In this document: one piece after another, positions 1 to 64,000 of the stretch | How the letters are laid out: each line of letters begins with the position of its first letter | How positions within the stretch are numbered: the stretch's first letter is position 1 | From: Candidatus Polarisedimenticolaceae bacterium | GTDB taxonomy: Bacteria; Pseudomonadota; Gammaproteobacteria; Chromatiales; Chromatiaceae | Assembly: GCA_021648685.1 (NCBI GenBank) | Contig: JAKISI010000002.1 | Coordinates: 1 to 64,000, forward strand | Length of the DNA stretch: 64,000 bases | Direction: 5' to 3' | Position numbers and translations under genes: made by a program | The notes under the pieces: model-generated | Told to the model about the DNA's origin: nothing | Databases searched by the model: none | Seen by the model: only the letters and a program-made list of their open reading frames with translations

Positions 1-133
1 GCAAAACATCCGCATCTTCTGCGATTTGCGTTAATTCGAGGTTGTGAGAGGCGCGCAGAAGATCCGCAATCTTTGCGGAATCATACTCATTCATCTGACA
101 GCCAAAGGTTTTAATAAAGAGTTTACAGGGCAT
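1..133 (-). CDS. miaB: MiaB, tRNA-2-methylthio-N6-dimethylallyladenosine synthase, 5' end only
   Basis: The leftward frame starting at the ATG at 133 gives about 44 residues before the window edge. It begins [19 protein letters not shown] and continues as the start of the N-terminal UPF0004 domain of Mia[13 protein letters not shown] is the family signature and contains the first of three cysteines that bind the auxiliary iron-sulfur cluster. MiaB is a radical SAM enzyme that adds a methylthio group to i6A37 of tRNAs reading UNN codons. The radical SAM and TRAM domains lie outside the window. No strong Shine-Dalgarno sequence is visible before the ATG, so the exact start is moderately sure; the identity is firm. 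Confidence 0.88.
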
Positions 134-230
134 ACATGGGTGTGAATTATGACACGGCCAGCAAGTTTAATACCTGGCGATAGATTTTTCCATGCATAGT
201 GAGGATCTTTATCCAGTTTGCCGGTGAGGG

Positions 231-1958
231 CTATGTTGGATTGGGTGCTATTTCATGGTAGTCAAAGCAGTCAAAAATGGGGCCGGTCTCTATGATCTCA
301 TTCGATATGATGCGTTGAATAAAATCATTGTTATCCAGCACCAGCTCGCGTTGCGGCTTATATATACCCTGTGGTGCTATAAGGGCTTGCGGTGCTTTTG
401 ATCCTCGATCCACCAGTATTCCGTGCTGGAAGTCAGCTGTGAACTCCTGGTCATAAAAATGGGGGCGAACCGAGATGGGTGCTATTTTGCCGGGCAAAAA
501 CTGTATGCCAATCTCCAGGGTATTGGCGTCCCGCTGGATCATGCGGCGAATAACCCCCGTTTTTAACTCTTTTTCACCCTGGTTGGCATCAAGTTCAATC
601 ATAATCAACTGACCAACCTGTACCTCTTTAGGGAATGGAGGTGGCACAATAATGCCAATGCCGCTTCTGCTTTTGTTAAATATACGCCATGAAGATATCT
701 GAAAGCGCTGGTTTCCCCGACAGAATGCTGCCGGCTCCCCAAGCGTTAGCACATCTTCCTCTGCCGGGTCTTTTATGCAGCTCTCATCCTCTGGTGTGAG
801 CTGGCCCCTCTTAAGGAAGTGGTTGATGGCGCTCAGGCCATAGGTGACGGGGCATGCCCCGTATTTTTCGAGTCGCTCATTTCGGCGGGTGGGGCGGACA
901 TGCCATGCAAGCAGCATGTGGCGAAACATCTGGCCTGCCTGTCCTTTGGATAGCTCTTCAGTGCCTTTTATCTCGGTGCCCTCATCGGCCAGTAACTGCT
1001 TTCGTTGCTGATGGATGATCAGGTTGAGTGCATTGACATGCAGCAACAGATGATGCCCCGGATGTAATTTGGCATTGGGTTCGGGTGGCTTTGGTGGATG
1101 CATGGCTTGCAGATCCACCAGAAACAGCCCGGTGATATTGTCAGGCACTGTGGTCGGTCTGTGCAGCTCGGACTTGATAGCCCAATGCGTGAGGTAGTGG
1201 TAGCAGAACCAGACCTCTCCTTTTGGAAGACGATAGGGGTCGATGATGGCAATGAGCAGGATGCGCTTGAACAGCAGGTCAATAGAGAGGCCCTCCTCTA
1301 TCGGTGTCTGCTCCAGATTATATCGTTCAGCCAGGGTGTAGAGTTGAAACAGCTCACGCCATGCTTTTTTTGAATCAGGTATCAGGCTTGAATATTCCAG
1401 CATCAACTCCAGCATAATGGCCTTCATGGCGGAATAGATGGCATGGCCAAATGGCTGTTGATGTTTATGTATGTTGTTACGTTGAAGATGCCCGTTGATG
1501 ATGAGCTTGTAGCTGTAGGCCAGCTCAATGGCGATCTTTATGGTGATTGGGATGATGTCGGTTCTCTTTGCCCTGTTTTGAGTCCCTTTTTGCTGGGTAG
1601 TTTGCTGTGCTGCCTGATAGATGAGATCAAAGGGTTGCTGATAACAGTTCACCAATGCATGGCGATGGTTCAGCGTGCCCGGAAACCGATTGAGTTGATA
1701 GATCGACTCATACAGTGCAGCGGCTGCGGATAATGGGTTGGCATGCGGCAGATGATTGATCCACTCGAACAGTCTGGATGGATCTGTTTCAACATTTGGA
1801 CTTTCAATGGCATCTTGAGCCGGCACAGTCAGCCGTAGCGGGGCCGATGAGCCTTGTTGTTTTGTCTGGTCTCTCATCACGGGGTCCAAATGGTTGCCTG
1901 CAAGCAGGTTCTGTTTTATCAAATGCCTTGGGGCACGTTCGGCTGTGCTGAATGTCAT
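231..1958 (-). CDS. PilZ-like domain protein, 575 aa
   Basis: A cytoplasmic protein with no signal peptide or membrane segment. Roughly residues 60-400 form a helical region of unknown function, rich in Leu and His. Residues about 415-510 look like a PilZ-type beta barrel (RFQISSWRIFNKSRSGIGI, then a VGQLIMIEL strand and a GVIRRM strand). PilZ domains usually bind cyclic di-GMP, but the classical RxxxR motif is not clear here, so binding is uncertain. It is divergent from the TlpA gene, with about 110 bp between them. The start at 1958 has GAGGG only two bases upstream, so a start near residue 28 (MRDQTKQ) is possible. The fold call is inferred from motif spacing. Confidence 0.6.
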   Translation of the reverse strand: MTFSTAERAPRHLIKQNLLAGNHLDPVMRDQTKQQGSSAPLRLTVPAQDAIESPNVETDPSRLFEWINHLPHANPLSAAAALYESIYQLNRFPGTLNHRHALVNCYQQPFDLIYQAAQQTTQQKGTQNRAKRTDIIPITIKIAIELAYSYKLIINGHLQRNNIHKHQQPFGHAIYSAMKAIMLELMLEYSSLIPDSKKAWRELFQLYTLAERYNLEQTPIEEGLSIDLLFKRILLIAIIDPYRLPKGEVWFCYHYLTHWAIKSELHRPTTVPDNITGLFLVDLQAMHPPKPPEPNAKLHPGHHLLLHVNALNLIIHQQRKQLLADEGTEIKGTEELSKGQAGQMFRHMLLAWHVRPTRRNERLEKYGACPVTYGLSAINHFLKRGQLTPEDESCIKDPAEEDVLTLGEPAAFCRGNQRFQISSWRIFNKSRSGIGIIVPPPFPKEVQVGQLIMIELDANQGEKELKTGVIRRMIQRDANTLEIGIQFLPGKIAPISVRPHFYDQEFTADFQHGILVDRGSKAPQALIAPQGIYKPQRELVLDNNDFIQRIISNEIIETGPIFDCFDYHEIAPNPT

Positions 1959-2070
1959 ACCCTCGAAGACAGCATCCGGGGTCGGATGCTATTTGACGTA
2001 AACGATTGTATTTGGCGAATTATATACGCAAAATGCAGACTATACTTTATGCGTGTTTGTCGGAGGGGTA

Positions 2071-2553
2071 GTGAGACCTGTTAAATTTATGGCTGTATGG
2101 GTGGCTGCTGGCCTTTTGTCGTTGCAGACATTGGCTCAGGCAGAGCCAGTCAAATTCAGTGCTGTCGATATTGATGGAAAGACACTTCATTTAAGTGATT
2201 ACCGTGGTAAGTGGGTGTTGGTGAACTATTGGGCAACCTGGTGCGCACCCTGTATAAAAGAACTCCCTGAGCTTGAGGCATTCCATAACAAACATAAGGA
2301 TGATAAAGCGGTGGTGCTGGGTCTGAATATGGAGAATATCAAGCTGGACAAGCTGCGCCGCTTTGTAAAGAAACATGCGGTCACTTACCCCATTGCTCAA
2401 GTGAAGACGGCTGCCAACACCCCTTTTGGCATGGTATATGGCATGCCAACCTCTTTTTTGGTCAACCCGAAAGGTGAGGTTGCGGCTCGAGAGGTCGGCA
2501 TCATTTCGGCGGAATCGATTGAGAATTTTATTGAACGCTCAGAGAAGGAGTAG
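2071..2553 (+). CDS. TlpA/ResA-type periplasmic thiol-disulfide oxidoreductase
   Basis: A secreted thioredoxin-fold protein of 160 aa. The GTG start at 2071 follows GGAGGGG at 2062-2068; the in-frame GTG at 2053 lies upstream of that site and is less likely. The N-terminus is a Sec signal peptide with a probable cut after LAQA. The active site WCAPC has cysteines at residues 58 and 61, followed by a cis-proline loop (YGMPTSFLV). TlpA/ResA proteins reduce apocytochrome c cysteines or other periplasmic thiols. That role fits a neighbourhood with many c-type hemes, but the substrate is inference. It lies 24 bp upstream of the GspE-like ATPase gene, probably in one transcript. Confidence 0.85.
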   Translation: MRPVKFMAVWVAAGLLSLQTLAQAEPVKFSAVDIDGKTLHLSDYRGKWVLVNYWATWCAPCIKELPELEAFHNKHKDDKAVVLGLNMENIKLDKLRRFVKKHAVTYPIAQVKTAANTPFGMVYGMPTSFLVNPKGEVAAREVGIISAESIENFIERSEKE

Positions 2554-2577
2554 CGTTGAAGCAGGAGGCCTGCATGC

Positions 2578-4386
2578 GTGCGCAATTCAATGACAAAAGA
2601 TAATAATTTTGTAGAGACCGTTGACCGAAAACTGGATGTCAAAGAGCTGTTACCCGCTTTGGTTAAAAGTGGCCTGCTATCGCATGAAGAGGCAGACAAT
2701 GTCCAGCGACTGCATGAGAGTATCGGTGGTGACAAGGTTCCGATTCACCCGCTGGTCTGGTTAGCCGGACGACACCTTAAATCGTCAGCACCGCCCCATG
2801 CGGAACTGACGATAGAGCGGCTGACCGAGTGGCTGGCGGATCATGTTGGCCTGCCCTACCTGCGTATCGATCCCTTGAAGATTGATGTGGATTCTGTTGG
2901 CACCATCGTATCCAAAGCCTATGCGGCACGCTTCCGGATTCTCCCTGTGCATGTGGATGAGGATAAGGCACTGTTTGCAACGGCTGAACCCTACATACGC
3001 GAATGGGAGCAGGAGCTGAGCCATGTGCTGGGTCGGGACATTGAGCGGATCGTCGCTAACCCGCTGGATATTGCCCGATATATTGAGGAGTTTTTTGGTC
3101 TTAGCCAGTCGATGCGCCGAGCCAAAAAGATCGACACCGGCTTTGGCACCTCGATTGATGCCGTTGAGGCGCTGGTTGAGTTGGGCCGCTCTGGCAAACT
3201 GGATGCCAATGATCGGCATATCGTCAGCATTGTGGACTGGTTGTTGCAGTATGCATTTGACCAGCGAGCCAGCGACATCCATCTGGAACCGCGCCGGGAG
3301 ACGGCGAATATCCGCTTCCGCATAGATGGCGTTTTGCACACCGTCTACGAGATGCCGGCAACCATCATGATGGCGGTGGTCAGCCGCATCAAGGCACTGG
3401 GGCGGATGGATGTAGTCGATAAACGTCGCCCACAAGATGGCCGGGTCAAGACAAAAACCCCGAGCGGTCAGGAGGTGGAACTGCGCCTCTCCACCATGCC
3501 CACAGCCTTCGGTGAAAAGATGGTGATGCGCATCTTCGATCCGCAGGTTCTGGTGCGCAGCCTGTCAGAGCTGGGCTTCTCTAAATCAGATGCCAAGCAC
3601 TGGAAGGAGATGACGGAGCACACCCATGGTATCATCCTGGTGACTGGCCCCACCGGGTCGGGCAAAACCACCACCCTCTACTCCACCCTCAAGCAGCTGG
3701 CGCAGCCTGAGATCAACCTCTGCACCATTGAAGACCCGATTGAGATGGTGGAGCCTGCATTCAATCAGATGCAGGTGCTCCCCGCCATCGGTTTGGATTT
3801 TGCGGCGGGTGTGCGCACCCTGATGCGACAGGATCCGGATATTGTCATGGTGGGTGAGATTCGTGATCTGGAGACCGCCCAGATGGCCATTCAGGCGGCA
3901 TTGACCGGGCATCTGGTACTCTCGACGCTGCATACCAACGATGCCTCATCTGCCGTGACGCGGCTGATGGATATTGGCGTTGCCCCCTATCTGATCCGAT
4001 CCACGGTTATCGGCGTGGTAGCACAGCGTCTGCTACGCACCCTCTGCCCTCACTGCAAGGCAGAGACGGAAGATGCCAGTGATGCATGGACGGCATTGAC
4101 CCGCCCCTGGAAGCTGGCGCTGCCGCCCAAGGTCTATCGCCCCGTGGGGTGTGTGGAGTGTCGCAAAACAGGCTACATGGGGCGCATGGGCGTCTATGAG
4201 ATACTGCGTATGACACACGAGGCGCGTGCGCTGATTGATGTGGATTGCACCATTGAAAAGATTCGCAAGCAGGGGCTGAAACAGGGTATGGAACCGTTGC
4301 GCATCAGTGGCGCGAGAAAGGTCTACGCCGGGCAGACCTCTGTAGAGGAGGTGATGCGGGTTGCTCCGCCAACGGATGAGTTTTAG
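2578..4386 (+). CDS. GspE/PilB-type secretion or pilus assembly ATPase (second copy)
   Basis: A hexameric traffic ATPase of 602 aa of the type II secretion/type IV pilus family. The N-terminal MshEN-like region spans roughly residues 15-160. Walker A is GPTGSGKTT near residue 357, and an Asp box and Walker B (DPDIVMVGEIRD) lie near residue 420. A four-cysteine zinc site follows (CPHC near 490, CVEC near 526). The GTG at 2578 sits 9 bases after AGGAGG; ATG 2590 is an alternative. It is separate from the pilB at 46203 and has no gsp or pil partners beside it. It sits instead with a thioredoxin and a CHASE2 protein, so its secretion partner is unknown. Confidence 0.88.
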   Translation: MRNSMTKDNNFVETVDRKLDVKELLPALVKSGLLSHEEADNVQRLHESIGGDKVPIHPLVWLAGRHLKSSAPPHAELTIERLTEWLADHVGLPYLRIDPLKIDVDSVGTIVSKAYAARFRILPVHVDEDKALFATAEPYIREWEQELSHVLGRDIERIVANPLDIARYIEEFFGLSQSMRRAKKIDTGFGTSIDAVEALVELGRSGKLDANDRHIVSIVDWLLQYAFDQRASDIHLEPRRETANIRFRIDGVLHTVYEMPATIMMAVVSRIKALGRMDVVDKRRPQDGRVKTKTPSGQEVELRLSTMPTAFGEKMVMRIFDPQVLVRSLSELGFSKSDAKHWKEMTEHTHGIILVTGPTGSGKTTTLYSTLKQLAQPEINLCTIEDPIEMVEPAFNQMQVLPAIGLDFAAGVRTLMRQDPDIVMVGEIRDLETAQMAIQAALTGHLVLSTLHTNDASSAVTRLMDIGVAPYLIRSTVIGVVAQRLLRTLCPHCKAETEDASDAWTALTRPWKLALPPKVYRPVGCVECRKTGYMGRMGVYEILRMTHEARALIDVDCTIEKIRKQGLKQGMEPLRISGARKVYAGQTSVEEVMRVAPPTDEF

Positions 4387-4451
4387 TCATTTAGGTTTAC
4401 TGTAAAAAACAGCCATCTGTAGCTGAACTCAAGGGAAAACAGGGAGGCCTT

Positions 4452-6137
4452 ATGTCGTTGCGGTCCATTAATCGGTTAATCCAGCTGGGATATCATTTTG
4501 TCTACCGCTCGAAGGGGCGGTTCTACCTCTATCTGGCTTTTTTTTGCAGCGTTCTGGTGGTGCTGGATGCCACCAGCTTCCATCTTGTTGCAGGCATGCA
4601 GCACCGCACCTTCGATATCATGATGAAAAACCGGATTGTCTATCCCCAGGCAGACCCGGATATTGTCATTGTGGATATTGATGAGGGAAGTCTGGAGGCG
4701 ATGGCCGAGGATTATGGCCGCTGGCCCTGGCCCCGGCAGATCTTTGCTGAATTTGTAGAGAATCTGGAGGAGCAGCAGCCCAAGGCCATCATCTTCGATA
4801 TCCTGTTCAGTGACCCGGATGTCTACAACAAAGAGTCAGATGACTACTTTAATGAGGTCGCTGAGACCACAACCAACACCTTCTTCCCGATGCTCCGGCT
4901 CAACCCACAGAATGATGAGCTGAGCCAGGTAACACCGGCGATGATCCCTGGCATGGGGCGCATCCCTGGGGAGCCACAGCAGGATCGAGGGCTGGCCGTT
5001 ATTCTCCCTCATTTTCCGGCAGTGGTGGCAAGCGGGCGGATGGGCACCAACAACATCTACCCGGACAGCGACGGCATCGTGCGCCAGTATGCACTCTACC
5101 GGCCGCATTTTGGCTGGCGCATACCCTCTCTTCCTGCCAGGGTGGCGGAGGTGCTTGGCTGGGAAGTGCCGGATGAGCAGGATGTGCTGCTGAACTGGCG
5201 TGGCCGGCTGGGAGTCTTCAACACGGTTCGCTTCAGCACCGTTTATGAAGATTACCTCAGCCGGGAGCGGCAGCGCCCGCAGGATGAGTTTGCGGGTAAA
5301 GTGGTGATTATCGGCTCCAGTGCCCCCAGCCTGTTTGATACCAAACCCACCCCTATGGAGCGCATTCATCCGGGCGTGGAGGTACTGGCCACGGCAGTCG
5401 ATAACCTTAAAAATGGCGATTGGATCACCCCGCTTTCCAGTCCCTGGATTTATGCGGGTGTGGCGCTAAGCCTTATCTGGCTGGTGGCGTTGGCCTTCCT
5501 GACCGGTATCAAACGCAGCCTGATTGATGGTGTCTTTGCCGGCTCTCAGGTGGGCCTGGTGGCGGTTTCATACGCCAGCCTGAATCTCTCTACCTATTTT
5601 ATTGACCTGACCGCACCGATAACAGCGGGCTTTATCTACTTTACGCTGGCGCGGGTCTACGCCTATGCCGAGGTGGCGCTGGCTGAGCGTCGTGTCTGGT
5701 TGACACTGGAGAGTGATGCCAAGGGGTGGCAAAACACTCTGGTGGTGGTCTTGCTTGGCAAAGAGGGTGTGCTATCGGAAAGCAAAGTGATCACGGGGCT
5801 GAAGCGGCGGCTTAATGCCAGAAAAGAGGGCTTTACCATTGAGCCATTTCCCGACAAACCAGCGGGGGTTGGGCGCGCCTATGGTGACCTGTTGCTGATC
5901 TATTACGTTGATAGTGAAGTCAGGGAGCAAACATCGTCAAAACAGATGGCAACAGAGCTGCTGCTGGAGATGGTCAAGGAGGAGACAACCATGGTTTGTG
6001 GCACCATGCCGCCACTGGGATACAGCCAGGGAGCCATGCCGTATGGTGATGAGCGCGGACGAATAGCGGTGTGGCGCAGGCTGGTTCATCAAGCCGTTCA
6101 TGCCTTGTACCGTGATGAAGCTATATATAAGGAGTAG
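4452..6137 (+). CDS. CHASE2 domain transmembrane sensor protein
   Basis: A membrane protein of 561 aa. An N-terminal membrane segment lies at about residues 24-45. A large extracytoplasmic CHASE2 domain follows at about 50-320 (typical pieces are PDIVIVDIDE, YGRWPWPR and KAIIFDILFS). Then come three closely spaced membrane segments at about 335-400 and a cytoplasmic C-terminus of about 150 residues. CHASE2 is a ligand-sensing domain normally fused to kinases, cyclases or GGDEF domains. Here no catalytic motif is visible in the C-terminal part, so the output is unknown. AGGGAGG sits 7 bases before the ATG. It is followed 5 bp later by the SH3 gene, indicating an operon. Confidence 0.8.
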   Translation: MSLRSINRLIQLGYHFVYRSKGRFYLYLAFFCSVLVVLDATSFHLVAGMQHRTFDIMMKNRIVYPQADPDIVIVDIDEGSLEAMAEDYGRWPWPRQIFAEFVENLEEQQPKAIIFDILFSDPDVYNKESDDYFNEVAETTTNTFFPMLRLNPQNDELSQVTPAMIPGMGRIPGEPQQDRGLAVILPHFPAVVASGRMGTNNIYPDSDGIVRQYALYRPHFGWRIPSLPARVAEVLGWEVPDEQDVLLNWRGRLGVFNTVRFSTVYEDYLSRERQRPQDEFAGKVVIIGSSAPSLFDTKPTPMERIHPGVEVLATAVDNLKNGDWITPLSSPWIYAGVALSLIWLVALAFLTGIKRSLIDGVFAGSQVGLVAVSYASLNLSTYFIDLTAPITAGFIYFTLARVYAYAEVALAERRVWLTLESDAKGWQNTLVVVLLGKEGVLSESKVITGLKRRLNARKEGFTIEPFPDKPAGVGRAYGDLLLIYYVDSEVREQTSSKQMATELLLEMVKEETTMVCGTMPPLGYSQGAMPYGDERGRIAVWRRLVHQAVHALYRDEAIYKE

Positions 6138-6142
6138 ATGAA

Positions 6143-6649
6143 ATGAGAACAATTCAATGGTTAACATGCGCTTTGCTGCTGGCATTTGTAGCCCCGCTAT
6201 TTGCCGAACCCGGCCATATTATTCGCCCCAGTGACTTGATGGAGGAGCCCTACCGGGATGCAGCCTCACTGGTTGAGTTGAAGGCGGGTGATTCGGTAGA
6301 GATCATCAAGCGCAAAGGCGGTTGGCTGAAGGTTGAAGCAGCAGGCCAGACGGGTTGGGTCAGGATGTCCAAAATCCGTAAAGGCAAAGCGGCTGAAAAA
6401 CCAACATCAGGCAACGAGGCAAAAGGGGTGCTGGATCTGGCCAGTGGCCGCTCTGGCACCGGCAATGTGGTCTCTGCTACCGGAGTGAGAGGGTTGAGTG
6501 AAGCAGAGCTGAAAGAGGCGAAATTCAGTGCCAGTGAGATGGATAAGCTGGAATCATTTACTGTTTCCGGACAACAGGCAGCCCGCTTTGCCCAGGCAGA
6601 AAAGCTGGTTGCAAAAGAGCTTGAATTTATCCCGGCAGCAGAGCGATAG
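6143..6649 (+). CDS. Secreted SH3-domain protein
   Basis: A 168-residue exported protein. The signal peptide covers about residues 1-21 (cut near LFA-EP). A bacterial SH3 domain follows at about 25-80 (VELKAGDSVEIIKRKGGW then WLKVEAAGQTGWVR), and the remainder is a low-complexity helical tail. Such SH3 domains usually bind cell-wall peptides. AAGGAG at 6130-6135 overlaps the end of the CHASE2 gene and sits well for the ATG at 6143. The M48 protease gene starts 10 bp downstream. The three genes are probably cotranscribed and may act together in the periplasm; the specific role is not known. Confidence 0.75.
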   Translation: MRTIQWLTCALLLAFVAPLFAEPGHIIRPSDLMEEPYRDAASLVELKAGDSVEIIKRKGGWLKVEAAGQTGWVRMSKIRKGKAAEKPTSGNEAKGVLDLASGRSGTGNVVSATGVRGLSEAELKEAKFSASEMDKLESFTVSGQQAARFAQAEKLVAKELEFIPAAER

Positions 6650-6659
6650 GAGATAGACC

Positions 6660-7547
6660 ATGAAATCCCGATTACTTTTAGCCCTGTTTTTGGTGATGGG
6701 AACGGCATCTGCCCAGGCCTTTGATTTTGGCGGATTGATTAAAGAGGTCACAAAACAGCCGGAGAGTGCTCCAGCTGACAGCCAGCAACAGAGCAGACAG
6801 CCGGGTTTGATGGATCTGTTGGGAGGAACTCCGGTAGAAGAAGAGATTGCTATTGGGCGTGAGATTGCCGGAAGGCTGCTGGGTGCATCGCCACTGGTAA
6901 AAGACAAACAGCTTCAGCAATATATCAATAAGGTCGGCACCTGGGTGGCCAGGCAGAGTGACCGCAATGACCTCAAATGGCATTTTGGGGTGATTGAGTC
7001 TGATGACATCAACGCCTTTGCAGCACCGGGTGGCTATATTTTAGTCACCAAAGGGCTCTATAAAAGACTGCGCAATGAGGCCGAGCTGGCGGGTGTTCTG
7101 GCGCATGAGATTGGCCATGTGATCAAACAGCACCACCTGAAGATATTGAAGCAGGGGCAGTTGATTGACATCGGTGGTGGCCTTCTGCAGCAGAAGATGG
7201 GCGGTGGTGGAAAAGGCCAGGCGATTGGCAAGATGATCGGCAGTGGCGCGGAAATTCTGGCGCGGGGTCTGGATAAAAATGCCGAATATGAAGCGGATCG
7301 TATCGGTGTGGTATTGGCTGCAAGAGCAGGCTACGACGCCTATGCCCTGCCTTCCGTGCTACAGGAGATTGGCCATCTGAGTGCAGATGACAACACGGTC
7401 TCACTGCTGTTTAAAACGCATCCACACCCGGAAAAAAGGCTGCTGGAGCTGGGTGATGCAATGGATGCCCATGCCGACCGGTTTGAAGATGGAAAAATAG
7501 TTGCAGGGAGGTTTTACCGACTGCAAAAGGAGAAAAAAGCACGCTGA
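6660..7547 (+). CDS. M48 family zinc metalloprotease (BepA/LoiP-like)
   Basis: An exported 295-aa protease with a signal peptide ending near AQA at residue 20. The zinc motif HEIGHVIKQHH lies near residue 150, and the third ligand region NAEYEADRIG near residue 208. The size fits the single-domain LoiP/YggG or truncated BepA type without TPR repeats. Such enzymes trim misfolded outer-membrane or periplasmic proteins. It ends the TlpA-GspE-CHASE2-SH3-M48 run. A strong hairpin terminator follows immediately at 7557-7584, supporting its place as the last gene of the transcript. Confidence 0.85.
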   Translation: MKSRLLLALFLVMGTASAQAFDFGGLIKEVTKQPESAPADSQQQSRQPGLMDLLGGTPVEEEIAIGREIAGRLLGASPLVKDKQLQQYINKVGTWVARQSDRNDLKWHFGVIESDDINAFAAPGGYILVTKGLYKRLRNEAELAGVLAHEIGHVIKQHHLKILKQGQLIDIGGGLLQQKMGGGGKGQAIGKMIGSGAEILARGLDKNAEYEADRIGVVLAARAGYDAYALPSVLQEIGHLSADDNTVSLLFKTHPHPEKRLLELGDAMDAHADRFEDGKIVAGRFYRLQKEKKAR

Positions 7548-7554
7548 TGCACGG

Positions 7555-7812
7555 CTACCCGGCTCTTTGCCGGGTGCTTTTTTTCAGATGCCATACCGCA
7601 ATAATCATCCATGCAATATTAAGCATCAATGCACCTATTGCGCCCATAAACAGGGTGTTGATGCCAACCAGAAATGCACCTGCCAGGTTGTATATATGGT
7701 AGGCAGCCGAGGTGTTGGTGAGTTTGCCTTTTGAAATCATGGCGTATGCATACAGCAGCGTTATAGCGCCCACTATCCCGGCTATTTGTGAGGCAGACTC
7801 GATTGTAATCAT
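7555..7812 (-). CDS. Small membrane protein, CBU_0592-like
   Basis: An 85-residue protein with three hydrophobic stretches (about residues 8-28, 38-58 and 60-76), charged ends and a short basic tail. It resembles the CBU_0592 family of small bacterial membrane proteins, whose function is unknown. It overlaps the upstream membrane protein gene by 4 bp, so the two are probably translated together. Its 3' end overlaps the terminator of the convergent M48 gene. Confidence 0.6.
   Translation of the reverse strand: MITIESASQIAGIVGAITLLYAYAMISKGKLTNTSAAYHIYNLAGAFLVGINTLFMGAIGALMLNIAWMIIAVWHLKKSTRQRAG
7557..7584. terminator. Rho-independent terminator after the M48 protease gene
   Basis: ACCCGGC and GCCGGGT pair around a five-base loop (TCTTT), followed by GC and a run of eight T. 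It starts 10 bp after the protease stop codon and lies inside the 3' end of the convergent small membrane protein gene. Confidence 0.85.
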
Positions 7813-8111
7813 GATTCAGGTTGAAAGAGATTGCGGAGTGCAACGCCAATGCCGATGATCCCCGAGAAGATGGCAGAGTAGCCAATGGCCATCAGTGAGA
7901 GGTTAAAATTCCACTCCTCCAGCAGCAGCAGGCTGATGGTGCTGACCGGCATCATCTTGCCCACAGCAACGCCTGCGGCTACAAATCCCGTTCCAAATGC
8001 CAGATAGACAAATGAGATGCCGGTAGAGGGTATGTCATAGCGCACGATAAAGACGCCTGTTGATATAAGTGTTACAGCGATGCCGAGTAGCTGATGCAGT
8101 AGGTCGTTCAT
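7809..8111 (-). CDS. Small hydrophobic membrane protein, unknown function
   Basis: A 100-residue protein with about three to four hydrophobic segments and few charges. I do not recognise the family. The size and Gly/Ile-rich helices are loosely reminiscent of small transporters of the SMR type, but the conserved SMR glutamate and motif order are not evident. It forms a 4-bp overlap pair with the following CBU_0592-like gene, so the two may make a heteromeric membrane complex (inference). The divergent diheme cytochrome gene starts about 160 bp away. Confidence 0.5.
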   Translation of the reverse strand: MNDLLHQLLGIAVTLISTGVFIVRYDIPSTGISFVYLAFGTGFVAAGVAVGKMMPVSTISLLLLEEWNFNLSLMAIGYSAIFSGIIGIGVALRNLFQPES

Positions 8112-8268
8112 TTTTTGCGATGCTCTTGAGTTTGAGTGACCGGCTCCAGAAATATCCCCGATTTGGTGTAGTATACTGCGCGATTAATGGTTTGTATCTG
8201 GGGTTAGTCCGTGGCGGCGTGTCACCTGGTTTTTCAAATTGAGTCTCCCTGATGGAGGTTATATAAGC

Positions 8269-8970
8269 GTGTGTTGGATCAATAGGGGCGTTGCGCTGCT
8301 GCTGGGGCTTGTGATCACCACAGCAAGCTGGAGCCTTGAGTGGAACCATGAAGATGGGGAAAAAGAGCGTGCGTTAACACTAAAACCCAACTACAACCGT
8401 GGGCTGGAGTACTACCGCATCTGTGCAAAATGCCACAACAAACAGGGTTGGGGGCGGCGCGACGGCTCTTTTCCACAGATATCGGGCCAGCACTACAACG
8501 TCCTGATCAAGCAGCTTGTGGACATGCGTGAAAACAACCGCGAGAATCCATCCATGCAGCACTTTGTGATGCCTGAGGTGCTGGGCGATGCCCAGGCGCT
8601 GGCTGACCTCTCCTACTACATCTCCAAACTGCCCATGACCCCGGCAAACGGAAAGGGGCGGGGCAAGAATCTGGAGCGTGGACAGGATCTCTACATGGAG
8701 AAGTGCATTGGCTGCCATGGCGACAACGGTGAAGGTGATAATGAAAAGTTTTTCCCGCGTATCCAGGCGCAACACTATCGCTATATGCTGCGCCAGTTTA
8801 AATGGATAAGAGCCGGTGAGCGGCTCAATGCGCACCCCGATATGCAGATTCGGATTGAGAACTTCACGCTGGAGGACTCCAAGGCGGTGGTCGACTATAT
8901 TTCACGGCAGAAACCACCAAAAGAGATTGTGGCGCCCTCAAGAAAATGGAGAAACCCTGATTTTGAATAG
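8269..8970 (+). CDS. Diheme cytochrome c (c4-like)
   Basis: A 233-aa exported protein with two class I cytochrome c domains. Heme motifs are CAKCH near residue 52 and CIGCH near residue 146. Candidate axial methionines follow each (MQHFVMPEV; MQIRIE). The GTG at 8269 is chosen because GGAGG lies 10 bases upstream; it gives a clean signal peptide with a hydrophobic core. The in-frame TTG at 8239 lies upstream of that site. Cytochromes c4 shuttle electrons in the periplasm between membrane complexes and terminal acceptors. Here it opens a cluster of multiheme proteins, although 101 bp separate it from the next gene. Confidence 0.88.
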   Translation: MCWINRGVALLLGLVITTASWSLEWNHEDGEKERALTLKPNYNRGLEYYRICAKCHNKQGWGRRDGSFPQISGQHYNVLIKQLVDMRENNRENPSMQHFVMPEVLGDAQALADLSYYISKLPMTPANGKGRGKNLERGQDLYMEKCIGCHGDNGEGDNEKFFPRIQAQHYRYMLRQFKWIRAGERLNAHPDMQIRIENFTLEDSKAVVDYISRQKPPKEIVAPSRKWRNPDFE

Positions 8971-9036
8971 TGGGGTGTCTGTTTTGGCATATAAACACCT
9001 ACAAGGCTTAGGCTATACTTGCCAGCTCTTAAGACG

Positions 9037-9053
9037 AGCCTGAAAATCAGGCT
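9037..9053. promoter_or_regulatory. Perfect stem-loop just upstream of the propeller/cytochrome operon
   Basis: AGCCTGA and TCAGGCT form a 7-bp stem around a three-base AAA loop, ending 18 bases before the ATG at 9072. There is no T-run, so a terminator is unlikely. It could be an operator or a 5' leader hairpin that affects translation. Confidence 0.35.
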
Positions 9054-9071
9054 GTGACGAGGGTGTAATCA

Positions 9072-10283
9072 ATGGACAGATTTGGATATTATGCGTACAA
9101 GCGCGCTCTAAAATTTGCTGCGACCCTCCCTCTAACCACCAAGAAGATAATGATGAACCAGATTGCTAACACTTTGAAAGTGCTCTCTTTGGCGCTGCTT
9201 CTACCTTTGAGCAGCGTCATGGCGGAAGATGCTGCCTGGCCCATGTTTCTGCTCAATCCGCAGCACGATGCCCAGCCAGCCTCCAACCTGGCACCGCCAC
9301 TGGATCTGCTGTGGGAGCTGGATGTCGGGGATCTGCTCTACGCCTCTCCTGCCGTCGCTTCCGGCAAGGTCTTTATTGGCTCGCTCTCGGGTATCTTCTA
9401 TGCCGTAGACCAAGAGACAGGCGAACCGGTGTGGAACTTTGAAACCGCCGACGAGATATCATCCTCTGCTGCGGTTGATAATGGTAAGGTCTACTTTGGC
9501 AGCAAGGATGGCACTCTCTACTGCCTGGATGCCGCCACGGGCAAACTGATCTGGGAGTACAAGACCCAGGGCAAAATCGTCAACTCCCCCACGCTGAAGG
9601 ACGGCGTGCTCTACTTCGGTTCGAATGATATGAGCATCTACGCCATCAGTGCAGAAGATGGCGGCTTTATCTGGTCGACCCCCCTGGCTGAAAAGCCCGC
9701 CAGCTCGCGAGGCATCTACGCCTCTCCCGCCGTGGGCCATGGGCTGGTCTATGTAACGCGCAAGGCCTTCAAGGTCTATGCACTGGATGCCAAAAACGGG
9801 GAGGTTGTATGGGAGTTCAAGACTCGCTCAGCCAACTATGCTTCACCTGTGCTCAGCGGCAACACCCTCTATATTGGTGGCTATGATCGCAACCTCTATG
9901 CGCTGGATGCAAAGAGTGGCAAAGTCCACTGGCAGGCAACCGTAGATGAGTGGATCTATGCCTCACCCATCCCATTTCAGGATAGCGTACTGGTGAGTGC
10001 CAAAGATGGCGTACTGAGCTCGTTTGACAGCGCCACGGGCAAGCTGCGCTGGTCGCAGGATCTGCGCGCCCCCATCAGCTCAACCCCGGCAGTAACCCAG
10101 GGCGGCATCGCCTTTGTGGCCAATGAGTATGGTGAGCTGACCGCAATTGATGTGAAAAATGGCCAGCCTATCTGGCAGGAGACACTGCCAGATGACGGGT
10201 TCCACTCCTCCCCGGCCATCGTGGGTGATCGACTCTACATCGGCACCATGAACGGCTATCTGATGGCGTGGGGGCAGAGGTAG
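9072..10283 (+). CDS. Exported PQQ-type beta-propeller protein
   Basis: A 403-aa protein made of about seven to eight tandem blades with the pattern YASPAV...VYFGS.DG.LYALDA.TGK..W, typical of PQQ-binding-like and BamB-type propellers. The ATG at 9072 has GAGGG 8 bases upstream. An internal ATG at 9150 would give a more ordinary 25-residue signal peptide ending at VMA, so the first 26 residues may not be translated. No PQQ or quinoprotein active-site residues were identified; a scaffold or electron-transfer partner role is more likely than an enzyme. It is followed 5 bp later by the octaheme cytochrome gene. Confidence 0.85.
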   Translation: MDRFGYYAYKRALKFAATLPLTTKKIMMNQIANTLKVLSLALLLPLSSVMAEDAAWPMFLLNPQHDAQPASNLAPPLDLLWELDVGDLLYASPAVASGKVFIGSLSGIFYAVDQETGEPVWNFETADEISSSAAVDNGKVYFGSKDGTLYCLDAATGKLIWEYKTQGKIVNSPTLKDGVLYFGSNDMSIYAISAEDGGFIWSTPLAEKPASSRGIYASPAVGHGLVYVTRKAFKVYALDAKNGEVVWEFKTRSANYASPVLSGNTLYIGGYDRNLYALDAKSGKVHWQATVDEWIYASPIPFQDSVLVSAKDGVLSSFDSATGKLRWSQDLRAPISSTPAVTQGGIAFVANEYGELTAIDVKNGQPIWQETLPDDGFHSSPAIVGDRLYIGTMNGYLMAWGQR

Positions 10284-10288
10284 AGATC

Positions 10289-11242
10289 ATGAATAGCAAC
10301 GTGCTGAGGTTTTTGCTGGGGCTGCTGCTCACCTTTGGAATGGCCACCCTGGCGGTGGCAGATGAGGATCTGACGATCAATCCTCATTGGTCCACGACCA
10401 AAGATAAGTGCCTCTCATGCCACGAACATATTCCTGAGAGAGGCGAGCAGTTAAACCTGCGTTATGGTGATGATATAAACAGGCTCTGCAACCGTTGCCA
10501 CTTCGAGATATCCAAAGATAAATACATCCATGCCAGCGGCATGATTGCCCCGCAGACGATGCTGGACAAGATGCCAGAGGAGTTTCTCTCCGGGCTGGAT
10601 GATGAGGGCCGCATCACCTGCGCTGTCTGTCATGATATGACCTATCAGTGCCTCAGCGAAGAGTTTGGACGTAAAAAAGATAACCTCCTGTTTCACCGCG
10701 GAGCGCCCTTCGAAAAACGCACCGATCTCTGTTACAACTGCCATGAACCCTCGGCCTACAAAAAGATGAACCCGCATGATCAGATCAATGATGAGGGTGA
10801 GCTGAACACCGACATCTGCACCTACTGCCATGCCATCCTGCCGGATCGTCGAAATGCCAAAAGCATTGCAGATGTTAAGTTCAAATTTGATAATTTTGAC
10901 ATGCTCTGCCTGCGCTGCCACACAGATGATGCCTATGCCGTGGGCTGTGTGATTGGTTATGAGAAAGATGGCAGCCCCAGGTACCATGCCGGACGACCCG
11001 ATGAGGGGATGTCAGTCCGGATCGAGGCAAACCAGGGGGGAGCCATCCTGCCGCTGGATCTGGTCACGGGCAAGATCTTCTGCGGCACCTGCCATAACCC
11101 GCATGAGCTTGGGGTGCAGCGACGCAGCGAAGCGGATGCGGGTGCTGACTCTCACAAGCTTTTGAGGATCAGCCAGACAAACTCCGGGATCTGCCTTGGC
11201 TGCCATGATGCCAAGGAGATCAAACAGTTCCAACTGCCGTAA
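10289..11242 (+). CDS. Octaheme c-type cytochrome
   Basis: A 317-aa exported protein with eight CxxCH motifs (CLSCH, CNRCH, CAVCH, CYNCH, CTYCH, CLRCH, CGTCH, CLGCH) spread between about residues 41 and 310. The spacing is that of the doubled-CxxCH class. The ATG at 10289 follows GAGG at 10277-10280 by 8 bases; the earlier in-frame GTG at 10268 lies inside the preceding gene. The signal peptide ends near AVADE. Catalytic motifs of hydroxylamine or tetrathionate reductases were not seen, so an electron-transfer role is favoured. It lies between two propeller genes in a tight operon. Confidence 0.87.
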   Translation: MNSNVLRFLLGLLLTFGMATLAVADEDLTINPHWSTTKDKCLSCHEHIPERGEQLNLRYGDDINRLCNRCHFEISKDKYIHASGMIAPQTMLDKMPEEFLSGLDDEGRITCAVCHDMTYQCLSEEFGRKKDNLLFHRGAPFEKRTDLCYNCHEPSAYKKMNPHDQINDEGELNTDICTYCHAILPDRRNAKSIADVKFKFDNFDMLCLRCHTDDAYAVGCVIGYEKDGSPRYHAGRPDEGMSVRIEANQGGAILPLDLVTGKIFCGTCHNPHELGVQRRSEADAGADSHKLLRISQTNSGICLGCHDAKEIKQFQLP

Positions 11243-11252
11243 GACAGTCTCT

Positions 11253-12242
11253 ATGATGCAACTTTTTACTGCCCCCTCCTGGCTCTGCCTCCAACGGAGT
11301 GCATGGTTGATCCTGTTGGCAGCTCTGTGGCTCCCTGTCCAACAGATCAATGCTGCGGCCCCTGCCAGTGAGCTGCTCCCGGTCGAACAGGTTCGGGTCA
11401 TTGAAGGTGGCGACAAACTTGGCCTGCGCCACCCGAGCAATGTCTGGATGAGCTCAGACCATCGCATCCTGGTATTGGACGGGGTCTCAAACCGGGTTGT
11501 CATCTACAGCTATGAGGGAGAATTCCAGCGCAGCTTTGGCCAGGGTGGCAGCGCAAAAGCGGAACTCAACCGCCCGCTGGGCATGACCCTCGATGCCAGC
11601 GATAATGTGTATATCGCCGACTCCGGCAATGCCCGTATCCAGATCTACCGCCCGGATGGTCAACATCTCGATCAGATCAAACTGCCTCAAAGTGAGAAAC
11701 TGAAGCGACCTGACCCCACCGATGTTGCCATCGACAACCAGCGCCAGCTGCTCTATGTGGTGGATAACGAAAACCACCAGGTGCTCGTCTATAGCCTGAA
11801 AGAGAGAAGATTCATCCACACAGTGGGCGGGATGAGCCATAAGGAAGATGGCTTCCGCTGGCCCTTCTCCCTCTATATCGACGCCGCCGGCAAGCTCTAT
11901 GTCGTCGATGTGATCAACGCCAGAGTACGCACCATCCTGCCGAAGAAAGATGGCTTTGAGCTTGGCCATGATATTGGCCGTTGGGGCGTCGAGAAGGGGG
12001 AGCTGTTCCGTCCCAAAGGGGTGGCGGTCAACGCCAAGGGGCAGATATTTATCAGCGACTCCTACCTCGGCGTCATTCAGATGTTCGACAAAAAAGGGCG
12101 CTTCCAGGCCGTGCTCAGCGATGGCCGGGGCAAGGTAAAACAGTTCACCACCCCGACCCGGCTCTATTTCGATGACAAAGGTCTTCTCTACGTGGTGGAG
12201 ATGTTTGCCAACCGTATTGGCGTCTACCGCATCAAACCATGA
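11253..12242 (+). CDS. Exported NHL-repeat beta-propeller protein
   Basis: A protein of about 330 aa. The start at ATG 11253 (or 11256) lies just after the cytochrome stop codon. The signal peptide is long, ending near NAAAPAS. About six NHL blades follow, with repeats such as LNRPLGMTLDASDNVYIADS and FRPKGVAVNAKGQIFISDS. NHL propellers are protein-binding platforms. Together with the PQQ-type propeller, it brackets the octaheme cytochrome. Its stop overlaps the start of the giant cytochrome (ATGA), which indicates coupled translation and probably fixed stoichiometry. Confidence 0.86.
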   Translation: MMQLFTAPSWLCLQRSAWLILLAALWLPVQQINAAAPASELLPVEQVRVIEGGDKLGLRHPSNVWMSSDHRILVLDGVSNRVVIYSYEGEFQRSFGQGGSAKAELNRPLGMTLDASDNVYIADSGNARIQIYRPDGQHLDQIKLPQSEKLKRPDPTDVAIDNQRQLLYVVDNENHQVLVYSLKERRFIHTVGGMSHKEDGFRWPFSLYIDAAGKLYVVDVINARVRTILPKKDGFELGHDIGRWGVEKGELFRPKGVAVNAKGQIFISDSYLGVIQMFDKKGRFQAVLSDGRGKVKQFTTPTRLYFDDKGLLYVVEMFANRIGVYRIKP

Positions 12243-15200
12243 AGCCGCTGAGACTGATCGGGTTTTTCCTGCTGTTCCCCCTGCTGCTGGCCTCCACGGC
12301 GGCTGTTGCGGCTCCTTCAGACAAGCAACCCAATGCATCAAAAGAGTGCGCCATGTGCCATCTGCGCTGGGTTGATGATTTTGATGGCAGCCATGCAGCA
12401 GACTACCTGCTCGATTTTACGGAAGAGAAGGTCGTGGCTGAGGAGATGATGTGCTACAGCTGCCACGATGGTTCAATCATGGACTCCCGCCTGCGAGTGT
12501 GGGAGACCAACCTCCACAAAGAGGGAACCGACCCCTCCAGCAAGATCACCATTCCAGAGACCTTTCCACTCAATTCAAAAGGGCAGTTGACCTGCGCAAC
12601 CTGTCACTCGGCACACGGTGTTGATTCAACGACTGATATGGGGTCGACCATCTTCCTGCGGGTGCCCAATGTCAACTCATCCATGTGCCGTCAATGCCAC
12701 AGTGACAAGGATGACGGTGTGGCAGCGGGCAAGCATCCGGTCGATGTTGTGTTTGATGAGTTCCCGCAAAAGATCCTCGATTTTGGCGGTAAGACCGGCA
12801 GAGACGAGAGCGGCAAAAAGCGCACGGTGATCTGTGAAAGCTGCCACAATCCGCATGGCAGCACCAACGATCACTTTCTGGTGATTCCAAACAGCCAGCA
12901 GGGGGTGACCCACTCCGCGCTGTGCGAAACCTGCCACGGTGTCTCGCCCGACATTCAAAGCACGGATGAGCTGCGGCGCTTTTCGCACCCGGTGGATGTG
13001 GACATCATTGAAGAGGCAAAACTGCCAGAGAGGTGGGATAACGGTGAAAAACCACAGTTGGGCGAAGGCCGGGTCATCAACTGCCGTACCTGTCACTCAC
13101 CGCACAATGGCACCCGGGATAACCACCTGCTGGTATCGAGCAACCAGCAGAGCAAACTCTGCCTGACCTGTCACACCTCGAAGAAAAAGCTGCTGAAGAG
13201 CAAGCATGACCTGTCGGCCAGCTTCCCCGATGAGAAGAACTCGGCAGGGCGGAGTGCGGCAGAGGCCGGCCCCTGCTTCTCCTGCCATTTTATGCATAAA
13301 GGGCAGGGGCCAAAGATGTGGGCGCGGGATATCAGCGGGGAGACGATAGAGGATCTCTGCAAAAGCTGCCACGACAAAGAGAAGGTGGCAGAACATGCCC
13401 TGACCGGCGCACACAGCCATCCGGTAGAGGTTCCCCCCTCCCGAAATATCGATGTGGGCAAGCTCCCGCTCTATGGCAAGCAGAGCGAGAAGCGCGCCGA
13501 TGGTAATGTGACCTGCGCCTCTTGCCACGACCCCCATGTCTGGTCTGTACTATCAGATGACAGGGGGAGTAAAGAGGCCGCAGGCGATGGCAGTAACAGC
13601 TTCCTGCGCCGGATTGCCGCACCCAATGGCGACCTCTGCCAAAGCTGTCATCAGGACAAAAAGCGCATCGCAAAAACCAAACACGATCTGAATATCAGCG
13701 CGCCGAATGAAAAAAATTCCCGGCAGCAGACAGCAGGAGAGTCCGGAGTCTGCGGCGCATGCCATACGCCACATAATGCCAGGGCGGATAAGCTCTGGAA
13801 CAGGCCGCTGGGTGCAGGCGAGGAGTATATCGAACGCCTCTGTACCTCATGTCATGCCAAAACGGGCATGGCCGCAGACAAGACAACTGGCAAGGAGAGC
13901 CACCCCATTGGGGTCAAACCAAAAGAGAGCGGCAATCTGCCGCTGTTTACAGCAGCTGGAAAAAAGAGTGCTCGTGGCAATCTCTCTTGCGGCACCTGCC
14001 ATGATCTTCATCGTTGGGCCCCAGAGAGCAATGAGCGTGGTGGCCGTAAGGTAGAGGGTGATGGCCGCAACAGCTTTCTGAGAGAACCCGCCTCGCCGGA
14101 GAGTGAGCTCTGCCGCACCTGTCATGCTGAAAAGTCGACCCTGCTGGGCAGCAAGCATGATATGCATGTGACCTCTCCAAAAGCCCGTAACAACCAGGCT
14201 CAAACTGTTGAGCAGAGTGGCGTCTGCGGCATCTGCCATGTGCCGCACAATGCCGAAGGCAAACGGCTCTGGGCCATGCGACCACGCGAATCGCAAGACC
14301 CCTATGAGGCGCTCTGTCTCTCATGCCATGCAAAGGGTGGAATGGCTGAAAAGAAGACAACTGGTCCCATTTCCCATCCGCTGGGCAAGCAGCCCAAGAT
14401 GCAGCCAGAGTTCAAAGGCAAGCTGCCGCTGTTCGACAAAGAGGGCAGGCGGGATGACCATGCCGGCATGGTCTCTTGCCCCACCTGTCATAATGCGCAC
14501 CAGTGGGATCCCCTGGCTACCGAAGGGCGGGCGTCTCGTGGCAAAGGGCTGGAGGGTGACCGGAACAACAGTTTTTTGCGGGTGCCATACGATGAGAATG
14601 CCACCCTCTGTTCCGCCTGTCATACAGATAACGCACTGGTTGTTGATACCGATCATGATTTGCGTATTACCGCCCCGGATGCAGTTAACCTGAGCCATGA
14701 AACGGTAGCGGAGGCGGGCGTCTGTAGCGCCTGCCATCGGGTGCACAATGCCTGGGGTAACCGCCTGTGGGCGCGAGGGGTTGGCGCAGGCAGCAATCGG
14801 AACCAGGCGTTATGTACAGGCTGCCATGCCCGGCGCAAGGAGGCGAGTAGAAAGGTGATCGGCGAGCCGTCCCACCCCATGAAACGGGTTGCAGATGCGC
14901 GGCCTACACTGCGTAAAGAGGCGCGTAAATTCTACAGAAAAAAACGCAAGGATGAAGCAAAACCGAAGGAGAAGGAGGAGGCGAAGCTGCCGCTCTTTAC
15001 GAAAGATGGTGAGCAGTCAATAAACGGTGATGTGGTCTGCTCAACCTGTCATAACGTGCATCGCTGGGATCCTGAAAAGCCGGAGAGAGGGCCAGGCAAA
15101 AAAACAGAAGGCGATGCCGGCAACAGCTTTCTGCGCAAATCGAATCTGGATGGCCCCAAGTTGTGTGTCACCTGTCATGCCACCAAAGGCTATGTCGTGG

Positions 15201-15925
15201 GCACGGATCATGACCTCTCCATCACCAACCCCGATGCCAAAAACGGTCTGAACCAGACGGTGGCAGAGAGTGGAATCTGTAGCCCGTGCCATGTCCCACA
15301 TGGCGCTATCGGTGAAGGCTATCTGCTATGGGCAAGAGAAGAGGGGGAGGGGAGCAATCTGCATCAGGAGCGGATCTGCCTGAGTTGTCATCAAAAAGGC
15401 GAGGCAGGGGAGAAGAAGATTGTGGAGGACTTCTCTCATCCACAATCGGTAATCGTCCCCGAGCTGCACCGTCCGGGCAGCAGCAAATATGCGCCGGTCT
15501 ACAATGCAGAGGGGCAGAAGGTCAATGCGGGGCTGATTGCCTGCCCAACCTGCCATAACCCGCATCAATGGACCTCAAGCAGAAAGGGCACAGGGCCGGG
15601 GAAAGAGGTGGAAGGCAACAACAGAAACAGTTTTCTGCGATTTCGGAGTTCAGGGAATATCTGTAGAAACTGCCATGGTATCGACAGCTTGCAGCGCTAT
15701 AAATATTATCACCTGGATGACATCAGAACCTCAGACAGGGCGACCCGAAGCAGGGCGCCGGCAGGTTCCAGAACCAGGCCGCAAGCAAAAGAGGGCGCGC
15801 CAGCAAGTAGAGCAAGCCGGTCTGTGTTACGGGAGGGGGATGAGCGCAAACGTCCCAGCATGTCAGAGCGTCGCCGGGCGCTTATGGAACGACGGTATCA
15901 AAAAGAGATGGGTACCGCTCCATAA
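12239..15925 (+). CDS. Giant 28-heme c-type cytochrome with tandem tetraheme repeats
   Basis: A 1228-aa exported protein with a signal peptide of about 25 residues. I count 28 CxxCH motifs, the first near residue 37 and the last near residue 1143. From the second motif on, they fall into a four-heme repeat. Each unit has a CxxCH followed by SHP, a CxTCH followed by H.W, a conserved EGD..NSFLR, a CxTCH followed by a DHDL box, and a CxxCHxPHNA followed by LWAR. The C-terminal tail of about 60 residues is very basic (Arg-rich) with no heme. No lipobox, sortase signal or membrane anchor is seen. Multiheme proteins of this size usually carry electrons across or beyond the outer membrane; that role here is inference. 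Confidence 0.88.
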   Translation: MKPLRLIGFFLLFPLLLASTAAVAAPSDKQPNASKECAMCHLRWVDDFDGSHAADYLLDFTEEKVVAEEMMCYSCHDGSIMDSRLRVWETNLHKEGTDPSSKITIPETFPLNSKGQLTCATCHSAHGVDSTTDMGSTIFLRVPNVNSSMCRQCHSDKDDGVAAGKHPVDVVFDEFPQKILDFGGKTGRDESGKKRTVICESCHNPHGSTNDHFLVIPNSQQGVTHSALCETCHGVSPDIQSTDELRRFSHPVDVDIIEEAKLPERWDNGEKPQLGEGRVINCRTCHSPHNGTRDNHLLVSSNQQSKLCLTCHTSKKKLLKSKHDLSASFPDEKNSAGRSAAEAGPCFSCHFMHKGQGPKMWARDISGETIEDLCKSCHDKEKVAEHALTGAHSHPVEVPPSRNIDVGKLPLYGKQSEKRADGNVTCASCHDPHVWSVLSDDRGSKEAAGDGSNSFLRRIAAPNGDLCQSCHQDKKRIAKTKHDLNISAPNEKNSRQQTAGESGVCGACHTPHNARADKLWNRPLGAGEEYIERLCTSCHAKTGMAADKTTGKESHPIGVKPKESGNLPLFTAAGKKSARGNLSCGTCHDLHRWAPESNERGGRKVEGDGRNSFLREPASPESELCRTCHAEKSTLLGSKHDMHVTSPKARNNQAQTVEQSGVCGICHVPHNAEGKRLWAMRPRESQDPYEALCLSCHAKGGMAEKKTTGPISHPLGKQPKMQPEFKGKLPLFDKEGRRDDHAGMVSCPTCHNAHQWDPLATEGRASRGKGLEGDRNNSFLRVPYDENATLCSACHTDNALVVDTDHDLRITAPDAVNLSHETVAEAGVCSACHRVHNAWGNRLWARGVGAGSNRNQALCTGCHARRKEASRKVIGEPSHPMKRVADARPTLRKEARKFYRKKRKDEAKPKEKEEAKLPLFTKDGEQSINGDVVCSTCHNVHRWDPEKPERGPGKKTEGDAGNSFLRKSNLDGPKLCVTCHATKGYVVGTDHDLSITNPDAKNGLNQTVAESGICSPCHVPHGAIGEGYLLWAREEGEGSNLHQERICLSCHQKGEAGEKKIVEDFSHPQSVIVPELHRPGSSKYAPVYNAEGQKVNAGLIACPTCHNPHQWTSSRKGTGPGKEVEGNNRNSFLRFRSSGNICRNCHGIDSLQRYKYYHLDDIRTSDRATRSRAPAGSRTRPQAKEGAPASRASRSVLREGDERKRPSMSERRRALMERRYQKEMGTAP
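12452..15690 (+). repeat. Coding tandem repeat: four-heme module of about 150-190 aa
   Basis: Successive module starts, taken at equivalent CxxCH motifs, lie near 12452, 12920, 13357, 13840, 14311, 14813 and 15374. Periods are about 467, 437, 483, 471, 502 and 561 bp. The last full module is lengthened by a Lys/Glu-rich insert near 14900-14990, and the final one lacks its fourth heme. The modules are clearly homologous but diverged, so they are old duplications and not a fresh expansion. Confidence 0.8.
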
Positions 15926-16001
15926 CGCTGGTCTTTTTGAAAACCACTTGCCGGGATGGCTCCCTGTTGTTGTAAGATGGCTCAAACAGGAGAGAAAGCG
16001 A

Positions 16002-16076
16002 ATGGAAGAAGTGTTACTTTATCCTGAAAACAGCAGCAGGTTTCAACGGCTCTTTTTAGGGTTATACGATGCCTGA
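16002..16076 (+). CDS. Possible 24-residue leader peptide coupled to the Wzz gene
   Basis: A short frame starts at ATG 16002, about 8 to 10 bases after AGGAGA, and ends at TGA 16074-16076. The stop overlaps the start of the polysaccharide co-polymerase gene at 16069 by 8 bp. The peptide begins MEEVLLYPEN and has no recognisable domain. The overlap could couple translation of the large gene to the short one. It may equally be chance, since the Wzz start has no strong ribosome site of its own. Confidence 0.3.
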   Translation: MEEVLLYPENSSRFQRLFLGLYDA

Positions 16077-18012
16077 CCAGATCCCAACCATTGAGGTTAT
16101 CCAGGGGCCATCGGCCGCCTCTGCTCCTCAGGGCGACCCACATGGGCGCAGCTCACGGCGTCTCTGGGTATTCCTGATCGTATTTCTCCTGTGTGCTGCC
16201 GCCGGGCTCTTTTATACCTACTCCCGACCTGCAGTCTATCGCACCACAGCCGCCCTGTTAACGGTCGCCATGCCTGCGGTGGATCAGCAGGGTGCCGTGG
16301 CAGATATCCAGCATGTTGCCATCCAGCGCCAGCTTTTGCTGGGCCAGCCGCTACTGCAAGAGGTGCTGGAGAGACTGAAGCAGGGAGACCATTTTCGACA
16401 CATCGACAGCGTTGCCCAGCTACAGGGGATGCTGTTTGTTGACTCGCTGAGTGATACCAATATTGTCAATGTAAGTGCTGAAGGGCCGATACCTGAGGCG
16501 CTGCCCGCTGTGGTGAACAGCTGGGTAAATGTCTATCTTGAAGTGCGCGCCCGGAAGATCAAAGAGGCCACAGGGACAACCACTCAGGCCCTGAAGGAGC
16601 AGCATCAGGCTCTGGCGGCCAAGGTTGATGCCCGGCGTGCCGAACTGGACAGCTTCCGTCAGGAGCATGACATCCTGAGCATGGGGCGCGATGAAAATCA
16701 GGTGCTTGCCCGGTTGAAGGGGCTGACCCAGGCGCTCAACACCGCCAGTGAAGAGGAGGTAAAGGCGAAGGCGGCGCTGGAGACCATTCATAAAGCCATT
16801 GCCAAGGGCAAGCCTGTGGTGCCTAAGGATGAGCAGAGAAGTCTGACGGCGCTGGAGACCCGCGCTCAGCTGCTCAGGGAGAAGCTGACGGCACTGCAAC
16901 GCCGTTATACCGATACCTTTATCGCTATCGATCCCAACCTTAAGACCATTCCCAAGCAGCTGCAGGATATTCAACAAGAGATCAAAATGAAGGTTGAGTA
17001 TGGTCGGAATACGGTGCTGGCCGATGTGGAGCAAAAATGGGCGATTGCACGGCAGTCGGTAGCCGAGTTGCAGGCTCAGCTGAGAGGGCACAAAAGCAAG
17101 GCGACCCTCTTTACCGCACGTTTCGCCGAACATGAGGCGCTGCAGGAGGATCTGGCCCGTCTGGAGGAGCTCCACCGTACCACCGGGGAGCGTTTAGTGG
17201 AGATCGAGGTGCAGAACCGGCAGAAATTTCCGCAGGTCAATGTGCTGGAGTATGCCCAACTGCCCGTTCACCCGGTGCGACCGCAATATATGCGTGATGC
17301 CGCTATCGCCTTGGGTTTCTCTCTGCTGGTGGCTCTGTTTGCCGTCTGGCTGGTTGAATTTCTTTTGCGCAAGGAGAGAAAGCAGCAGCCTCAGACCCTG
17401 GCGGACCTGCACCTCTACACCGAACCGCAGCGGCCAGCCATAACCCCGTCGGCTCCAGCCATCGCTATCCCTGGGCAGGCGCATGCGGCACTGCCACAGC
17501 CGGCAGGCATCGAGTTGGACGGAGAGGAGATCCAGCAGCTATTTGAGTCATCAGACCTCATCGGCCAACAGCTGATTGCCCTGCTGCTGAGCGGGCTGAC
17601 ACTGGAAGAGGCGGCCAGGGTAGAGCGGCACTGTTTTGACTTCAAGGGCGGCAGGCTTCGGGTGGCCGGAGATCAGGAGCGAATACTCACCCTGGCTCCG
17701 TCGGTTTTGGATCTCTTCGTTGAAAATAAAGAGCTGGAGATTGTGACAATCCCTATGGCTGAGCTGGCGGCAAAGATCACGCTACTGGCGGTAGATGCGG
17801 GACTCTGTGACCCGGAGCGGATAAACGCCGAATCCATCCGGCAGAGCTATCTCACCTATCTGGTGCGGCAGGGGGTAAAGCTGTCTGAAGTAGACCAGGT
17901 GGTGGGTGGTGTATCAGCCACGCAGCTTGCTGCCTGTGCACAGCTGTCGCCGGAGGGGCCGGGTAAACCCCTGGAGGAGATCGACCTCGTCTACCCGTTG
18001 TTCAGAGCCTGA
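16069..18012 (+). CDS. Wzz/GumC-type polysaccharide co-polymerase with unusual C-terminal domain
   Basis: A 647-aa inner-membrane protein. Membrane segment 1 is at about residues 30-50, followed by the Wzz domain. A long coiled-coil periplasmic region spans about 150-390, and membrane segment 2 is at about 407-430 with a preceding Pro-rich HPVRPQY motif. Such proteins set the chain length or drive export of surface polysaccharide. The cytoplasmic tail (about 485-647) is not a BY-kinase. It resembles the catalytic fold of tyrosine recombinases (LLLSGLTLEEAARV, then ESIRQSYLTYLVRQGVKLSE) but lacks the first catalytic Arg, the HxxR histidine and the tyrosine. It follows the 28-heme gene by 143 bp in the same direction and overlaps slmA tail to tail. 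Confidence 0.8.
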   Translation: MPDQIPTIEVIQGPSAASAPQGDPHGRSSRRLWVFLIVFLLCAAAGLFYTYSRPAVYRTTAALLTVAMPAVDQQGAVADIQHVAIQRQLLLGQPLLQEVLERLKQGDHFRHIDSVAQLQGMLFVDSLSDTNIVNVSAEGPIPEALPAVVNSWVNVYLEVRARKIKEATGTTTQALKEQHQALAAKVDARRAELDSFRQEHDILSMGRDENQVLARLKGLTQALNTASEEEVKAKAALETIHKAIAKGKPVVPKDEQRSLTALETRAQLLREKLTALQRRYTDTFIAIDPNLKTIPKQLQDIQQEIKMKVEYGRNTVLADVEQKWAIARQSVAELQAQLRGHKSKATLFTARFAEHEALQEDLARLEELHRTTGERLVEIEVQNRQKFPQVNVLEYAQLPVHPVRPQYMRDAAIALGFSLLVALFAVWLVEFLLRKERKQQPQTLADLHLYTEPQRPAITPSAPAIAIPGQAHAALPQPAGIELDGEEIQQLFESSDLIGQQLIALLLSGLTLEEAARVERHCFDFKGGRLRVAGDQERILTLAPSVLDLFVENKELEIVTIPMAELAAKITLLAVDAGLCDPERINAESIRQSYLTYLVRQGVKLSEVDQVVGGVSATQLAACAQLSPEGPGKPLEEIDLVYPLFRA

Positions 18013-18601
18013 GGCCGGGCGATAAACAGCCCCGCCTCCAACACCTTCCACTGCGCTTCCCAATGATCGGTAGGTGAGACTTTAAAACGGGTGCGGAGAA
18101 ACTGCTGTAAACGCCCCTCTATCAGCGCCAGCATCAGCCCGGCACCCACCTCGGGGCTGGATGAGATGCCTGTATCATCGCGCAGGCGTGACTCGCGCAG
18201 GATCTGCCGGAATTGGGTCTCTACCCGGGCAAAGAACTGTTCTACCCGTGTGTGCAGGCGCTCCCTCTCCCCCACCAGTGCATCCCCCAGCAGTACGCGT
18301 GTAATCCCCGGGTTGCGGTCGGCAAAGGTGAGTAACAGATAGAGGATGCGGCCGCATCGCAGGCGGGTGTTCGGCTCGGTCTCGATGATCTGGTTGATGC
18401 GGGTGAATATGCTCTCTTCTGCAAATGCGATCAGCCCTTCGAACATCTTGGCCTTGCTGGCAAAGTGGCGGTAGAGAGCGGCCTCTGATACTCCCACGGC
18501 GCGGGCAAGGGCGGCTGTGGTGATGCGCTCCCCCGGGCTGTTCTCCAGCTCGGCTGCCAGTGCTTCAAGGATCTGCTGTTTGCGTGGAGTTTTTTTATCC
18601 A

Positions 18602-18602
<1 letters not shown>
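17991..18602 (-). CDS. slmA: SlmA, nucleoid occlusion factor (TetR family)
   Basis: A 203-aa DNA-binding protein. The N-terminal helix-turn-helix is TTAALARAVGVSEAALYRHF at about residues 28-47, in the form specific to SlmA, with the FASKAKMFEGLI segment following. SlmA binds chromosomal sites and FtsZ to block division over the nucleoid. Length matches the family (about 198-205). It is the last gene of the coaBC-dut-algC-argB-slmA set, starting at the stop codon of argB (one-base overlap). Its 3' end overlaps the convergent Wzz gene by 22 bp. Confidence 0.93.
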
Positions 18603-22105
<3,503 letters not shown>

Positions 22106-22106
<1 letters not shown>

Positions 22107-22564
22107 TAGTGACGCCCTGAATGGCCAAAGCCGCCTGCGCCCCGGTCACTTTCGATAAATTCATCCACAATTTCAAAGTTGGCCTGCACCACTGGGACAA
22201 TAATCAGTTGTGCGATGCGTTCGCCTACCCCGATTGTAAATGTGGCCTCTCCCCGATTCCAGCAGGAGACAAAGATCTGTCCCTGGTAGTCGGAATCGAT
22301 CAACCCAACCAGGTTGCCCAATACGATGCCATGCTTATGGCCCAGCCCGGAGCGTGGCAGGATCATGGCTCCCAGGGCGGGATCAGCAATATGGAGAGAG
22401 AAGCCGGTGGGAATCAGCTCTGTCTGTCTTGGTTCCAGCTCTAAGGGCTTATCCAGCATGGCGCGCAGATCAAGCCCGGCAGAGCCTTTGGTGGCATAGC
22501 CAGGCATTGGGAATTCACTCCCCAGGCGAGAATCAAGGATTTTCAGTTGGATGTTTTTTTGCAT
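22106..22564 (-). CDS. dut: Dut, dUTP diphosphatase
   Basis: A 152-aa trimeric enzyme that hydrolyses dUTP to dUMP, keeping uracil out of DNA and feeding thymidylate synthesis. Motifs seen are [28 protein letters not shown] and the C-terminal [12 protein letters not shown] arm that closes the active site. I chose the ATG at 22564; the TTG at 22576 in the same frame is less likely. Either start overlaps the 3' end of coaBC, which is the usual arrangement and implies translational coupling. Confidence 0.94.
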
Positions 22565-23753
22565 AATATCGCTCAATGATAGTGGCAGCCAGTGATTGTG
22601 CCAGCTTTTCTTTTCGGGCCATAGGGAGCTCTTTACGCCCGCCCTCCCAGAGTACGGTCAGGGCATTTTCATCACGCTCAAAACCGCCTTGTTCCGCACC
22701 AACCAGGTTGGCGGCAATCATATCCACTCTCTTTAGCCGGCGCTTCTCCTGCGCATGTTTGATGAGCTGCTCTGTCTCGGCGGCAAAGCCAACGGTAAAG
22801 GGTGGAGTGGCGCTGGCGGCCACCTCTGCCAGAATATCAGGGTTTTTGATCAATGTTAGTGCCAGTTGCTCACGGCTCTTTTTGATTTTCTCTGCTGCCA
22901 CTGTTTCGGGGCGGTAGTCCGCAACAGCGGCGCAGGCAACAAAGATGTTACATCTGCTGAGGTGTGCGCTAACCTGCTGTTGCATTTCGTGTGCGGTAGC
23001 CACGTCAATCCGGGTTGCACCCCTGGGTGTTGCCAAGGTTACCGGGCCTGCGATCAGATGAACCTGAGCACCCGTTTCGATAAAGGCCTGTGCCAGGGCA
23101 AAGCCCATTTTGCCGGAGCTGCGGTTGCCAATAAAACGCACCGGGTCGATGGGTTCTTGGGTCGGCCCTGCTGTGAGCAGGACAGATTGGCCTGCCAGTG
23201 GCTGGTGGCTGAACTGCTTTACTGCTTGTGACAATAGCGCTGCTGGCTCCAGCATTCGCCCAGGCCCGGTTTCGCCGCAGGCCTGCTCACCTTCAGCCGG
23301 GCCCCATAGGGTGACCCCGCGTGTTTGCAGTAATGAGGCATTTGTCTGTGTCGCCGGGTTTAACCACATCTGCCGGTTCATGGCCGGGGCCAGTGCAATG
23401 GGAGCCGTCGTTGCCAGGCAGAGGGTGGAGAGCAGGTCGTTAGCCCGTCCGTGTGCCAGACGAGCCATAAAGTCAGCGGTAGCGGGGGCAATCAGGATCA
23501 GATCCGCCCAGCGTGCCAGATCTATGTGGCCAATAGTGGCTTCGTCATTGGCATCGAAAAAATCCTGCCGTACCGTCCGCCCGGAGAGTGTCTGAAGTGT
23601 TAGTGGGGTTATGAACTCTGTAGCGGCTTTGGTCATAACGACCTGAACCTCTGCGTTGGATCTGCGCAGCAGACGCACCAGCTCTGCGGCTTTATAGGCA
23701 GCAATACCGCCGGTTATCCCCAGCAGAATGCGTTTTCCGTTCAACTCAAGCAT
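22533..23753 (-). CDS. coaBC: CoaBC, phosphopantothenoylcysteine synthetase/decarboxylase
   Basis: A 406-aa bifunctional enzyme of coenzyme A synthesis. The N-terminal flavin-dependent decarboxylase (CoaC, about 1-190) has GGIAAYKA, the PAMNRQMW substrate loop and the [10 protein letters not shown] clamp with its cysteine. The C-terminal CTP-dependent ligase (CoaB, about 195-400) has [27 protein letters not shown] and the late KIKKS loop. It is the first gene of the five-gene leftward operon. The 254 bp between it and radC hold both promoters. Confidence 0.95.
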
Positions 23754-24007
23754 GTGGCCTCAAAAATAGTTTATTCGATGCATCCCTGCATCCCCCCCCT
23801 TTGGGATTGGTGTAAAAATCTGTTTTGAACAGACCTTTATCTCCTGATGGTATCTATTATTAGAGAGAGTAACTGAATGTTTGGATCAGGCAAAGGTGCC
23901 GGGTGCTATCTGGAGAAATATTTAGGGAATCAGGCGTAACGCTGTTCAAAATTCGGCATCTGTTTTAAGCTCACTGCTGAAAAACAATAATCACAAGGAG
24001 GTTATGC

Positions 24008-24682
24008 ATGGCGATTACTGACTGGCCCGCCGAGGAGCGCCCAAGAGAGAAGTTGCTGCAACGAGGCGCAGAAGCACTTTCGGATGCCGAACTGCTGGCT
24101 ATTTTTCTGCGAACAGGGGTGGCGGGTAAAACGGCGGTTGATCTGGCGCGTGACTTGCTGCAAGAGCACGGTAGTCTGCGTAATCTAATGGCGGCGGACT
24201 GCGCCCAATTCTGTGCCAGCCACGGCTTGGGGCAGGCCAAGTATGTGCAGCTACAGGCGGTGTTGGAGATGGGTCGCCGCCACCTGCGTGAAACACTCAC
24301 GCGCGGAGATGCCCTGACCTCTCCCGAGCAAACCCGCAGCTACCTTTCAGCCCGCTTGCGGGGCTATCCGTATGAGGTTTTTGCCTGCCTTTTTTTGGAT
24401 AACCGACATCGGATCATTGAATATGAAGAGCTCTTCCAGGGCACTATTGACGGTGCCAGCGTACACCCGCGGGAGGTGGTGCGCCGTGCAATAGGCCACA
24501 ATGCAGCAGCGGTTATCCTGGCGCACAACCACCCTTCCGGTGTAGCAGAACCCAGCTCATCGGATACCTATATTACCCAAAGGCTGAAAGATGCACTGGC
24601 GCTGGTCGATGTGCGGGTAATTGACCACATTATCGTAGGAGATGGCGAGATGACCTCGCTTGCAGAGAGGGGGCTGATGTAA
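24008..24682 (+). CDS. radC: RadC family JAB/MPN-domain protein
   Basis: A 224-aa protein. The N-terminal helix-hairpin-helix UPF0758 region (about 1-95) begins [15 protein letters not shown]. The C-terminal JAB metalloprotease-like domain has the zinc motif HNHPSG with an upstream Glu (EELFQGTI) and an Asp (SSSD). Despite its name, no repair role is established; the fold suggests a metal-dependent hydrolase. The ATG at 24008 lies 6 bases after AAGGAGG. An out-of-frame ATG four bases upstream stops quickly. It sits between coaBC and rpmB-rpmG, the usual gammaproteobacterial position. Confidence 0.94.
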
Positions 24683-24701
24683 CCATTTTTTTACATGTAA
24701 C

Positions 24702-24730
24702 TTGTATCTTACGGCTGATTCTGATATAAA
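24702..24730 (+). promoter_or_regulatory. Sigma-70 type promoter for rpmB-rpmG
   Basis: TTGTAT (24702-24707) and TATAAA (24725-24730) are 17 bases apart, about 70 bp upstream of rpmB and just after the radC stop codon. The leader carries a GAGG ribosome site 8 to 10 bases before the ATG. Confidence 0.55.
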
Positions 24731-24799
24731 TCCGCTCCTTTAAAGCATCGCCCAACGTGCCCACCCGGGCTGTCGAACGAATTTATTGAGGTTTTAATC

Positions 24800-25036
24800 A
24801 TGTCCAGAGTGTGCCAGGTAACAGGCAAACGTCCGGTGACTGGGAATAACGTATCCCACGCCAAAAACAGAACCAGAAGGCGTTTTCTGCCAAACCTTCA
24901 CCGCCACCGTTTTTGGGTGGAGAGTGAGAACCGCTGGGTTCGTCTGCGCGTATCAGCCAACGGCATGCGCATTATAGATAAGAAAGGGATTGACGTGATC
25001 CTGACTGACCTGCGCGCCCGTGGCGAGAAATTTTAA
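24800..25036 (+). CDS. rpmB: Ribosomal protein bL28
   Basis: A 78-aa basic protein with the family N-terminus [16 protein letters not shown], the NVSHAKN motif and the [15 protein letters not shown] segment. The length is exactly that of most proteobacterial bL28. It binds 23S rRNA near the E site of the large subunit. It is cotranscribed with rpmG, which starts 12 bp downstream. Confidence 0.97.
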
Positions 25037-25048
25037 GGAGCCTTAATC

Positions 25049-25204
25049 ATGCGTGACAAAATCAGACTCGTATCCAGTGCCGGTACAGGCCACTTCTACA
25101 CCACCACCAAAAACAAGCGCACCATGCCGGGTAAAATGGAGGTCAAGAAATTTGATCCCACCATCCGCAAGCATGTGATGTACAAGGAAGCCAAGATTAA
25201 ATAA
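25049..25204 (+). CDS. rpmG: Ribosomal protein bL33
   Basis: A 51-aa frame, [19 protein letters not shown] onward, ending KEAKIK. This is the cysteine-free bL33 type (no zinc-binding CxxC pairs), usual in gammaproteobacteria. AAGGAG sits 8 to 10 bases upstream of the ATG. A large-subunit protein near the E site, it pairs with rpmB as is standard. A hairpin terminator follows about 22 bp after the stop. Confidence 0.96.
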
Positions 25205-25226
25205 CAGGCTTGTGCTACTGAACCGA

Positions 25227-25252
25227 AAACCCGCCATTGGCGGGTTTTTTGT
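25227..25252 (+). terminator. Rho-independent terminator of rpmB-rpmG
   Basis: AACCCGCCA and TGGCGGGTT pair with almost no loop residues, followed by a run of T. The A-rich 5' flank makes it a possible bidirectional terminator. Confidence 0.88.
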
Positions 25253-25254
25253 TT

Positions 25255-25362
25255 GTCCAGCGACAGCAGGCATCTTTGTTGCCAGTGATAAAAAAGCTAC
25301 GGTTTGGGTGCCTGACAGGAGTTCTGCCAATTGATCGATTGTTGTTAACCCATCTCCCGATT
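25255..25362 (-). pseudogene. Possible remnant of the N-terminus of a DDE-type integrase/transposase
   Basis: On the minus strand the stretch LTTIDQLAELLSGTQTVAF is followed, after a one-base frame change, by NKDACCRW. This matches the general start of DDE integrases in insertion sequences (TIDQL..FL.GT..V.F...KD.RYRW), as I remember them. The frame then runs into the rpmG terminator. It is short and decayed; the assignment is a weak inference and could be coincidence. Confidence 0.25.
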
Positions 25363-25529
25363 TCACTAGCAACAATGCTTGAAAAAACATACGGTTAGCC
25401 CGCGCACAATCCCTCTTGTGGCACTACAGATTTAACGGTTTTGTTTTTTTGGAAAATCAGGCTGCTGTTTTTTGAACAGTGCCCGGCTGTGAAGAGATAC
25501 CCAAGGGCAACAAATCTAACCCCCTTTCG

Positions 25530-25705
25530 GCCAATAAAATTGACCTGCCTGGGACTTAATTTCTTGAATCAGCTTTTGTATCTCCTCAGGGGTATTGGCT
25601 ATCTATCTGTAATACCACGCTTTTCCTCCCATGGCATCGGCTACCACAACCAGCTGTTGTTTTTTTATGTGCATCCAATCCAACGTACTTGCTAAACTCT
25701 TTCAT
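25530..25705 (-). pseudogene. Decayed IS110-family transposase, N-terminal fragment
   Basis: The minus strand from ATG 25705 reads MKEFSKYVGLDAHKK, the typical start of IS110-family DEDD transposases with the first catalytic Asp in YVGLDAHK. One extra A in a run of seven A shifts the frame. The next frame reads QQLVVVADAMGGKAWYYR, then a stop in place of a Glu codon, then IANTPEEIQKLIQEIKSQ. Similarity fades by about 25530, so roughly 58 of about 340 codons remain. GAGGAGA sits before the ATG, an intact ribosome site. The fragment is not functional. Confidence 0.75.
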
Positions 25706-25920
25706 GATCTGTTCTCCTCAATTGTGGCTCAGAGCCACGGATCGGTTTTCCAACCTCTTCAGCTTAACCCGCGTTACTTGAGGTTGGGCAGGTCGTAGCG
25801 TCTTCACCCAGCAGGTGAAGTCTGGCTTTTAGATGGATTCGTCGATTACCATACGCTTAGACTTACCTCAAAGCGGTCAACTGATTTTTCTGGGATTAAC
25901 CACCTAAAGGGGCTCAATAG
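25706..25920. mobile_element. Non-coding flank of the IS110 remnant, including an 88-bp segment shared with the MITE at 33.9 kb
   Basis: There is no gene here. The part next to the transposase start would be the long non-coding end of an IS110 element, where such elements encode their bridge RNA; any RNA would be vestigial. Positions 25794-25881 resemble 33993-34081: both begin CGTAGCG, share an ACCCAGCAGG box and end with AGCGGTCAAC at nearly the same spacing. A perfect hairpin (CTTCACC/GGTGAAG) lies at 25802-25820. AAGGGG about 9 bases before 25921 serves the next gene. Confidence 0.5.
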
Positions 25921-26325
25921 ATGAAAGAGAACATTGCATTGCCACTTGCAGAAGCACGTCGGGCAGAGCGGCACGCTCCGCTACAGCGCCACAGAGGGAG
26001 ACTCAGTATCTCTGTTGAAGAGCAATCTGAGGCTCATGCGGTTTTGGCTTTGCGGGATGTCTCACCTTTTGGGGTGGGTGTGGAGTCCAGCCTGTTGGTA
26101 GAGAAGGGCAAACATATCCGGCTGACTTATAAGGAGGCGGATCTGGCATTGATTGTTGTTGGTACCGTTGTCTGGCACCGGCAGACCCCATCGACCAGGG
26201 GCGCTATGGGCGGGCAGGAACAGCACCATCTGGGCATAGAACTCCGCCCATCAGATATTGCGAAGAATATCCATTTTTTCCGCCACCTGTCGGGGGTGCA
26301 GTCGGTTAATGGTAACGGTGCTTGA
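25921..26325 (+). CDS. PilZ-like domain protein, 134 aa
   Basis: A small cytoplasmic protein that looks like a single PilZ barrel. It has a basic N-terminal stretch (RRAERHAPLQRHRGRLSI), then the LRDVSPFGVGVESS strand matching the PilZ D/NxSxxG motif, and further beta strands (LIVVGTVVWH; HHLGIELRPS). PilZ proteins bind cyclic di-GMP through the Arg pair and the DxSxxG motif. It faces, and overlaps by 20 bp, an HD-GYP gene that would degrade this messenger. Convergent overlap suggests that transcription of one may affect the other. Confidence 0.65.
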   Translation: MKENIALPLAEARRAERHAPLQRHRGRLSISVEEQSEAHAVLALRDVSPFGVGVESSLLVEKGKHIRLTYKEADLALIVVGTVVWHRQTPSTRGAMGGQEQHHLGIELRPSDIAKNIHFFRHLSGVQSVNGNGA

Positions 26326-27712
26326 TGGCAAGAAATGTATCCATGTTTTTGAGCAGTAGATCCACCAGCGCCGGGTCAAACTGGTGCCCCCGCTCTTTTT
26401 CAACATAGGCAATGATCTCCGGCAGCGCCCACTTTTCCTTATAGATGCGCTTGGTTGCCAAGGCGTCGAAGACATCCACCAGCGTTACAATGCGGCCATA
26501 TATGTGGATATTCTCACCGGCAAGGCCTTGTGGATAACCACTGCCGTCCCACTTTTCATGGTGCTGATGGGCAATGATCGCAGCCGCCTGAAGTACGTCC
26601 CGCTTGGAGTGACTCAGCATGCTGTGGCCGATCTGGCAGTGATTTTTCATCACCTCATACTCCTGTTCACTCAGTTTGCCCGGCTTTAGCAGAATGGAAT
26701 CGGGTATCCCCAGCTTACCAATATCATGCAAGGGTGCAGCCATGGCCAGCAGTTCAACCTCTCTGTCCGACAGGCCATATTTGCTGCCCAGCAGCTGACT
26801 GTATTGGGTGACGCGCAGGGTGTGGTTGTTGGTCTCTTTGGATCGGTGCTCCTCAATGACACCCATGGTGAAGAGGGTCTCCTGGAGGGTCTGTTCAATC
26901 TCTTTTGACATCACCTCCAGCTCCATGTTTTTCTGCTCAATAAGCTCCTGCCGGTGGGCTGCCTCCCCGGTGAAGAGGTTGATCTCCCTGGCTACATGCT
27001 CAAATTCCAGGCACTCAAACTCATCAGCATTGATGGGGGTATGGGTCTGATAGGCGTCTTCGGTTTTTTTGATCAGGCTGTTTAATGGATCTTGCACATA
27101 GCGCTGAATGGTTCTGAAGTTATTGATAACGATTAAAAAAATAAAACCAAAGGTTACAAAGCCAATGGCGATCAGCAGTTTGGCTGTTACGTCCCTGTAT
27201 TCTGTGAGGTCAAGCCTTAGATCCACTGCGCCCAATACTGTGCCCTCTTCCACCTCATGGCATCTCAGGCAGTTCAACTGCTCACTGGTGGAGGCTATAA
27301 AGGGTACGATAGCCCTTAAATAGGGCTCCATCTCAATATCATTCAGAATAAAGATGGGTTGCCCGGTCTTGAATACCTCTTCGGTAATATGGTCATGCTC
27401 TTTTTCGCGCCAGTGGCCTGCACCGAACTGGTTTGTCACCTCTTTTGAGCGGACGATGGAGACATTGTTAACCAGTGTAAGGGCATTGATCTCTGCAAGG
27501 TAATAGTCTCGCTTGGCCATGATCTCTGCCTGCATGTGTGAGGTCAGCCCGGCCTTCACCACCTCTGAAATGGCCAGCGCCTTATCCTCCATGATTCTCA
27601 CGGAGATGCTTCTGAAGTTTATGGTAAGGACTACCAGTGTGGTTAATGAGAGTAGCATCAGAAAAACCATCAGGTTTTTCAGGGTGATACGCTTGATGGT
27701 TGGCTTCTGCAT
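26306..27712 (-). CDS. HD-GYP phosphodiesterase with a CxxCH-bearing periplasmic sensor
   Basis: A 468-aa inner-membrane protein. Membrane segment 1 is at about residues 14-32. A periplasmic domain (about 35-185) carries one CLRCH motif at 148-152 followed by GTVLGAVDLRLDL, as in Tll0287/DUF3365-type c-heme sensors. Membrane segment 2 is at about 188-205, then a HAMP-like/coiled region to about 280, and an HD-GYP domain at about 285-468. HD-GYP residues are intact (HDIGKLG near 331, HHEKWDGSGYP near 385), so it should hydrolyse cyclic di-GMP. Covalent heme suggests it responds to redox, NO or O2 (inference). The neighbouring PilZ gene overlaps tail to tail. Confidence 0.87.
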   Translation of the reverse strand: MQKPTIKRITLKNLMVFLMLLSLTTLVVLTINFRSISVRIMEDKALAISEVVKAGLTSHMQAEIMAKRDYYLAEINALTLVNNVSIVRSKEVTNQFGAGHWREKEHDHITEEVFKTGQPIFILNDIEMEPYLRAIVPFIASTSEQLNCLRCHEVEEGTVLGAVDLRLDLTEYRDVTAKLLIAIGFVTFGFIFLIVINNFRTIQRYVQDPLNSLIKKTEDAYQTHTPINADEFECLEFEHVAREINLFTGEAAHRQELIEQKNMELEVMSKEIEQTLQETLFTMGVIEEHRSKETNNHTLRVTQYSQLLGSKYGLSDREVELLAMAAPLHDIGKLGIPDSILLKPGKLSEQEYEVMKNHCQIGHSMLSHSKRDVLQAAAIIAHQHHEKWDGSGYPQGLAGENIHIYGRIVTLVDVFDALATKRIYKEKWALPEIIAYVEKERGHQFDPALVDLLLKNMDTFLAIKHRYH

Positions 27713-27829
27713 AGCTACTGGTTACTACCTTCTTAATACGTAGTATAAATACGTAAGCGGTACTCTATTGTAGGTCATTTCCCTTGAAACTATTTGACAC
27801 GCTCTGGAAAACCACCTGCAATAGCTGCG

Positions 27830-28741
27830 TCATTGTTTTCGCCGTGCCCTTGGGTGAGCCGCGTCATAGACTTTGGCAAGGTGTTGAAAATCCAGATGGG
27901 TGTAGATCTGGGTCGTGCTGATGTCCGCGTGCCCCAGCAGTTCCTGCACTGTGCGCAGGTCGCCCGAGGATTCAAGCAGGTGGCTGGCAAAGGTGTGGCG
28001 CAGCATGTGCGGATGAATGGTTGTTGATGTTCCCTCCTCCTGCGCTCTTTTGTGCAGCCGCTGCTGTACCGTGCGGGGTGAGATGCGCTTTCCGCGCTGG
28101 CTGATAAAGAGTGCCAGCTCTTCTGGAGGCGCCATCCCGGAGCGAACGGTCAGCCATCTCTCCAGGCTGTGCCGGGCCTTTTCGCCCACCGGGAGGCGAC
28201 GGGTTCTCTCCCCTTTGCCGGTAACCTCAACCATGGCATCGTGCAGGTCTATATCTGCCAGATTCAATGAGACCAGCTCACTCAACCGCAGACCTGAGGA
28301 GTAGAAAAGTTCCATCATGGCCAGATCTCTTATGGTGAGTGGCTCTTTGCTCGGCTGATCCAGCAGCCGTCCCAGCTGGTCGGCATCCATCACCCGGGGC
28401 AGTTTTCGCTGTGACTTGGGTGGGCGCACCCCCTGGGCAGGGCAGCTGTCGACCTGTTTTTCGCGTTGAAGATAACGAAACAGGGTGCGCAGGGAGGAGA
28501 GCTCCCGTTGCAGGCTGCTGCCGGCAATGCCCTGGCGGTGGCGGGTGGCGATAAAGTTGCGAACATGGTGTGGCTTGAGATCGGGCCATGCGCTCAGACC
28601 CTGTGCCAGAGACCACTCCCGGAGGCGTTGCAGGTCGCGTCGATAGTTGCTCAGGGTGTGTGGTGAGAGGCGGCGCTCATGGCGCAGTTGTCTGAAAAAG
28701 CGCTCAAGCCAGAACTGAAACGGCTCTTCAGGTGGTGACAT
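27830..28741 (-). CDS. xerC: XerC tyrosine recombinase
   Basis: A 303-aa site-specific recombinase that with XerD resolves chromosome dimers at dif. The N-terminal SAM-like domain is at about 8-90. The catalytic residues are all present: Arg in SSGLRLSELV, Lys in GKGERTRRLPV, HMLRH, GHADIS and the tyrosine in TTQIYTH. The order dapF-DUF484-xerC is the classic gammaproteobacterial operon; xerC starts 11 bp after the DUF484 stop. Confidence 0.94.
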   Translation of the reverse strand: MSPPEEPFQFWLERFFRQLRHERRLSPHTLSNYRRDLQRLREWSLAQGLSAWPDLKPHHVRNFIATRHRQGIAGSSLQRELSSLRTLFRYLQREKQVDSCPAQGVRPPKSQRKLPRVMDADQLGRLLDQPSKEPLTIRDLAMMELFYSSGLRLSELVSLNLADIDLHDAMVEVTGKGERTRRLPVGEKARHSLERWLTVRSGMAPPEELALFISQRGKRISPRTVQQRLHKRAQEEGTSTTIHPHMLRHTFASHLLESSGDLRTVQELLGHADISTTQIYTHLDFQHLAKVYDAAHPRARRKQ

Positions 28742-28752
28742 GGTGGCTGGAG

Positions 28753-29451
28753 TCAGGCCCCCGGTTCGGAGACCATCTCCAGCCGCTGGCTGACCAGCTC
28801 GCCCAGGCGACTTAAAAAATCGGTTCCCATATCTTGCTGAAAACGTTGTGGGTCACTGCTGCCAATGGCCATGAGGCCGGAGATGCTCTCGCTCTTGAGC
28901 GGAACCAGTACCGCTGAATGAACCGCGCCAGCTTCCTGACCAAACAGGATCTCCAGCTGCTCCAGGGGCAGATTGCCACAGCGGGGCTGATTTTGTTGAA
29001 AAAAGGTCTGGAACTGGCCGATGATCTTCTGTTTGGATCTCTCCAGCACAGAGGAGTCTTCCAGCTCCGCCGGGGTAAAGAGCCACAGCTCTACATAATC
29101 GGCCTTGAATTGGGCATGCAGCTGATCCTCAAGCACATTGAGCAGCGCATCAAGGTCTGTGGCATCCATCAGGGCGAGGGTCATCTGGTGCAGGCGGTCT
29201 ATCAGCAGGTCATTGGCATGGCCAACCGCCACCAGCTCAACAAGCCGCTGCTGATAGCGAGCGCACTTTTTGCGCAGTGCGGCAAGCTGGCGTTCCAGCA
29301 GCGATACGCTGCCGCCATTGACATGCGGCAGTCTGAGCTCCAGCAGCAGTGGCTCATGGCGTTCAAAAAACCCCGGGTTTGCGGCCAGATACTCAGCAAC
29401 GGTGGCCTCCATATCTGGCGCTTCACGGGTTTGTTCTGTCGATAGGGTCAT
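28753..29451 (-). CDS. DUF484 family protein (YigA-like)
   Basis: A 232-aa cytoplasmic protein with a coiled-coil N-terminus (VAEYLAANPGFFERHEPLL, then SLLERQLAALR), which is the DUF484 signature, and a GAF-like C-terminal half. Function is unknown, though the family is always linked to xerC and dapF. It overlaps dapF by 4 bp (ATGA type), so translation is probably coupled. Confidence 0.9.
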   Translation of the reverse strand: MTLSTEQTREAPDMEATVAEYLAANPGFFERHEPLLLELRLPHVNGGSVSLLERQLAALRKKCARYQQRLVELVAVGHANDLLIDRLHQMTLALMDATDLDALLNVLEDQLHAQFKADYVELWLFTPAELEDSSVLERSKQKIIGQFQTFFQQNQPRCGNLPLEQLEILFGQEAGAVHSAVLVPLKSESISGLMAIGSSDPQRFQQDMGTDFLSRLGELVSQRLEMVSEPGA

Positions 29452-30278
29452 AGCTCAATCTTACCTTCAAAAACCTGGATAGCCGGGCCGCTCATCCATA
29501 CTGGTGCGTCACCCTCTGCCCAGCTTACCATAAGCGTACCGCCTGGCAGAGTGACGGCGACCTGCTCATCCAGCAGCCCGTTCATCCGCCCGGCGACTAC
29601 GGCGGCACAGGCACCTGAGCCACAGGCCAGCGTCTCACCCGTGCCCCGCTCAAAGACCCGCAGGTCGATATGGCTGCGATCCTGTATAGCCATAAATCCC
29701 ACATTGACCCGTTGTGGAAAGCGGGGGTGGCACTCCAGCAGGGCACCTATCTTTTTGACCGGCGCATCGGCAACAGACTCTACCTGCAACACGGCATGTG
29801 GATTGCCCAGGGAGATGGCTGCGATCTTCAGCGGTTTGCTGCCCACCTCGATGGTATAGTGTTTTGACTGAGTCTCTGCTTCGAAGGGGATCAACGCCGG
29901 TTCCAGCTTGGGCACTCCCATGTTGACCCTGACCAGGCCATCCGCTTCATGCCGTAGATGGATCTTGCCTGAGTGCGTGCCTACGCGCAGAATCTCTTTG
30001 TCACTCAGTCCGGTGGCCTGCACAAATTTGGCAAAGCAGCGCGCACCGTTACCGCACTGCTCCACTTCGGAGCCATCGGCATTGAATATCCGGTAGTAGA
30101 AATCGGTATCCAGCGAGCGTGGCGACTCAACCAGCAATACCTGATCACAACCGATACCAAAGTGACGGTCGGCAATAGACTGGATCTGCCGGGTGGTCAG
30201 GTCAATCTTTTGGTGGATGGCATCAAAGACTACGAAATCGTTGCCCAGGCCATGCATTTTTATAAAAGAGAGCGTCAT
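29448..30278 (-). CDS. dapF: DapF, diaminopimelate epimerase
   Basis: A 276-aa cofactor-free epimerase turning LL-DAP into meso-DAP for lysine and peptidoglycan. The two catalytic cysteines are in EQCGNGARC near residue 75 and in LACGSGACAA near residue 219. The N-terminus KMHGLGNDFVVFD is diagnostic. Length matches E. coli (274). It is the first gene of the leftward dapF-DUF484-xerC operon. The 125-bp gap to the divergent FAAL gene holds both promoters. Confidence 0.96.
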   Translation of the reverse strand: MTLSFIKMHGLGNDFVVFDAIHQKIDLTTRQIQSIADRHFGIGCDQVLLVESPRSLDTDFYYRIFNADGSEVEQCGNGARCFAKFVQATGLSDKEILRVGTHSGKIHLRHEADGLVRVNMGVPKLEPALIPFEAETQSKHYTIEVGSKPLKIAAISLGNPHAVLQVESVADAPVKKIGALLECHPRFPQRVNVGFMAIQDRSHIDLRVFERGTGETLACGSGACAAVVAGRMNGLLDEQVAVTLPGGTLMVSWAEGDAPVWMSGPAIQVFEGKIEL

Positions 30279-30403
30279 GGTGCCTACTGCGCTGCTGAGT
30301 TGATTAAGTTACGAGCGATTCTACGTACTAGAACGGTAGATTTGCAATCTTTATCCCTCTGGGCAGACAATAACGCACTATCCATCGACCCAAGTAGCCT
30401 GCC

Positions 30404-33223
30404 ATGAACAGACCCGATGTGACGGAGACTGCGCTGCTGGAGATTGTACAGCAGCTGCTCCAGGAGCTATACCCAGGGAGAGCCACCACGGCGATCACCG
30501 TCGACAACAGCCTGGATCATGACCTTGGACTGGACAGCCTGGGCAGGATGGAGCTGCTCTCCCGACTTGAGCAGAACTTTCAGCTGCGTCTGTCAGAGGA
30601 GTCGTTTGCAGTGGCTGAGAGCCTGCGTGATCTTATCCGTCTGCTGGAGGAGGCGCCCGCTGGCAGGCCCGTCGAGCGGGTGGCGGAGCCGACTCCTCAT
30701 CAACCCCGGCAGAGAATCCTGGCACCGCACCAGGCCGCTACGCTGCAGGAGGTGCTGGCCTGGCATCTGGAGCATCAGGCAGAGCGGGTACATATTCACC
30801 TCTACGGTGAAGGAGATGAGCTGCAGGATATCAGCTACCAATCGCTCTACGAAGGTGCCTGCCGGGTAGCCACAGGCCTGCAGCAGCATGGGTTGCAGCC
30901 GGGTGAGACCGTGGCCATCATGTTACCAACCAGCCGCGGTTATTTTTTCAGTTTTTTGGGGATACTGCTGGCCGGTGGTATCCCCGTGCCGATCTACCCG
31001 CCTGCCCGCCCCTCCCAGATTGAGGACCATCTGCGGCGACATGCCCGTATTCTCAACAATGCCCAGACCACACTGCTGATTACCATCCCCGAGGCAAAGC
31101 TGGTGGCTCATCTGCTGAAGTCGCATGTCAGTAGCCTGCGGCAGGTTATTACGGCGGAAGCGCTCACTGAAACCAGAGGTGGCAGCCCCCGCTTCAGCGC
31201 AGCCAAGGGTTCGGATATTGCCTTTCTGCAGTACACCTCCGGCAGCACCGGCAGCCCCAAGGGGGTGATACTGACCCACAGCAACCTGCTGGCCAATCTG
31301 CGCGCTATGGGCGAGGCGATTGAGGTGACCTCCGATGATGTGTTTGTCAGCTGGCTGCCGCTCTATCACGATATGGGGCTGATCGGTGCCTGGTTGGGCA
31401 GCCTCTATTTTGGTTTTCCGCTGGTCGTGATGTCACCCCTGGCCTTCCTGGCACGCCCCCAACGCTGGCTCTGGGCCATTCACAACCATCGTGGCACGCT
31501 CTCCGCAGCCCCCAACTTTGCCTATGAACTCTGCCTGCACAAGATTCAGGATAGTGATCTGGAGGGGCTGGATCTTGGCTCCTGGCGCATGGCCTTCAAT
31601 GGAGCTGAGCCGGTCAGTCCCGGCACCCTTCGGCGCTTCACGGATCAACTTGGCCCCTTTGGTTTTCGGCAGCAGGTGCTGGCTCCTGTATTTGGGCTGG
31701 CGGAATCCTCTGTTGGCCTGGCCTTTCCACCGCCTGGCCGGGTGCCACTCATTGACCGCATCCAACGACAACCCCTGACCACCTCAGGCCATGCCATTCC
31801 AGCAGCCGGTGCAGAGACGCAGATACTGGAATTTGCCGCCTGCGGTCAACCCCTGGCCGGCCACCCCATCCGGATCGTCGATGCCGATGGGCGACCACTG
31901 CCGGAGCGCCGGGAGGGGCATTTGCAGTTTCACGGCCCCTCCGCCACCAGCGGGTACTATCGAAACCCGGAGGAGACCCAGCGCCTGTTCGATGGCTGCT
32001 GGTTGAACACGGGTGATCTGGCCTATATCGCCGAGGGTGATCTCTACATCACCAGCCGGGTCAAGGATCTGATCATCCGGGCCGGGCGCAATATCTACCC
32101 CTATGAGCTGGAGGAGGCGGTGGGCTACATACCAGGCATTCGCAAGGGTTGTGTTGCGGTGTTTGCGACCCTGGATCAGGCCACGGCAACGGAGTCCGTA
32201 GTGGTTTTGGCAGAGACGCGGGAGACTGCGCCGGAGTGCCTGGAAAAACTCCAGGATCAGATCAATACGCTGTCCACTGATCTGCTGGGGATGCGGGCTG
32301 ACAAGGTGATACTGGCCCCACCCCATACCGTACTGAAGACCTCCAGTGGAAAGATCAGGCGCAGTGCCTGCCGGGAGCTGTATGAGCAGGGCCGGATGGA
32401 TCAAACCCAACAGCCGGTCTGGCTACAGATTACGAACGTCGCCCTCTCCGGTGTCGTGCCACAGCTGCGCAGGTCTGGCCGGAGGCTACAGGAGTGGCTT
32501 TACGCCGCCTATGTCTGGGCACTGTTCGGGTGCCTGGCTCCTATTGTCTGGCTGGTAACCGTCAGCCTGCCCCGGCTCTCCTGGCGCTGGCGGGTGATTC
32601 ATGGCGGCGCCCGGCTGTTGGCCTCTCTCTCTGGTATAAAGATCACAGCCTCCGGGTTGGAGAATCTTGCATTGGAATCTAACTATATTCTGGTGGCCAA
32701 CCATGCCAGCTATCTGGACGCCATCATCCTGGCGGCCACACTACCGAAGGATTGTCGCTTTGTTGTGAAGTCAGAGCTGCAATCCAACCCGGTAGCCCAT
32801 CTGTTTCTACAGCGCATCAGAGCCATATTTGTAGAGCGGTTCGACCCGCAACAGGGGCTGGCGGATACCCAGCAGCTGGAGAGAGAGGCCTGCTCCAGCA
32901 GTCAACCACTCTTCTTCTTTCCCGAGGGTACCTTCACGGATACGCCGGGGCTGCTCCCTTTTCGTATGGGGGCCTTCTCTATCGCAGCCAAGGCGGGGCT
33001 GGCGGTTATACCGGTTGCTATCAAGGGCAGTCGGTCCCTGCTGCAGGGGGGCAGGTGGCTCCCCCGCCATGGAGCCGTAACCGTTACGGTGGGAGAGCGA
33101 ATTGAGCCGTCAGGTGCGGATTGGGGTGCAGCCATCGCCTTGCGTGACCGCGTCAGGGCGATGATTCTCAAACATTGTGGAGAGCCGGAGAGTGGATATG
33201 CTTCGCCACTGAAGCCAACCTGA
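30404..33223 (+). CDS. ACP-FAAL-PlsC fusion: fatty acyl-AMP ligase with carrier and acyltransferase domains
   Basis: A 939-aa fusion. Residues about 10-85 are an acyl carrier domain with the phosphopantetheine serine in LGLDSLGRME (Ser near 44). Residues about 100-655 are an AMP-forming ligase of the fatty acyl-AMP ligase type (LQYTSGSTGSPKG near 276, WLPLYHDMGLIG, SAAPNFAYELC). One or two membrane segments lie at about 700-725. Residues about 735-930 are a PlsC/LPLAT acyltransferase (NHASYLDAI near 765, FFPEGTFTD near 839). It should activate a fatty acid, load the built-in carrier and pass the acyl group to an acceptor at the membrane. The acceptor is unknown. It is a single gene, divergent from dapF. 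Confidence 0.87.
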   Translation: MNRPDVTETALLEIVQQLLQELYPGRATTAITVDNSLDHDLGLDSLGRMELLSRLEQNFQLRLSEESFAVAESLRDLIRLLEEAPAGRPVERVAEPTPHQPRQRILAPHQAATLQEVLAWHLEHQAERVHIHLYGEGDELQDISYQSLYEGACRVATGLQQHGLQPGETVAIMLPTSRGYFFSFLGILLAGGIPVPIYPPARPSQIEDHLRRHARILNNAQTTLLITIPEAKLVAHLLKSHVSSLRQVITAEALTETRGGSPRFSAAKGSDIAFLQYTSGSTGSPKGVILTHSNLLANLRAMGEAIEVTSDDVFVSWLPLYHDMGLIGAWLGSLYFGFPLVVMSPLAFLARPQRWLWAIHNHRGTLSAAPNFAYELCLHKIQDSDLEGLDLGSWRMAFNGAEPVSPGTLRRFTDQLGPFGFRQQVLAPVFGLAESSVGLAFPPPGRVPLIDRIQRQPLTTSGHAIPAAGAETQILEFAACGQPLAGHPIRIVDADGRPLPERREGHLQFHGPSATSGYYRNPEETQRLFDGCWLNTGDLAYIAEGDLYITSRVKDLIIRAGRNIYPYELEEAVGYIPGIRKGCVAVFATLDQATATESVVVLAETRETAPECLEKLQDQINTLSTDLLGMRADKVILAPPHTVLKTSSGKIRRSACRELYEQGRMDQTQQPVWLQITNVALSGVVPQLRRSGRRLQEWLYAAYVWALFGCLAPIVWLVTVSLPRLSWRWRVIHGGARLLASLSGIKITASGLENLALESNYILVANHASYLDAIILAATLPKDCRFVVKSELQSNPVAHLFLQRIRAIFVERFDPQQGLADTQQLEREACSSSQPLFFFPEGTFTDTPGLLPFRMGAFSIAAKAGLAVIPVAIKGSRSLLQGGRWLPRHGAVTVTVGERIEPSGADWGAAIALRDRVRAMILKHCGEPESGYASPLKPT

Positions 33224-33229
33224 GCAACC

Positions 33230-33340
33230 AGGAGGCTGTTCGATAATGGGTAAAATTGTGATTTATAAAATATCAACCTCTTGTAATTCAACAGGTTAAA
33301 AATCTTAATGTGCAAAAACCGAGTTCTCGGACAGCCTCCT
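33230..33340. mobile_element. MITE-like element 1, 111 bp with 16-bp terminal inverted repeats
   Basis: The left end (33230-33245) and the reverse complement of the right end (33325-33340) match at 14 of 16 bases: AGGAGGCTGTYCGAKA. The inside is AT-rich and has no frame. The outer two bases of the right end form part of the def stop codon (TAG at 33341-33339). The element fills the gap between the FAAL fusion and def. I did not find a second copy in the window. Target-site duplications are not clear. Confidence 0.6.
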
Positions 33341-33854
33341 AAGTGCTACCTTTCTTGTACACTTTTCGCTGGAACAGATCCGTACGACGGCTGACCACCC
33401 GGTCAAGAAACAGCAGGCCATCAAGGTGATCGACTTCATGTTGCAGCACCCGTGCTTCATAACTTTCCATCTCATATTCATGGGTTTCGCCCTGTGGGCT
33501 CTGCGCCACCAGCTTGATTCGTTCGGCCCGGATCACATTACCCGTATAGTCGGGTACGGAGAGGCAACCCTCTCGCCCCAGCTCAAAACCTTCCCAATGG
33601 GTGATCTCCGGGTTTATCAATATAAGATGGCCATGATGGGGGACGGGGCGGCGGGTCTGCGAGCAATCAAGGATCACAATGCGCTGAAAACGACCCACTT
33701 GTGGCGCAGCAATTCCCACTGCCGCCGGCCCCGCCAGTCGGGTCTCTTCCAGCTCTGCAATAAAGGCGTGCAGCTCATCGTCAAAGCACTCGACCGGTTC
33801 GGAGCTCTGCTTCAGTCGTGCATCCGGGATTGTGAGGATTTCGAGTATGGGCAT
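33339..33854 (-). CDS. def: Def, peptide deformylase
   Basis: A 171-aa metalloenzyme removing formyl from N-terminal methionine. All three motifs are present: GIAAPQVG near residue 47, EGCLSVP near 99, and QHEVDHLDG near 143, supplying the metal Cys and two His. The ATG at 33854 begins MPILEILTIPDARL; the frame continues upstream into a MITE-like element but that part is not protein-like. It is not beside fmt, so this is probably a second or stand-alone def. Its start region and its stop codon each touch a different inverted-repeat element. Confidence 0.93.
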   Translation of the reverse strand: MPILEILTIPDARLKQSSEPVECFDDELHAFIAELEETRLAGPAAVGIAAPQVGRFQRIVILDCSQTRRPVPHHGHLILINPEITHWEGFELGREGCLSVPDYTGNVIRAERIKLVAQSPQGETHEYEMESYEARVLQHEVDHLDGLLFLDRVVSRRTDLFQRKVYKKGST

Positions 33855-33861
33855 AATCCTA

Positions 33862-34090
33862 GATTCTGCGGTTGGACGGGGTGGAGTGTGTGTTTGTGGC
33901 GGTAGAGGGCAAGGCGCAATGACGCGGAATAGTTTTACTATTCCAAGGAGTTGCAACGCCGCCATCTACTGCCACAAGCGTGCAATCCGCTCCGTAGCGC
34001 TGCTTACCCAGCAGGCGAGTTGGATAAAGGCACAAAATATTATGCATATCAATATATTGAGATGTTCTCAGAGCGGTCAACCGCAGAATC
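33862..34090. mobile_element. MITE-like element 2, about 229 bp with terminal inverted repeats and a large internal hairpin
   Basis: GATTCTGCGGTTG at 33862-33874 is repeated inverted at 34078-34090 (13 bp perfect, with weaker pairing beyond). Inside, 33896-33975 folds into an 80-base imperfect palindrome with arms GTGGCRGTAGAKGGC and a tip GGAATAG/CTATTCC. No frame of its own is seen. The right part (33993-34081) resembles 25794-25881. The element lies between the ACT regulator stop (34099) and the def start (33854), so it may carry the def promoter and ribosome site. Confidence 0.6.
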
Positions 34091-34098
34091 CAGAATAA

Positions 34099-34611
34099 TC
34101 AGGCAAACAGCGTCTCAATGGCTGAAACACTTACATCAACCCCCTCTTCACTCAAGCTGTCTACCGCCTGTTGCAGTGTCTCTACAGTCGCGTCGGAGAT
34201 GCCCTGGATGGTCATGATGTAGACCGGCTCTTGTGCCGTGCCCGCCACATCAGACTCCAGCTCAAGAATATTGAAACCGGATGCTGCCAATGCCCCGGTA
34301 ACCCTGGCCACGATACCCGGCTGGTCTGCCCCCATAACCCGGATCTGAATATTGGGCACCAGATGCTGGTGCAGTCTGCCGGCAATATCATCGATATGCA
34401 GGCGCAGGTTCAACGCCTGTGCAACCGGCGCCAGGGCTGCACTCAGATCACCCTCACCCGATACCATCATCATCATGCTGAAGTTGCCACCCAGCCGCAT
34501 CATGGAGGTCTCACCCAGGGTCAGGCTATTTTGGTAGAGGGCTTCGGTGGTTTGCGCCACAATGCCGGGCTGATCTTCACCCACCAGCGTTACCATTTTC
34601 CAGTTATTCAT
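34099..34611 (-). CDS. Double-ACT-domain protein, GcvR-like
   Basis: A 170-aa protein with two ACT domains (about 4-75 and 88-165), each starting with a GxDQPGIVA motif. It resembles the glycine cleavage repressor GcvR. A more typical gcvR, beside dapA, lies at 62886, so this is a paralogue. ACT domains bind amino acids; the target is unknown. I chose the ATG at 34611 over a TTG at 34626. It is followed in the same direction by MITE element 2 and def. Confidence 0.78.
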   Translation of the reverse strand: MNNWKMVTLVGEDQPGIVAQTTEALYQNSLTLGETSMMRLGGNFSMMMMVSGEGDLSAALAPVAQALNLRLHIDDIAGRLHQHLVPNIQIRVMGADQPGIVARVTGALAASGFNILELESDVAGTAQEPVYIMTIQGISDATVETLQQAVDSLSEEGVDVSVSAIETLFA

Positions 34612-34657
34612 AGTGTCCGGTTCCAATCATTGCAGAGGGGTCGAAGGCACGCCCTGT

Positions 34658-35473
34658 TTACCAGTAGCGTTCGAGATGAACCATCCCTTTCTGTTTTCGG
34701 GAGTCCTCTATAAAACCACTCTTCTCCACCAACTCAAGTGTTGAGGTGATCATGCTCGGGTGGCCACAGAGGAAGATATGTGTATTTTCCGGCGTGGGCT
34801 CAAAGCCCCACTCATCGGCAATAAGACCCCGGCTCCAGATATCCTGCACATAACCCACCTCTCCGCCCCAGGGGATGGTCTCTTCCGAGGGGCGACTGAT
34901 GGTGGGCAGGTAGTGAAAGTTTTTGCTCAGCCTGGCCAGTGTTGACAGCTCGGAGCGAAAGCCCAGATCCCATGAGTGGCGGGCACCCTGGATGACTGTG
35001 AATTTACGTTTTCTGTTGGCTGAGAGGCTGGTCCTGATCATGCTGATATAGGGGGCGACACCCGTGCCGGTGCCGATCAGAACCAGATTTGAATCTTCGG
35101 GGATCTTGTCCAGTGTAAAGAGCCCGCGAATATTCGGGCCAAGCAGCACCCGGTCACCCTCTTTAAGCGCAAACAGACGCGGGGTCAAGGCTCCGGATCG
35201 AACCAGGGAGATGTAAAATTCCAGGTATTCACTCTGTCTGGAGGAGGAGGTGATGGAGTAGGCGCGGCGAATGATTTTATCCCGCAGGGGTGCTTCGCTC
35301 TCCAGATCCGAGATGGTTGTCCGCACTGCTTTTCCGGGCAGTCCCAGTACCGCAAACTGCCCGGGGATAAACTCCGGCAGCGCCCAACCATCGGTGCGAA
35401 CCCGTAAAATCATGGTTTCAGAGGTGATAAAGAGTGGCTCACTAACGATAGCATTCAACTCATTTTCAGGCAT
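34658..35473 (-). CDS. fpr: Ferredoxin/flavodoxin-NADP+ reductase
   Basis: A 271-aa flavoprotein. The FAD domain has RRAYSITSS near residue 69. The NADP domain has LIGTGTGVAPYISM near residue 131 and LCGHPSMI near 233, and the C-terminus is HLERYW, typical of bacterial Fpr. It moves electrons between NADPH and ferredoxin or flavodoxin, for example for iron-sulfur enzymes and redox defence. AAGGAG lies 6 bases before the ATG. It lies 46 bp upstream of the ACT gene in the same direction. Confidence 0.92.
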   Translation of the reverse strand: MPENELNAIVSEPLFITSETMILRVRTDGWALPEFIPGQFAVLGLPGKAVRTTISDLESEAPLRDKIIRRAYSITSSSRQSEYLEFYISLVRSGALTPRLFALKEGDRVLLGPNIRGLFTLDKIPEDSNLVLIGTGTGVAPYISMIRTSLSANRKRKFTVIQGARHSWDLGFRSELSTLARLSKNFHYLPTISRPSEETIPWGGEVGYVQDIWSRGLIADEWGFEPTPENTHIFLCGHPSMITSTLELVEKSGFIEDSRKQKGMVHLERYW

Positions 35474-35510
35474 ATTGTGCTCCTTTTTTCATATAGATAT
35501 TACATTGCAG

Positions 35511-36266
35511 TCAAGCCTTTGCAGGCTCTTCAATCCAGATCAGGGTGGCCATGCGCCCGGTTCTGCCATCCCGCCGGTAGGAGTAAAAACGCTCCTTATC
35601 GGTAACGGTGCAGCACTCCCCACCCCACACAGCGGTCACGCCACGCCTCTTTAAGCATAGTCGGGAAAATTGATAGATATCAGCCAGCCAGTGGCCGGGC
35701 CTGTTGTACCTGAAGGCCGCCTCGGTTTCCGGGGCATGCTGTAGAAAAGTATCCCGCACCTCTGCTCCCACCTCAAAACATCTGGGGCCGATAGCCGGGC
35801 CGAGCCAGGCCATGATCTCATCTGCGGGAAGCGCAAGTCGATCCAGTGTCGCCTCAATCACACCCGCCGCCAGCCCGCGCCAGCCCGCATGCACTGCCGC
35901 CACCCGGTCAGCGGCTCGGCTGCACAGCAGCAAGGGCAGACAGTCTGCGGTGAGAACGGCGCAGACCTGACCCGGCGTGCATGAAAAGAGCGCATCGGCT
36001 GTCCACCCCTGCGGCACGCTCCCCGCTTCGACCACATCACGGCCATGTACCTGGGTTAGCCAGACCGGCTCGGATGGCAGTTGCAGGGAGTGGAGCAGCA
36101 GCGCCCGGTTATGCGCCACGGCAGCCGGGTCATCGCCGACATGATCCCCCAGGTTTAAGCCATCGAAGGGTTGTTCGCTATAACCGCCTCGGCGTAGCGT
36201 TGTCAGCGCCCGAATGCCCGGCGGGGCGGGCCAGTTGGGTTCAATCCAGCCACAGAGTTCGCTCAC
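35511..36266 (-). CDS. pgeF: PgeF/YfiH, multicopper-type purine nucleosidase family protein
   Basis: A 251-aa protein of the Cu-oxidase_4 (DUF152) family: SLQLPSEPVWLTQVHG, then TADCLPLLL, VHAGWRGLAAGV and GPAIGPRCFEVG, with the zinc His-Cys-His ligands in VHG, DCLP and HAGW. Family members correct peptidoglycan precursors or act on purine nucleosides. The GTG at 36266 shares its first base with the rluD stop (TAGTG), the usual coupled rluD-pgeF pair, so the longer upstream frame is rejected. Confidence 0.92.
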   Translation of the reverse strand: MSELCGWIEPNWPAPPGIRALTTLRRGGYSEQPFDGLNLGDHVGDDPAAVAHNRALLLHSLQLPSEPVWLTQVHGRDVVEAGSVPQGWTADALFSCTPGQVCAVLTADCLPLLLCSRAADRVAAVHAGWRGLAAGVIEATLDRLALPADEIMAWLGPAIGPRCFEVGAEVRDTFLQHAPETEAAFRYNRPGHWLADIYQFSRLCLKRRGVTAVWGGECCTVTDKERFYSYRRDGRTGRMATLIWIEEPAKA

Positions 36267-37219
36267 TAATCGGCACCCGTCCGCAGCACTTCCAGCAGCT
36301 CGGCCATATCTTGCGGCACCGCCACTTCCCACTCCAGCCACTCACCGGATGCCGGGTGATTCAACCCCAGGCGTCGGGCATGTAGCGCCTGTCGTTTGAA
36401 TCTGCGCAGTGCGCCCTGCATCTCAGGTGACGCCCCCGCAGGCAGCTGTAGCCGTCCGCCATAGACGGGATCACCCACCAACGGGTGGCGGATATGTGCC
36501 ATGTGGACGCGGATCTGATGGGTTCGCCCGGTCTCCAGGTTAATGCGCAGATAGCAGTGGTGTGCAAAGCGCTCCAGTACGCGGTAGTGGGTAACAGCCG
36601 CCTTCCCGCCCGGCACCACCGCCTGCTTGACCCGCTGCACCGGGTGACGGCCAATGGGCGCATCCACCGTGCCACCCGCAACCAGCACCCCTCTTGCAAC
36701 TGCCCGGTACTCCCGCTTCACCGCTCTGGCCTGTAGCTGTTCAACCAGAGATTTATGCGCCATCGGCGTGCGCGCCACCACCAGCAGGCCGCTGGTCTCT
36801 TTATCCAGGCGGTGCACGATGCCTGCCCTGGGCAGTTGAATCAGGTTTGGATCATAGTTCAGCAGGGCATTTTGCAGGGTGCCATCGCGATTGCCCACCG
36901 CCGGATGCACCACCAGCCCGGCAGGTTTGTTGATCACCAGCAGTTGCTCGTCTTCAAACAGCAGATCCAGCGGAATGGCCTGCGGACTGCACTCAACCTG
37001 CTCTTCCAGCCGCGCCTCCAGATTGATCTGTTCCCCCCCGTGCACCTTGTCCCGTGGGCGGCACCCCTGGCCATCCACCTTGACCAGACCCTCTTTCACC
37101 CACTGCTGCAAGCGGCTGCGCGAGTAGTCTGGGAAGAGCTTTGCCAGCGCCTGATCCAGCCGCTGCCCCGCCTGTTCGGGTTTAACCTGTGCATGCAGCA
37201 CTCTGATTTCAATCGTCAC
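36266..37219 (-). CDS. rluD: RluD, 23S rRNA pseudouridine synthase
   Basis: A 317-aa enzyme making pseudouridines 1911, 1915 and 1917 in helix 69 of 23S rRNA. An S4-like RNA-binding domain lies at about 10-75 (GQRLDQALAKLFPDYSRSRL). The catalytic domain has GIVHRLDKETSGLL with the active Asp and RTHQIRVHMAH near the end. The GTG at 37219 is chosen because AAAGG lies about 8 bases upstream; the longer frame would begin at a TTG. It is divergent from bamD, as in E. coli. Confidence 0.93.
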   Translation of the reverse strand: MTIEIRVLHAQVKPEQAGQRLDQALAKLFPDYSRSRLQQWVKEGLVKVDGQGCRPRDKVHGGEQINLEARLEEQVECSPQAIPLDLLFEDEQLLVINKPAGLVVHPAVGNRDGTLQNALLNYDPNLIQLPRAGIVHRLDKETSGLLVVARTPMAHKSLVEQLQARAVKREYRAVARGVLVAGGTVDAPIGRHPVQRVKQAVVPGGKAAVTHYRVLERFAHHCYLRINLETGRTHQIRVHMAHIRHPLVGDPVYGGRLQLPAGASPEMQGALRRFKRQALHARRLGLNHPASGEWLEWEVAVPQDMAELLEVLRTGAD

Positions 37220-37340
37220 GGTCTGGCCTTTGATGGATATCTGATCGCTGATTATAACCTGCAAAAGGCGAAGCCACTGTGCCTGTTTTACTGCTTTAAG
37301 GTATACTCATGACCCCTGTTTTCGAGCAAATCTAAACACC

Positions 37341-38174
37341 ATGGCCATTACCCGTACCCTCGCCCTGCTCCTGGCAATATCCCTGCTCACCGGCTGCTCC
37401 TGGTTCACCTCCAAAGACAAGGGCGAAGAGTCCCGTAACTGGAGCGCCAGCAAATTCTACGCCGAGGCCTCTACCGCCATGAAGGAGCGGGATTTTGAGC
37501 GGGCCATCGAATACTACGAGAAGCTGGAGGCTCGCTACCCGTTTGGCCGCTATGCCACCCAGGCCCAGCTGGATGTAGCCTATGCCTATTACCAGTACGA
37601 TGAGCCGGAATCCGCGCTGGCGGCGCTGGATCGTTTTATCAAGCTGCACCCGCGCCACTCGCATGTTGACTATGCCTACTATCTGAAAGGCATCGTCAAC
37701 TTTAACCGCAGTATCGGATTTATCGACCGCTTTCTCCCCACCGATGTCTCCCAGCGCGATGCCGGGGCGGCGATGGATGCCTTTGATGATTTCTCTGAAC
37801 TGGTGCGCAAATTCCCGCAGAGCAAATACTCCGAGGATGCCCGTAAACGGCTGCTCTATCTGCGCAACAACATCGCCAGACATGAGCTGCATGTTGCCCG
37901 TTATTATATGGATCGCGGCGCCTATCTCGCTGCGGCCAACCGCGGCATCTATGTGGTTGAGAACTACCAGCGTGCGCCGGCCGTTCGGGAGGCACTGAAG
38001 ATCATGGCCGAGGCGTACGACAAGCTGGGGCTGGAGGAGCTGTCAGCCGATGCCCGCCGCGTGCTTGTACTCAATGAGAAGCAGGGGAAATTTGACTATA
38101 TTGATGAGGCTGAAGCAGATACAAAGCCTCTGGGACGCAAGGTTTGGGAGTATCTGGAGCTGGATGAAAATTAA
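37341..38174 (+). CDS. bamD: BamD, outer-membrane protein assembly lipoprotein
   Basis: A 277-aa lipoprotein with signal and lipobox LLTGC (Cys at residue 19), followed by five TPR-like repeats (FYAEASTAMKERDFERAIEYY and so on). BamD is the essential partner of BamA in beta-barrel insertion. Length is slightly above E. coli BamD (245) because of a longer C-terminal tail. A -10-like TATACT lies at 37302-37307 in the gap to divergent rluD. Confidence 0.93.
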   Translation: MAITRTLALLLAISLLTGCSWFTSKDKGEESRNWSASKFYAEASTAMKERDFERAIEYYEKLEARYPFGRYATQAQLDVAYAYYQYDEPESALAALDRFIKLHPRHSHVDYAYYLKGIVNFNRSIGFIDRFLPTDVSQRDAGAAMDAFDDFSELVRKFPQSKYSEDARKRLLYLRNNIARHELHVARYYMDRGAYLAAANRGIYVVENYQRAPAVREALKIMAEAYDKLGLEELSADARRVLVLNEKQGKFDYIDEAEADTKPLGRKVWEYLELDEN

Positions 38175-38254
38175 TCCTGAAATTATGCTTCGGAAGCGCG
38201 GAGCTCGCCTGAACCATCTGCTTTTTGTGGCCCTGACAGAAGGCTGGCAGGTTT

Positions 38255-38296
38255 AGCGGGACGACCAAAAGCAGGCGCTTTAGGCGAAGTCCCGCT
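38255..38296. terminator. Inverted repeat between convergent bamD and the PII gene
   Basis: AGCGGGAC (38255-38262) and GTCCCGCT (38289-38296) pair around a 26-base loop that itself contains AAGC/GCTT. There is no T-run. It may end transcription from both sides or be a small repeat element. Confidence 0.35.
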
Positions 38297-38309
38297 TCCC
38301 GATCCTGCG

Positions 38310-38681
<372 letters not shown>

Positions 38682-38704
38682 TTATTTTAGCAGCATTTTC
38701 ATAA

Positions 38705-40309
38705 CTAAAACCCGCTTGTTAACGGGTAGCGCCGGTCTCGCCCAAATGCCCGCCGGGTTATTTTGATCCCTGGCGGTGCCTGCCGCCGCTTGTACTCGTT
38801 ACGATCCACCAGGCGGGCAACCCTCTGCACGGTGGCCTCATCATAGCCTTCGGCAATAATCTGCTCCACACTCTGATCCTGTTCGACATAACGCAGCAGT
38901 ATGGCATCCAATATATCGTAGGGGGGGAGACTGTCCGAATCTTTTTGGTCAGGCGACAGCTCCGCCGAGGGCGGGCGTTCAATCACCCGCCGGGGAATCA
39001 CGGGGGAGAGGCTGTTGCGATACTCCGCCAGCCGGTAGACCATGATCTTTGGCAGATCCCGAATCGGGGCAAAGCCGCCGGCCATGTCACCGTACAGGGT
39101 GGAGTAGCCGACCGACATCTCACTCTTGTTGCCGGTTGTCAGCAGGATCTTCCCTTTTTTGTTGCTGATGGCCATCAGCAGAATGCCACGACAGCGCGCC
39201 TGTATATTCTCCTCTGTCACATCCTTTGGCAGACCTGCAAACTCCTCTGCCAGCATCTCCTGAAAAGCAGTAAAGGCTGGCTCAATGGGGATTGAGCGGT
39301 ACTGCACACCCAACCGCTCCGCCTCCTCTATTGCATCCTCATTGCTCATATCCGCTGTGTAGCGGGATGGCATCATGACCGCTTCCACCTGATCGGCACC
39401 CAGGGCATCGACCGCGATGGCCAGCGTGAGGGCTGAATCAATACCCCCAGAGAGCCCCAGCACAGCCCCTTTGAAGCCATTCTTGGTGATGTAGTCCCGC
39501 ACCCCCAGCACCAGCGCCGAGTAGATCGCCGCCTCTTCACTGGGGGATTCTTCAACCTTTCCGGGCCTGATTGCCCCTTCGGCGCTGATCTCCACCAAGG
39601 GTTGATCCTCACTAAAAAAGACGCTGCGCTGCATCAGCTTACCCTGGGCATCCACTGTGAAAGAGCCGCCATCAAAGACCAGTTCATCCTGTCCCCCGAC
39701 CAGGTTGAGATAGACGATGGGCAGGCTATTCTCACGCGCACGCTGCTGCAGCAGCTCTTCCCGCTCCGGTGCCTTGCCACTGTGGTAGGGCGAGGCATTG
39801 AGGTTCAGCAGCAGCCGTGCCCCCGCTGCCGCTGCCTGGGCAGCCGGTGCCTTCTCCCAGATATCCTCACAGATCGTCAAGCCGATTGGGAACCCTTTGA
39901 TCTCGAACAGGCAGGGTTCAGAGCCGGCCTCAAAATAGCGTTTCTCATCAAATACACTGTAGTTTGGAAGCCGTTGCTTGTGATACTCCGCCACAATCTC
40001 CCCATCCCGGATCAGACCTGCCGCATTGAACATCTGCCCACCCTGCTTCTGTGGGTAGCCCAGAATAACGTCAATACCTGCGGTAGCGGCAGCGATCTGC
40101 AACAGCGCCTCTTCGACTCGCTGCATCAATTCAGGCCGCAACAGCAGATCTTCCGGTGGATAGCCTGTCAGGGTCAGCTCAGGAAAGATGACTGCATCCG
40201 CATGCTGCTCATCACGGGCATGGCGGGCCGCTTGAATCACACGGCTGGCATTACCGGAAACATCACCCACCAATAGATTCAGTTGCGCCAAAGAGAGACG
40301 AAGGTTCAA
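38705..40309 (-). CDS. nadE: NadE, glutamine-dependent NAD+ synthetase
   Basis: A 534-aa enzyme. The N-terminal nitrilase-type glutaminase domain (about 1-250) has the Glu in FPELTLTGYPPEDLL, the Lys region LPNYSVFDEKRYF and the Cys in LTICEDIWE. The C-terminal ATP-pyrophosphatase domain has GLSGGIDSAL near residue 289. It amidates deamido-NAD using ammonia from glutamine. The start is a TTG with GAGGA 8 to 9 bases upstream. It is next to glnB, which links nitrogen sensing with a glutamine-using enzyme. Confidence 0.95.
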   Translation of the reverse strand: MNLRLSLAQLNLLVGDVSGNASRVIQAARHARDEQHADAVIFPELTLTGYPPEDLLLRPELMQRVEEALLQIAAATAGIDVILGYPQKQGGQMFNAAGLIRDGEIVAEYHKQRLPNYSVFDEKRYFEAGSEPCLFEIKGFPIGLTICEDIWEKAPAAQAAAAGARLLLNLNASPYHSGKAPEREELLQQRARENSLPIVYLNLVGGQDELVFDGGSFTVDAQGKLMQRSVFFSEDQPLVEISAEGAIRPGKVEESPSEEAAIYSALVLGVRDYITKNGFKGAVLGLSGGIDSALTLAIAVDALGADQVEAVMMPSRYTADMSNEDAIEEAERLGVQYRSIPIEPAFTAFQEMLAEEFAGLPKDVTEENIQARCRGILLMAISNKKGKILLTTGNKSEMSVGYSTLYGDMAGGFAPIRDLPKIMVYRLAEYRNSLSPVIPRRVIERPPSAELSPDQKDSDSLPPYDILDAILLRYVEQDQSVEQIIAEGYDEATVQRVARLVDRNEYKRRQAPPGIKITRRAFGRDRRYPLTSGF

Positions 40310-40440
40310 TAAAAATTCCTCAGTTACAGAGCTTTTTACAAGATGTTTTTAGCCTACTGCATATATCTTGAAACATAAAAACAGTGCTATTCTGATTTAA
40401 AGACCACTCTTTGGCAAAATATAAGAAACTACCGCAGATC

Positions 40441-42081
40441 ATGCCAGCCAGGCAATCCAAAACAGACCGCTCCGACAACCTGCTACGGCTGGGTCAGGCG
40501 CACCCAAAGGATCTGCTGAGGCTCTTTTTTATCTATCGGCTGCTGCTCTCCGGCCTGCTCAGCATCCTCTTTTTCTTTGATCTGCCACCCGAAGTACTGG
40601 GCAGCCACCACCCACTGCTCTACTCATTTACAGCGCCATGCTACTCCCTGCTGGTACTCGCCAGTGGTCTCATGCTGGTGAAGGGATACCTCTCTTACGA
40701 GCATCAAACCGATTTTGCCGTCTTCACCGATATTATCGCCATCACGCTGCTGATGCACGCCAGCGGCGGTGCAGGAACCGGGCTGGGCATGCTGCTGCTG
40801 GCCGCTATTGCCGCAGGCAGCCTGACCATACGCCAGCACACTACATTTCTCTATGCCGCAAGCGCCACCATTGCGGTACTGGGTGAGCAGCTCCTCACCC
40901 AGCTCCATCACCAGACCCCGGTCACCGCCTATACCCAGGCCGGGCTTCTGGGCGCCTCTTTTTTTGCCATGGCGCTGCTGGCCGATGTGCTCTACAAGCG
41001 GCTGATAGAGAGCGAACGGCTGGCCAGCCAGCATCAGCTGGATCTGGCCGATATGGCACAGCTCAACGAATACATTATTCAGCACATGCAGACCGGCATC
41101 ATCATTACCGACAGCACTGGCCGCATTCGACTGAAAAACGAGGCCGCCTGGAATCTGCTGGGCATACCCGAAGGGGAGCAGGAGTCATCACTGACAAAGC
41201 TCTGTCGGCCACTCGCAGGCCAGCTCAACCGATGGAAGCAGCACCCCGACCACGAAAGACACACCTTCAGATCCACCGCAGAGGGGCGTGATCTTCAGGC
41301 CAACTTTATCCCTCTGGGCGGCAGGGAGAGGCTGGGCACACTGGTCTTTCTTGAGGATTGCGCCCTGGCCACCGAGCAGCTGCAGCAGATGAAGCTCGCC
41401 TCACTGGGACGGCTGACGGCCAGTATTGCACACGAAATCCGCAACCCCCTGGGGGCGATCAGCCATGCGGGGCAGCTGCTGGAGGAGTCACCCTCGCTCG
41501 ATAGCGGCGACAAACGGCTCACCGAGATCATTCGCAACAACTCCGTTCGGATGAACAGCATCATCGAGAATGTGCTACAGCTCTCTCGCAGAGACCGCAC
41601 CCAGACGGAGGAGATCGAGCTGCTCCCTTTTCTGGAGGAGCTGGCCGAAGAGGCCCGGCAGAATAAAAACCTCACACACAAGCATCTCACCGTGCGGGTC
41701 AAGCCAAAAGATACCTGCATCCGGGCCGACCCCAGCCAGCTGCATCAGGTGCTGGTCACCCTGCTGGAAAATGCAATAGACCATTTCCATCAGGACCCCG
41801 ACCAGCTCCAGCTCTGCATCCAGGGTGGCATGACCACAGAGTCTGGCGGGCCATACATCCGTGTCACGGATAACGGCTCCGGCATCGACGCTGAAACCGC
41901 CCGTCAGATATTCGAACCCTTTTTCACCACCCGCAGCAGCGGCACGGGGTTGGGACTCTATATCGCCAAAGAGTTGAGTGAATCCAATCGGGCGCGCCTC
42001 GAATACATCCCCAACCCTGATGGTGGAAGCTGTTTTCAAATAAGTTTCCCTGGACTGAGAAAAAAGGTATTTAACGCGTGA
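40441..42081 (+). CDS. pilS: PilS, sensor histidine kinase of the type IV pilus
   Basis: A protein of about 546 aa. Six hydrophobic segments lie in the first 190 residues, then a PAS domain (IIQHMQTGIIITDSTGRIR). The HisKA domain has the phospho-accepting His in SIAHEIRNPLGAISHAG, and the HATPase_c domain has DNGSGID and GTGLGLYIAKE. It phosphorylates PilR to control pilA. The ATG at 40441 is used; a TTG at 40411 in frame is also possible, and neither has a clear ribosome site. It overlaps pilR by 4 bp. Confidence 0.92.
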   Translation: MPARQSKTDRSDNLLRLGQAHPKDLLRLFFIYRLLLSGLLSILFFFDLPPEVLGSHHPLLYSFTAPCYSLLVLASGLMLVKGYLSYEHQTDFAVFTDIIAITLLMHASGGAGTGLGMLLLAAIAAGSLTIRQHTTFLYAASATIAVLGEQLLTQLHHQTPVTAYTQAGLLGASFFAMALLADVLYKRLIESERLASQHQLDLADMAQLNEYIIQHMQTGIIITDSTGRIRLKNEAAWNLLGIPEGEQESSLTKLCRPLAGQLNRWKQHPDHERHTFRSTAEGRDLQANFIPLGGRERLGTLVFLEDCALATEQLQQMKLASLGRLTASIAHEIRNPLGAISHAGQLLEESPSLDSGDKRLTEIIRNNSVRMNSIIENVLQLSRRDRTQTEEIELLPFLEELAEEARQNKNLTHKHLTVRVKPKDTCIRADPSQLHQVLVTLLENAIDHFHQDPDQLQLCIQGGMTTESGGPYIRVTDNGSGIDAETARQIFEPFFTTRSSGTGLGLYIAKELSESNRARLEYIPNPDGGSCFQISFPGLRKKVFNA

Positions 42082-43424
42082 CAAACCCTACTGCACTGAT
42101 TGTCGATGATGAGCCAGATATTCGCGAGCTGCTGGAGATCACCCTGGGTCGCATGGAGATCACCACCCGCTCGGCCGCTGATCTGGCACAGGCCTATGCC
42201 CTGCTGGAGCAGGAGCAGTTTGACCTCTGTCTCACCGACATGCAGCTGCCCGACGGCAACGGCATAGCACTGGTAGAGCAGATCAGCCGCAATCACCCTG
42301 AGCTGCCGGTGGCCATGATCACGGCTCATGGCAACATGGAGTCTGCCATTCTGGCGCTTAAAGCCGGTGCCTTTGATTTTGTATCCAAACCGATAGATCT
42401 CCAGCTGCTTCGTCAACTGGTCGAAACGGCACTGAAACTGCACAAGCCAAAACCCGCTCTGCCACAACCCCGGCCGCCTGCGGCCGCCAGCAATGAACCA
42501 CAGCTGCTTGGTCAATCTCCGGCTATCGATATGGTTCGAAGCATGATTGCCAAACTCGCCCGCAGCCAGGCACCTGTATATATAAGTGGTGAATCGGGTA
42601 CCGGCAAAGAGCTGGCAGCTCGACTGATCCACGCCCAGGGACCACGCGCAGAGGGCCCTTTTATTGCCGTCAACTGCGGTGCCATCCCGCACGAACTGGT
42701 GGAGAGCGAATTCTTTGGTCACAAAAAAGGGAGCTTTACCGGCGCAATCTCAGACAAAGAGGGGCTGTTCCAGGCCGCAGATGGCGGCACACTGTTTCTG
42801 GATGAGGTGGCTGACCTGCCACTGGGCATGCAGGTCAAACTGCTGCGCGCCATCCAGGAGAAATCAATCCGCCCCGTTGGCGCTCAGCAGGAGAGCAGCA
42901 TCGACGTACGCATCCTCAGCGCCACCCACAAGGATCTGGCCAAGCTGGTCAACCGGGGCGAATTCCGCCAGGATCTCTTCTACCGCATCAATGTGATTGA
43001 ACTGCACATCCCGGCACTGCGCGAGCGGGAAGGTGATATCACACTTCTGACCGAGCACCTGCTCACCCGACTGGCCATTAAAAACGGACTGCCAAAGACA
43101 GATATTGAGCCATCGGCCATGAAAGCGCTCTGTAACTACCGCTTTCCCGGCAACATCAGAGAGCTGGAAAACACACTGGAGCGGGCCGTAACCCTGTGTG
43201 AAGGGAACCGGGTCACGGTTGAGGATCTTCAACTGCCGGAGCCACCAGCAGCAGCCGAAGAGAATCTGAATCAACCGCTGGAGGCCTATCTGGGTGATAT
43301 CGAAAAGCAGGCCATCATCAAAGCCCTGGAGGAGACCCGCTGGAACCGCACTGCCGCTGCAAAGAAACTGGGCATCAGCTTTCGCGCCCTGCGATACCGG
43401 CTGGAGAAGCTCGGGCTGGATTAG
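42078..43424 (+). CDS. pilR: PilR, sigma-54-dependent response regulator
   Basis: A 448-aa NtrC-family activator. The receiver domain has the phosphorylated Asp in [12 protein letters not shown]. The AAA+ domain has GESGTGKE, a GSFTGA loop in place of the usual GAFTGA, and [11 protein letters not shown] Fis-type helix-turn-helix sits at the end ([20 protein letters not shown]). The GTG start overlaps the pilS stop (GTGA). It should activate the sigma-54 promoter at 44953 upstream of pilA. The Ala-to-Ser change is in the loop that contacts sigma-54, and Ser is tolerated in some natural activators. Confidence 0.93.
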
Positions 43425-43508
43425 AGGTCCAGCAGACCTAAAACTCAAATAACAATGCCAGTTACCAAATCTATTGCAATCTGAAAGTTTTACTTTCATA
43501 ATTCACAA

Positions 43509-44693
43509 ATGATACCGCGTCTTCTGAAATCTGATTTAGCCAAGGCCCTTAACTCCATGCCCGTTGTTGCACTGCTGGGGTCAAGACAGGTTGGCAAAAC
43601 CACGCTGGCTCTGGAGATCAGCAAAGACTACACAGACAAGCCAACATCCTACCTTGACCTGGAACTGGACTCTGACCTTGCCAAATTAGATGATCCGGAA
43701 GGTTATCTGCGGCGCTTCAAAAACCAACTGCTCATTATTGATGAAGTACAGCGCAAACCTGACCTTTTCCGTATTTTGAGAGGGTTGGTCGATATCCGCA
43801 AACAAGCCGGTGAAAAAAGCGCACAATTTCTTCTTTTAGGATCAGCATCACGCGACCTTCTCCAGCAATCATCTGAAACCCTGGCAGGTCGCATTCGGTT
43901 TTTGGAACTGCCCCCCCTCTCTATCCTGGAAGTTCAAGCCACAGACCCTTTGGGATTTAACCCGGAAAAACTGTGGTTCAGGGGTGGATTTCCCGACAGC
44001 TATCTCGCAGAGAGCGATGATGCAAGCTGGGATTGGCGATCTGACTTTATATCCTCTTATGTCGAACGTGATATCCCTCAAATGGGGTTGCGCATTCCAG
44101 CCACCAGGATGCGCCGGTTCTGGATGATGCTGGCCCATATCCACGGCCAACAGGTCAACCTCTCAAATCTCGGAAAAAGCCTGGAAGTTTCCCATACCAC
44201 CATCCGCAATTATCTGGACACCCTGACAGATCTTTACATGGTTCGGCAAATTCCAGCATGGGCAGGAAATACAAAGAAGCGCCTTGTGAAATCACCCAAA
44301 ATCTATCTGCGGGACACCGGTCTTCTGCACCGCCTGCTCAACATATCCGATTATGAAACTCTTCTGGGATACCCATCCATGGGAAGCAGCTGGGAAGGGT
44401 TTATTATTGAAAACATCATCACAGCACTCTCTAACAAATGGCAATATAGCTACTACAGAACCACCAGCCAGACAGAAATTGACCTGGTTCTGGAAGGGCT
44501 AGGCCAGGAGATTTGGGCCATAGAAGTCAAACGCTCCGTTGCACCAAAGGCAGGAAAAGGGTTTCATTTGGCCTGCGCAGATATGCGCGCAACCCATAAA
44601 TTTGTTGTTTATGCTGGATCAGAGCGTTTTCCCATGGCAGGGAATACCGAAGCCATAGGTATAGTAGAGTTTCTTCAACTCATAAGAGAATAG
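43509..44693 (+). CDS. AAA ATPase with DUF4143 domain
   Basis: A 394-aa protein. Walker A is LGSRQVGKTTLA near residue 23 and Walker B is LLIIDEVQRKPDLF near 77. A winged-helix stretch (VNLSNLGKSLEVSHTTIRNYL) and a DUF4143 nuclease-like C-terminus (SWEGFIIENII, then QTEIDLVLE and AIEVKRS) follow. The last part has the D...E-x-K pattern of PD-(D/E)XK folds. Function of the family is unknown, and it is often gained or lost. It sits between pilR and pilA, has lower GC than its neighbours and no clear operon link, so transfer is likely. Confidence 0.85.
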   Translation: MIPRLLKSDLAKALNSMPVVALLGSRQVGKTTLALEISKDYTDKPTSYLDLELDSDLAKLDDPEGYLRRFKNQLLIIDEVQRKPDLFRILRGLVDIRKQAGEKSAQFLLLGSASRDLLQQSSETLAGRIRFLELPPLSILEVQATDPLGFNPEKLWFRGGFPDSYLAESDDASWDWRSDFISSYVERDIPQMGLRIPATRMRRFWMMLAHIHGQQVNLSNLGKSLEVSHTTIRNYLDTLTDLYMVRQIPAWAGNTKKRLVKSPKIYLRDTGLLHRLLNISDYETLLGYPSMGSSWEGFIIENIITALSNKWQYSYYRTTSQTEIDLVLEGLGQEIWAIEVKRSVAPKAGKGFHLACADMRATHKFVVYAGSERFPMAGNTEAIGIVEFLQLIRE

Positions 44694-44952
44694 GGCTTTT
44701 TAACCTGGTGCTCCAGTTGGATAGTCTGTGAATCGATCTGAATTAGCGCGCTACAAAACAGCAACAACCTCACCAAAGTGACAATTTACGTCACATTGTG
44801 CCACTGGCTGACAGCCCCCATCGTCCCTTCCGAACAGCATTCCCAGCAGCCGGACGAACGCCATTCCCAAAGCACCCTAAAACATGAAAAAAACCAATAA
44901 AGTTGTAAAGTTTCACCCCCTATCGCCGTAAACATGATTGAAACGAAGATGT
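44694..44952 (+). promoter_or_regulatory. Upstream control region of pilA
   Basis: No gene was seen. An inverted repeat GTGAC/GTCAC (44778-44782 and 44790-44794) and nearby CTGACAG lie 150-180 bp upstream of the sigma-54 promoter. That is the distance expected for an enhancer-type PilR site, but the PilR consensus cannot be confirmed by eye. Confidence 0.35.
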
Positions 44953-44968
44953 TGGCACATTACCTGCT
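44953..44968 (+). promoter_or_regulatory. Sigma-54 (-24/-12) promoter of pilA
   Basis: TGGCAC at 44953-44958, followed by ATTACC and TGCT, gives the invariant GG and GC with exactly ten bases between them. It lies about 155 bp before the pilA ATG and downstream of pilSR, the expected control circuit. Confidence 0.8.
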
Positions 44969-45121
44969 CTATATCTTCCAGGAAACAAACATCCGCCGGG
45001 CTCAAATTTACAATGGTCAGCCTTCCCGGGTGCAGCAAGGATGCAAAGGTTCGCAAAGGCAGTGGCTGCCGCCGCACCTGAGCCTGACCATTTACATATA
45101 CAACTTTATTGGAGAAATACC

Positions 45122-45535
45122 ATGAAAAAAGTACAAGCTGGTTTTACCCTGATCGAACTGATGATCGTTGTTGCCATTATTGGCATTCTGGCGGCTATTG
45201 CGTTGCCCGCTTATCAGGACTACACCGGAAAGGCTCGGTTCACTGAGGTAATGTCAATCACGAACGGTTATAAAACAACGGTCGCCATGTGTATTTCCGA
45301 TGTGGGCGTTGGCAGTATAGACGATTGCGATGGTGGATCCCACGGCATCGCAGACAATATCACCGCAGCCATAGGCAACCTTGCCACACTCGAGGTTGAA
45401 AATGGCGTCATCACAGCTACAGGTGGGACAACAGTAAACGGACTCAGCTACGTGCTTACCCCTAATGTCACAGCTAAAGGGATCGAATGGGGGAAAACAG
45501 GCACATGCACCTCAAACACCCCTGCTTACTGCTAA
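45122..45535 (+). CDS. pilA: PilA, major type IV pilin
   Basis: A 137-aa prepilin. The leader MKKVQAG is cut by PilD before [20 protein letters not shown], with Glu at mature position 5 for assembly. The C-terminus has the disulfide pair in CTSNTPAYC, and another pair ([13 protein letters not shown]) lies mid-protein. The ATG at 45122 follows GGAGA by 6 bases; the longer frame upstream is untranslated leader. Driven by the sigma-54 promoter at 44953, it is followed by a strong terminator, so it is probably transcribed alone. Confidence 0.95.
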
Positions 45536-45559
45536 ACAAGCCATTATCAACATCATGCA

Positions 45560-45588
45560 AACCCCCTCTTTTCATAGAGGGGGTTTTC
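45560..45588 (+). terminator. Rho-independent terminator after pilA
   Basis: AACCCCCTC and GAGGGGGTT pair around an eight-base loop (TTTTCATA), followed by TTC. It begins about 25 bp after the pilA stop. Confidence 0.85.
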
Positions 45589-45589
45589 T

Positions 45590-45615
45590 CGTTCCCACGC
45601 TCCCGCGTGGGAACG
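45590..45615. repeat. REP-like palindrome
   Basis: CGTTCCCACGC and GCGTGGGAACG form an 11-bp perfect stem around a TCCC loop. This GTTCCCACGC palindrome type is widespread between genes in gammaproteobacteria. No second copy was seen in the window. Confidence 0.6.
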
Positions 45616-45636
45616 AGGGCATAAAAGAGTGCTGCT

Positions 45637-46011
45637 GTGAAATATAATAAAAAAACTAACGGACTGACCTTTCTTGAGGTAATGGTCGCCATAGTCATCA
45701 TTGGCATACTTGCCGCTATAGCCATCCCCTCATACTCTGAATACATCAAGCGAACACATCTGAATGTCGCCGCACAAAAGGCAGAACATCTGCAAATGCT
45801 GCTACAGGATTATTGGGAAGATAACGAGACCTATGTGGAAGGAGGTGACAGCGTACTGCAAACAACACTGGGCTGGGGTTCTGGAGATGCCAACATCACC
45901 AGCAAGGTTGAGGCCGGATCTTCTAAAGATATTAAAACCTCCTTTAAGATCACCATCACACATGCAAAGGTAGACGATGAAGATATCATCATCCAATACA
46001 GCCGGGATTAA
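45637..46011 (+). CDS. Second type IV pilin-like protein (minor pilin, PilE-like)
   Basis: A 124-aa prepilin. The leader MKYNKKTNG is cut before [20 protein letters not shown], with Glu5 kept. The rest has no cysteine pair, unlike PilA. The GTG at 45637 is the only reasonable start. It lies after the pilA terminator and a REP-like palindrome, so it probably has its own promoter. The +1 Leu is less common than Phe but is accepted by PilD. It could be a minor pilin or an alternative major subunit. Confidence 0.87.
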   Translation: MKYNKKTNGLTFLEVMVAIVIIGILAAIAIPSYSEYIKRTHLNVAAQKAEHLQMLLQDYWEDNETYVEGGDSVLQTTLGWGSGDANITSKVEAGSSKDIKTSFKITITHAKVDDEDIIIQYSRD

Positions 46012-46202
46012 CGGCCCGCTCCCAAAGAGAGGCGTGCTACACCTCACATATCCGGATTTAACAAAACGACAAAAAACCAAAACTCTGCTATAAACAACAT
46101 AGCGTGTTCTCCAATTATAAAGGGCAGGGCAATTCAAGCTGAAAGCGGGTTAACCAACTGCCGCCTCTGCCTGCAACTGCACCACATCAACCTTGAGACC
46201 CA

Positions 46203-47915
46203 ATGACCACAACAGAGCCAAAAGTTAACCTGAGCGGACTGGCCCGCTGCCTGATTCAAAGCAAACTGCTCAGTGAGCCAGAGGCCGAGAAGGCCTTTCA
46301 GCAGGCAGTGAAGAGCCGCACATCTTTTGTAACGCATCTGGTTGAAAACAAGATATTAGATAGCAGAGAGATTGCCGAGACCGCCTCTATGGAGTTTGGC
46401 ATCCCCTTCTTTGATCTGGATGCGCTGGACACAGAGCTCGCCCCGGTTGAACTGGTAGAGGAGAAGCTGCTGCGCACCCACCGCGCGCTCCCGATTTTCA
46501 AACGTGGCAACCGCCTGTTTCTTGCTGTTGCAGACCCCACAAACCACCAGGGGCTGGATGAGATCAAATTCAACACCGGCCTCGGCTCTGAGGCGGTAAT
46601 CGTAGAAGATGACAAGCTCAGCCGCCATATAGAGCGGGCGCTGGAGTCACAGGACACCAGCATGTCGGATCTGATGGATGCAGATCTGGATAACCTGGAT
46701 ATCTCCGCAGCAGAAGATGAGGCACCGAAAGAGGGTGACCTGGATGTCGATGAAGCGCCCGTCGTTCGCTTTGTCAATAAGGTGCTGCTGGATGCGATTA
46801 ATGCAGGCGCCTCTGACATACACCTTGAGCCTTACGAGAAGACCTTTCGCGTCCGCTACCGCCAGGATGGCATGCTGCGTGAGGTGGCCTCCCCCCCGAT
46901 CAATATCGCAGCCCGTCTGACAGCCCGGGTCAAGGTGATGTCACGCATGAATATTGCGGAGCGTCGGGTTCCCCAGGATGGACGCATCCGCATGGTGCTG
47001 TCAAAAAATCGCTCCATTGATTTTCGCGTAAGTACCTGCCCCACCATCTATGGCGAAAAAATCGTTCTGCGTATCCTTGACCCCGCCAGCGCACAGATTG
47101 GCATCGAGGCACTTGGTTTCGAGAAGAAGCAGCAGGAAGATTTTCTGACCGCCATCCACAAGCCCTATGGCATGGTGCTGGTGACCGGGCCTACGGGCAG
47201 TGGCAAAACGGTCTCACTCTATACTGGCCTCAACCTGCTGAACACGCCTGAGATCAACATCTCCACGGCTGAAGATCCAGTGGAGATCCAGGTCCCCGGC
47301 ATCAATCAGGTCAATATGAACAACAGCGCCGGCCTGACCTTCGCCAAAGCGCTAAAGGCCTTTCTGCGCCAGGATCCGGACATTGTGATGGTCGGCGAGA
47401 TCCGCGACCTTGAAACCGCCGAGATTGCAGTAAAGGCCGCTCAAACCGGCCATCTGGTACTATCAACCCTGCACACCAACGATGCCCCTCAGACATTGAC
47501 CCGACTGGCCAACATGGGCGTCCCCCCCTTCAATATCGCCTCATCGGTACTACTCATCATGGCCCAGCGCCTGGCCCGGCGCCTGTGTGAACACTGCAAG
47601 GTTCCCGATGATATCCCCAAAGAGGCATTGCTGGATGAGGGCTTCACAGAAGAGGAGTTGCCTGACCTCAACATCTACAAAGCCGGGCCAGAGTGCGAAC
47701 ACTGCAGTAAAGGGTATAAAGGACGAGTCGGCCTGTTTCAGGTCATGCCTGTCTCAGAGGCGATGGGACGCATGATCATGGAGGGCGGCAATGCCATGCA
47801 GCTGGCTGACCTGGCCAGAGAGGAGGGCATCCAGGATCTGCGTCGATCCGGCCTCAACAAGGTCAGTCTTGGTGTCACCAGCCTCGAAGAGGTCAACCGC
47901 GTAACAAGAGAGTAA
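46203..47915 (+). CDS. pilB: PilB, type IV pilus extension ATPase
   Basis: A 570-aa ATPase. The N-terminal MshEN domain is at about 10-150. Walker A is GPTGSGKTVSLYT near residue 326, and the Walker B region is DPDIVMVGEIRD near 393. A four-Cys zinc site comprises CEHC near 463 and CEHC near 499. It powers pilin polymerisation from the inner membrane. It is followed 5 bp later by pilC. It differs clearly from the PilB/GspE paralogue at 2578, which lies away from pilus genes. Confidence 0.96.
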   Translation: MTTTEPKVNLSGLARCLIQSKLLSEPEAEKAFQQAVKSRTSFVTHLVENKILDSREIAETASMEFGIPFFDLDALDTELAPVELVEEKLLRTHRALPIFKRGNRLFLAVADPTNHQGLDEIKFNTGLGSEAVIVEDDKLSRHIERALESQDTSMSDLMDADLDNLDISAAEDEAPKEGDLDVDEAPVVRFVNKVLLDAINAGASDIHLEPYEKTFRVRYRQDGMLREVASPPINIAARLTARVKVMSRMNIAERRVPQDGRIRMVLSKNRSIDFRVSTCPTIYGEKIVLRILDPASAQIGIEALGFEKKQQEDFLTAIHKPYGMVLVTGPTGSGKTVSLYTGLNLLNTPEINISTAEDPVEIQVPGINQVNMNNSAGLTFAKALKAFLRQDPDIVMVGEIRDLETAEIAVKAAQTGHLVLSTLHTNDAPQTLTRLANMGVPPFNIASSVLLIMAQRLARRLCEHCKVPDDIPKEALLDEGFTEEELPDLNIYKAGPECEHCSKGYKGRVGLFQVMPVSEAMGRMIMEGGNAMQLADLAREEGIQDLRRSGLNKVSLGVTSLEEVNRVTRE

Positions 47916-47920
47916 ATTCT

Positions 47921-49171
47921 ATGGCGGCAAAAGCAGCAAAGGCAAAGAAGGCACCCAAAGCACCCAAGGCGCATATCTTCGCCTGGGAGGGTGCTGACAA
48001 GCGTGGAAACCGGGTAAAGGGCGAGACCCGAGCCGCCAGCATGGCACTGGTGCGCGCAGAGCTGCGCCGTCAGGGCATCGCACCAACCAAAGTCAAGAAG
48101 AAGGCAGCCCCCCTCTTCTCTGCCAGAAAGAAACCCATTACAGCGGCTGATATTTCGATATTCAGCCGCCAGCTCTCTACCATGATGTCTGCGGGCGTGC
48201 CTCTGGTGCAATCCTTTGACATTGTTGGCCGCGGCCACAACAACCCCAGCATGCAGGATCTGCTGCTGAGCATCAAGGCCGACATCGAAGGAGGTACTGC
48301 GCTGGCTCCAGCCCTGGCCAAACATCCACTCCAGTTTGATGATCTGTTCTGCAATCTGGTGCAGGCCGGCGAACAGGCCGGTGTACTGGAGGTATTGCTG
48401 GATAAAATCGCCACCTACAAAGAGAAAACCGAAGCGATCAAGGGCAAGATAAAGAAGGCGCTGTTCTACCCTACGGCAGTAATGGTCGTCGCCTTTATCG
48501 TCACCACCATCCTGCTGATCTTTGTTGTGCCACAGTTTGAGTCACTCTTTTCAGGGTTTGGAGCTGATCTGCCCGCCTTTACCCGCATGGTGGTCAACCT
48601 CTCTGAATTTGTGCAGGAGTATTGGCTGATTATCCTGCTGGCACTGGGGGGCACCGGCTTCTTTTTAGGGAACCTTTATAAAAGATCCCGTAAATTCCGC
48701 CATTTTCTGGATAAGGTCCTGCTAAAAGCGCCCGTCTTCGGTGTCATCATTCACAAAGCGGCTATTGCCCGGTTTGCGCGCACAACCTCCACCATGTTTG
48801 CTGCGGGGGTCCCGCTGGTGGAGGCACTGGAATCAGTGGCTGGCGCCACCGGCAACATCGTCTATGGCGAGGCGGTTCTGCGCATGCGCGAGGATGTGGC
48901 AACCGGCCAGACCATGCAGCTGGCGATGAAGCAGCAAAACCTGTTTCCACACATGGTGATCCAGATGGTTGCCATTGGTGAGGAGTCCGGCTCTGTAGAT
49001 GACATGCTGGCCAAGGTAGCTGATTTTTATGAAGAGGAGGTGGACAACGCAGTGGATGCCCTCAGCAGTCTGCTGGAGCCGCTCATCATGGCGGTTCTGG
49101 GCGTGCTGGTTGGTGGATTGGTTATTGCAATGTACCTGCCGATCTTTCAGATGGGTCAGGTTATTGGCTGA
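47921..49171 (+). CDS. pilC: PilC, inner-membrane platform protein
   Basis: A 416-aa protein with two GspF domains (about 80-200 and 283-405) and three membrane segments near 180-205, 232-252 and 385-405. It couples PilB motion to pilus growth. The Lys/Ala-rich N-terminus (KAAKAKKAPKAPKA) is unusual but common in this family. FSRQLSTMMSAGVPLVQSF is the diagnostic stretch. It forms the standard pilB-pilC-pilD run. Confidence 0.96.
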   Translation: MAAKAAKAKKAPKAPKAHIFAWEGADKRGNRVKGETRAASMALVRAELRRQGIAPTKVKKKAAPLFSARKKPITAADISIFSRQLSTMMSAGVPLVQSFDIVGRGHNNPSMQDLLLSIKADIEGGTALAPALAKHPLQFDDLFCNLVQAGEQAGVLEVLLDKIATYKEKTEAIKGKIKKALFYPTAVMVVAFIVTTILLIFVVPQFESLFSGFGADLPAFTRMVVNLSEFVQEYWLIILLALGGTGFFLGNLYKRSRKFRHFLDKVLLKAPVFGVIIHKAAIARFARTTSTMFAAGVPLVEALESVAGATGNIVYGEAVLRMREDVATGQTMQLAMKQQNLFPHMVIQMVAIGEESGSVDDMLAKVADFYEEEVDNAVDALSSLLEPLIMAVLGVLVGGLVIAMYLPIFQMGQVIG

Positions 49172-49210
49172 TATCCATCATCTCGATCCGTCAGGTTAGA
49201 CCAAAAACCC

Positions 49211-50086
49211 ATGAGTTTTATTGACTACCTGCAAGGCAACCCCCTGGTGTTTTTTATATATGTTGGCTTGCTGGGGCTGATTGTTGGCAGTTTTCTAAAC
49301 GTCATCATCCACCGCCTGCCAATCATGATGGAGCAGGATTGGCAAAGCCAGTGCCTGGAGTTTCTGGGGCAGCAAGGAGACAACGCCAATGAGAAACCCC
49401 CGCTTACGCTGAGCAGGCCCCGTTCACGCTGTCCACACTGTGGCCATCAGATCGGGGCCATCGAAAACATCCCCGTTATCAGCTACCTCTTTCTAAGGGG
49501 GCGCTGTTCAGATTGCGGAGCCTCTATATCAATCCGCTACCCGCTGGTTGAACTGCTCAGCTGCCTGTTGTCACTGGCCGTGGCCTGGCACTTTGGCGTC
49601 AGTGGCCAGACAGCTGCGGCGCTGCTCCTCACCTGGGCGCTCATCACGCTGAGCATGATCGATTTTGACCACAAGCTGCTGCCCGACTCCATCACTCTTC
49701 CGCTTCTCTGGCTGGGGCTGCTGCTGAGTCTCTGGGGCACCTTTACGACACCCGAGTCAGCCATCATCGGCGCTGTAGCCGGATACCTCTCGCTCTGGAG
49801 CGTCTTTCAGCTGTTTAAACTGATAACCGGCAAGGAGGGGATGGGGTTTGGTGACTTCAAACTGCTGGCGCTCTTTGGTGCCTGGCTGGGGTGGGAGTAT
49901 CTGCCCCAGATTATCATGCTCTCCTCTCTGGTTGGCGCAATCATTGGCATAATGCTGGTCTTGCTGCGTGGGCGTGACCGCAATATCCCCATCCCTTTCG
50001 GCCCCTATCTGGCCATTGCAGGCTGGATCAGCCTGCTCTGGGGCGACCATATCAATCAGGCCTACCTCACCTGGGCAGGGATCTGA
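49211..50086 (+). CDS. pilD: PilD, prepilin peptidase and N-methylase
   Basis: A 291-aa membrane protein. A cytoplasmic loop has the zinc pairs CPHC and CSDC (about residues 75-100), and about seven to eight membrane helices follow. The catalytic aspartates are in MIDFDHKLLPD and GMGFGDFKLLA. It cleaves and methylates prepilins such as PilA at 45122 and the pilin at 45637. Its stop overlaps the next gene by one base (TGATG). Confidence 0.95.
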   Translation: MSFIDYLQGNPLVFFIYVGLLGLIVGSFLNVIIHRLPIMMEQDWQSQCLEFLGQQGDNANEKPPLTLSRPRSRCPHCGHQIGAIENIPVISYLFLRGRCSDCGASISIRYPLVELLSCLLSLAVAWHFGVSGQTAAALLLTWALITLSMIDFDHKLLPDSITLPLLWLGLLLSLWGTFTTPESAIIGAVAGYLSLWSVFQLFKLITGKEGMGFGDFKLLALFGAWLGWEYLPQIIMLSSLVGAIIGIMLVLLRGRDRNIPIPFGPYLAIAGWISLLWGDHINQAYLTWAGI

Positions 50087-51816
50087 TGCAGGCGGTTATG
50101 AGCCACAGGTACGGCAATAGTATCTATTGCACTGCACTGCTGACTGCACTCTTCTTGCTGGCGCCACTCTATTTTCAACCCAACCTTGGTGGCAGGGGGC
50201 TGGCTCTCCCCTACAATATCCCGGTGTGGGCGGTCGCCTCTTTTCTGATTGGCGGCGGCCTCTATCTGATTGCAGCCAGACGGCAATTCATCCGCCCCAT
50301 TCATGCCTGGGCATTTCTGCTGTTTCCAGTTGTCATGATCTTCAGCGGCATTGTTGCTGGCTCCTCTCAACCCATTCCCTGGCTCTTTAGACAAATTTAT
50401 GTCGTTGGCGGGATACTGTTTCTGTTCAGCCTGTTCCAGTTCAACTTCAAACAGCAGCAAGTTGAACGCATCCTGTATGTGGTTGCGGCATCTGCCGCTA
50501 TCAATGCACTGATAGCCACTGCCCAGATATTCTCTCCCGAACTCATTCAGGGATGGCTGGTGACCGCAGGCAATACACCTGTGGGGGTTTTTCAGCAGAT
50601 CAACGTGCTCTCATCCTATCTGGCAACAGGCATCATCATCTCTTTTTACCTGATAAGCAGACCATCCATTGGCTCAGCCTCCCTTGCTGCCAAGGTCTTG
50701 CTGATTATCTGCATTGGAAGCGGTGCCTTCATTATCACCTATATTGGTTCCCGGGTCGGGATGCTTGCTGCGGTAGCTGGCCTCATCATTATCCTTGTCA
50801 GCCGCCGGCAACAGTTCAAAAAAAGGGCCGTGCTGACGTTGATTGGCTTGCTGTCACTGTTAGGAGGGGCAATACCTGGCGGTACGATTCAAGAGATCAG
50901 TGGCTTTGAGAAGCTATCACAAAAAACTGTAGAGATCGCCAAAGGGGCAGATGCTTCGATACGCATCAACATGTATGCCATGGCTCTGGAGCTGGTCGCC
51001 CAAAAACCAGGATTCGGGCATGGTATTGGCAATTTTCAGCGGGTCTGGGGCGCACAGAGCGGTGTCTACCACCTGCGCAACCCTGATGCCAGGCTACCGC
51101 CCTATGTCACACATCCGCACAATGAGCTGGTCTACTGGCTGATTGAGGGCGGTATTGTCTCTGTTATCGGCATCTTGATCGCGATTGGGATCACACTGCT
51201 TGCCATGATCCGGTGCGGCCCACAGCGAGGGGGTGGCTACGCCGCACTTCTGATCCCCATCACCTTGCATGCACAGGTCGAGCTGCCCTTCTATATCTCC
51301 TCCCTGCACTGGTTCCTCTGGCTGTTCCTGATATTTATGGTCTTGCGCCACCGCACGATCACAACCAGCGTACCACTCAGCCTGCCAGCAACGCGCCTGA
51401 TCAAGGTCTCTGCCATCCTGTTCTGCATTGGCAGCAGCTATTTTATGATTCATTCTGCCCGTGCCCAGTCAGACATCCATGCCTATCTGACCAAAAAAGA
51501 GGGGCAAGGCCCCTACTTGCAGGTGGCGCTCAACAACCTCTACTTCAGCTCTTACGCTGAACGGTTGGCCATGCGCAATCTGTTACACGCGAGCATACTG
51601 GATAAAAACCCTGATAAGGTTCACTATTTTGCCCAATGGGCAGAGCAACAGATCGCGGTGAATCCCAGGCTGAAATTATTTGAAGACCTGATCAATGCCT
51701 ACACCTTTTTGGAGCTTGAAGAGGCACGGTGCAAAATCATCCATACCGGAACCAGGATGTACCCCATGAATCAACCGCTCAAGACCGCTGCGGGCACCTG
51801 TAAAAATCCGGGTTAA
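50086..51816 (+). CDS. PglL/Wzy_C-type O-oligosaccharyltransferase or O-antigen ligase
   Basis: A 576-aa membrane protein with about eleven to twelve helices, a periplasmic Wzy_C domain (YIGSRVGMLAAVAG; THPHNELVYWLIEGG) and a C-terminal soluble tail of about 150 residues. Such enzymes move a lipid-linked glycan to protein or lipid A. Coupling by a one-base overlap to pilD, within a pilus operon, suggests pilin glycosylation (inference). It sits between pilD and coaE, where most gammaproteobacteria have nothing. Confidence 0.85.
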   Translation: MQAVMSHRYGNSIYCTALLTALFLLAPLYFQPNLGGRGLALPYNIPVWAVASFLIGGGLYLIAARRQFIRPIHAWAFLLFPVVMIFSGIVAGSSQPIPWLFRQIYVVGGILFLFSLFQFNFKQQQVERILYVVAASAAINALIATAQIFSPELIQGWLVTAGNTPVGVFQQINVLSSYLATGIIISFYLISRPSIGSASLAAKVLLIICIGSGAFIITYIGSRVGMLAAVAGLIIILVSRRQQFKKRAVLTLIGLLSLLGGAIPGGTIQEISGFEKLSQKTVEIAKGADASIRINMYAMALELVAQKPGFGHGIGNFQRVWGAQSGVYHLRNPDARLPPYVTHPHNELVYWLIEGGIVSVIGILIAIGITLLAMIRCGPQRGGGYAALLIPITLHAQVELPFYISSLHWFLWLFLIFMVLRHRTITTSVPLSLPATRLIKVSAILFCIGSSYFMIHSARAQSDIHAYLTKKEGQGPYLQVALNNLYFSSYAERLAMRNLLHASILDKNPDKVHYFAQWAEQQIAVNPRLKLFEDLINAYTFLELEEARCKIIHTGTRMYPMNQPLKTAAGTCKNPG

Positions 51817-51836
51817 CCCCCCCCCCCTTTTTTTTT
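51817..51836. repeat. Homopolymer tract C11-T9 before coaE
   Basis: Eleven C followed by nine T directly after the stop codon of the oligosaccharyltransferase gene. Such tracts slip during replication, and also during sequencing. It is outside coding sequence. Confidence 0.9.
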
Positions 51837-51854
51837 CTGGCCGATTCTTAAATC

Positions 51855-52457
51855 ATGCTCATTATCGGACTCACTGGCGGCATCGGCAGCGGAAAGAGTA
51901 CGGTCTGCGACGGATTTGCCGCACTTGGCACCCCCATCATTGATGCTGACCTCGTTGCCAGGGAGGTGGTCATGCCCGGCACACCTGGCCTCACACAGGT
52001 CATCAACCAGTTTGGCCAGGGCATATTGACTCAGGATGGCTCACTCGACCGGAACAAACTCCGGGAACTGGTCTTCTCTGACGATACCTCACGTAAAAGG
52101 CTTGAAGCCCTGCTTCATCCACTGATACGCGAAGAGATGGACAGGAGACTGGCCCGGCTGAAAGCACCCTACGCCATATTGGCCATACCTCTGCTATTGG
52201 AAGGTGGACGCCGGGAGAACATTGACAGGATACTGGTGGTTGACGCAGAGGAGTCGCAACAGATCGCCCGAGCCTGCCAGCGTGACCGGCAGAACCCAGA
52301 GCAGATTCACGCCATTATTGCAGCCCAGTGCAGCAGAAAAGATCGGCTAAGCGCAGCAGATGATGTAATCTACAATACCGGAGACCTGGAGCATCTCAAT
52401 CAGCAGGTGACAGAGATGCATAACCATTACCTCAGGCTCGCTGCCAACAATAGCTAA
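51855..52457 (+). CDS. coaE: CoaE, dephospho-CoA kinase
   Basis: A 200-aa P-loop kinase making the last step of coenzyme A synthesis. It has GLTGGIGSGKST at residues 5-16, DADLVARE near 31 and the lid region HPLIREEMD. The length matches E. coli (206). The order pilD-coaE-zapD is standard apart from the inserted glycosyl ligase. Confidence 0.95.
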   Translation: MLIIGLTGGIGSGKSTVCDGFAALGTPIIDADLVAREVVMPGTPGLTQVINQFGQGILTQDGSLDRNKLRELVFSDDTSRKRLEALLHPLIREEMDRRLARLKAPYAILAIPLLLEGGRRENIDRILVVDAEESQQIARACQRDRQNPEQIHAIIAAQCSRKDRLSAADDVIYNTGDLEHLNQQVTEMHNHYLRLAANNS

Positions 52458-52473
52458 AGACAATCTAGGTTCA

Positions 52474-53241
52474 ATGTCCAATCAGATCATCTACGAACAC
52501 CCGTTAAACGAGCGGGTTCGAACGCTTTTGCGACTTGAACACCTGTTCACACGCATCGCATTCCATCTGCCACAGCCTGATGAGTGGAGCAGCCGGGCAA
52601 CCATCGGCGGCCTGCTGGACATCACCAACATCCTGGCCCGGGCCGATATTAGATCTGAGGTGATAAAAGAGCTGGAGCGCCATACCGCAAGCCTTAACAA
52701 AATCCGCTCGGCACCTGGGGTAGATAGTCAGCAACTGGATCTCATCCTGGCTGACCTTGAACAGAGCACCAACAGGATGCGCCGGATCACCACTCAGATT
52801 GGGCGTGGACTGCGCGAGAACGAGTTTCTCGGCAACATCATGCAACGCAGCACCATCCCTGGCGGAACCTGTGATTTTGACCTGCCACAATATCACTATT
52901 GGCTGCAGCAGCCGGTAGAGACAAGGCATGCCAACCTGCAAGGCTGGTTTCAGGAGCTGGAGGTGCTACAGGGTGCGACCCGGCTGCTTCTGTCGCTTAT
53001 GCGCAACAGCGCCAACGCCAGCCAGGCAGAGGCAAAAGCCGGGCTCTATCAACGCACCCTGGAGTCACAATCACCCGCCCAGCTCATTCGGGTAGGCCTG
53101 CCGGAAGAGGCCGTGCTTTTTCCAGAGATCAGTGGCAGCAAACACCGTTTCACTATCCGTTTTTTGGAGCCAAGCAGCTCCGGCCGGCCCAATCAAACCC
53201 AGCTGGATGTTGGGTTCTCTCTGATCTGCTGTATTTTTTAG
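52474..53241 (+). CDS. zapD: ZapD, cell division protein bundling FtsZ
   Basis: A 255-aa cytoplasmic protein, mostly helical, with the family start IIYEHPLNERVRTLLRLEHL and the CDFDLPQYHYWL and GWFQELEVL segments. It crosslinks FtsZ filaments at the division ring. It begins 16 bp after coaE. The usual next gene, yacG, is missing; a convergent methyltransferase lies there instead. Confidence 0.94.
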   Translation: MSNQIIYEHPLNERVRTLLRLEHLFTRIAFHLPQPDEWSSRATIGGLLDITNILARADIRSEVIKELERHTASLNKIRSAPGVDSQQLDLILADLEQSTNRMRRITTQIGRGLRENEFLGNIMQRSTIPGGTCDFDLPQYHYWLQQPVETRHANLQGWFQELEVLQGATRLLLSLMRNSANASQAEAKAGLYQRTLESQSPAQLIRVGLPEEAVLFPEISGSKHRFTIRFLEPSSSGRPNQTQLDVGFSLICCIF

Positions 53242-53253
53242 GCCGTTAACCCG

Positions 53254-54102
53254 CTATTTTTCAGCCGAGAGGTAACAGATCCAACTGGGATCTGCCTCCC
53301 CTTCTGCGGTGGATTTAAAATTACCATCCGGCTCGCCATCCTCATCCGTTCCCTGCCAATAGACGGTAACATTGCCAAACCCCGCCTCCTCCAGCAGCTC
53401 TCTGATTTCAGGCAGTGTCCAGAGACGCCAATGGTAGCTGAAGGCCTTTTTGAGTTTTGATCCATCAGAGAATTTAAAGTGGATATGGCAGATCAGTTCA
53501 CCACTGATCGGTTCATACCGTTCCTGCTCCCAGATGTAGGTGAATTTGTGTTTTTTATGTTTGGTTTTCTCTTTTATCTCCCGAAAACTCTCATAGCCGC
53601 CATAGGCATCCAGAAACAACACGCCATTATCTGCCAATGCAGAGTGTGCATTTTTAAAATAATGTTTCAGCTCTTTGCGCGATTTGAACAACCAATAGCT
53701 GAAATTCATTGCCGAGATGATCTCCGCCGCCTCGCTTTGAGCCGTTAGCACATTATCGTTGAGCAGCTGGATACGGCTACTTTGGGCTTTGGCAAGCTTG
53801 CTGAGGTTGTTTTTTCGCCCCCACTGCAAAACCTCAGGATCGTTATCCACACCAATGGCATGATTGCTTTTCCGGCGCTTCACCCACTCGCAGCAGACAT
53901 TCGCCGTGCCGCAGAAATCCTCTCTCAAGATTTTTGCCCGCTCTCCCCGGATTGATTTAAAGGTGTCATCAATAAAATCAATCTCTGACTCAGAGCACTG
54001 CACCGAAAGCTCATATAGCTTATGTCGATCAGCTAACGCAGCCATTGTCGGGTCACTGTTATGGCGTCTTCTGTTTCTCTTGCCCAGGGGTTTTCTGCTC
54101 AT
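53254..54102 (-). CDS. Class I SAM-dependent methyltransferase
   Basis: A 282-aa soluble protein. The Rossmann motif I is seen as ILREDFCGTANVCCEW near residue 58, unusual in lacking the classic GxGxG, with motif II at IGVDNDPEVLQWG. It has an N-terminal basic stretch (KRNRRRHNSD) and a C-terminal beta-rich part (HWRLWTLPEIRELLEEAGF). Substrate unknown. It is in the opposite direction to zapD and rlpA, as a single gene. Confidence 0.8.
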   Translation of the reverse strand: MSRKPLGKRNRRRHNSDPTMAALADRHKLYELSVQCSESEIDFIDDTFKSIRGERAKILREDFCGTANVCCEWVKRRKSNHAIGVDNDPEVLQWGRKNNLSKLAKAQSSRIQLLNDNVLTAQSEAAEIISAMNFSYWLFKSRKELKHYFKNAHSALADNGVLFLDAYGGYESFREIKEKTKHKKHKFTYIWEQERYEPISGELICHIHFKFSDGSKLKKAFSYHWRLWTLPEIRELLEEAGFGNVTVYWQGTDEDGEPDGNFKSTAEGEADPSWICYLSAEK

Positions 54103-54408
54103 CGGATTGACTCTGAAATGTAAGGTGTTAATTTGCGCACAACTGCCCGTTCAGAAACGTGACAAGTCCATCCTGTCGTGCCAGACTGGTTCAACGGATG
54201 AAAACCGGCAGTGGAATGCTACACTTAAAAGCAGCCAGCGTAGTGAAAGCATTATACCAGCCACAGGCCATTGGAAATATTAGAGCATCATCCCTGATCC
54301 TCTCTAATTTTACCCCGCAAGTGGTATAGCACTGCTCTTGATAATCGCGGCCATGTATAACCTCCTGGAGACTGTCCGGGAACAGGAACCCACAAGGTCT
54401 ATGAAACC
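54103..54408. other. Intergenic region between the methyltransferase and rlpA genes
   Basis: No gene seen. A nested hairpin ATTAGAG/CTCTAAT (54279-54285 and 54302-54308), with ATCA/TGAT inside, is followed by TTTTA. It may be a weak terminator or leader structure of rlpA. Promoters for both divergent genes must lie here, but none stands out. Confidence 0.4.
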
Positions 54409-55230
54409 ATGCAGATAGTCACATCAGTCAAGCCCCAGCTGACCATAGCGCTGCTGCTGGCGATTGCCCTTTCCGGCTGCAGCATCCTCCCCTCTGTCGA
54501 TAGCGACTCAGATTACGGCCCACCCGACGGCACGGTTGATGTCAGCCACATCCCGAACGCTGTCCCCAGGGATGAACCGCGCAGCCGCTATGGCAACCCA
54601 ACCTCGTATGTGGTCATGGGCAAGCGTTACTATGTGCAGTCCAGCAGCCAGGGGCATGTGGAGCGCGGTATCGCCTCCTGGTATGGCAGCAAGTTTCATG
54701 GCCGACGCACCAGCAGCGGCGAAACCTACGATATGTATGGCATGACAGCGGCCCACACTACACTGCCGCTGCCCACCTATGCGCAGGTCACCAATCTGGA
54801 GAATGGCCGCAGCATCATCGTCAAGATCAATGACCGGGGGCCATTCCACAACAACCGCATCATTGATCTCTCCTATACCGCCGCCAGCAAACTGGACATC
54901 CTGAAAAAAGGCACCGGAATGGTCGAGGTCGTGGCCCTTAACCCCCGCCAGCCCACCCCACCCAAGCCAAGGCAGAGTACCACTGGCAGCAAAAAACCGG
55001 GGTTATACCTCCAGGTGGGCGCTTTCTCCAATCGCTACAATGCAGACCAACTGGCCAATCGGCTGGCTAATGCGCTGAACCGCTCCATCCGGGTGAAGCG
55101 CTCCCATGGTGGCGACAATGGGGTGTTCCGGGTGCAGGTCGGGCCACTGGTCAGCGTGGCACAGGCTGACACCTTGAGCGAAAAACTGGCTCAGCAGGGG
55201 ATCACCGGCCTGCATGTCATCATTGATTAG
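54409..55230 (+). CDS. rlpA: RlpA, septal ring lytic transglycosylase lipoprotein
   Basis: A 273-aa lipoprotein with lipobox ALSGC (Cys at residue 24). The double-psi barrel catalytic domain at about 86-165 has GIASWYGSKFHG, SSGETYD and INDRGPF with the active Asp and Glu. A C-terminal SPOR domain at about 198-273 (GLYLQVGAFSNRYNADQL) binds denuded glycans at the septum. It cuts naked glycan strands during cell separation. It lies upstream of dacA, the standard order. Confidence 0.94.
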   Translation: MQIVTSVKPQLTIALLLAIALSGCSILPSVDSDSDYGPPDGTVDVSHIPNAVPRDEPRSRYGNPTSYVVMGKRYYVQSSSQGHVERGIASWYGSKFHGRRTSSGETYDMYGMTAAHTTLPLPTYAQVTNLENGRSIIVKINDRGPFHNNRIIDLSYTAASKLDILKKGTGMVEVVALNPRQPTPPKPRQSTTGSKKPGLYLQVGAFSNRYNADQLANRLANALNRSIRVKRSHGGDNGVFRVQVGPLVSVAQADTLSEKLAQQGITGLHVIID

Positions 55231-55303
55231 ATTCGATGTTGGGTTAAGATAGTGGTCGCATGTCACCCACTGATTACCACTGAACCAAAGGAACAAGCCC
55301 CCC

Positions 55304-56455
55304 GTGTCTTTTACCCGATTTCGGATCGCCATCCCGCTTCTTCTGCTCCTCACCTTTATCGCACTGCAAACAGTGCAGGCCGCAGCACCCATCCCTGCGC
55401 CACCCAAGATTGCAGGCAGCGGGCACCTGCTGATTGATTTTGACAGCAAGGCCATCCTGGCTGAAAAAAATGCCGATCAGCGGCTGGAGCCGGCCAGCAT
55501 CACCAAGATCATGACCGCCTACGCCGTCTTCCGGGAGCTGCGAGAGGGCAATATCAAGCTGGACGATGAGGTGTTGATCAGCAAAAAGGCGTGGCGCACC
55601 CCTGGCTCCCGCATGTTTATCGAGGTCAATAAAAAGATCCCGCTGGAACTGCTGCTCAAAGGGATGATTATCCAGTCCGGCAACGATGCCAGTGTCGCCC
55701 TGGCCGAGCATGTCGCCGGTAATGAAGAGACCTTTGCTGCACTGATGAACACCCACGCCGCACGGCTGGGGATGGAGAGCACCCACTTCGTCAACAGCAC
55801 CGGCCTGCCAGACCCGGATCACTACACCACCCCACGCGACATCGCCAAGGTGGCCGCTGCCACCATCGGAGAGTTCCCCGAGTTCTACAAGTGGTACTCG
55901 CAAAAATCGATGGTCTTTAACGACATCAAACAGCACAACCGCAACAAACTGCTCTGGCGGGATGAGTCTGTAGACGGCATGAAGACAGGCCATACCGAAG
56001 CCGCCGGCTACTGCCTGGTCGCCTCTGCCAAACGCAATAACATGCGGCTGATTGCCATTGTCATGGGTACCAACAGCGAGCAGACCCGCGCCAAAGAGAC
56101 CCAGACTCTGCTCAACTATGGCTTCCGGTTTTTCGAAACCCACCGCCTCTACAGCGCTGGTGACAACCTGAAACAGGTGCGCATCTGGAAGGCTGCCAAA
56201 CAGCAGCTGGCACTGGGGCTGGAGCAGGATCTCTACATCACCATCCCCCGCCGTCAATACAAAAAGCTACAGGCCAGCATGGACATCAAAAACCAGATCA
56301 TTGCCCCGGTGGCCAAAGGTCAGCCTATGGGCACTGTCACCGTCAGCCTGCAGGGCAAGCCCCTGGCCGAGGTGCCGCTGGTGGCACTGGAACAGATTGA
56401 CTCCGGCACCCTCTGGCAAAATGCAAAGGACAGCGCCCTGCTGTGGCTGGAATGA
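55304..56455 (+). CDS. dacA: DacA, D-alanyl-D-alanine carboxypeptidase (PBP5-like)
   Basis: A 383-aa penicillin-binding protein with a signal peptide ending near VQAA. The catalytic motifs are SITKIMTAY near residue 65, SGNDAS near 126 and KTGHTEAAG near 227. The C-terminal PBP5_C domain and an amphipathic membrane anchor (SALLWLE) follow. It trims pentapeptide D-Ala and balances crosslinking. The GTG start is at 55304. Its stop overlaps the next gene by 4 bp. Confidence 0.95.
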   Translation: MSFTRFRIAIPLLLLLTFIALQTVQAAAPIPAPPKIAGSGHLLIDFDSKAILAEKNADQRLEPASITKIMTAYAVFRELREGNIKLDDEVLISKKAWRTPGSRMFIEVNKKIPLELLLKGMIIQSGNDASVALAEHVAGNEETFAALMNTHAARLGMESTHFVNSTGLPDPDHYTTPRDIAKVAAATIGEFPEFYKWYSQKSMVFNDIKQHNRNKLLWRDESVDGMKTGHTEAAGYCLVASAKRNNMRLIAIVMGTNSEQTRAKETQTLLNYGFRFFETHRLYSAGDNLKQVRIWKAAKQQLALGLEQDLYITIPRRQYKKLQASMDIKNQIIAPVAKGQPMGTVTVSLQGKPLAEVPLVALEQIDSGTLWQNAKDSALLWLE

Positions 56456-57312
56456 ATCACGGCAATGCACTGGTCTACCTGAATGGTGAATTCATCCCCC
56501 TCAGCGAAGCCCGTATCTCGATTATGGATCGCGGCTTCCTGTTTGGTGACAGCATCTATGAGGTAATACCAGCCTACGGCGGTCGTCTGTTCCGGCTGCA
56601 ACACCATCTGCAGCGACTGGAAAACAGCCTGCACGCCATCCAGATGGAGAACCCGCTCTCCCGGGCCGAGTGGGAGAATATACTGGCAACCCTGGCCACC
56701 CAGTACCAGGGAGAGGATCAGAGCGTCTACCTGCAAGTGACCCGCGGGGTTGCACCCCGTCGCGACCACGCCATCCCCGAGGAGACGATCCCCACCCGGT
56801 TTGCCTTCACCACCCCCTTCCCGACCATCGACCCCCAGGTTTATGAGCAGGGCATTGCCGCCATCACGCTGGACGATATCCGCTGGCGTTTTTGCAACAT
56901 CAAGGCCACCACCCTGCTGCCCAATGTGCTGCTGCGGCAGGAGGCAAAAGAGCGCGGCGCCATGGAGGCGATCCTGATCCGGGATGGCCTGGCCATAGAG
57001 GGCGCTGCCAGCAACCTGTTTATTGTCGAGGATGGCCAGATCATCACCCCGCCAAAGGGAGAACATCTGCTGCCTGGGGTCACGCGGGATCTGCTGCTGG
57101 AGCTGGCAGCCGAGGCCGAGATTCCCTACTGCGAGGCCCCCATCAGGGCCGACCAGCTGGACAGCGCCGATGAGATCTGGCTGACCAGTTCCACCCGTGA
57201 AATTATGCCCGTCACCCACCTGGATGACCGCCCGATAAATAACGGCCGCCCCGGCAAACTGTGGCGACAGCTGCTCAGCCGCTTCCAGGCCTATAAAGAG
57301 GAGCTGCGATGA
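56452..57312 (+). CDS. dat: D-amino-acid transaminase (class IV PLP enzyme)
   Basis: A 286-aa PLP-dependent aminotransferase with YLNGEFIPLSEARISIMDRGFLFGD near the start (read as two overlapping stretches). The PLP lysine is in RFCNIKATTLLPNVL near residue 147, and IEGAASNLFIVEDG is the cofactor loop. It probably interconverts D-alanine and D-glutamate for the cell wall; a branched-chain aminotransferase is the alternative. The ATG at 56452 overlaps the dacA stop (ATGA), and its own stop overlaps the ybeD start by 4 bp. This placement supports a D-amino-acid role. Confidence 0.85.
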   Translation: MNHGNALVYLNGEFIPLSEARISIMDRGFLFGDSIYEVIPAYGGRLFRLQHHLQRLENSLHAIQMENPLSRAEWENILATLATQYQGEDQSVYLQVTRGVAPRRDHAIPEETIPTRFAFTTPFPTIDPQVYEQGIAAITLDDIRWRFCNIKATTLLPNVLLRQEAKERGAMEAILIRDGLAIEGAASNLFIVEDGQIITPPKGEHLLPGVTRDLLLELAAEAEIPYCEAPIRADQLDSADEIWLTSSTREIMPVTHLDDRPINNGRPGKLWRQLLSRFQAYKEELR

Positions 57313-57584
57313 GCCAGGATCTGGAACAGGATACGCTGCTTGAGTTCCCCTGTGAGTTTTCGGTCAAGGCCATGGGGCTGACATCGCCTGACTTCGACCT
57401 GGCTGTGGTCGAGGTCGTCCGCCGCCACGTCCCCGACATGACAGAGGGCTGCATCTCATCCCGCCCCAGCAAGGGGGGCAAATACACTGCCATTACCGTC
57501 ACCATTCAGGCCACCAGCAAGCAGCAGCTGGATGCCATCTATCAGGATCTGACCGACCACAAGCATGTACTGATGAGCCTGTGA
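57309..57584 (+). CDS. ybeD: YbeD, DUF493 family protein
   Basis: A 91-aa ferredoxin-like-fold protein with LLEFPCEFSVKAMG at the start and YTAITVTIQATSKQQLDAIYQ in the middle, the DUF493 signature. Function is not settled; it resembles ACT-type regulators and is constantly found before lipB. It overlaps the transaminase gene by 4 bp and lipB by 4 bp (GTGA). Confidence 0.93.
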   Translation: MSQDLEQDTLLEFPCEFSVKAMGLTSPDFDLAVVEVVRRHVPDMTEGCISSRPSKGGKYTAITVTIQATSKQQLDAIYQDLTDHKHVLMSL

Positions 57585-58210
57585 GCAGACCTCTTTTGCA
57601 TCTTCAGCAGCTCGGTCTGTGCGACTACGAGTCCAGCTGGCGCAAGATGCAGCACTATACCGACCAGCGCACAGCCGCAAGCCAGGATCAGCTCTGGCTG
57701 CTGCAACACCCCCCGGTTTTCACTCTGGGTCTGGCGGCAAAGCCCGAGCACCTGCTCTCACCCGGCAACATCCCCATCATAAAGGTGGATCGCGGTGGGC
57801 AGGTGACCTACCACGGGCCTGGGCAGCTGATGGCCTATCTGCTGCTGGATCTGCATCAAAAAGGGTTTGGCATCAAAAAGCTGGTCGCCCATATTGAGCA
57901 GGCGATCATCAAGCTGCTGCAAGATTATAAAATCACCGCCCACACCCAACCGGGCGCCCCCGGCGTCTATGTGGGAAAGAAAAAGATCGCCGCGCTGGGT
58001 CTGCGAGTGCGCCGTGGCTGTACCTTTCACGGCCTGAGCCTGAACGTGGATATGGATCTGGAGCCCTTCAGCCGCATAAACCCCTGCGGACATCCTGGTC
58101 TGGAGATCACCCAGCTGGCGGATCTTGGCGCAGCAACAGACCTCAAACAGGTCGCCACCGACCTTTCACTCCACCTGGCCAGCCAACTCGGCTACACTCT
58201 AATCTCATGA
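57581..58210 (+). CDS. lipB: LipB, octanoyl-ACP:protein octanoyltransferase
   Basis: A 209-aa enzyme moving octanoate from ACP to lipoyl domains of 2-oxoacid dehydrogenases and GcvH. It has [16 protein letters not shown] near residue 69, [11 protein letters not shown] with the catalytic Lys and the INPCG loop with the catalytic Cys near 168. The GTG start overlaps ybeD; its stop overlaps lipA by 4 bp. Confidence 0.96.
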
Positions 58211-59181
58211 GCAGCGACAACCGCTACAAAGCCCCCTCACGCAGCAGCCCAAAGGGTCATCAGCGCAACCAGGAGAAGCTGGCGCGCAGCCACAGCGTGG
58301 CGGTCAACCTTGCCACCCAGCCACTGCGCAAGCCCAGCTGGATTCGCGCCAAATCCCCCACTGGCCCAGAGGTCACGCGCATCAAACGCATACTGCGCGA
58401 ACACCGGCTCAGCTCTGTCTGTGAAGAGGCGGCCTGTCCCAATCTGAGCGAATGTTTCAACCAGGGCACAGCCACCTTTATCGTGATGGGCGACCTCTGC
58501 ACCCGCCGCTGCCCCTTTTGTGATGTCGCCCACGGCAAACCCAAACCACTGGACGAGCATGAACCCCGGCAGCTGGCCGAGGCCGTAGCCTTGATGGGGC
58601 TGAAATATGTAGTCATCACCTCCGTCAACCGGGATGATCTGCACGATGGTGGCGGCCAACACTTTGCCCACTGCATCCAGGCACTGCGCCACTGCAACAG
58701 CAGCCTGCAGATTGAGATCCTGGTGCCGGATTTTCGTGGCCGGCAGCAAGCCGCACTGGCCGCACTCACCCAGATCACCCCCGACATCTTCAACCATAAC
58801 CTTGAGACTGTGCCCCGACTCTACCCCACAGTTCGACCCGGTGCCGACTACGACTGCTCACTGGAGCTGCTGCGTCACTACAAACTGCTGCAACCCGACA
58901 TCCCGACAAAATCCGGCCTGATGCTGGGTTTGGGGGAGACCCTGGAGGAGGTCGAGGCCGTCATGCATGAGCTGCGTCAGCAGCAGTGCAACATGCTGAC
59001 ACTGGGGCAATACCTGCGCCCCAGCCTGGCGCACCTGCCAGTTGAACGCTACGTCACCCCCGGCGAGTTCGAGACCCTGCGCGAGCTGGGCAACAGGATG
59101 GGGTTTACCAACGTGGCCAGCGGGCCACTGGTGCGCTCCTCCTATCATGCCGACCGGCAGGCTGCCCCGCTTCTGACATGA
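58207..59181 (+). CDS. lipA: LipA, lipoyl synthase
   Basis: A 324-aa radical SAM enzyme inserting sulfur at C6 and C8 of protein-bound octanoate. The auxiliary cluster is bound by [12 protein letters not shown] and the radical SAM cluster by [10 protein letters not shown]. An RSSYHAD motif lies at the end. It completes lipoate assembly with lipB directly upstream. It overlaps the following ElyC-like gene by 4 bp. Confidence 0.96.
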
Positions 59182-59936
59182 GCATAGAGCTCACCCAAAT
59201 CATCAAAAGCCTGCTGCTGCCACCCGGTGGCCTCATCCTGCTGGGGCTGCTAGGGCTTGTACTGATGAGCAGACGGCTTGGCAAGCTACTGGTTTTTCTG
59301 AGCCTGCTGGGCTTCTATACGCTCAGTACCCCATTCCTCTCCGGCCTGCTGATCTCAGGGCTGGAGACCTACCCGGCACTCTCGACCAGAGAGGCCAGGA
59401 GATCCGGTGCGCAGGCCATTGTCGTACTGGGCGGCGGCCGCTATCTGGATGCCCCCGAGTATGGTGGAGACAGCATCCGATCCCTGCATCTGGAGCGGCT
59501 GCGCTATGCCGCCTGGCTGGCACAGCGCACGGGGCTGCCCATCATCCCCAGTGGCGGGGTCGTCATCACCGAGGGAGCGCCAGAGGCCTGGCTGGCACGA
59601 GATATATTGAAGAACGAATTCAACGTAAAGATTGCCGCCGTCGAAGATGTCAGTCGCAACACACGCGAAAATGCCCAATTGACAAAAATGGTGCTGGACC
59701 GGCTGGGGATCAACCGCATCCTGCTAGTCACCCACGCCTGGCACATGCCACGAGCCATGGAGGCGATGATAAAGGCCGGAGTGAATGCACAACCTGCCCC
59801 CACCTCATTCCAGTACAAAGATGATGACAAAAAGCACTTTCTGGACTGGCTGCCGGATGCCAGCGCTTTTTTAGTCAGCTACTGGGCAATACATGAGTAT
59901 GTGGGGCGGCTTTGGTACCGGGTAACAGAAAAATAA
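59178..59936 (+). CDS. ElyC/YdcF-like DUF218 protein
   Basis: A 252-aa inner-membrane protein with two N-terminal membrane segments (about 10-32 and 37-58) and a DUF218 domain ([44 protein letters not shown]). ElyC in E. coli affects undecaprenyl-phosphate carrier recycling and peptidoglycan assembly. It ends the dacA-to-ElyC operon, in which all adjacent genes overlap by 4 bp. Confidence 0.85.
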
Positions 59937-59973
59937 GGATATGAAAAAACTCGACAATCTACTATGTTTATGC

Positions 59974-60003
59974 TTGACATCCAGTCGCATATTCACAGAT
60001 AAT
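59974..60003 (+). promoter_or_regulatory. Sigma-70 promoter of the SAP-domain gene
   Basis: TTGACA (59974-59979) and GATAAT (59998-60003), 18 bases apart, about 75 bp before the ATG at 60079. Confidence 0.7.
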
Positions 60004-60078
60004 TGCCGGTTTTTTTGCGGTGAACTGTCCTATCCGTGAGGGCAAATATTGTCCGCAGACAGGTTAAGGAGAAACAGC

Positions 60079-60279
60079 ATGAAAATGAAAGAGATTCGTA
60101 TCATAGCCAAAGCCCAGGGGGTAAAACCACTGCGGCGCACCAAGGCTGGCCTGATTAAATCCATCCAGCTACAGGAAGGGAACTTTGATTGCTTCGCTTC
60201 AGCGCGTCAGCAGACCTGCAGCCAGACAGACTGCCTTTGGCGTGATGACTGCTTTGCACAGGCAAGCAAAGCAGCCTAG
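60079..60279 (+). CDS. Small SAP/Rho-N-like domain protein with cysteine tail
   Basis: A 66-aa protein. A SAP-like helix pair (MKMKEIRIIAKAQGVKPL, then AGLIKSIQLQEGN) is followed by four cysteines (FDCF, TCSQTDCLW, DDCF) that could bind metal. Family members of similar length occur widely in sulfur-type gammaproteobacteria; their role is unknown and DNA or RNA binding is likely. AAGGAG sits 7 bases before the ATG. The stop codon TAG lies inside the left terminal repeat of the element at 60275. Confidence 0.82.
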   Translation: MKMKEIRIIAKAQGVKPLRRTKAGLIKSIQLQEGNFDCFASARQQTCSQTDCLWRDDCFAQASKAA

Positions 60280-60386
60280 TACATCAACCACATTATATTG
60301 GCGGATAAAGAGTACGGCCAAGAGTGATGGAATAGCTCAATCTAAAGCGCTGCTATCCGTCAATATAACCTGGACGGTGTACTAGG
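60275..60386. mobile_element. MITE-like element 3, 112 bp with 33-bp terminal inverted repeats
   Basis: The left arm (60275-60307) and the reverse complement of the right arm (60354-60386) match at 27 of 33 bases. Both start CCTAGTACA and end TTATATTGRCGGATA. The spacer is 46 bp with no frame. The stop codon of the preceding SAP gene falls at 60277-60279 within the arm. A second hairpin AACCTGGACGG/CCGTCCAGGTT overlaps the right arm and extends to 60400. Confidence 0.6.
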
Positions 60387-60437
60387 AGGCCGTCCAGGTT
60401 ACTCCAAGGGAAGTTTAGAAAATTATTCGTGCGCAAT

Positions 60438-60472
60438 AAAAAAGCGCCTTCTTCTGGAAGGCGCTTTTTTTA
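60438..60472. terminator. Bidirectional Rho-independent terminator
   Basis: AAGCGCCTTC (60442-60451) and GAAGGCGCTT (60457-60466) form a perfect 10-bp stem with loop TTCTG, with A-rich and T-rich flanks. It serves rpmE from the right and the SAP gene from the left. Confidence 0.9.
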
Positions 60473-60497
60473 TAAAGCCAGCGTGCCGGGACTGGGG

Positions 60498-60698
60498 TCA
60501 GCGGGCATACCGTTTGCGGAATTTGTCAACGCGACCGGCGGTGTCCATCATCTTCTGCTTGCCGGTATAGAAAGGGTGACAGGCTGAGCAGACTTCGATG
60601 TGTAGATCCTTACCCAGTGTGGAAGAGGTGGTGAACTCATTACCACAGCTGCAGTTCACTTTGATCTCATTGTATTCAGGGTGGATATCCGCTTTCAT
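60498..60698 (-). CDS. rpmE: Ribosomal protein bL31
   Basis: A 66-aa zinc-binding bL31 (C+ type). It begins [19 protein letters not shown], with CSCG and CSAC metal pairs, and the HPFYTGKQK segment is conserved. It sits at the subunit interface. It is a single gene with a bidirectional terminator 26 bp downstream. Confidence 0.97.
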
Positions 60699-60792
60699 GT
60701 TCGCCTCAAAAAAATAACCTATTCTCCCGCACTATTGCGGGGAAAACCGCGCATATTAGGCTAATATCGTGCTGGGCGCAAGAGCGAATGGC

Positions 60793-61167
60793 TCAGCAGT
60801 CCGGGCGAAGGGGTATGACCTGCGCCTGATGTGGGCGGGGCTTAGCCGTGTGGTTTCCCGCCTCACAGGATTCAGTCAGGCTGTGGAGATGGCTGGTAAG
60901 GCTCTCTTCGCCTACCAGCGTCTCCCACATCATGCGAGAGATCCGGATGCAGGCCCCCATGGGTGATTTAGAGAGGCGGCGCTCCTGATCAATACGCCAC
61001 TGGAGGCAGCGCAGGCGCTCCCGGTTCTTCTCAGGAGCTGATGCAATAATCTCTTCGATAGCCACCAGACGCATGGATTCAAAGGTGTCGGCATCCTGTT
61101 GAGCAATCTTCATCCACTGCTCAAAATCCACTGCCTGAAGGTTTGTCTGGGACTCTTTTTCCGTCAT
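60793..61167 (-). CDS. DUF3135 domain protein
   Basis: A 124-aa cytoplasmic protein that matches the DUF3135 family: FEQWMKIAQQDADTFESMR, then ERLRCLQWRIDQERRLSKSP and ACIRISRMMWETL. Function unknown. Helical throughout, with a basic tail. I chose the ATG at 61167 (MTEKESQ); an upstream start at 61200 is also in frame but less likely. It is a single gene between rpmE and phoH. Confidence 0.8.
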   Translation of the reverse strand: MTEKESQTNLQAVDFEQWMKIAQQDADTFESMRLVAIEEIIASAPEKNRERLRCLQWRIDQERRLSKSPMGACIRISRMMWETLVGEESLTSHLHSLTESCEAGNHTAKPRPHQAQVIPLRPDC

Positions 61168-61467
61168 TGACCAGCGACCATTTTCAGCTACAAAAAACAC
61201 GCAACCACACTAACTTAAGAGGTGATTTCACCCTAGCATGGTGTCTCTTGTTTGTCTTGCAGAAGGAAAGGCCTGAAAAGAGAGATGTGCAGATAACCCA
61301 TTGTAATTGCTAAGTTATTCTTAAATAGGCGCTGGATTCACAGGAACCAAAGGCCTTTTTTAAGACTATAAGCGGCGTAATTCAAGAGCTGGTTAGAGAA
61401 TAATCCAGGCGTCATGAATAGCCAGAAATATCTTTGATAACAATACAAACGAGCTGGCTTATAATCT
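61168..61467. other. Intergenic region between DUF3135 and phoH genes
   Basis: No gene or RNA seen in about 300 bp of AT-rich sequence. AAAGGCCTTTTTT at about 61348-61361 could act as a weak terminator for phoH from the other side only with difficulty. It is otherwise featureless. Confidence 0.4.
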
Positions 61468-62877
61468 TCAAAGGTTCTCTGATGCAAACTCAGCCAGTCT
61501 TGAGCGTTCACCCTGTATCAGGGTGATGTGGCCGCTGTGGTTCCAGCTTTTGAAACGATCCACTGTATAGGTGAGGCCGGAGGTGGTTTCAGTAAGATAG
61601 GGTGTGTCGATCTGGCCGATGTTGCCGAGGCAGATGACTTTGGTGCCGGGGCCTGCGCGGGTGATGAGGGTCTTCATCTGTTTGGCGGTTAGATTTTGGG
61701 CTTCATCAATGATGATGTATTTGTTGAGAAAGGTGCGCCCACGCATGAAATTCAGGGAGTGGATGCGGATGCGATTGCGCAGCAGGTCATCGGTTGCCGC
61801 ACGACCCCATTCACCGCCTTCGGTCTGTGTCAGTACCTCCAGGTTATCTTTCAGTGCGCCCATCCAGGGCGCCATCTTCTCCTCTTCGGTGCCGGGCAGG
61901 AAGCCGATGTCCTCACCCACAGGTACGGTTGCACGGGTCATGATGATTTCGTGGTAGATATTCTGATCCAGAACCTGAGCCAGCCCTGCAGCCAGGGTCA
62001 ACAGTGTTTTGCCGGTACCGGCTATGCCGAGCAGTGAGACAAAATCCAGATCCTGATCCAGCAGCATATTGAGTGCGAAATTTTGCTCTCGATTGCGTGC
62101 ATTGATCCCCCATACGGAGTGCTTTGGGTTGCGATAATCCTCCAGCAGCTCAATGACGGCGCTATCGCCCTTCAGCTCGCGGACGATGGCCTCAAAGCTG
62201 GCATCCCCCTCCATACTCAGGCATTGGCTGACATGCCAGTCGGCCAGATCCACCCCTGTTACACGATAAAAGGAGTGCCCCTCATTCTGCCATGATTCCA
62301 GCTTTTTACTGTGTTCATTCCAAAAGTTGGCAGGCAGTTCAATGTGTCCCCGGTAGAGCAGGTTGACATCATCCAGCACCTTGTCATTGCAGTAATCTTC
62401 CGCGCGTATGCCCAGGACAGCGGCCTTGATACGCAGGTTGATATCTTTGGATACGAGGGTGATGGTGCTGGTTGGGTGCTCTTCCTGTAGCGCCAGTGTG
62501 GCCGCCAGGATATTATTGTCAGGGATATGCCCCGGCAGACTTTCAGGCAGAAGATTGGGCAGATGACGGGTCTGAAAGAAGAGGCGGCCATGTTTGGCAC
62601 CCTCTGTTGTGGCGCCATTTTCTGGTGCGGGAAGTGGCAACCCTCTTTTGATATCGGCCTTGGTTGCGCCCGTCATCAGCTCATCGAGAAAGCGACTGGC
62701 CTGACGTGCGTTGCGGGCAACCTCGGATAGCCCCTTCTTGCCGGCATCCAGCTCCTCAAGCACCACCATGGGGAGGAACAGGTCGTGCTCCATAAACCGA
62801 AAGATGGCGGTGGGGTCGTGCATCAGGACATTGGTGTCCAGTACAAAAAGATGGTGGTCTGCGGATGTTTTGGGCAT
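61468..62877 (-). CDS. PIN-PhoH family ATPase (PhoH2-type)
   Basis: A 469-aa protein. The N-terminal PIN ribonuclease domain (about 8-150) has VLDTNVLMHDPTA and the later acidic residues (DNNILAATL; SKDINLRIKA). The C-terminal PhoH helicase-like domain has LGIAGTGKTLLTLAAG near residue 284 and IIDEAQN near 392. PIN-PhoH proteins unwind and cut RNA. The PIN acidic residues seem intact, so nuclease activity is plausible. It follows gcvR by 8 bp in the same direction. Confidence 0.93.
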   Translation of the reverse strand: MPKTSADHHLFVLDTNVLMHDPTAIFRFMEHDLFLPMVVLEELDAGKKGLSEVARNARQASRFLDELMTGATKADIKRGLPLPAPENGATTEGAKHGRLFFQTRHLPNLLPESLPGHIPDNNILAATLALQEEHPTSTITLVSKDINLRIKAAVLGIRAEDYCNDKVLDDVNLLYRGHIELPANFWNEHSKKLESWQNEGHSFYRVTGVDLADWHVSQCLSMEGDASFEAIVRELKGDSAVIELLEDYRNPKHSVWGINARNREQNFALNMLLDQDLDFVSLLGIAGTGKTLLTLAAGLAQVLDQNIYHEIIMTRATVPVGEDIGFLPGTEEEKMAPWMGALKDNLEVLTQTEGGEWGRAATDDLLRNRIRIHSLNFMRGRTFLNKYIIIDEAQNLTAKQMKTLITRAGPGTKVICLGNIGQIDTPYLTETTSGLTYTVDRFKSWNHSGHITLIQGERSRLAEFASENL

Positions 62878-62885
62878 CTCTCCCC

Positions 62886-63425
62886 CTAGCCTTTAATGGG
62901 ATCCAGTGCAGCGTCCAGATTCATCGAGTCACAAAACTCCAGGAAGTCGCCGCGCAGTTCGGCAATGTGCATCTCTGCCGGGATGCCAATGCTCATGTGA
63001 ACGGAAAACATCGGGGTGCCGGTGTGTGCAGCTGCATAGCTGCTGGTGACCAGATCTTCAATATTGATATTACGTTTAGAGAAAAAGTTGGCCAGGTGGT
63101 GCACAATACCGGGGTGATCCATGGCTACAACGTCGATGGCATAGGGCAGGGTTTTGCTGTCGGATTGGCGCTCGTCCGTACGTTTTGAAATGATGGTGAG
63201 CCCCAGCTTCTTGCCCTGTTTTGGCAGGGCGTCTTCCAGCTTTGTCAGTGTGTTCCAGTTGCCTTCTACCATCAGCAGGATGGCAAATTCCCCCCCCAGA
63301 ACCGTCATGCGGCTATCTACAATATTGCACTCATCTTCCAGAATGATTTTACTTAATTGATCGACGATGCCGGGGCGATCTCTCCCCAGAGCCGATATGA
63401 CCAGATAATTTTTTTTTGCGGGCAT
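62886..63425 (-). CDS. gcvR: GcvR-like glycine cleavage repressor, double ACT
   Basis: A 179-aa protein with two ACT domains (about 8-75 and 95-170). Motifs are LGRDRPGIVDQLSKII and VVAMDHPGIVHHLANFF. In E. coli, GcvR binds GcvA and blocks activation of the gcv operon when glycine is low. The gene is divergent from dapA, the standard order in gammaproteobacteria. A paralogue is at 34099. Confidence 0.88.
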   Translation of the reverse strand: MPAKKNYLVISALGRDRPGIVDQLSKIILEDECNIVDSRMTVLGGEFAILLMVEGNWNTLTKLEDALPKQGKKLGLTIISKRTDERQSDSKTLPYAIDVVAMDHPGIVHHLANFFSKRNINIEDLVTSSYAAAHTGTPMFSVHMSIGIPAEMHIAELRGDFLEFCDSMNLDAALDPIKG

Positions 63426-63561
63426 GTTTTATCTCACTGCAGGTTGGTGATCTGTTCTGATCGCGCTGTTTTCTCTACAGGCTCAGTGTAGTCGGTTTTA
63501 ATTTCAGAGGCTGAAATTATGGGCTTTTGCAGGCGGTTATGCCAGTTGAAAAATGTATCGT

Positions 63562-63591
63562 TTGGCACTGTTTCTGAAAGCACTGTAGAAT
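63562..63591 (+). promoter_or_regulatory. Sigma-70 promoter of dapA
   Basis: TTGGCA (63562-63567) and TAGAAT (63586-63591) are separated by 18 bases, 35 bp before the dapA start. Confidence 0.6.
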
Positions 63592-63626
63592 TGCATGTTT
63601 AGCCTGATTTTATTTGGAGTCTGTGC

Positions 63627-64000
63627 ATGTTTCAGGGCAGTATCGTTGCATTGGTTACACCCATGCGTGAGGATGGCAGCCTGGATGAGGCGAGCCTGCG
63701 GAGTCTGGTTGACTGGCATATCGAGCAGGGTACCGATGGTCTTGTGGCCGTAGGCACCACGGGTGAATGCCCGACGCTGGATGAGGATGAGCACTGCCAG
63801 GTCATTGCCAGGGTGGTTGAGTTTGCAGCCGGACGCATCCCGGTTATTGCCGGTACCGGCTCAAACTCCACGAAAGAGGCAATTGGCCTGACCCGGCGAG
63901 CTAAAGAGGTTGGTGCTGATGCATCTCTGCTGGTCTCACCTTATTACAACAAACCCACACAGGAGGGGCTCTATCTGCATCACAAGCTGATTGCAGAGCA
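63627..64000 (+). CDS. dapA: DapA, 4-hydroxy-tetrahydrodipicolinate synthase, 5' part
   Basis: About 124 residues are seen before the window end. It is a TIM-barrel aldolase joining pyruvate and aspartate semialdehyde, first step of the lysine/DAP branch. [20 protein letters not shown], then GTTGECPTL and [11 protein letters not shown], contain the catalytic Thr and Tyr. The Schiff-base lysine lies beyond the edge. The ATG at 63627 follows GGAG by 8 bases. Confidence 0.95.

Follow-up and report, generated by a model that had tools for sequence, protein, structure and literature searches.

Beta-propeller proteins recur in electron-transfer clusters without a demonstrated role, and several described systems offer points of comparison for the locus analyzed here. 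The closest are two gammaproteobacterial systems, Uet of Candidatus Tenderia electrophaga (uetABCDEFGHIJ) and MHCR of Candidatus Thiomicrorhabdus electrophagus, which in the available excerpts combine multiheme cytochromes with an NHL or six-bladed propeller and a beta-barrel protein (PMC10734462, PMC9751133; further PMC12575090 and, for Tenderia, PMC5371394). The DFE_0448-0465 cluster of Desulfovibrio ferrophilus IS5 interleaves multiheme cytochromes with six- and seven-bladed propellers and, according to the portions of the reports considered, has no apparent porin-cytochrome conduit (PMC8322314, PMC9769857). PCC3 of Gallionellaceae is described as including a periplasmic cytochrome with 21 to 27 hemes that may span the periplasm (PMC10734462). 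Geoalkalibacter (PMC12016550) and Dethiobacter (PMC10376724) also encode NHL proteins within multiheme clusters, for which the excerpts considered suggest functions in mineral binding, in secretion and orientation, or in complex assembly.

The window, a stretch of 64,000 nucleotides, carries a cassette of five genes on the + strand at positions 8269 to 15925. The first gene (8269..8970) encodes a diheme class I cytochrome c with two CxxCH motifs and a 50-bit match to PF00034, which presumably resembles cytochrome c4; its GTG start has a TTG alternative at 8239. It is followed by genes for a PQQ/BamB-type beta-propeller without heme motif (9150..10283, in an ORF open from 9072 with a likely ATG at 9150), an octaheme cytochrome c (10289..11242, ATG at 10289, eight CxxCH motifs), an NHL beta-propeller (11253..12242, ATG at 11253, NHL match of 90.5 bits) and a 28-heme cytochrome c (12239..15925). 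The open reading frames and motif counts agree with the initial annotation, which had described five rightward genes, 38 CxxCH motifs and tight junctions. Indeed, the motifs total 38 (2 + 8 + 28), no further open frame of the window contains two or more, and the junctions measured from the likely starts are 5 bp (PQQ-octaheme), 10 bp (octaheme-NHL) and an ATGA overlap (NHL-28-heme). The diheme gene ends 101 bp before the PQQ ORF and 179 bp before its likely start. Signal-peptide-like (Sec) N-termini, which had been claimed for all five proteins, are recognizable by eye. Pfam matches in the cassette are to Cytochrom_C, PQQ_2/ACSF4 propeller, Paired_CXXCH/cytochrome c7 and NHL, and profile searches yielded no match to porin, reductase or oxidase families within it. 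Promoter-like sites are at the level of shuffled sequences (5 versus 5.0), and terminator-like sites are within one standard deviation of it (11 versus 8.4, sd 3.3).

The cassette shares an NHL protein with the Uet and MHCR clusters but lacks their barrel, undecaheme, tetraheme and triheme proteins. The multihemes of MHCR are described as carrying 3 to 11 hemes, and 24- or 28-heme cytochromes, a PQQ propeller and an octaheme are unnamed in the excerpted descriptions of these systems. By description, the mixture of multihemes and propellers resembles that of the D. ferrophilus cluster, whose own lipoproteins and PPIase differ; this species belongs to a different phylum from the window organism. 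Compared in the same manner, the window protein has 28 hemes and the PCC3 periplasmic cytochrome 21 to 27; the porin, extracellular multiheme and inner-membrane protein with which PCC3 is described are all absent from 8269-15925. With MtrCAB and MtoAB the common theme is trans-envelope multiheme electron transfer, and the cassette gives MtrC/MtrF-domain matches and below-cut-off DmsE matches; however, it encodes no decaheme, and the window genome (G000; 2.95 Mb, 98.8% complete) has no match to the MtrB_PioB barrel (PF11854). The Oet conduit (PMC10553843), whose main text lacks the words "propeller" and "NHL", did not match the cassette, nor did a Methylobacter MtrA/MtrB-type cluster (PMC13322032), in whose text "NHL" is absent. 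Term searches of the text of PMC12133095 and PMC11748539 revealed nothing closer to the cassette. The initial annotation had made its reading depend on the cluster differing from any characterised system, and no equal was found in the parts of the open-licence literature searched. In that literature, an electron-transfer system of this kind (Uet/MHCR/porin-cytochrome) is already known, and there is no description of an NHL-large cytochrome pair as a fixed unit, of NHL fusions, or of the exchange of electron-input modules (plugs) considered below.

All six same-genus genomes examined, the window genome included (G000-G005), have a detectable five-gene cassette, with its genes split over contigs in G001 and G002 and the NHL and 28-heme frames interrupted in G005. 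Pairwise dN/dS values for the five genes relative to G004 are 0.056 to 0.17 (dS relative to G003 is saturated), indicating that the cassette is not a chance assembly and is under purifying selection. The diheme orthologues in the five other genomes are 88-97% identical and lie upstream of the PQQ gene, and in another genus (G017) a PQQ fragment at the end of a contig is likewise preceded by a diheme gene (82% identity over 210 aa). Four orthologous contigs have named sources: JALSJZ010000118.1, with an NHL protein 93% identical, belongs to a Sedimenticola MAG, and the other three belong to gammaproteobacterial MAGs without further classification, two of which bear "Dive96" isolate names. Within the order, the octaheme query has matches at E up to 0.001 in 26 of 210 genomes, a figure that includes weak matches to other multihemes; in a sample of 369 genomes from the class, an eight-row octaheme alignment used as query has matches in 19. 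Co-occurrence of propellers and cytochromes in relatives, on which the earlier reading also hinged, is thus observed.

The surroundings of the cassette are variable. Upstream, GspE-like, CHASE2, SH3 and M48 genes are common to the window, G002 and G004; in G003 these genes are more distant, with about 5.4 kb of other genes intervening, and G001 has an opposing gene of similar size before the cassette (858 aa; 861 aa in G003). Downstream, G001, G003 and G005 carry other genes, and in G002 the contig stops. These differences delimit the conserved unit to 8269-15925. A Wzz-like gene at 16069-18012 was rejected as a cassette part, since an 85% homologue follows the cassette in G004 only, none is present in the G001, G003 and G005 stretches, and the G002 contig ends first. 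Its 647-aa product resembles Wzz/XrtA-type chain-length proteins at a score under the cut-off for that family, and its long C-terminal extension weakly matches a XerA recombinase model. On the upstream side, positions 4452-6137 encode a CHASE2 protein of 561 aa without a detected Pfam output domain, adjoining the SH3 and M48 peptidase genes.

A consistent feature across relatives is the association of the NHL propeller with the large cytochrome. Homologues of the window large cytochrome with at least 12 hemes were counted in 65 annotated loci, leaving out the window's own; the 43 genes obtained, many of which are close orthologues, are distributed over 29 genomes. Of these genes, 28 are immediately preceded by a same-strand NHL gene (gap of -80 to +6 bp, mostly a 4-base overlap), 12 are fused with NHL first, and the remaining 3 are at a contig edge where NHL remnants are visible each time (G001:C31, G001:C44 and G017:C77). 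NHL is adjacent or fused, then, in 40 of 40 determinable genes. Some of the 65 loci were originally found through an NHL search; in the loci found through the octaheme query, 13 of 24 genes are adjacent, 11 are fused and 0 are without NHL. Nine labelled pieces with fewer than 12 hemes were left out of the count: L033, L034 and L035 hold the second parts of broken genes, L074 holds three pieces of the interrupted G005 copy, and L066, L112 and L145 hold weak matches (24-28%). Among these, neither L074 nor L145 shows an upstream NHL label, L112 begins at the end of a contig, and no NHL protein is among those scanned in the L066 locus. The fusions (12/43) and the near-universal adjacency mark NHL and the large cytochrome as integral partners, and by this gene-level evidence the two proteins behave as one unit. 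The natural fusions also constitute single-chain constructs with which the role of NHL can be tested.

The cassette, which we call module A, is more instructive when viewed together with its sister modules than as an isolated conduit. Module B of the same genome (G000:C88, L025 6531-14226) encodes a 6-heme protein with a C-terminal helix, a b561-type cytochrome b, a triheme with an N-terminal helix (both helices judged by eye), an octaheme, an NHL protein and a 24-heme cytochrome. Its octaheme and NHL proteins match those of the window at 65% and 78%, and the module is seen in four of the six same-genus genomes, G003 and G004 being the exceptions. Module C (G000:C65, L026), seen in all six, encodes in order NHL, 4-heme, a 597-aa barrel candidate, PQQ propeller, octaheme, 7-heme, cytochrome b (30.0 bits against a b561 cut-off of 30.1), triheme, NHL, 24-heme, 5-heme, NHL and 11-heme proteins, the last with at least 10 motifs in G000 and 11 in G002. 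Its barrel candidate has 19 strand-like segments by a crude count, compared with a maximum of 17 in 200 shuffles, and gave no Pfam match and nothing below E 0.38 in a PDB sequence search. Position and strand count make this protein a candidate outer-membrane barrel. The term "porin-less" in the initial annotation is thus accurate for the cassette and not clearly so for the cell. Likewise, its proposal of a dedicated electron-transfer assembly holds insofar as the cassette is conserved and NHL is tied to the large cytochrome; the assembly does not stand alone, being one of three related modules.

Module C and loci of other families contain the kinds of parts found in Uet and MHCR (a 4-heme protein, two further NHL proteins, a barrel candidate and an 11-heme protein), a likeness judged from the gene contents given in excerpts of the published descriptions. 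In G303 and G331, genes for a 632-672-aa barrel candidate, NHL and an 11-heme protein are followed directly by octaheme, 7-heme, cytochrome b, triheme, NHL and 24-heme genes. G335 differs from this arrangement by an opposing set of triheme, cytochrome b and 6-heme genes that follows the octaheme. The run in G508 is similar, with a 6-heme replacing the 7-heme and an 18-heme protein at the end, and in G276 the first part of the run is visible. A further module, D, occurs in the family of the window genome and in others, with NHL fused to a 12-18-heme cytochrome beside a triheme and a large multiheme; in G115, the one locus tested with Pfam, the large multiheme has a NapH-like iron-sulfur domain. 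Module D looks like a complete, separate trans-envelope system, judging by its genes. A fuller set (L103 3513-16288) comprises a large 7-8-heme protein, a barrel candidate of about 420 aa with 20 strand-like segments (shuffle maximum 14), 7-, 8- and 6-heme proteins, an iron-sulfur/multiheme fusion, a triheme and the NHL-cytochrome fusion. The module is also present at L099, L101, L102, L104, L107, L110 and L146-L149, in some of which it is cut or missing a part.

Several lines of evidence suggest that modules A and B derive from a common ancestor. Midpoint-rooted trees of the octaheme and of NHL, which carry long-branch warnings for copies that include those of G078:C47, place A, B and G078:C47 together at 100/100, apart from C. 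The G078:C47 locus, from another genus, is intermediate in content, with contiguous genes for 6-heme, cytochrome b, triheme, PQQ, octaheme, NHL and 24-heme proteins. In module B of G005, 58 N-terminal PQQ residues (59%, E 2e-17) are fused to the octaheme frame, and a weak C-terminal PQQ piece (E 0.32) occupies the same spot in G001; PQQ remnants before the module B octaheme are strong at L034 8635-9861 and weak at L039 10827-10929, and no such trace was detected in the module B loci of G000 and G002. In the simplest history consistent with these sequences, an ancestral seven-gene set would have been duplicated, after which B lost PQQ and A lost the quinone module and gained the diheme. In the NHL tree the copies of A and B are intermixed, for which gene conversion may be responsible. 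In G420 and G520, from another family, PQQ, octaheme, NHL and 24-heme genes have neither a quinone module nor a diheme gene beside them. Thus, the diheme plug is not general, and the quinone plug may have been lost more than once or the four-gene block may be older. Three parallel modules together with decay traces of exchanged parts amount to a natural experiment on the wiring of electron pools to heme chains.

The large cytochromes also differ in length. The 28-heme protein consists of eight N-terminal hemes, five tetraheme units with a heme spacing of about 38/30/53/42, and a basic C-terminal tail, and the 24-heme proteins of B and C contain four such units. The nearest B units are B1 for A1 (49%), B2 for A2 (54%), B3 for A4 (59%) and B4 for A5 (55%). 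Units 2 and 3 (13739..14710, + strand) are both nearest to B2, A3 with 52% identity, suggesting that one unit was probably gained by duplication in the 28-heme lineage. A PDB sequence search with the 28-heme protein returned weak matches to 9yuq (E 0.00022) and to 49 residues of 7tfs (E 0.00095), which we take to be OmcE, a cytochrome of the nanowire type. An AlphaFold2 prediction made with four orthologues has a mean pLDDT of 25, and the model is unusable.

We judge the chances to be evenly balanced that, within a modular trans-envelope electron-transfer system of the Uet/MHCR/porin-cytochrome kind, the cassette is a module that supplies a wire. The 28-heme protein would then form a long heme chain, bound by the NHL propeller at its N-terminal end, a placement chosen because NHL comes first in the fused polypeptides of relatives. 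At one end of this chain, the octaheme would serve as a periplasmic adaptor for which the PQQ-type propeller would provide the scaffold. The diheme may act as a soluble plug that replaces the membrane cytochrome b/multiheme quinone module expected to feed the sister modules. The missing quinone plug and the conserved diheme suggest to us exchange of electrons with the high-potential respiratory chain, and a cbb3 oxidase subunit is encoded in the genome. The large cytochrome would probably span the periplasm to reach an outer-membrane conduit encoded elsewhere. Since the cassette lacks a barrel, the conduit may be shared with module C, whose barrel candidate and 11-heme genes are the candidate partners. 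Gene content, conservation, paralogy, the pairing and fusion with NHL and the traces of exchanged modules are observed in the sequences; that the proteins form a physical complex, and its location, direction and partners, we infer. Only tentatively do we extend the proposal to an undescribed family of re-pluggable trans-envelope heme wires, in which 12-28-heme cytochromes grown by tetraheme duplication, paired with split or fused NHL, would be coupled through the octaheme to interchangeable plugs (cytochrome b quinone or soluble diheme), with three versions in one cell. If so, that cell would possess separate wires for different electron pools.

A related possibility is that the 28-heme protein and the propellers lie outside the outer membrane and touch a mineral, an electrode or a neighbouring cell, which comes close to the surface or intercellular route raised in the initial annotation. 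Propeller proteins and large cytochromes do occur together in extracellular electron-transfer loci, the D. ferrophilus propeller DFE_0463 and multiheme DFE_0465 are reported among extracellular proteins in the excerpts considered (PMC8322314), and the basic tail of the 28-heme protein is compatible with this location. We nevertheless regard it as rather unlikely. In none of the five proteins do the first 45 residues contain a lipobox pattern, the cassette includes no secretion gene, and in relatives the large cytochrome gene sits beside inner-membrane-type cytochrome b and triheme genes, with the barrel candidate and the 11-heme gene at the far end. This gene order favors a periplasm-spanning wire, a role also suggested for the PCC3 cytochrome (PMC10734462), which we consider more likely than an extracellular one.

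It is improbable that the cassette instead encodes a soluble heme reservoir between dehydrogenases and the oxidase, having no link across the outer membrane, even though many-heme cytochromes may store electrons according to the excerpt considered (PMC10734462). The soluble diheme carrier and the lack of both a cassette porin and a genomic MtrB_PioB match would fit such a store. However, the octaheme, NHL and large cytochrome genes are contiguous with barrel-candidate and 11-heme genes in several relatives, and the need of a store for two dedicated propellers is not obvious.

The octaheme and the PQQ-type propeller were also considered as enzymes. The propeller scores 225.8 bits with PQQ_2 and 204 bits with the ACSF4 propeller, and falls below the cut-offs for PQQ dehydrogenase (TIGR03075, 123.5 of 480 bits) and BamB (TIGR03300, 189 of 285.2 bits); its single Cys precludes a vicinal disulfide. 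In the octaheme, the assignment of all eight non-motif His as distal ligands was rejected, as only five are invariant in the 23 of 23 eight-heme relatives aligned, and so not all of its hemes need be bis-His. A CxxCK catalytic heme motif is defining for the nitrite and octaheme reductases NrfA and ONR, and the octaheme has no CxxC without H, nor a Cx15CH motif; its PDB sequence matches are to cytochrome c nitrite reductases and are weak (E 0.03), and the AlphaFold2 model with four orthologues is unusable (mean pLDDT 40). Even though up to three octaheme hemes may be without a fixed His ligand and PQQ folds are often dehydrogenases, catalysis by either protein, with the large cytochrome carrying electrons to or from it, is very unlikely given these motif and model results and the absence of the PQQ gene from module B.

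The window genome, from a Sedimenticola relative, encodes the cbb3 oxidase and an ATP sulfurylase without a RuBisCO large subunit or dsrA over cut-off, and a sulfur-oxidising autotroph setting is not supported, as the latter two are missing. Two further multiheme loci of this genome were noted. The first (G000:C71, L066 7097-11662) encodes a 13-heme protein, a thioredoxin-TPR protein, an 8-heme protein and an FAD oxidoreductase, and the second (G000:C27, L069 5828-10813) encodes a protein of 1662 aa that has 11 CxxCH motifs and is otherwise sparsely annotated with domains.
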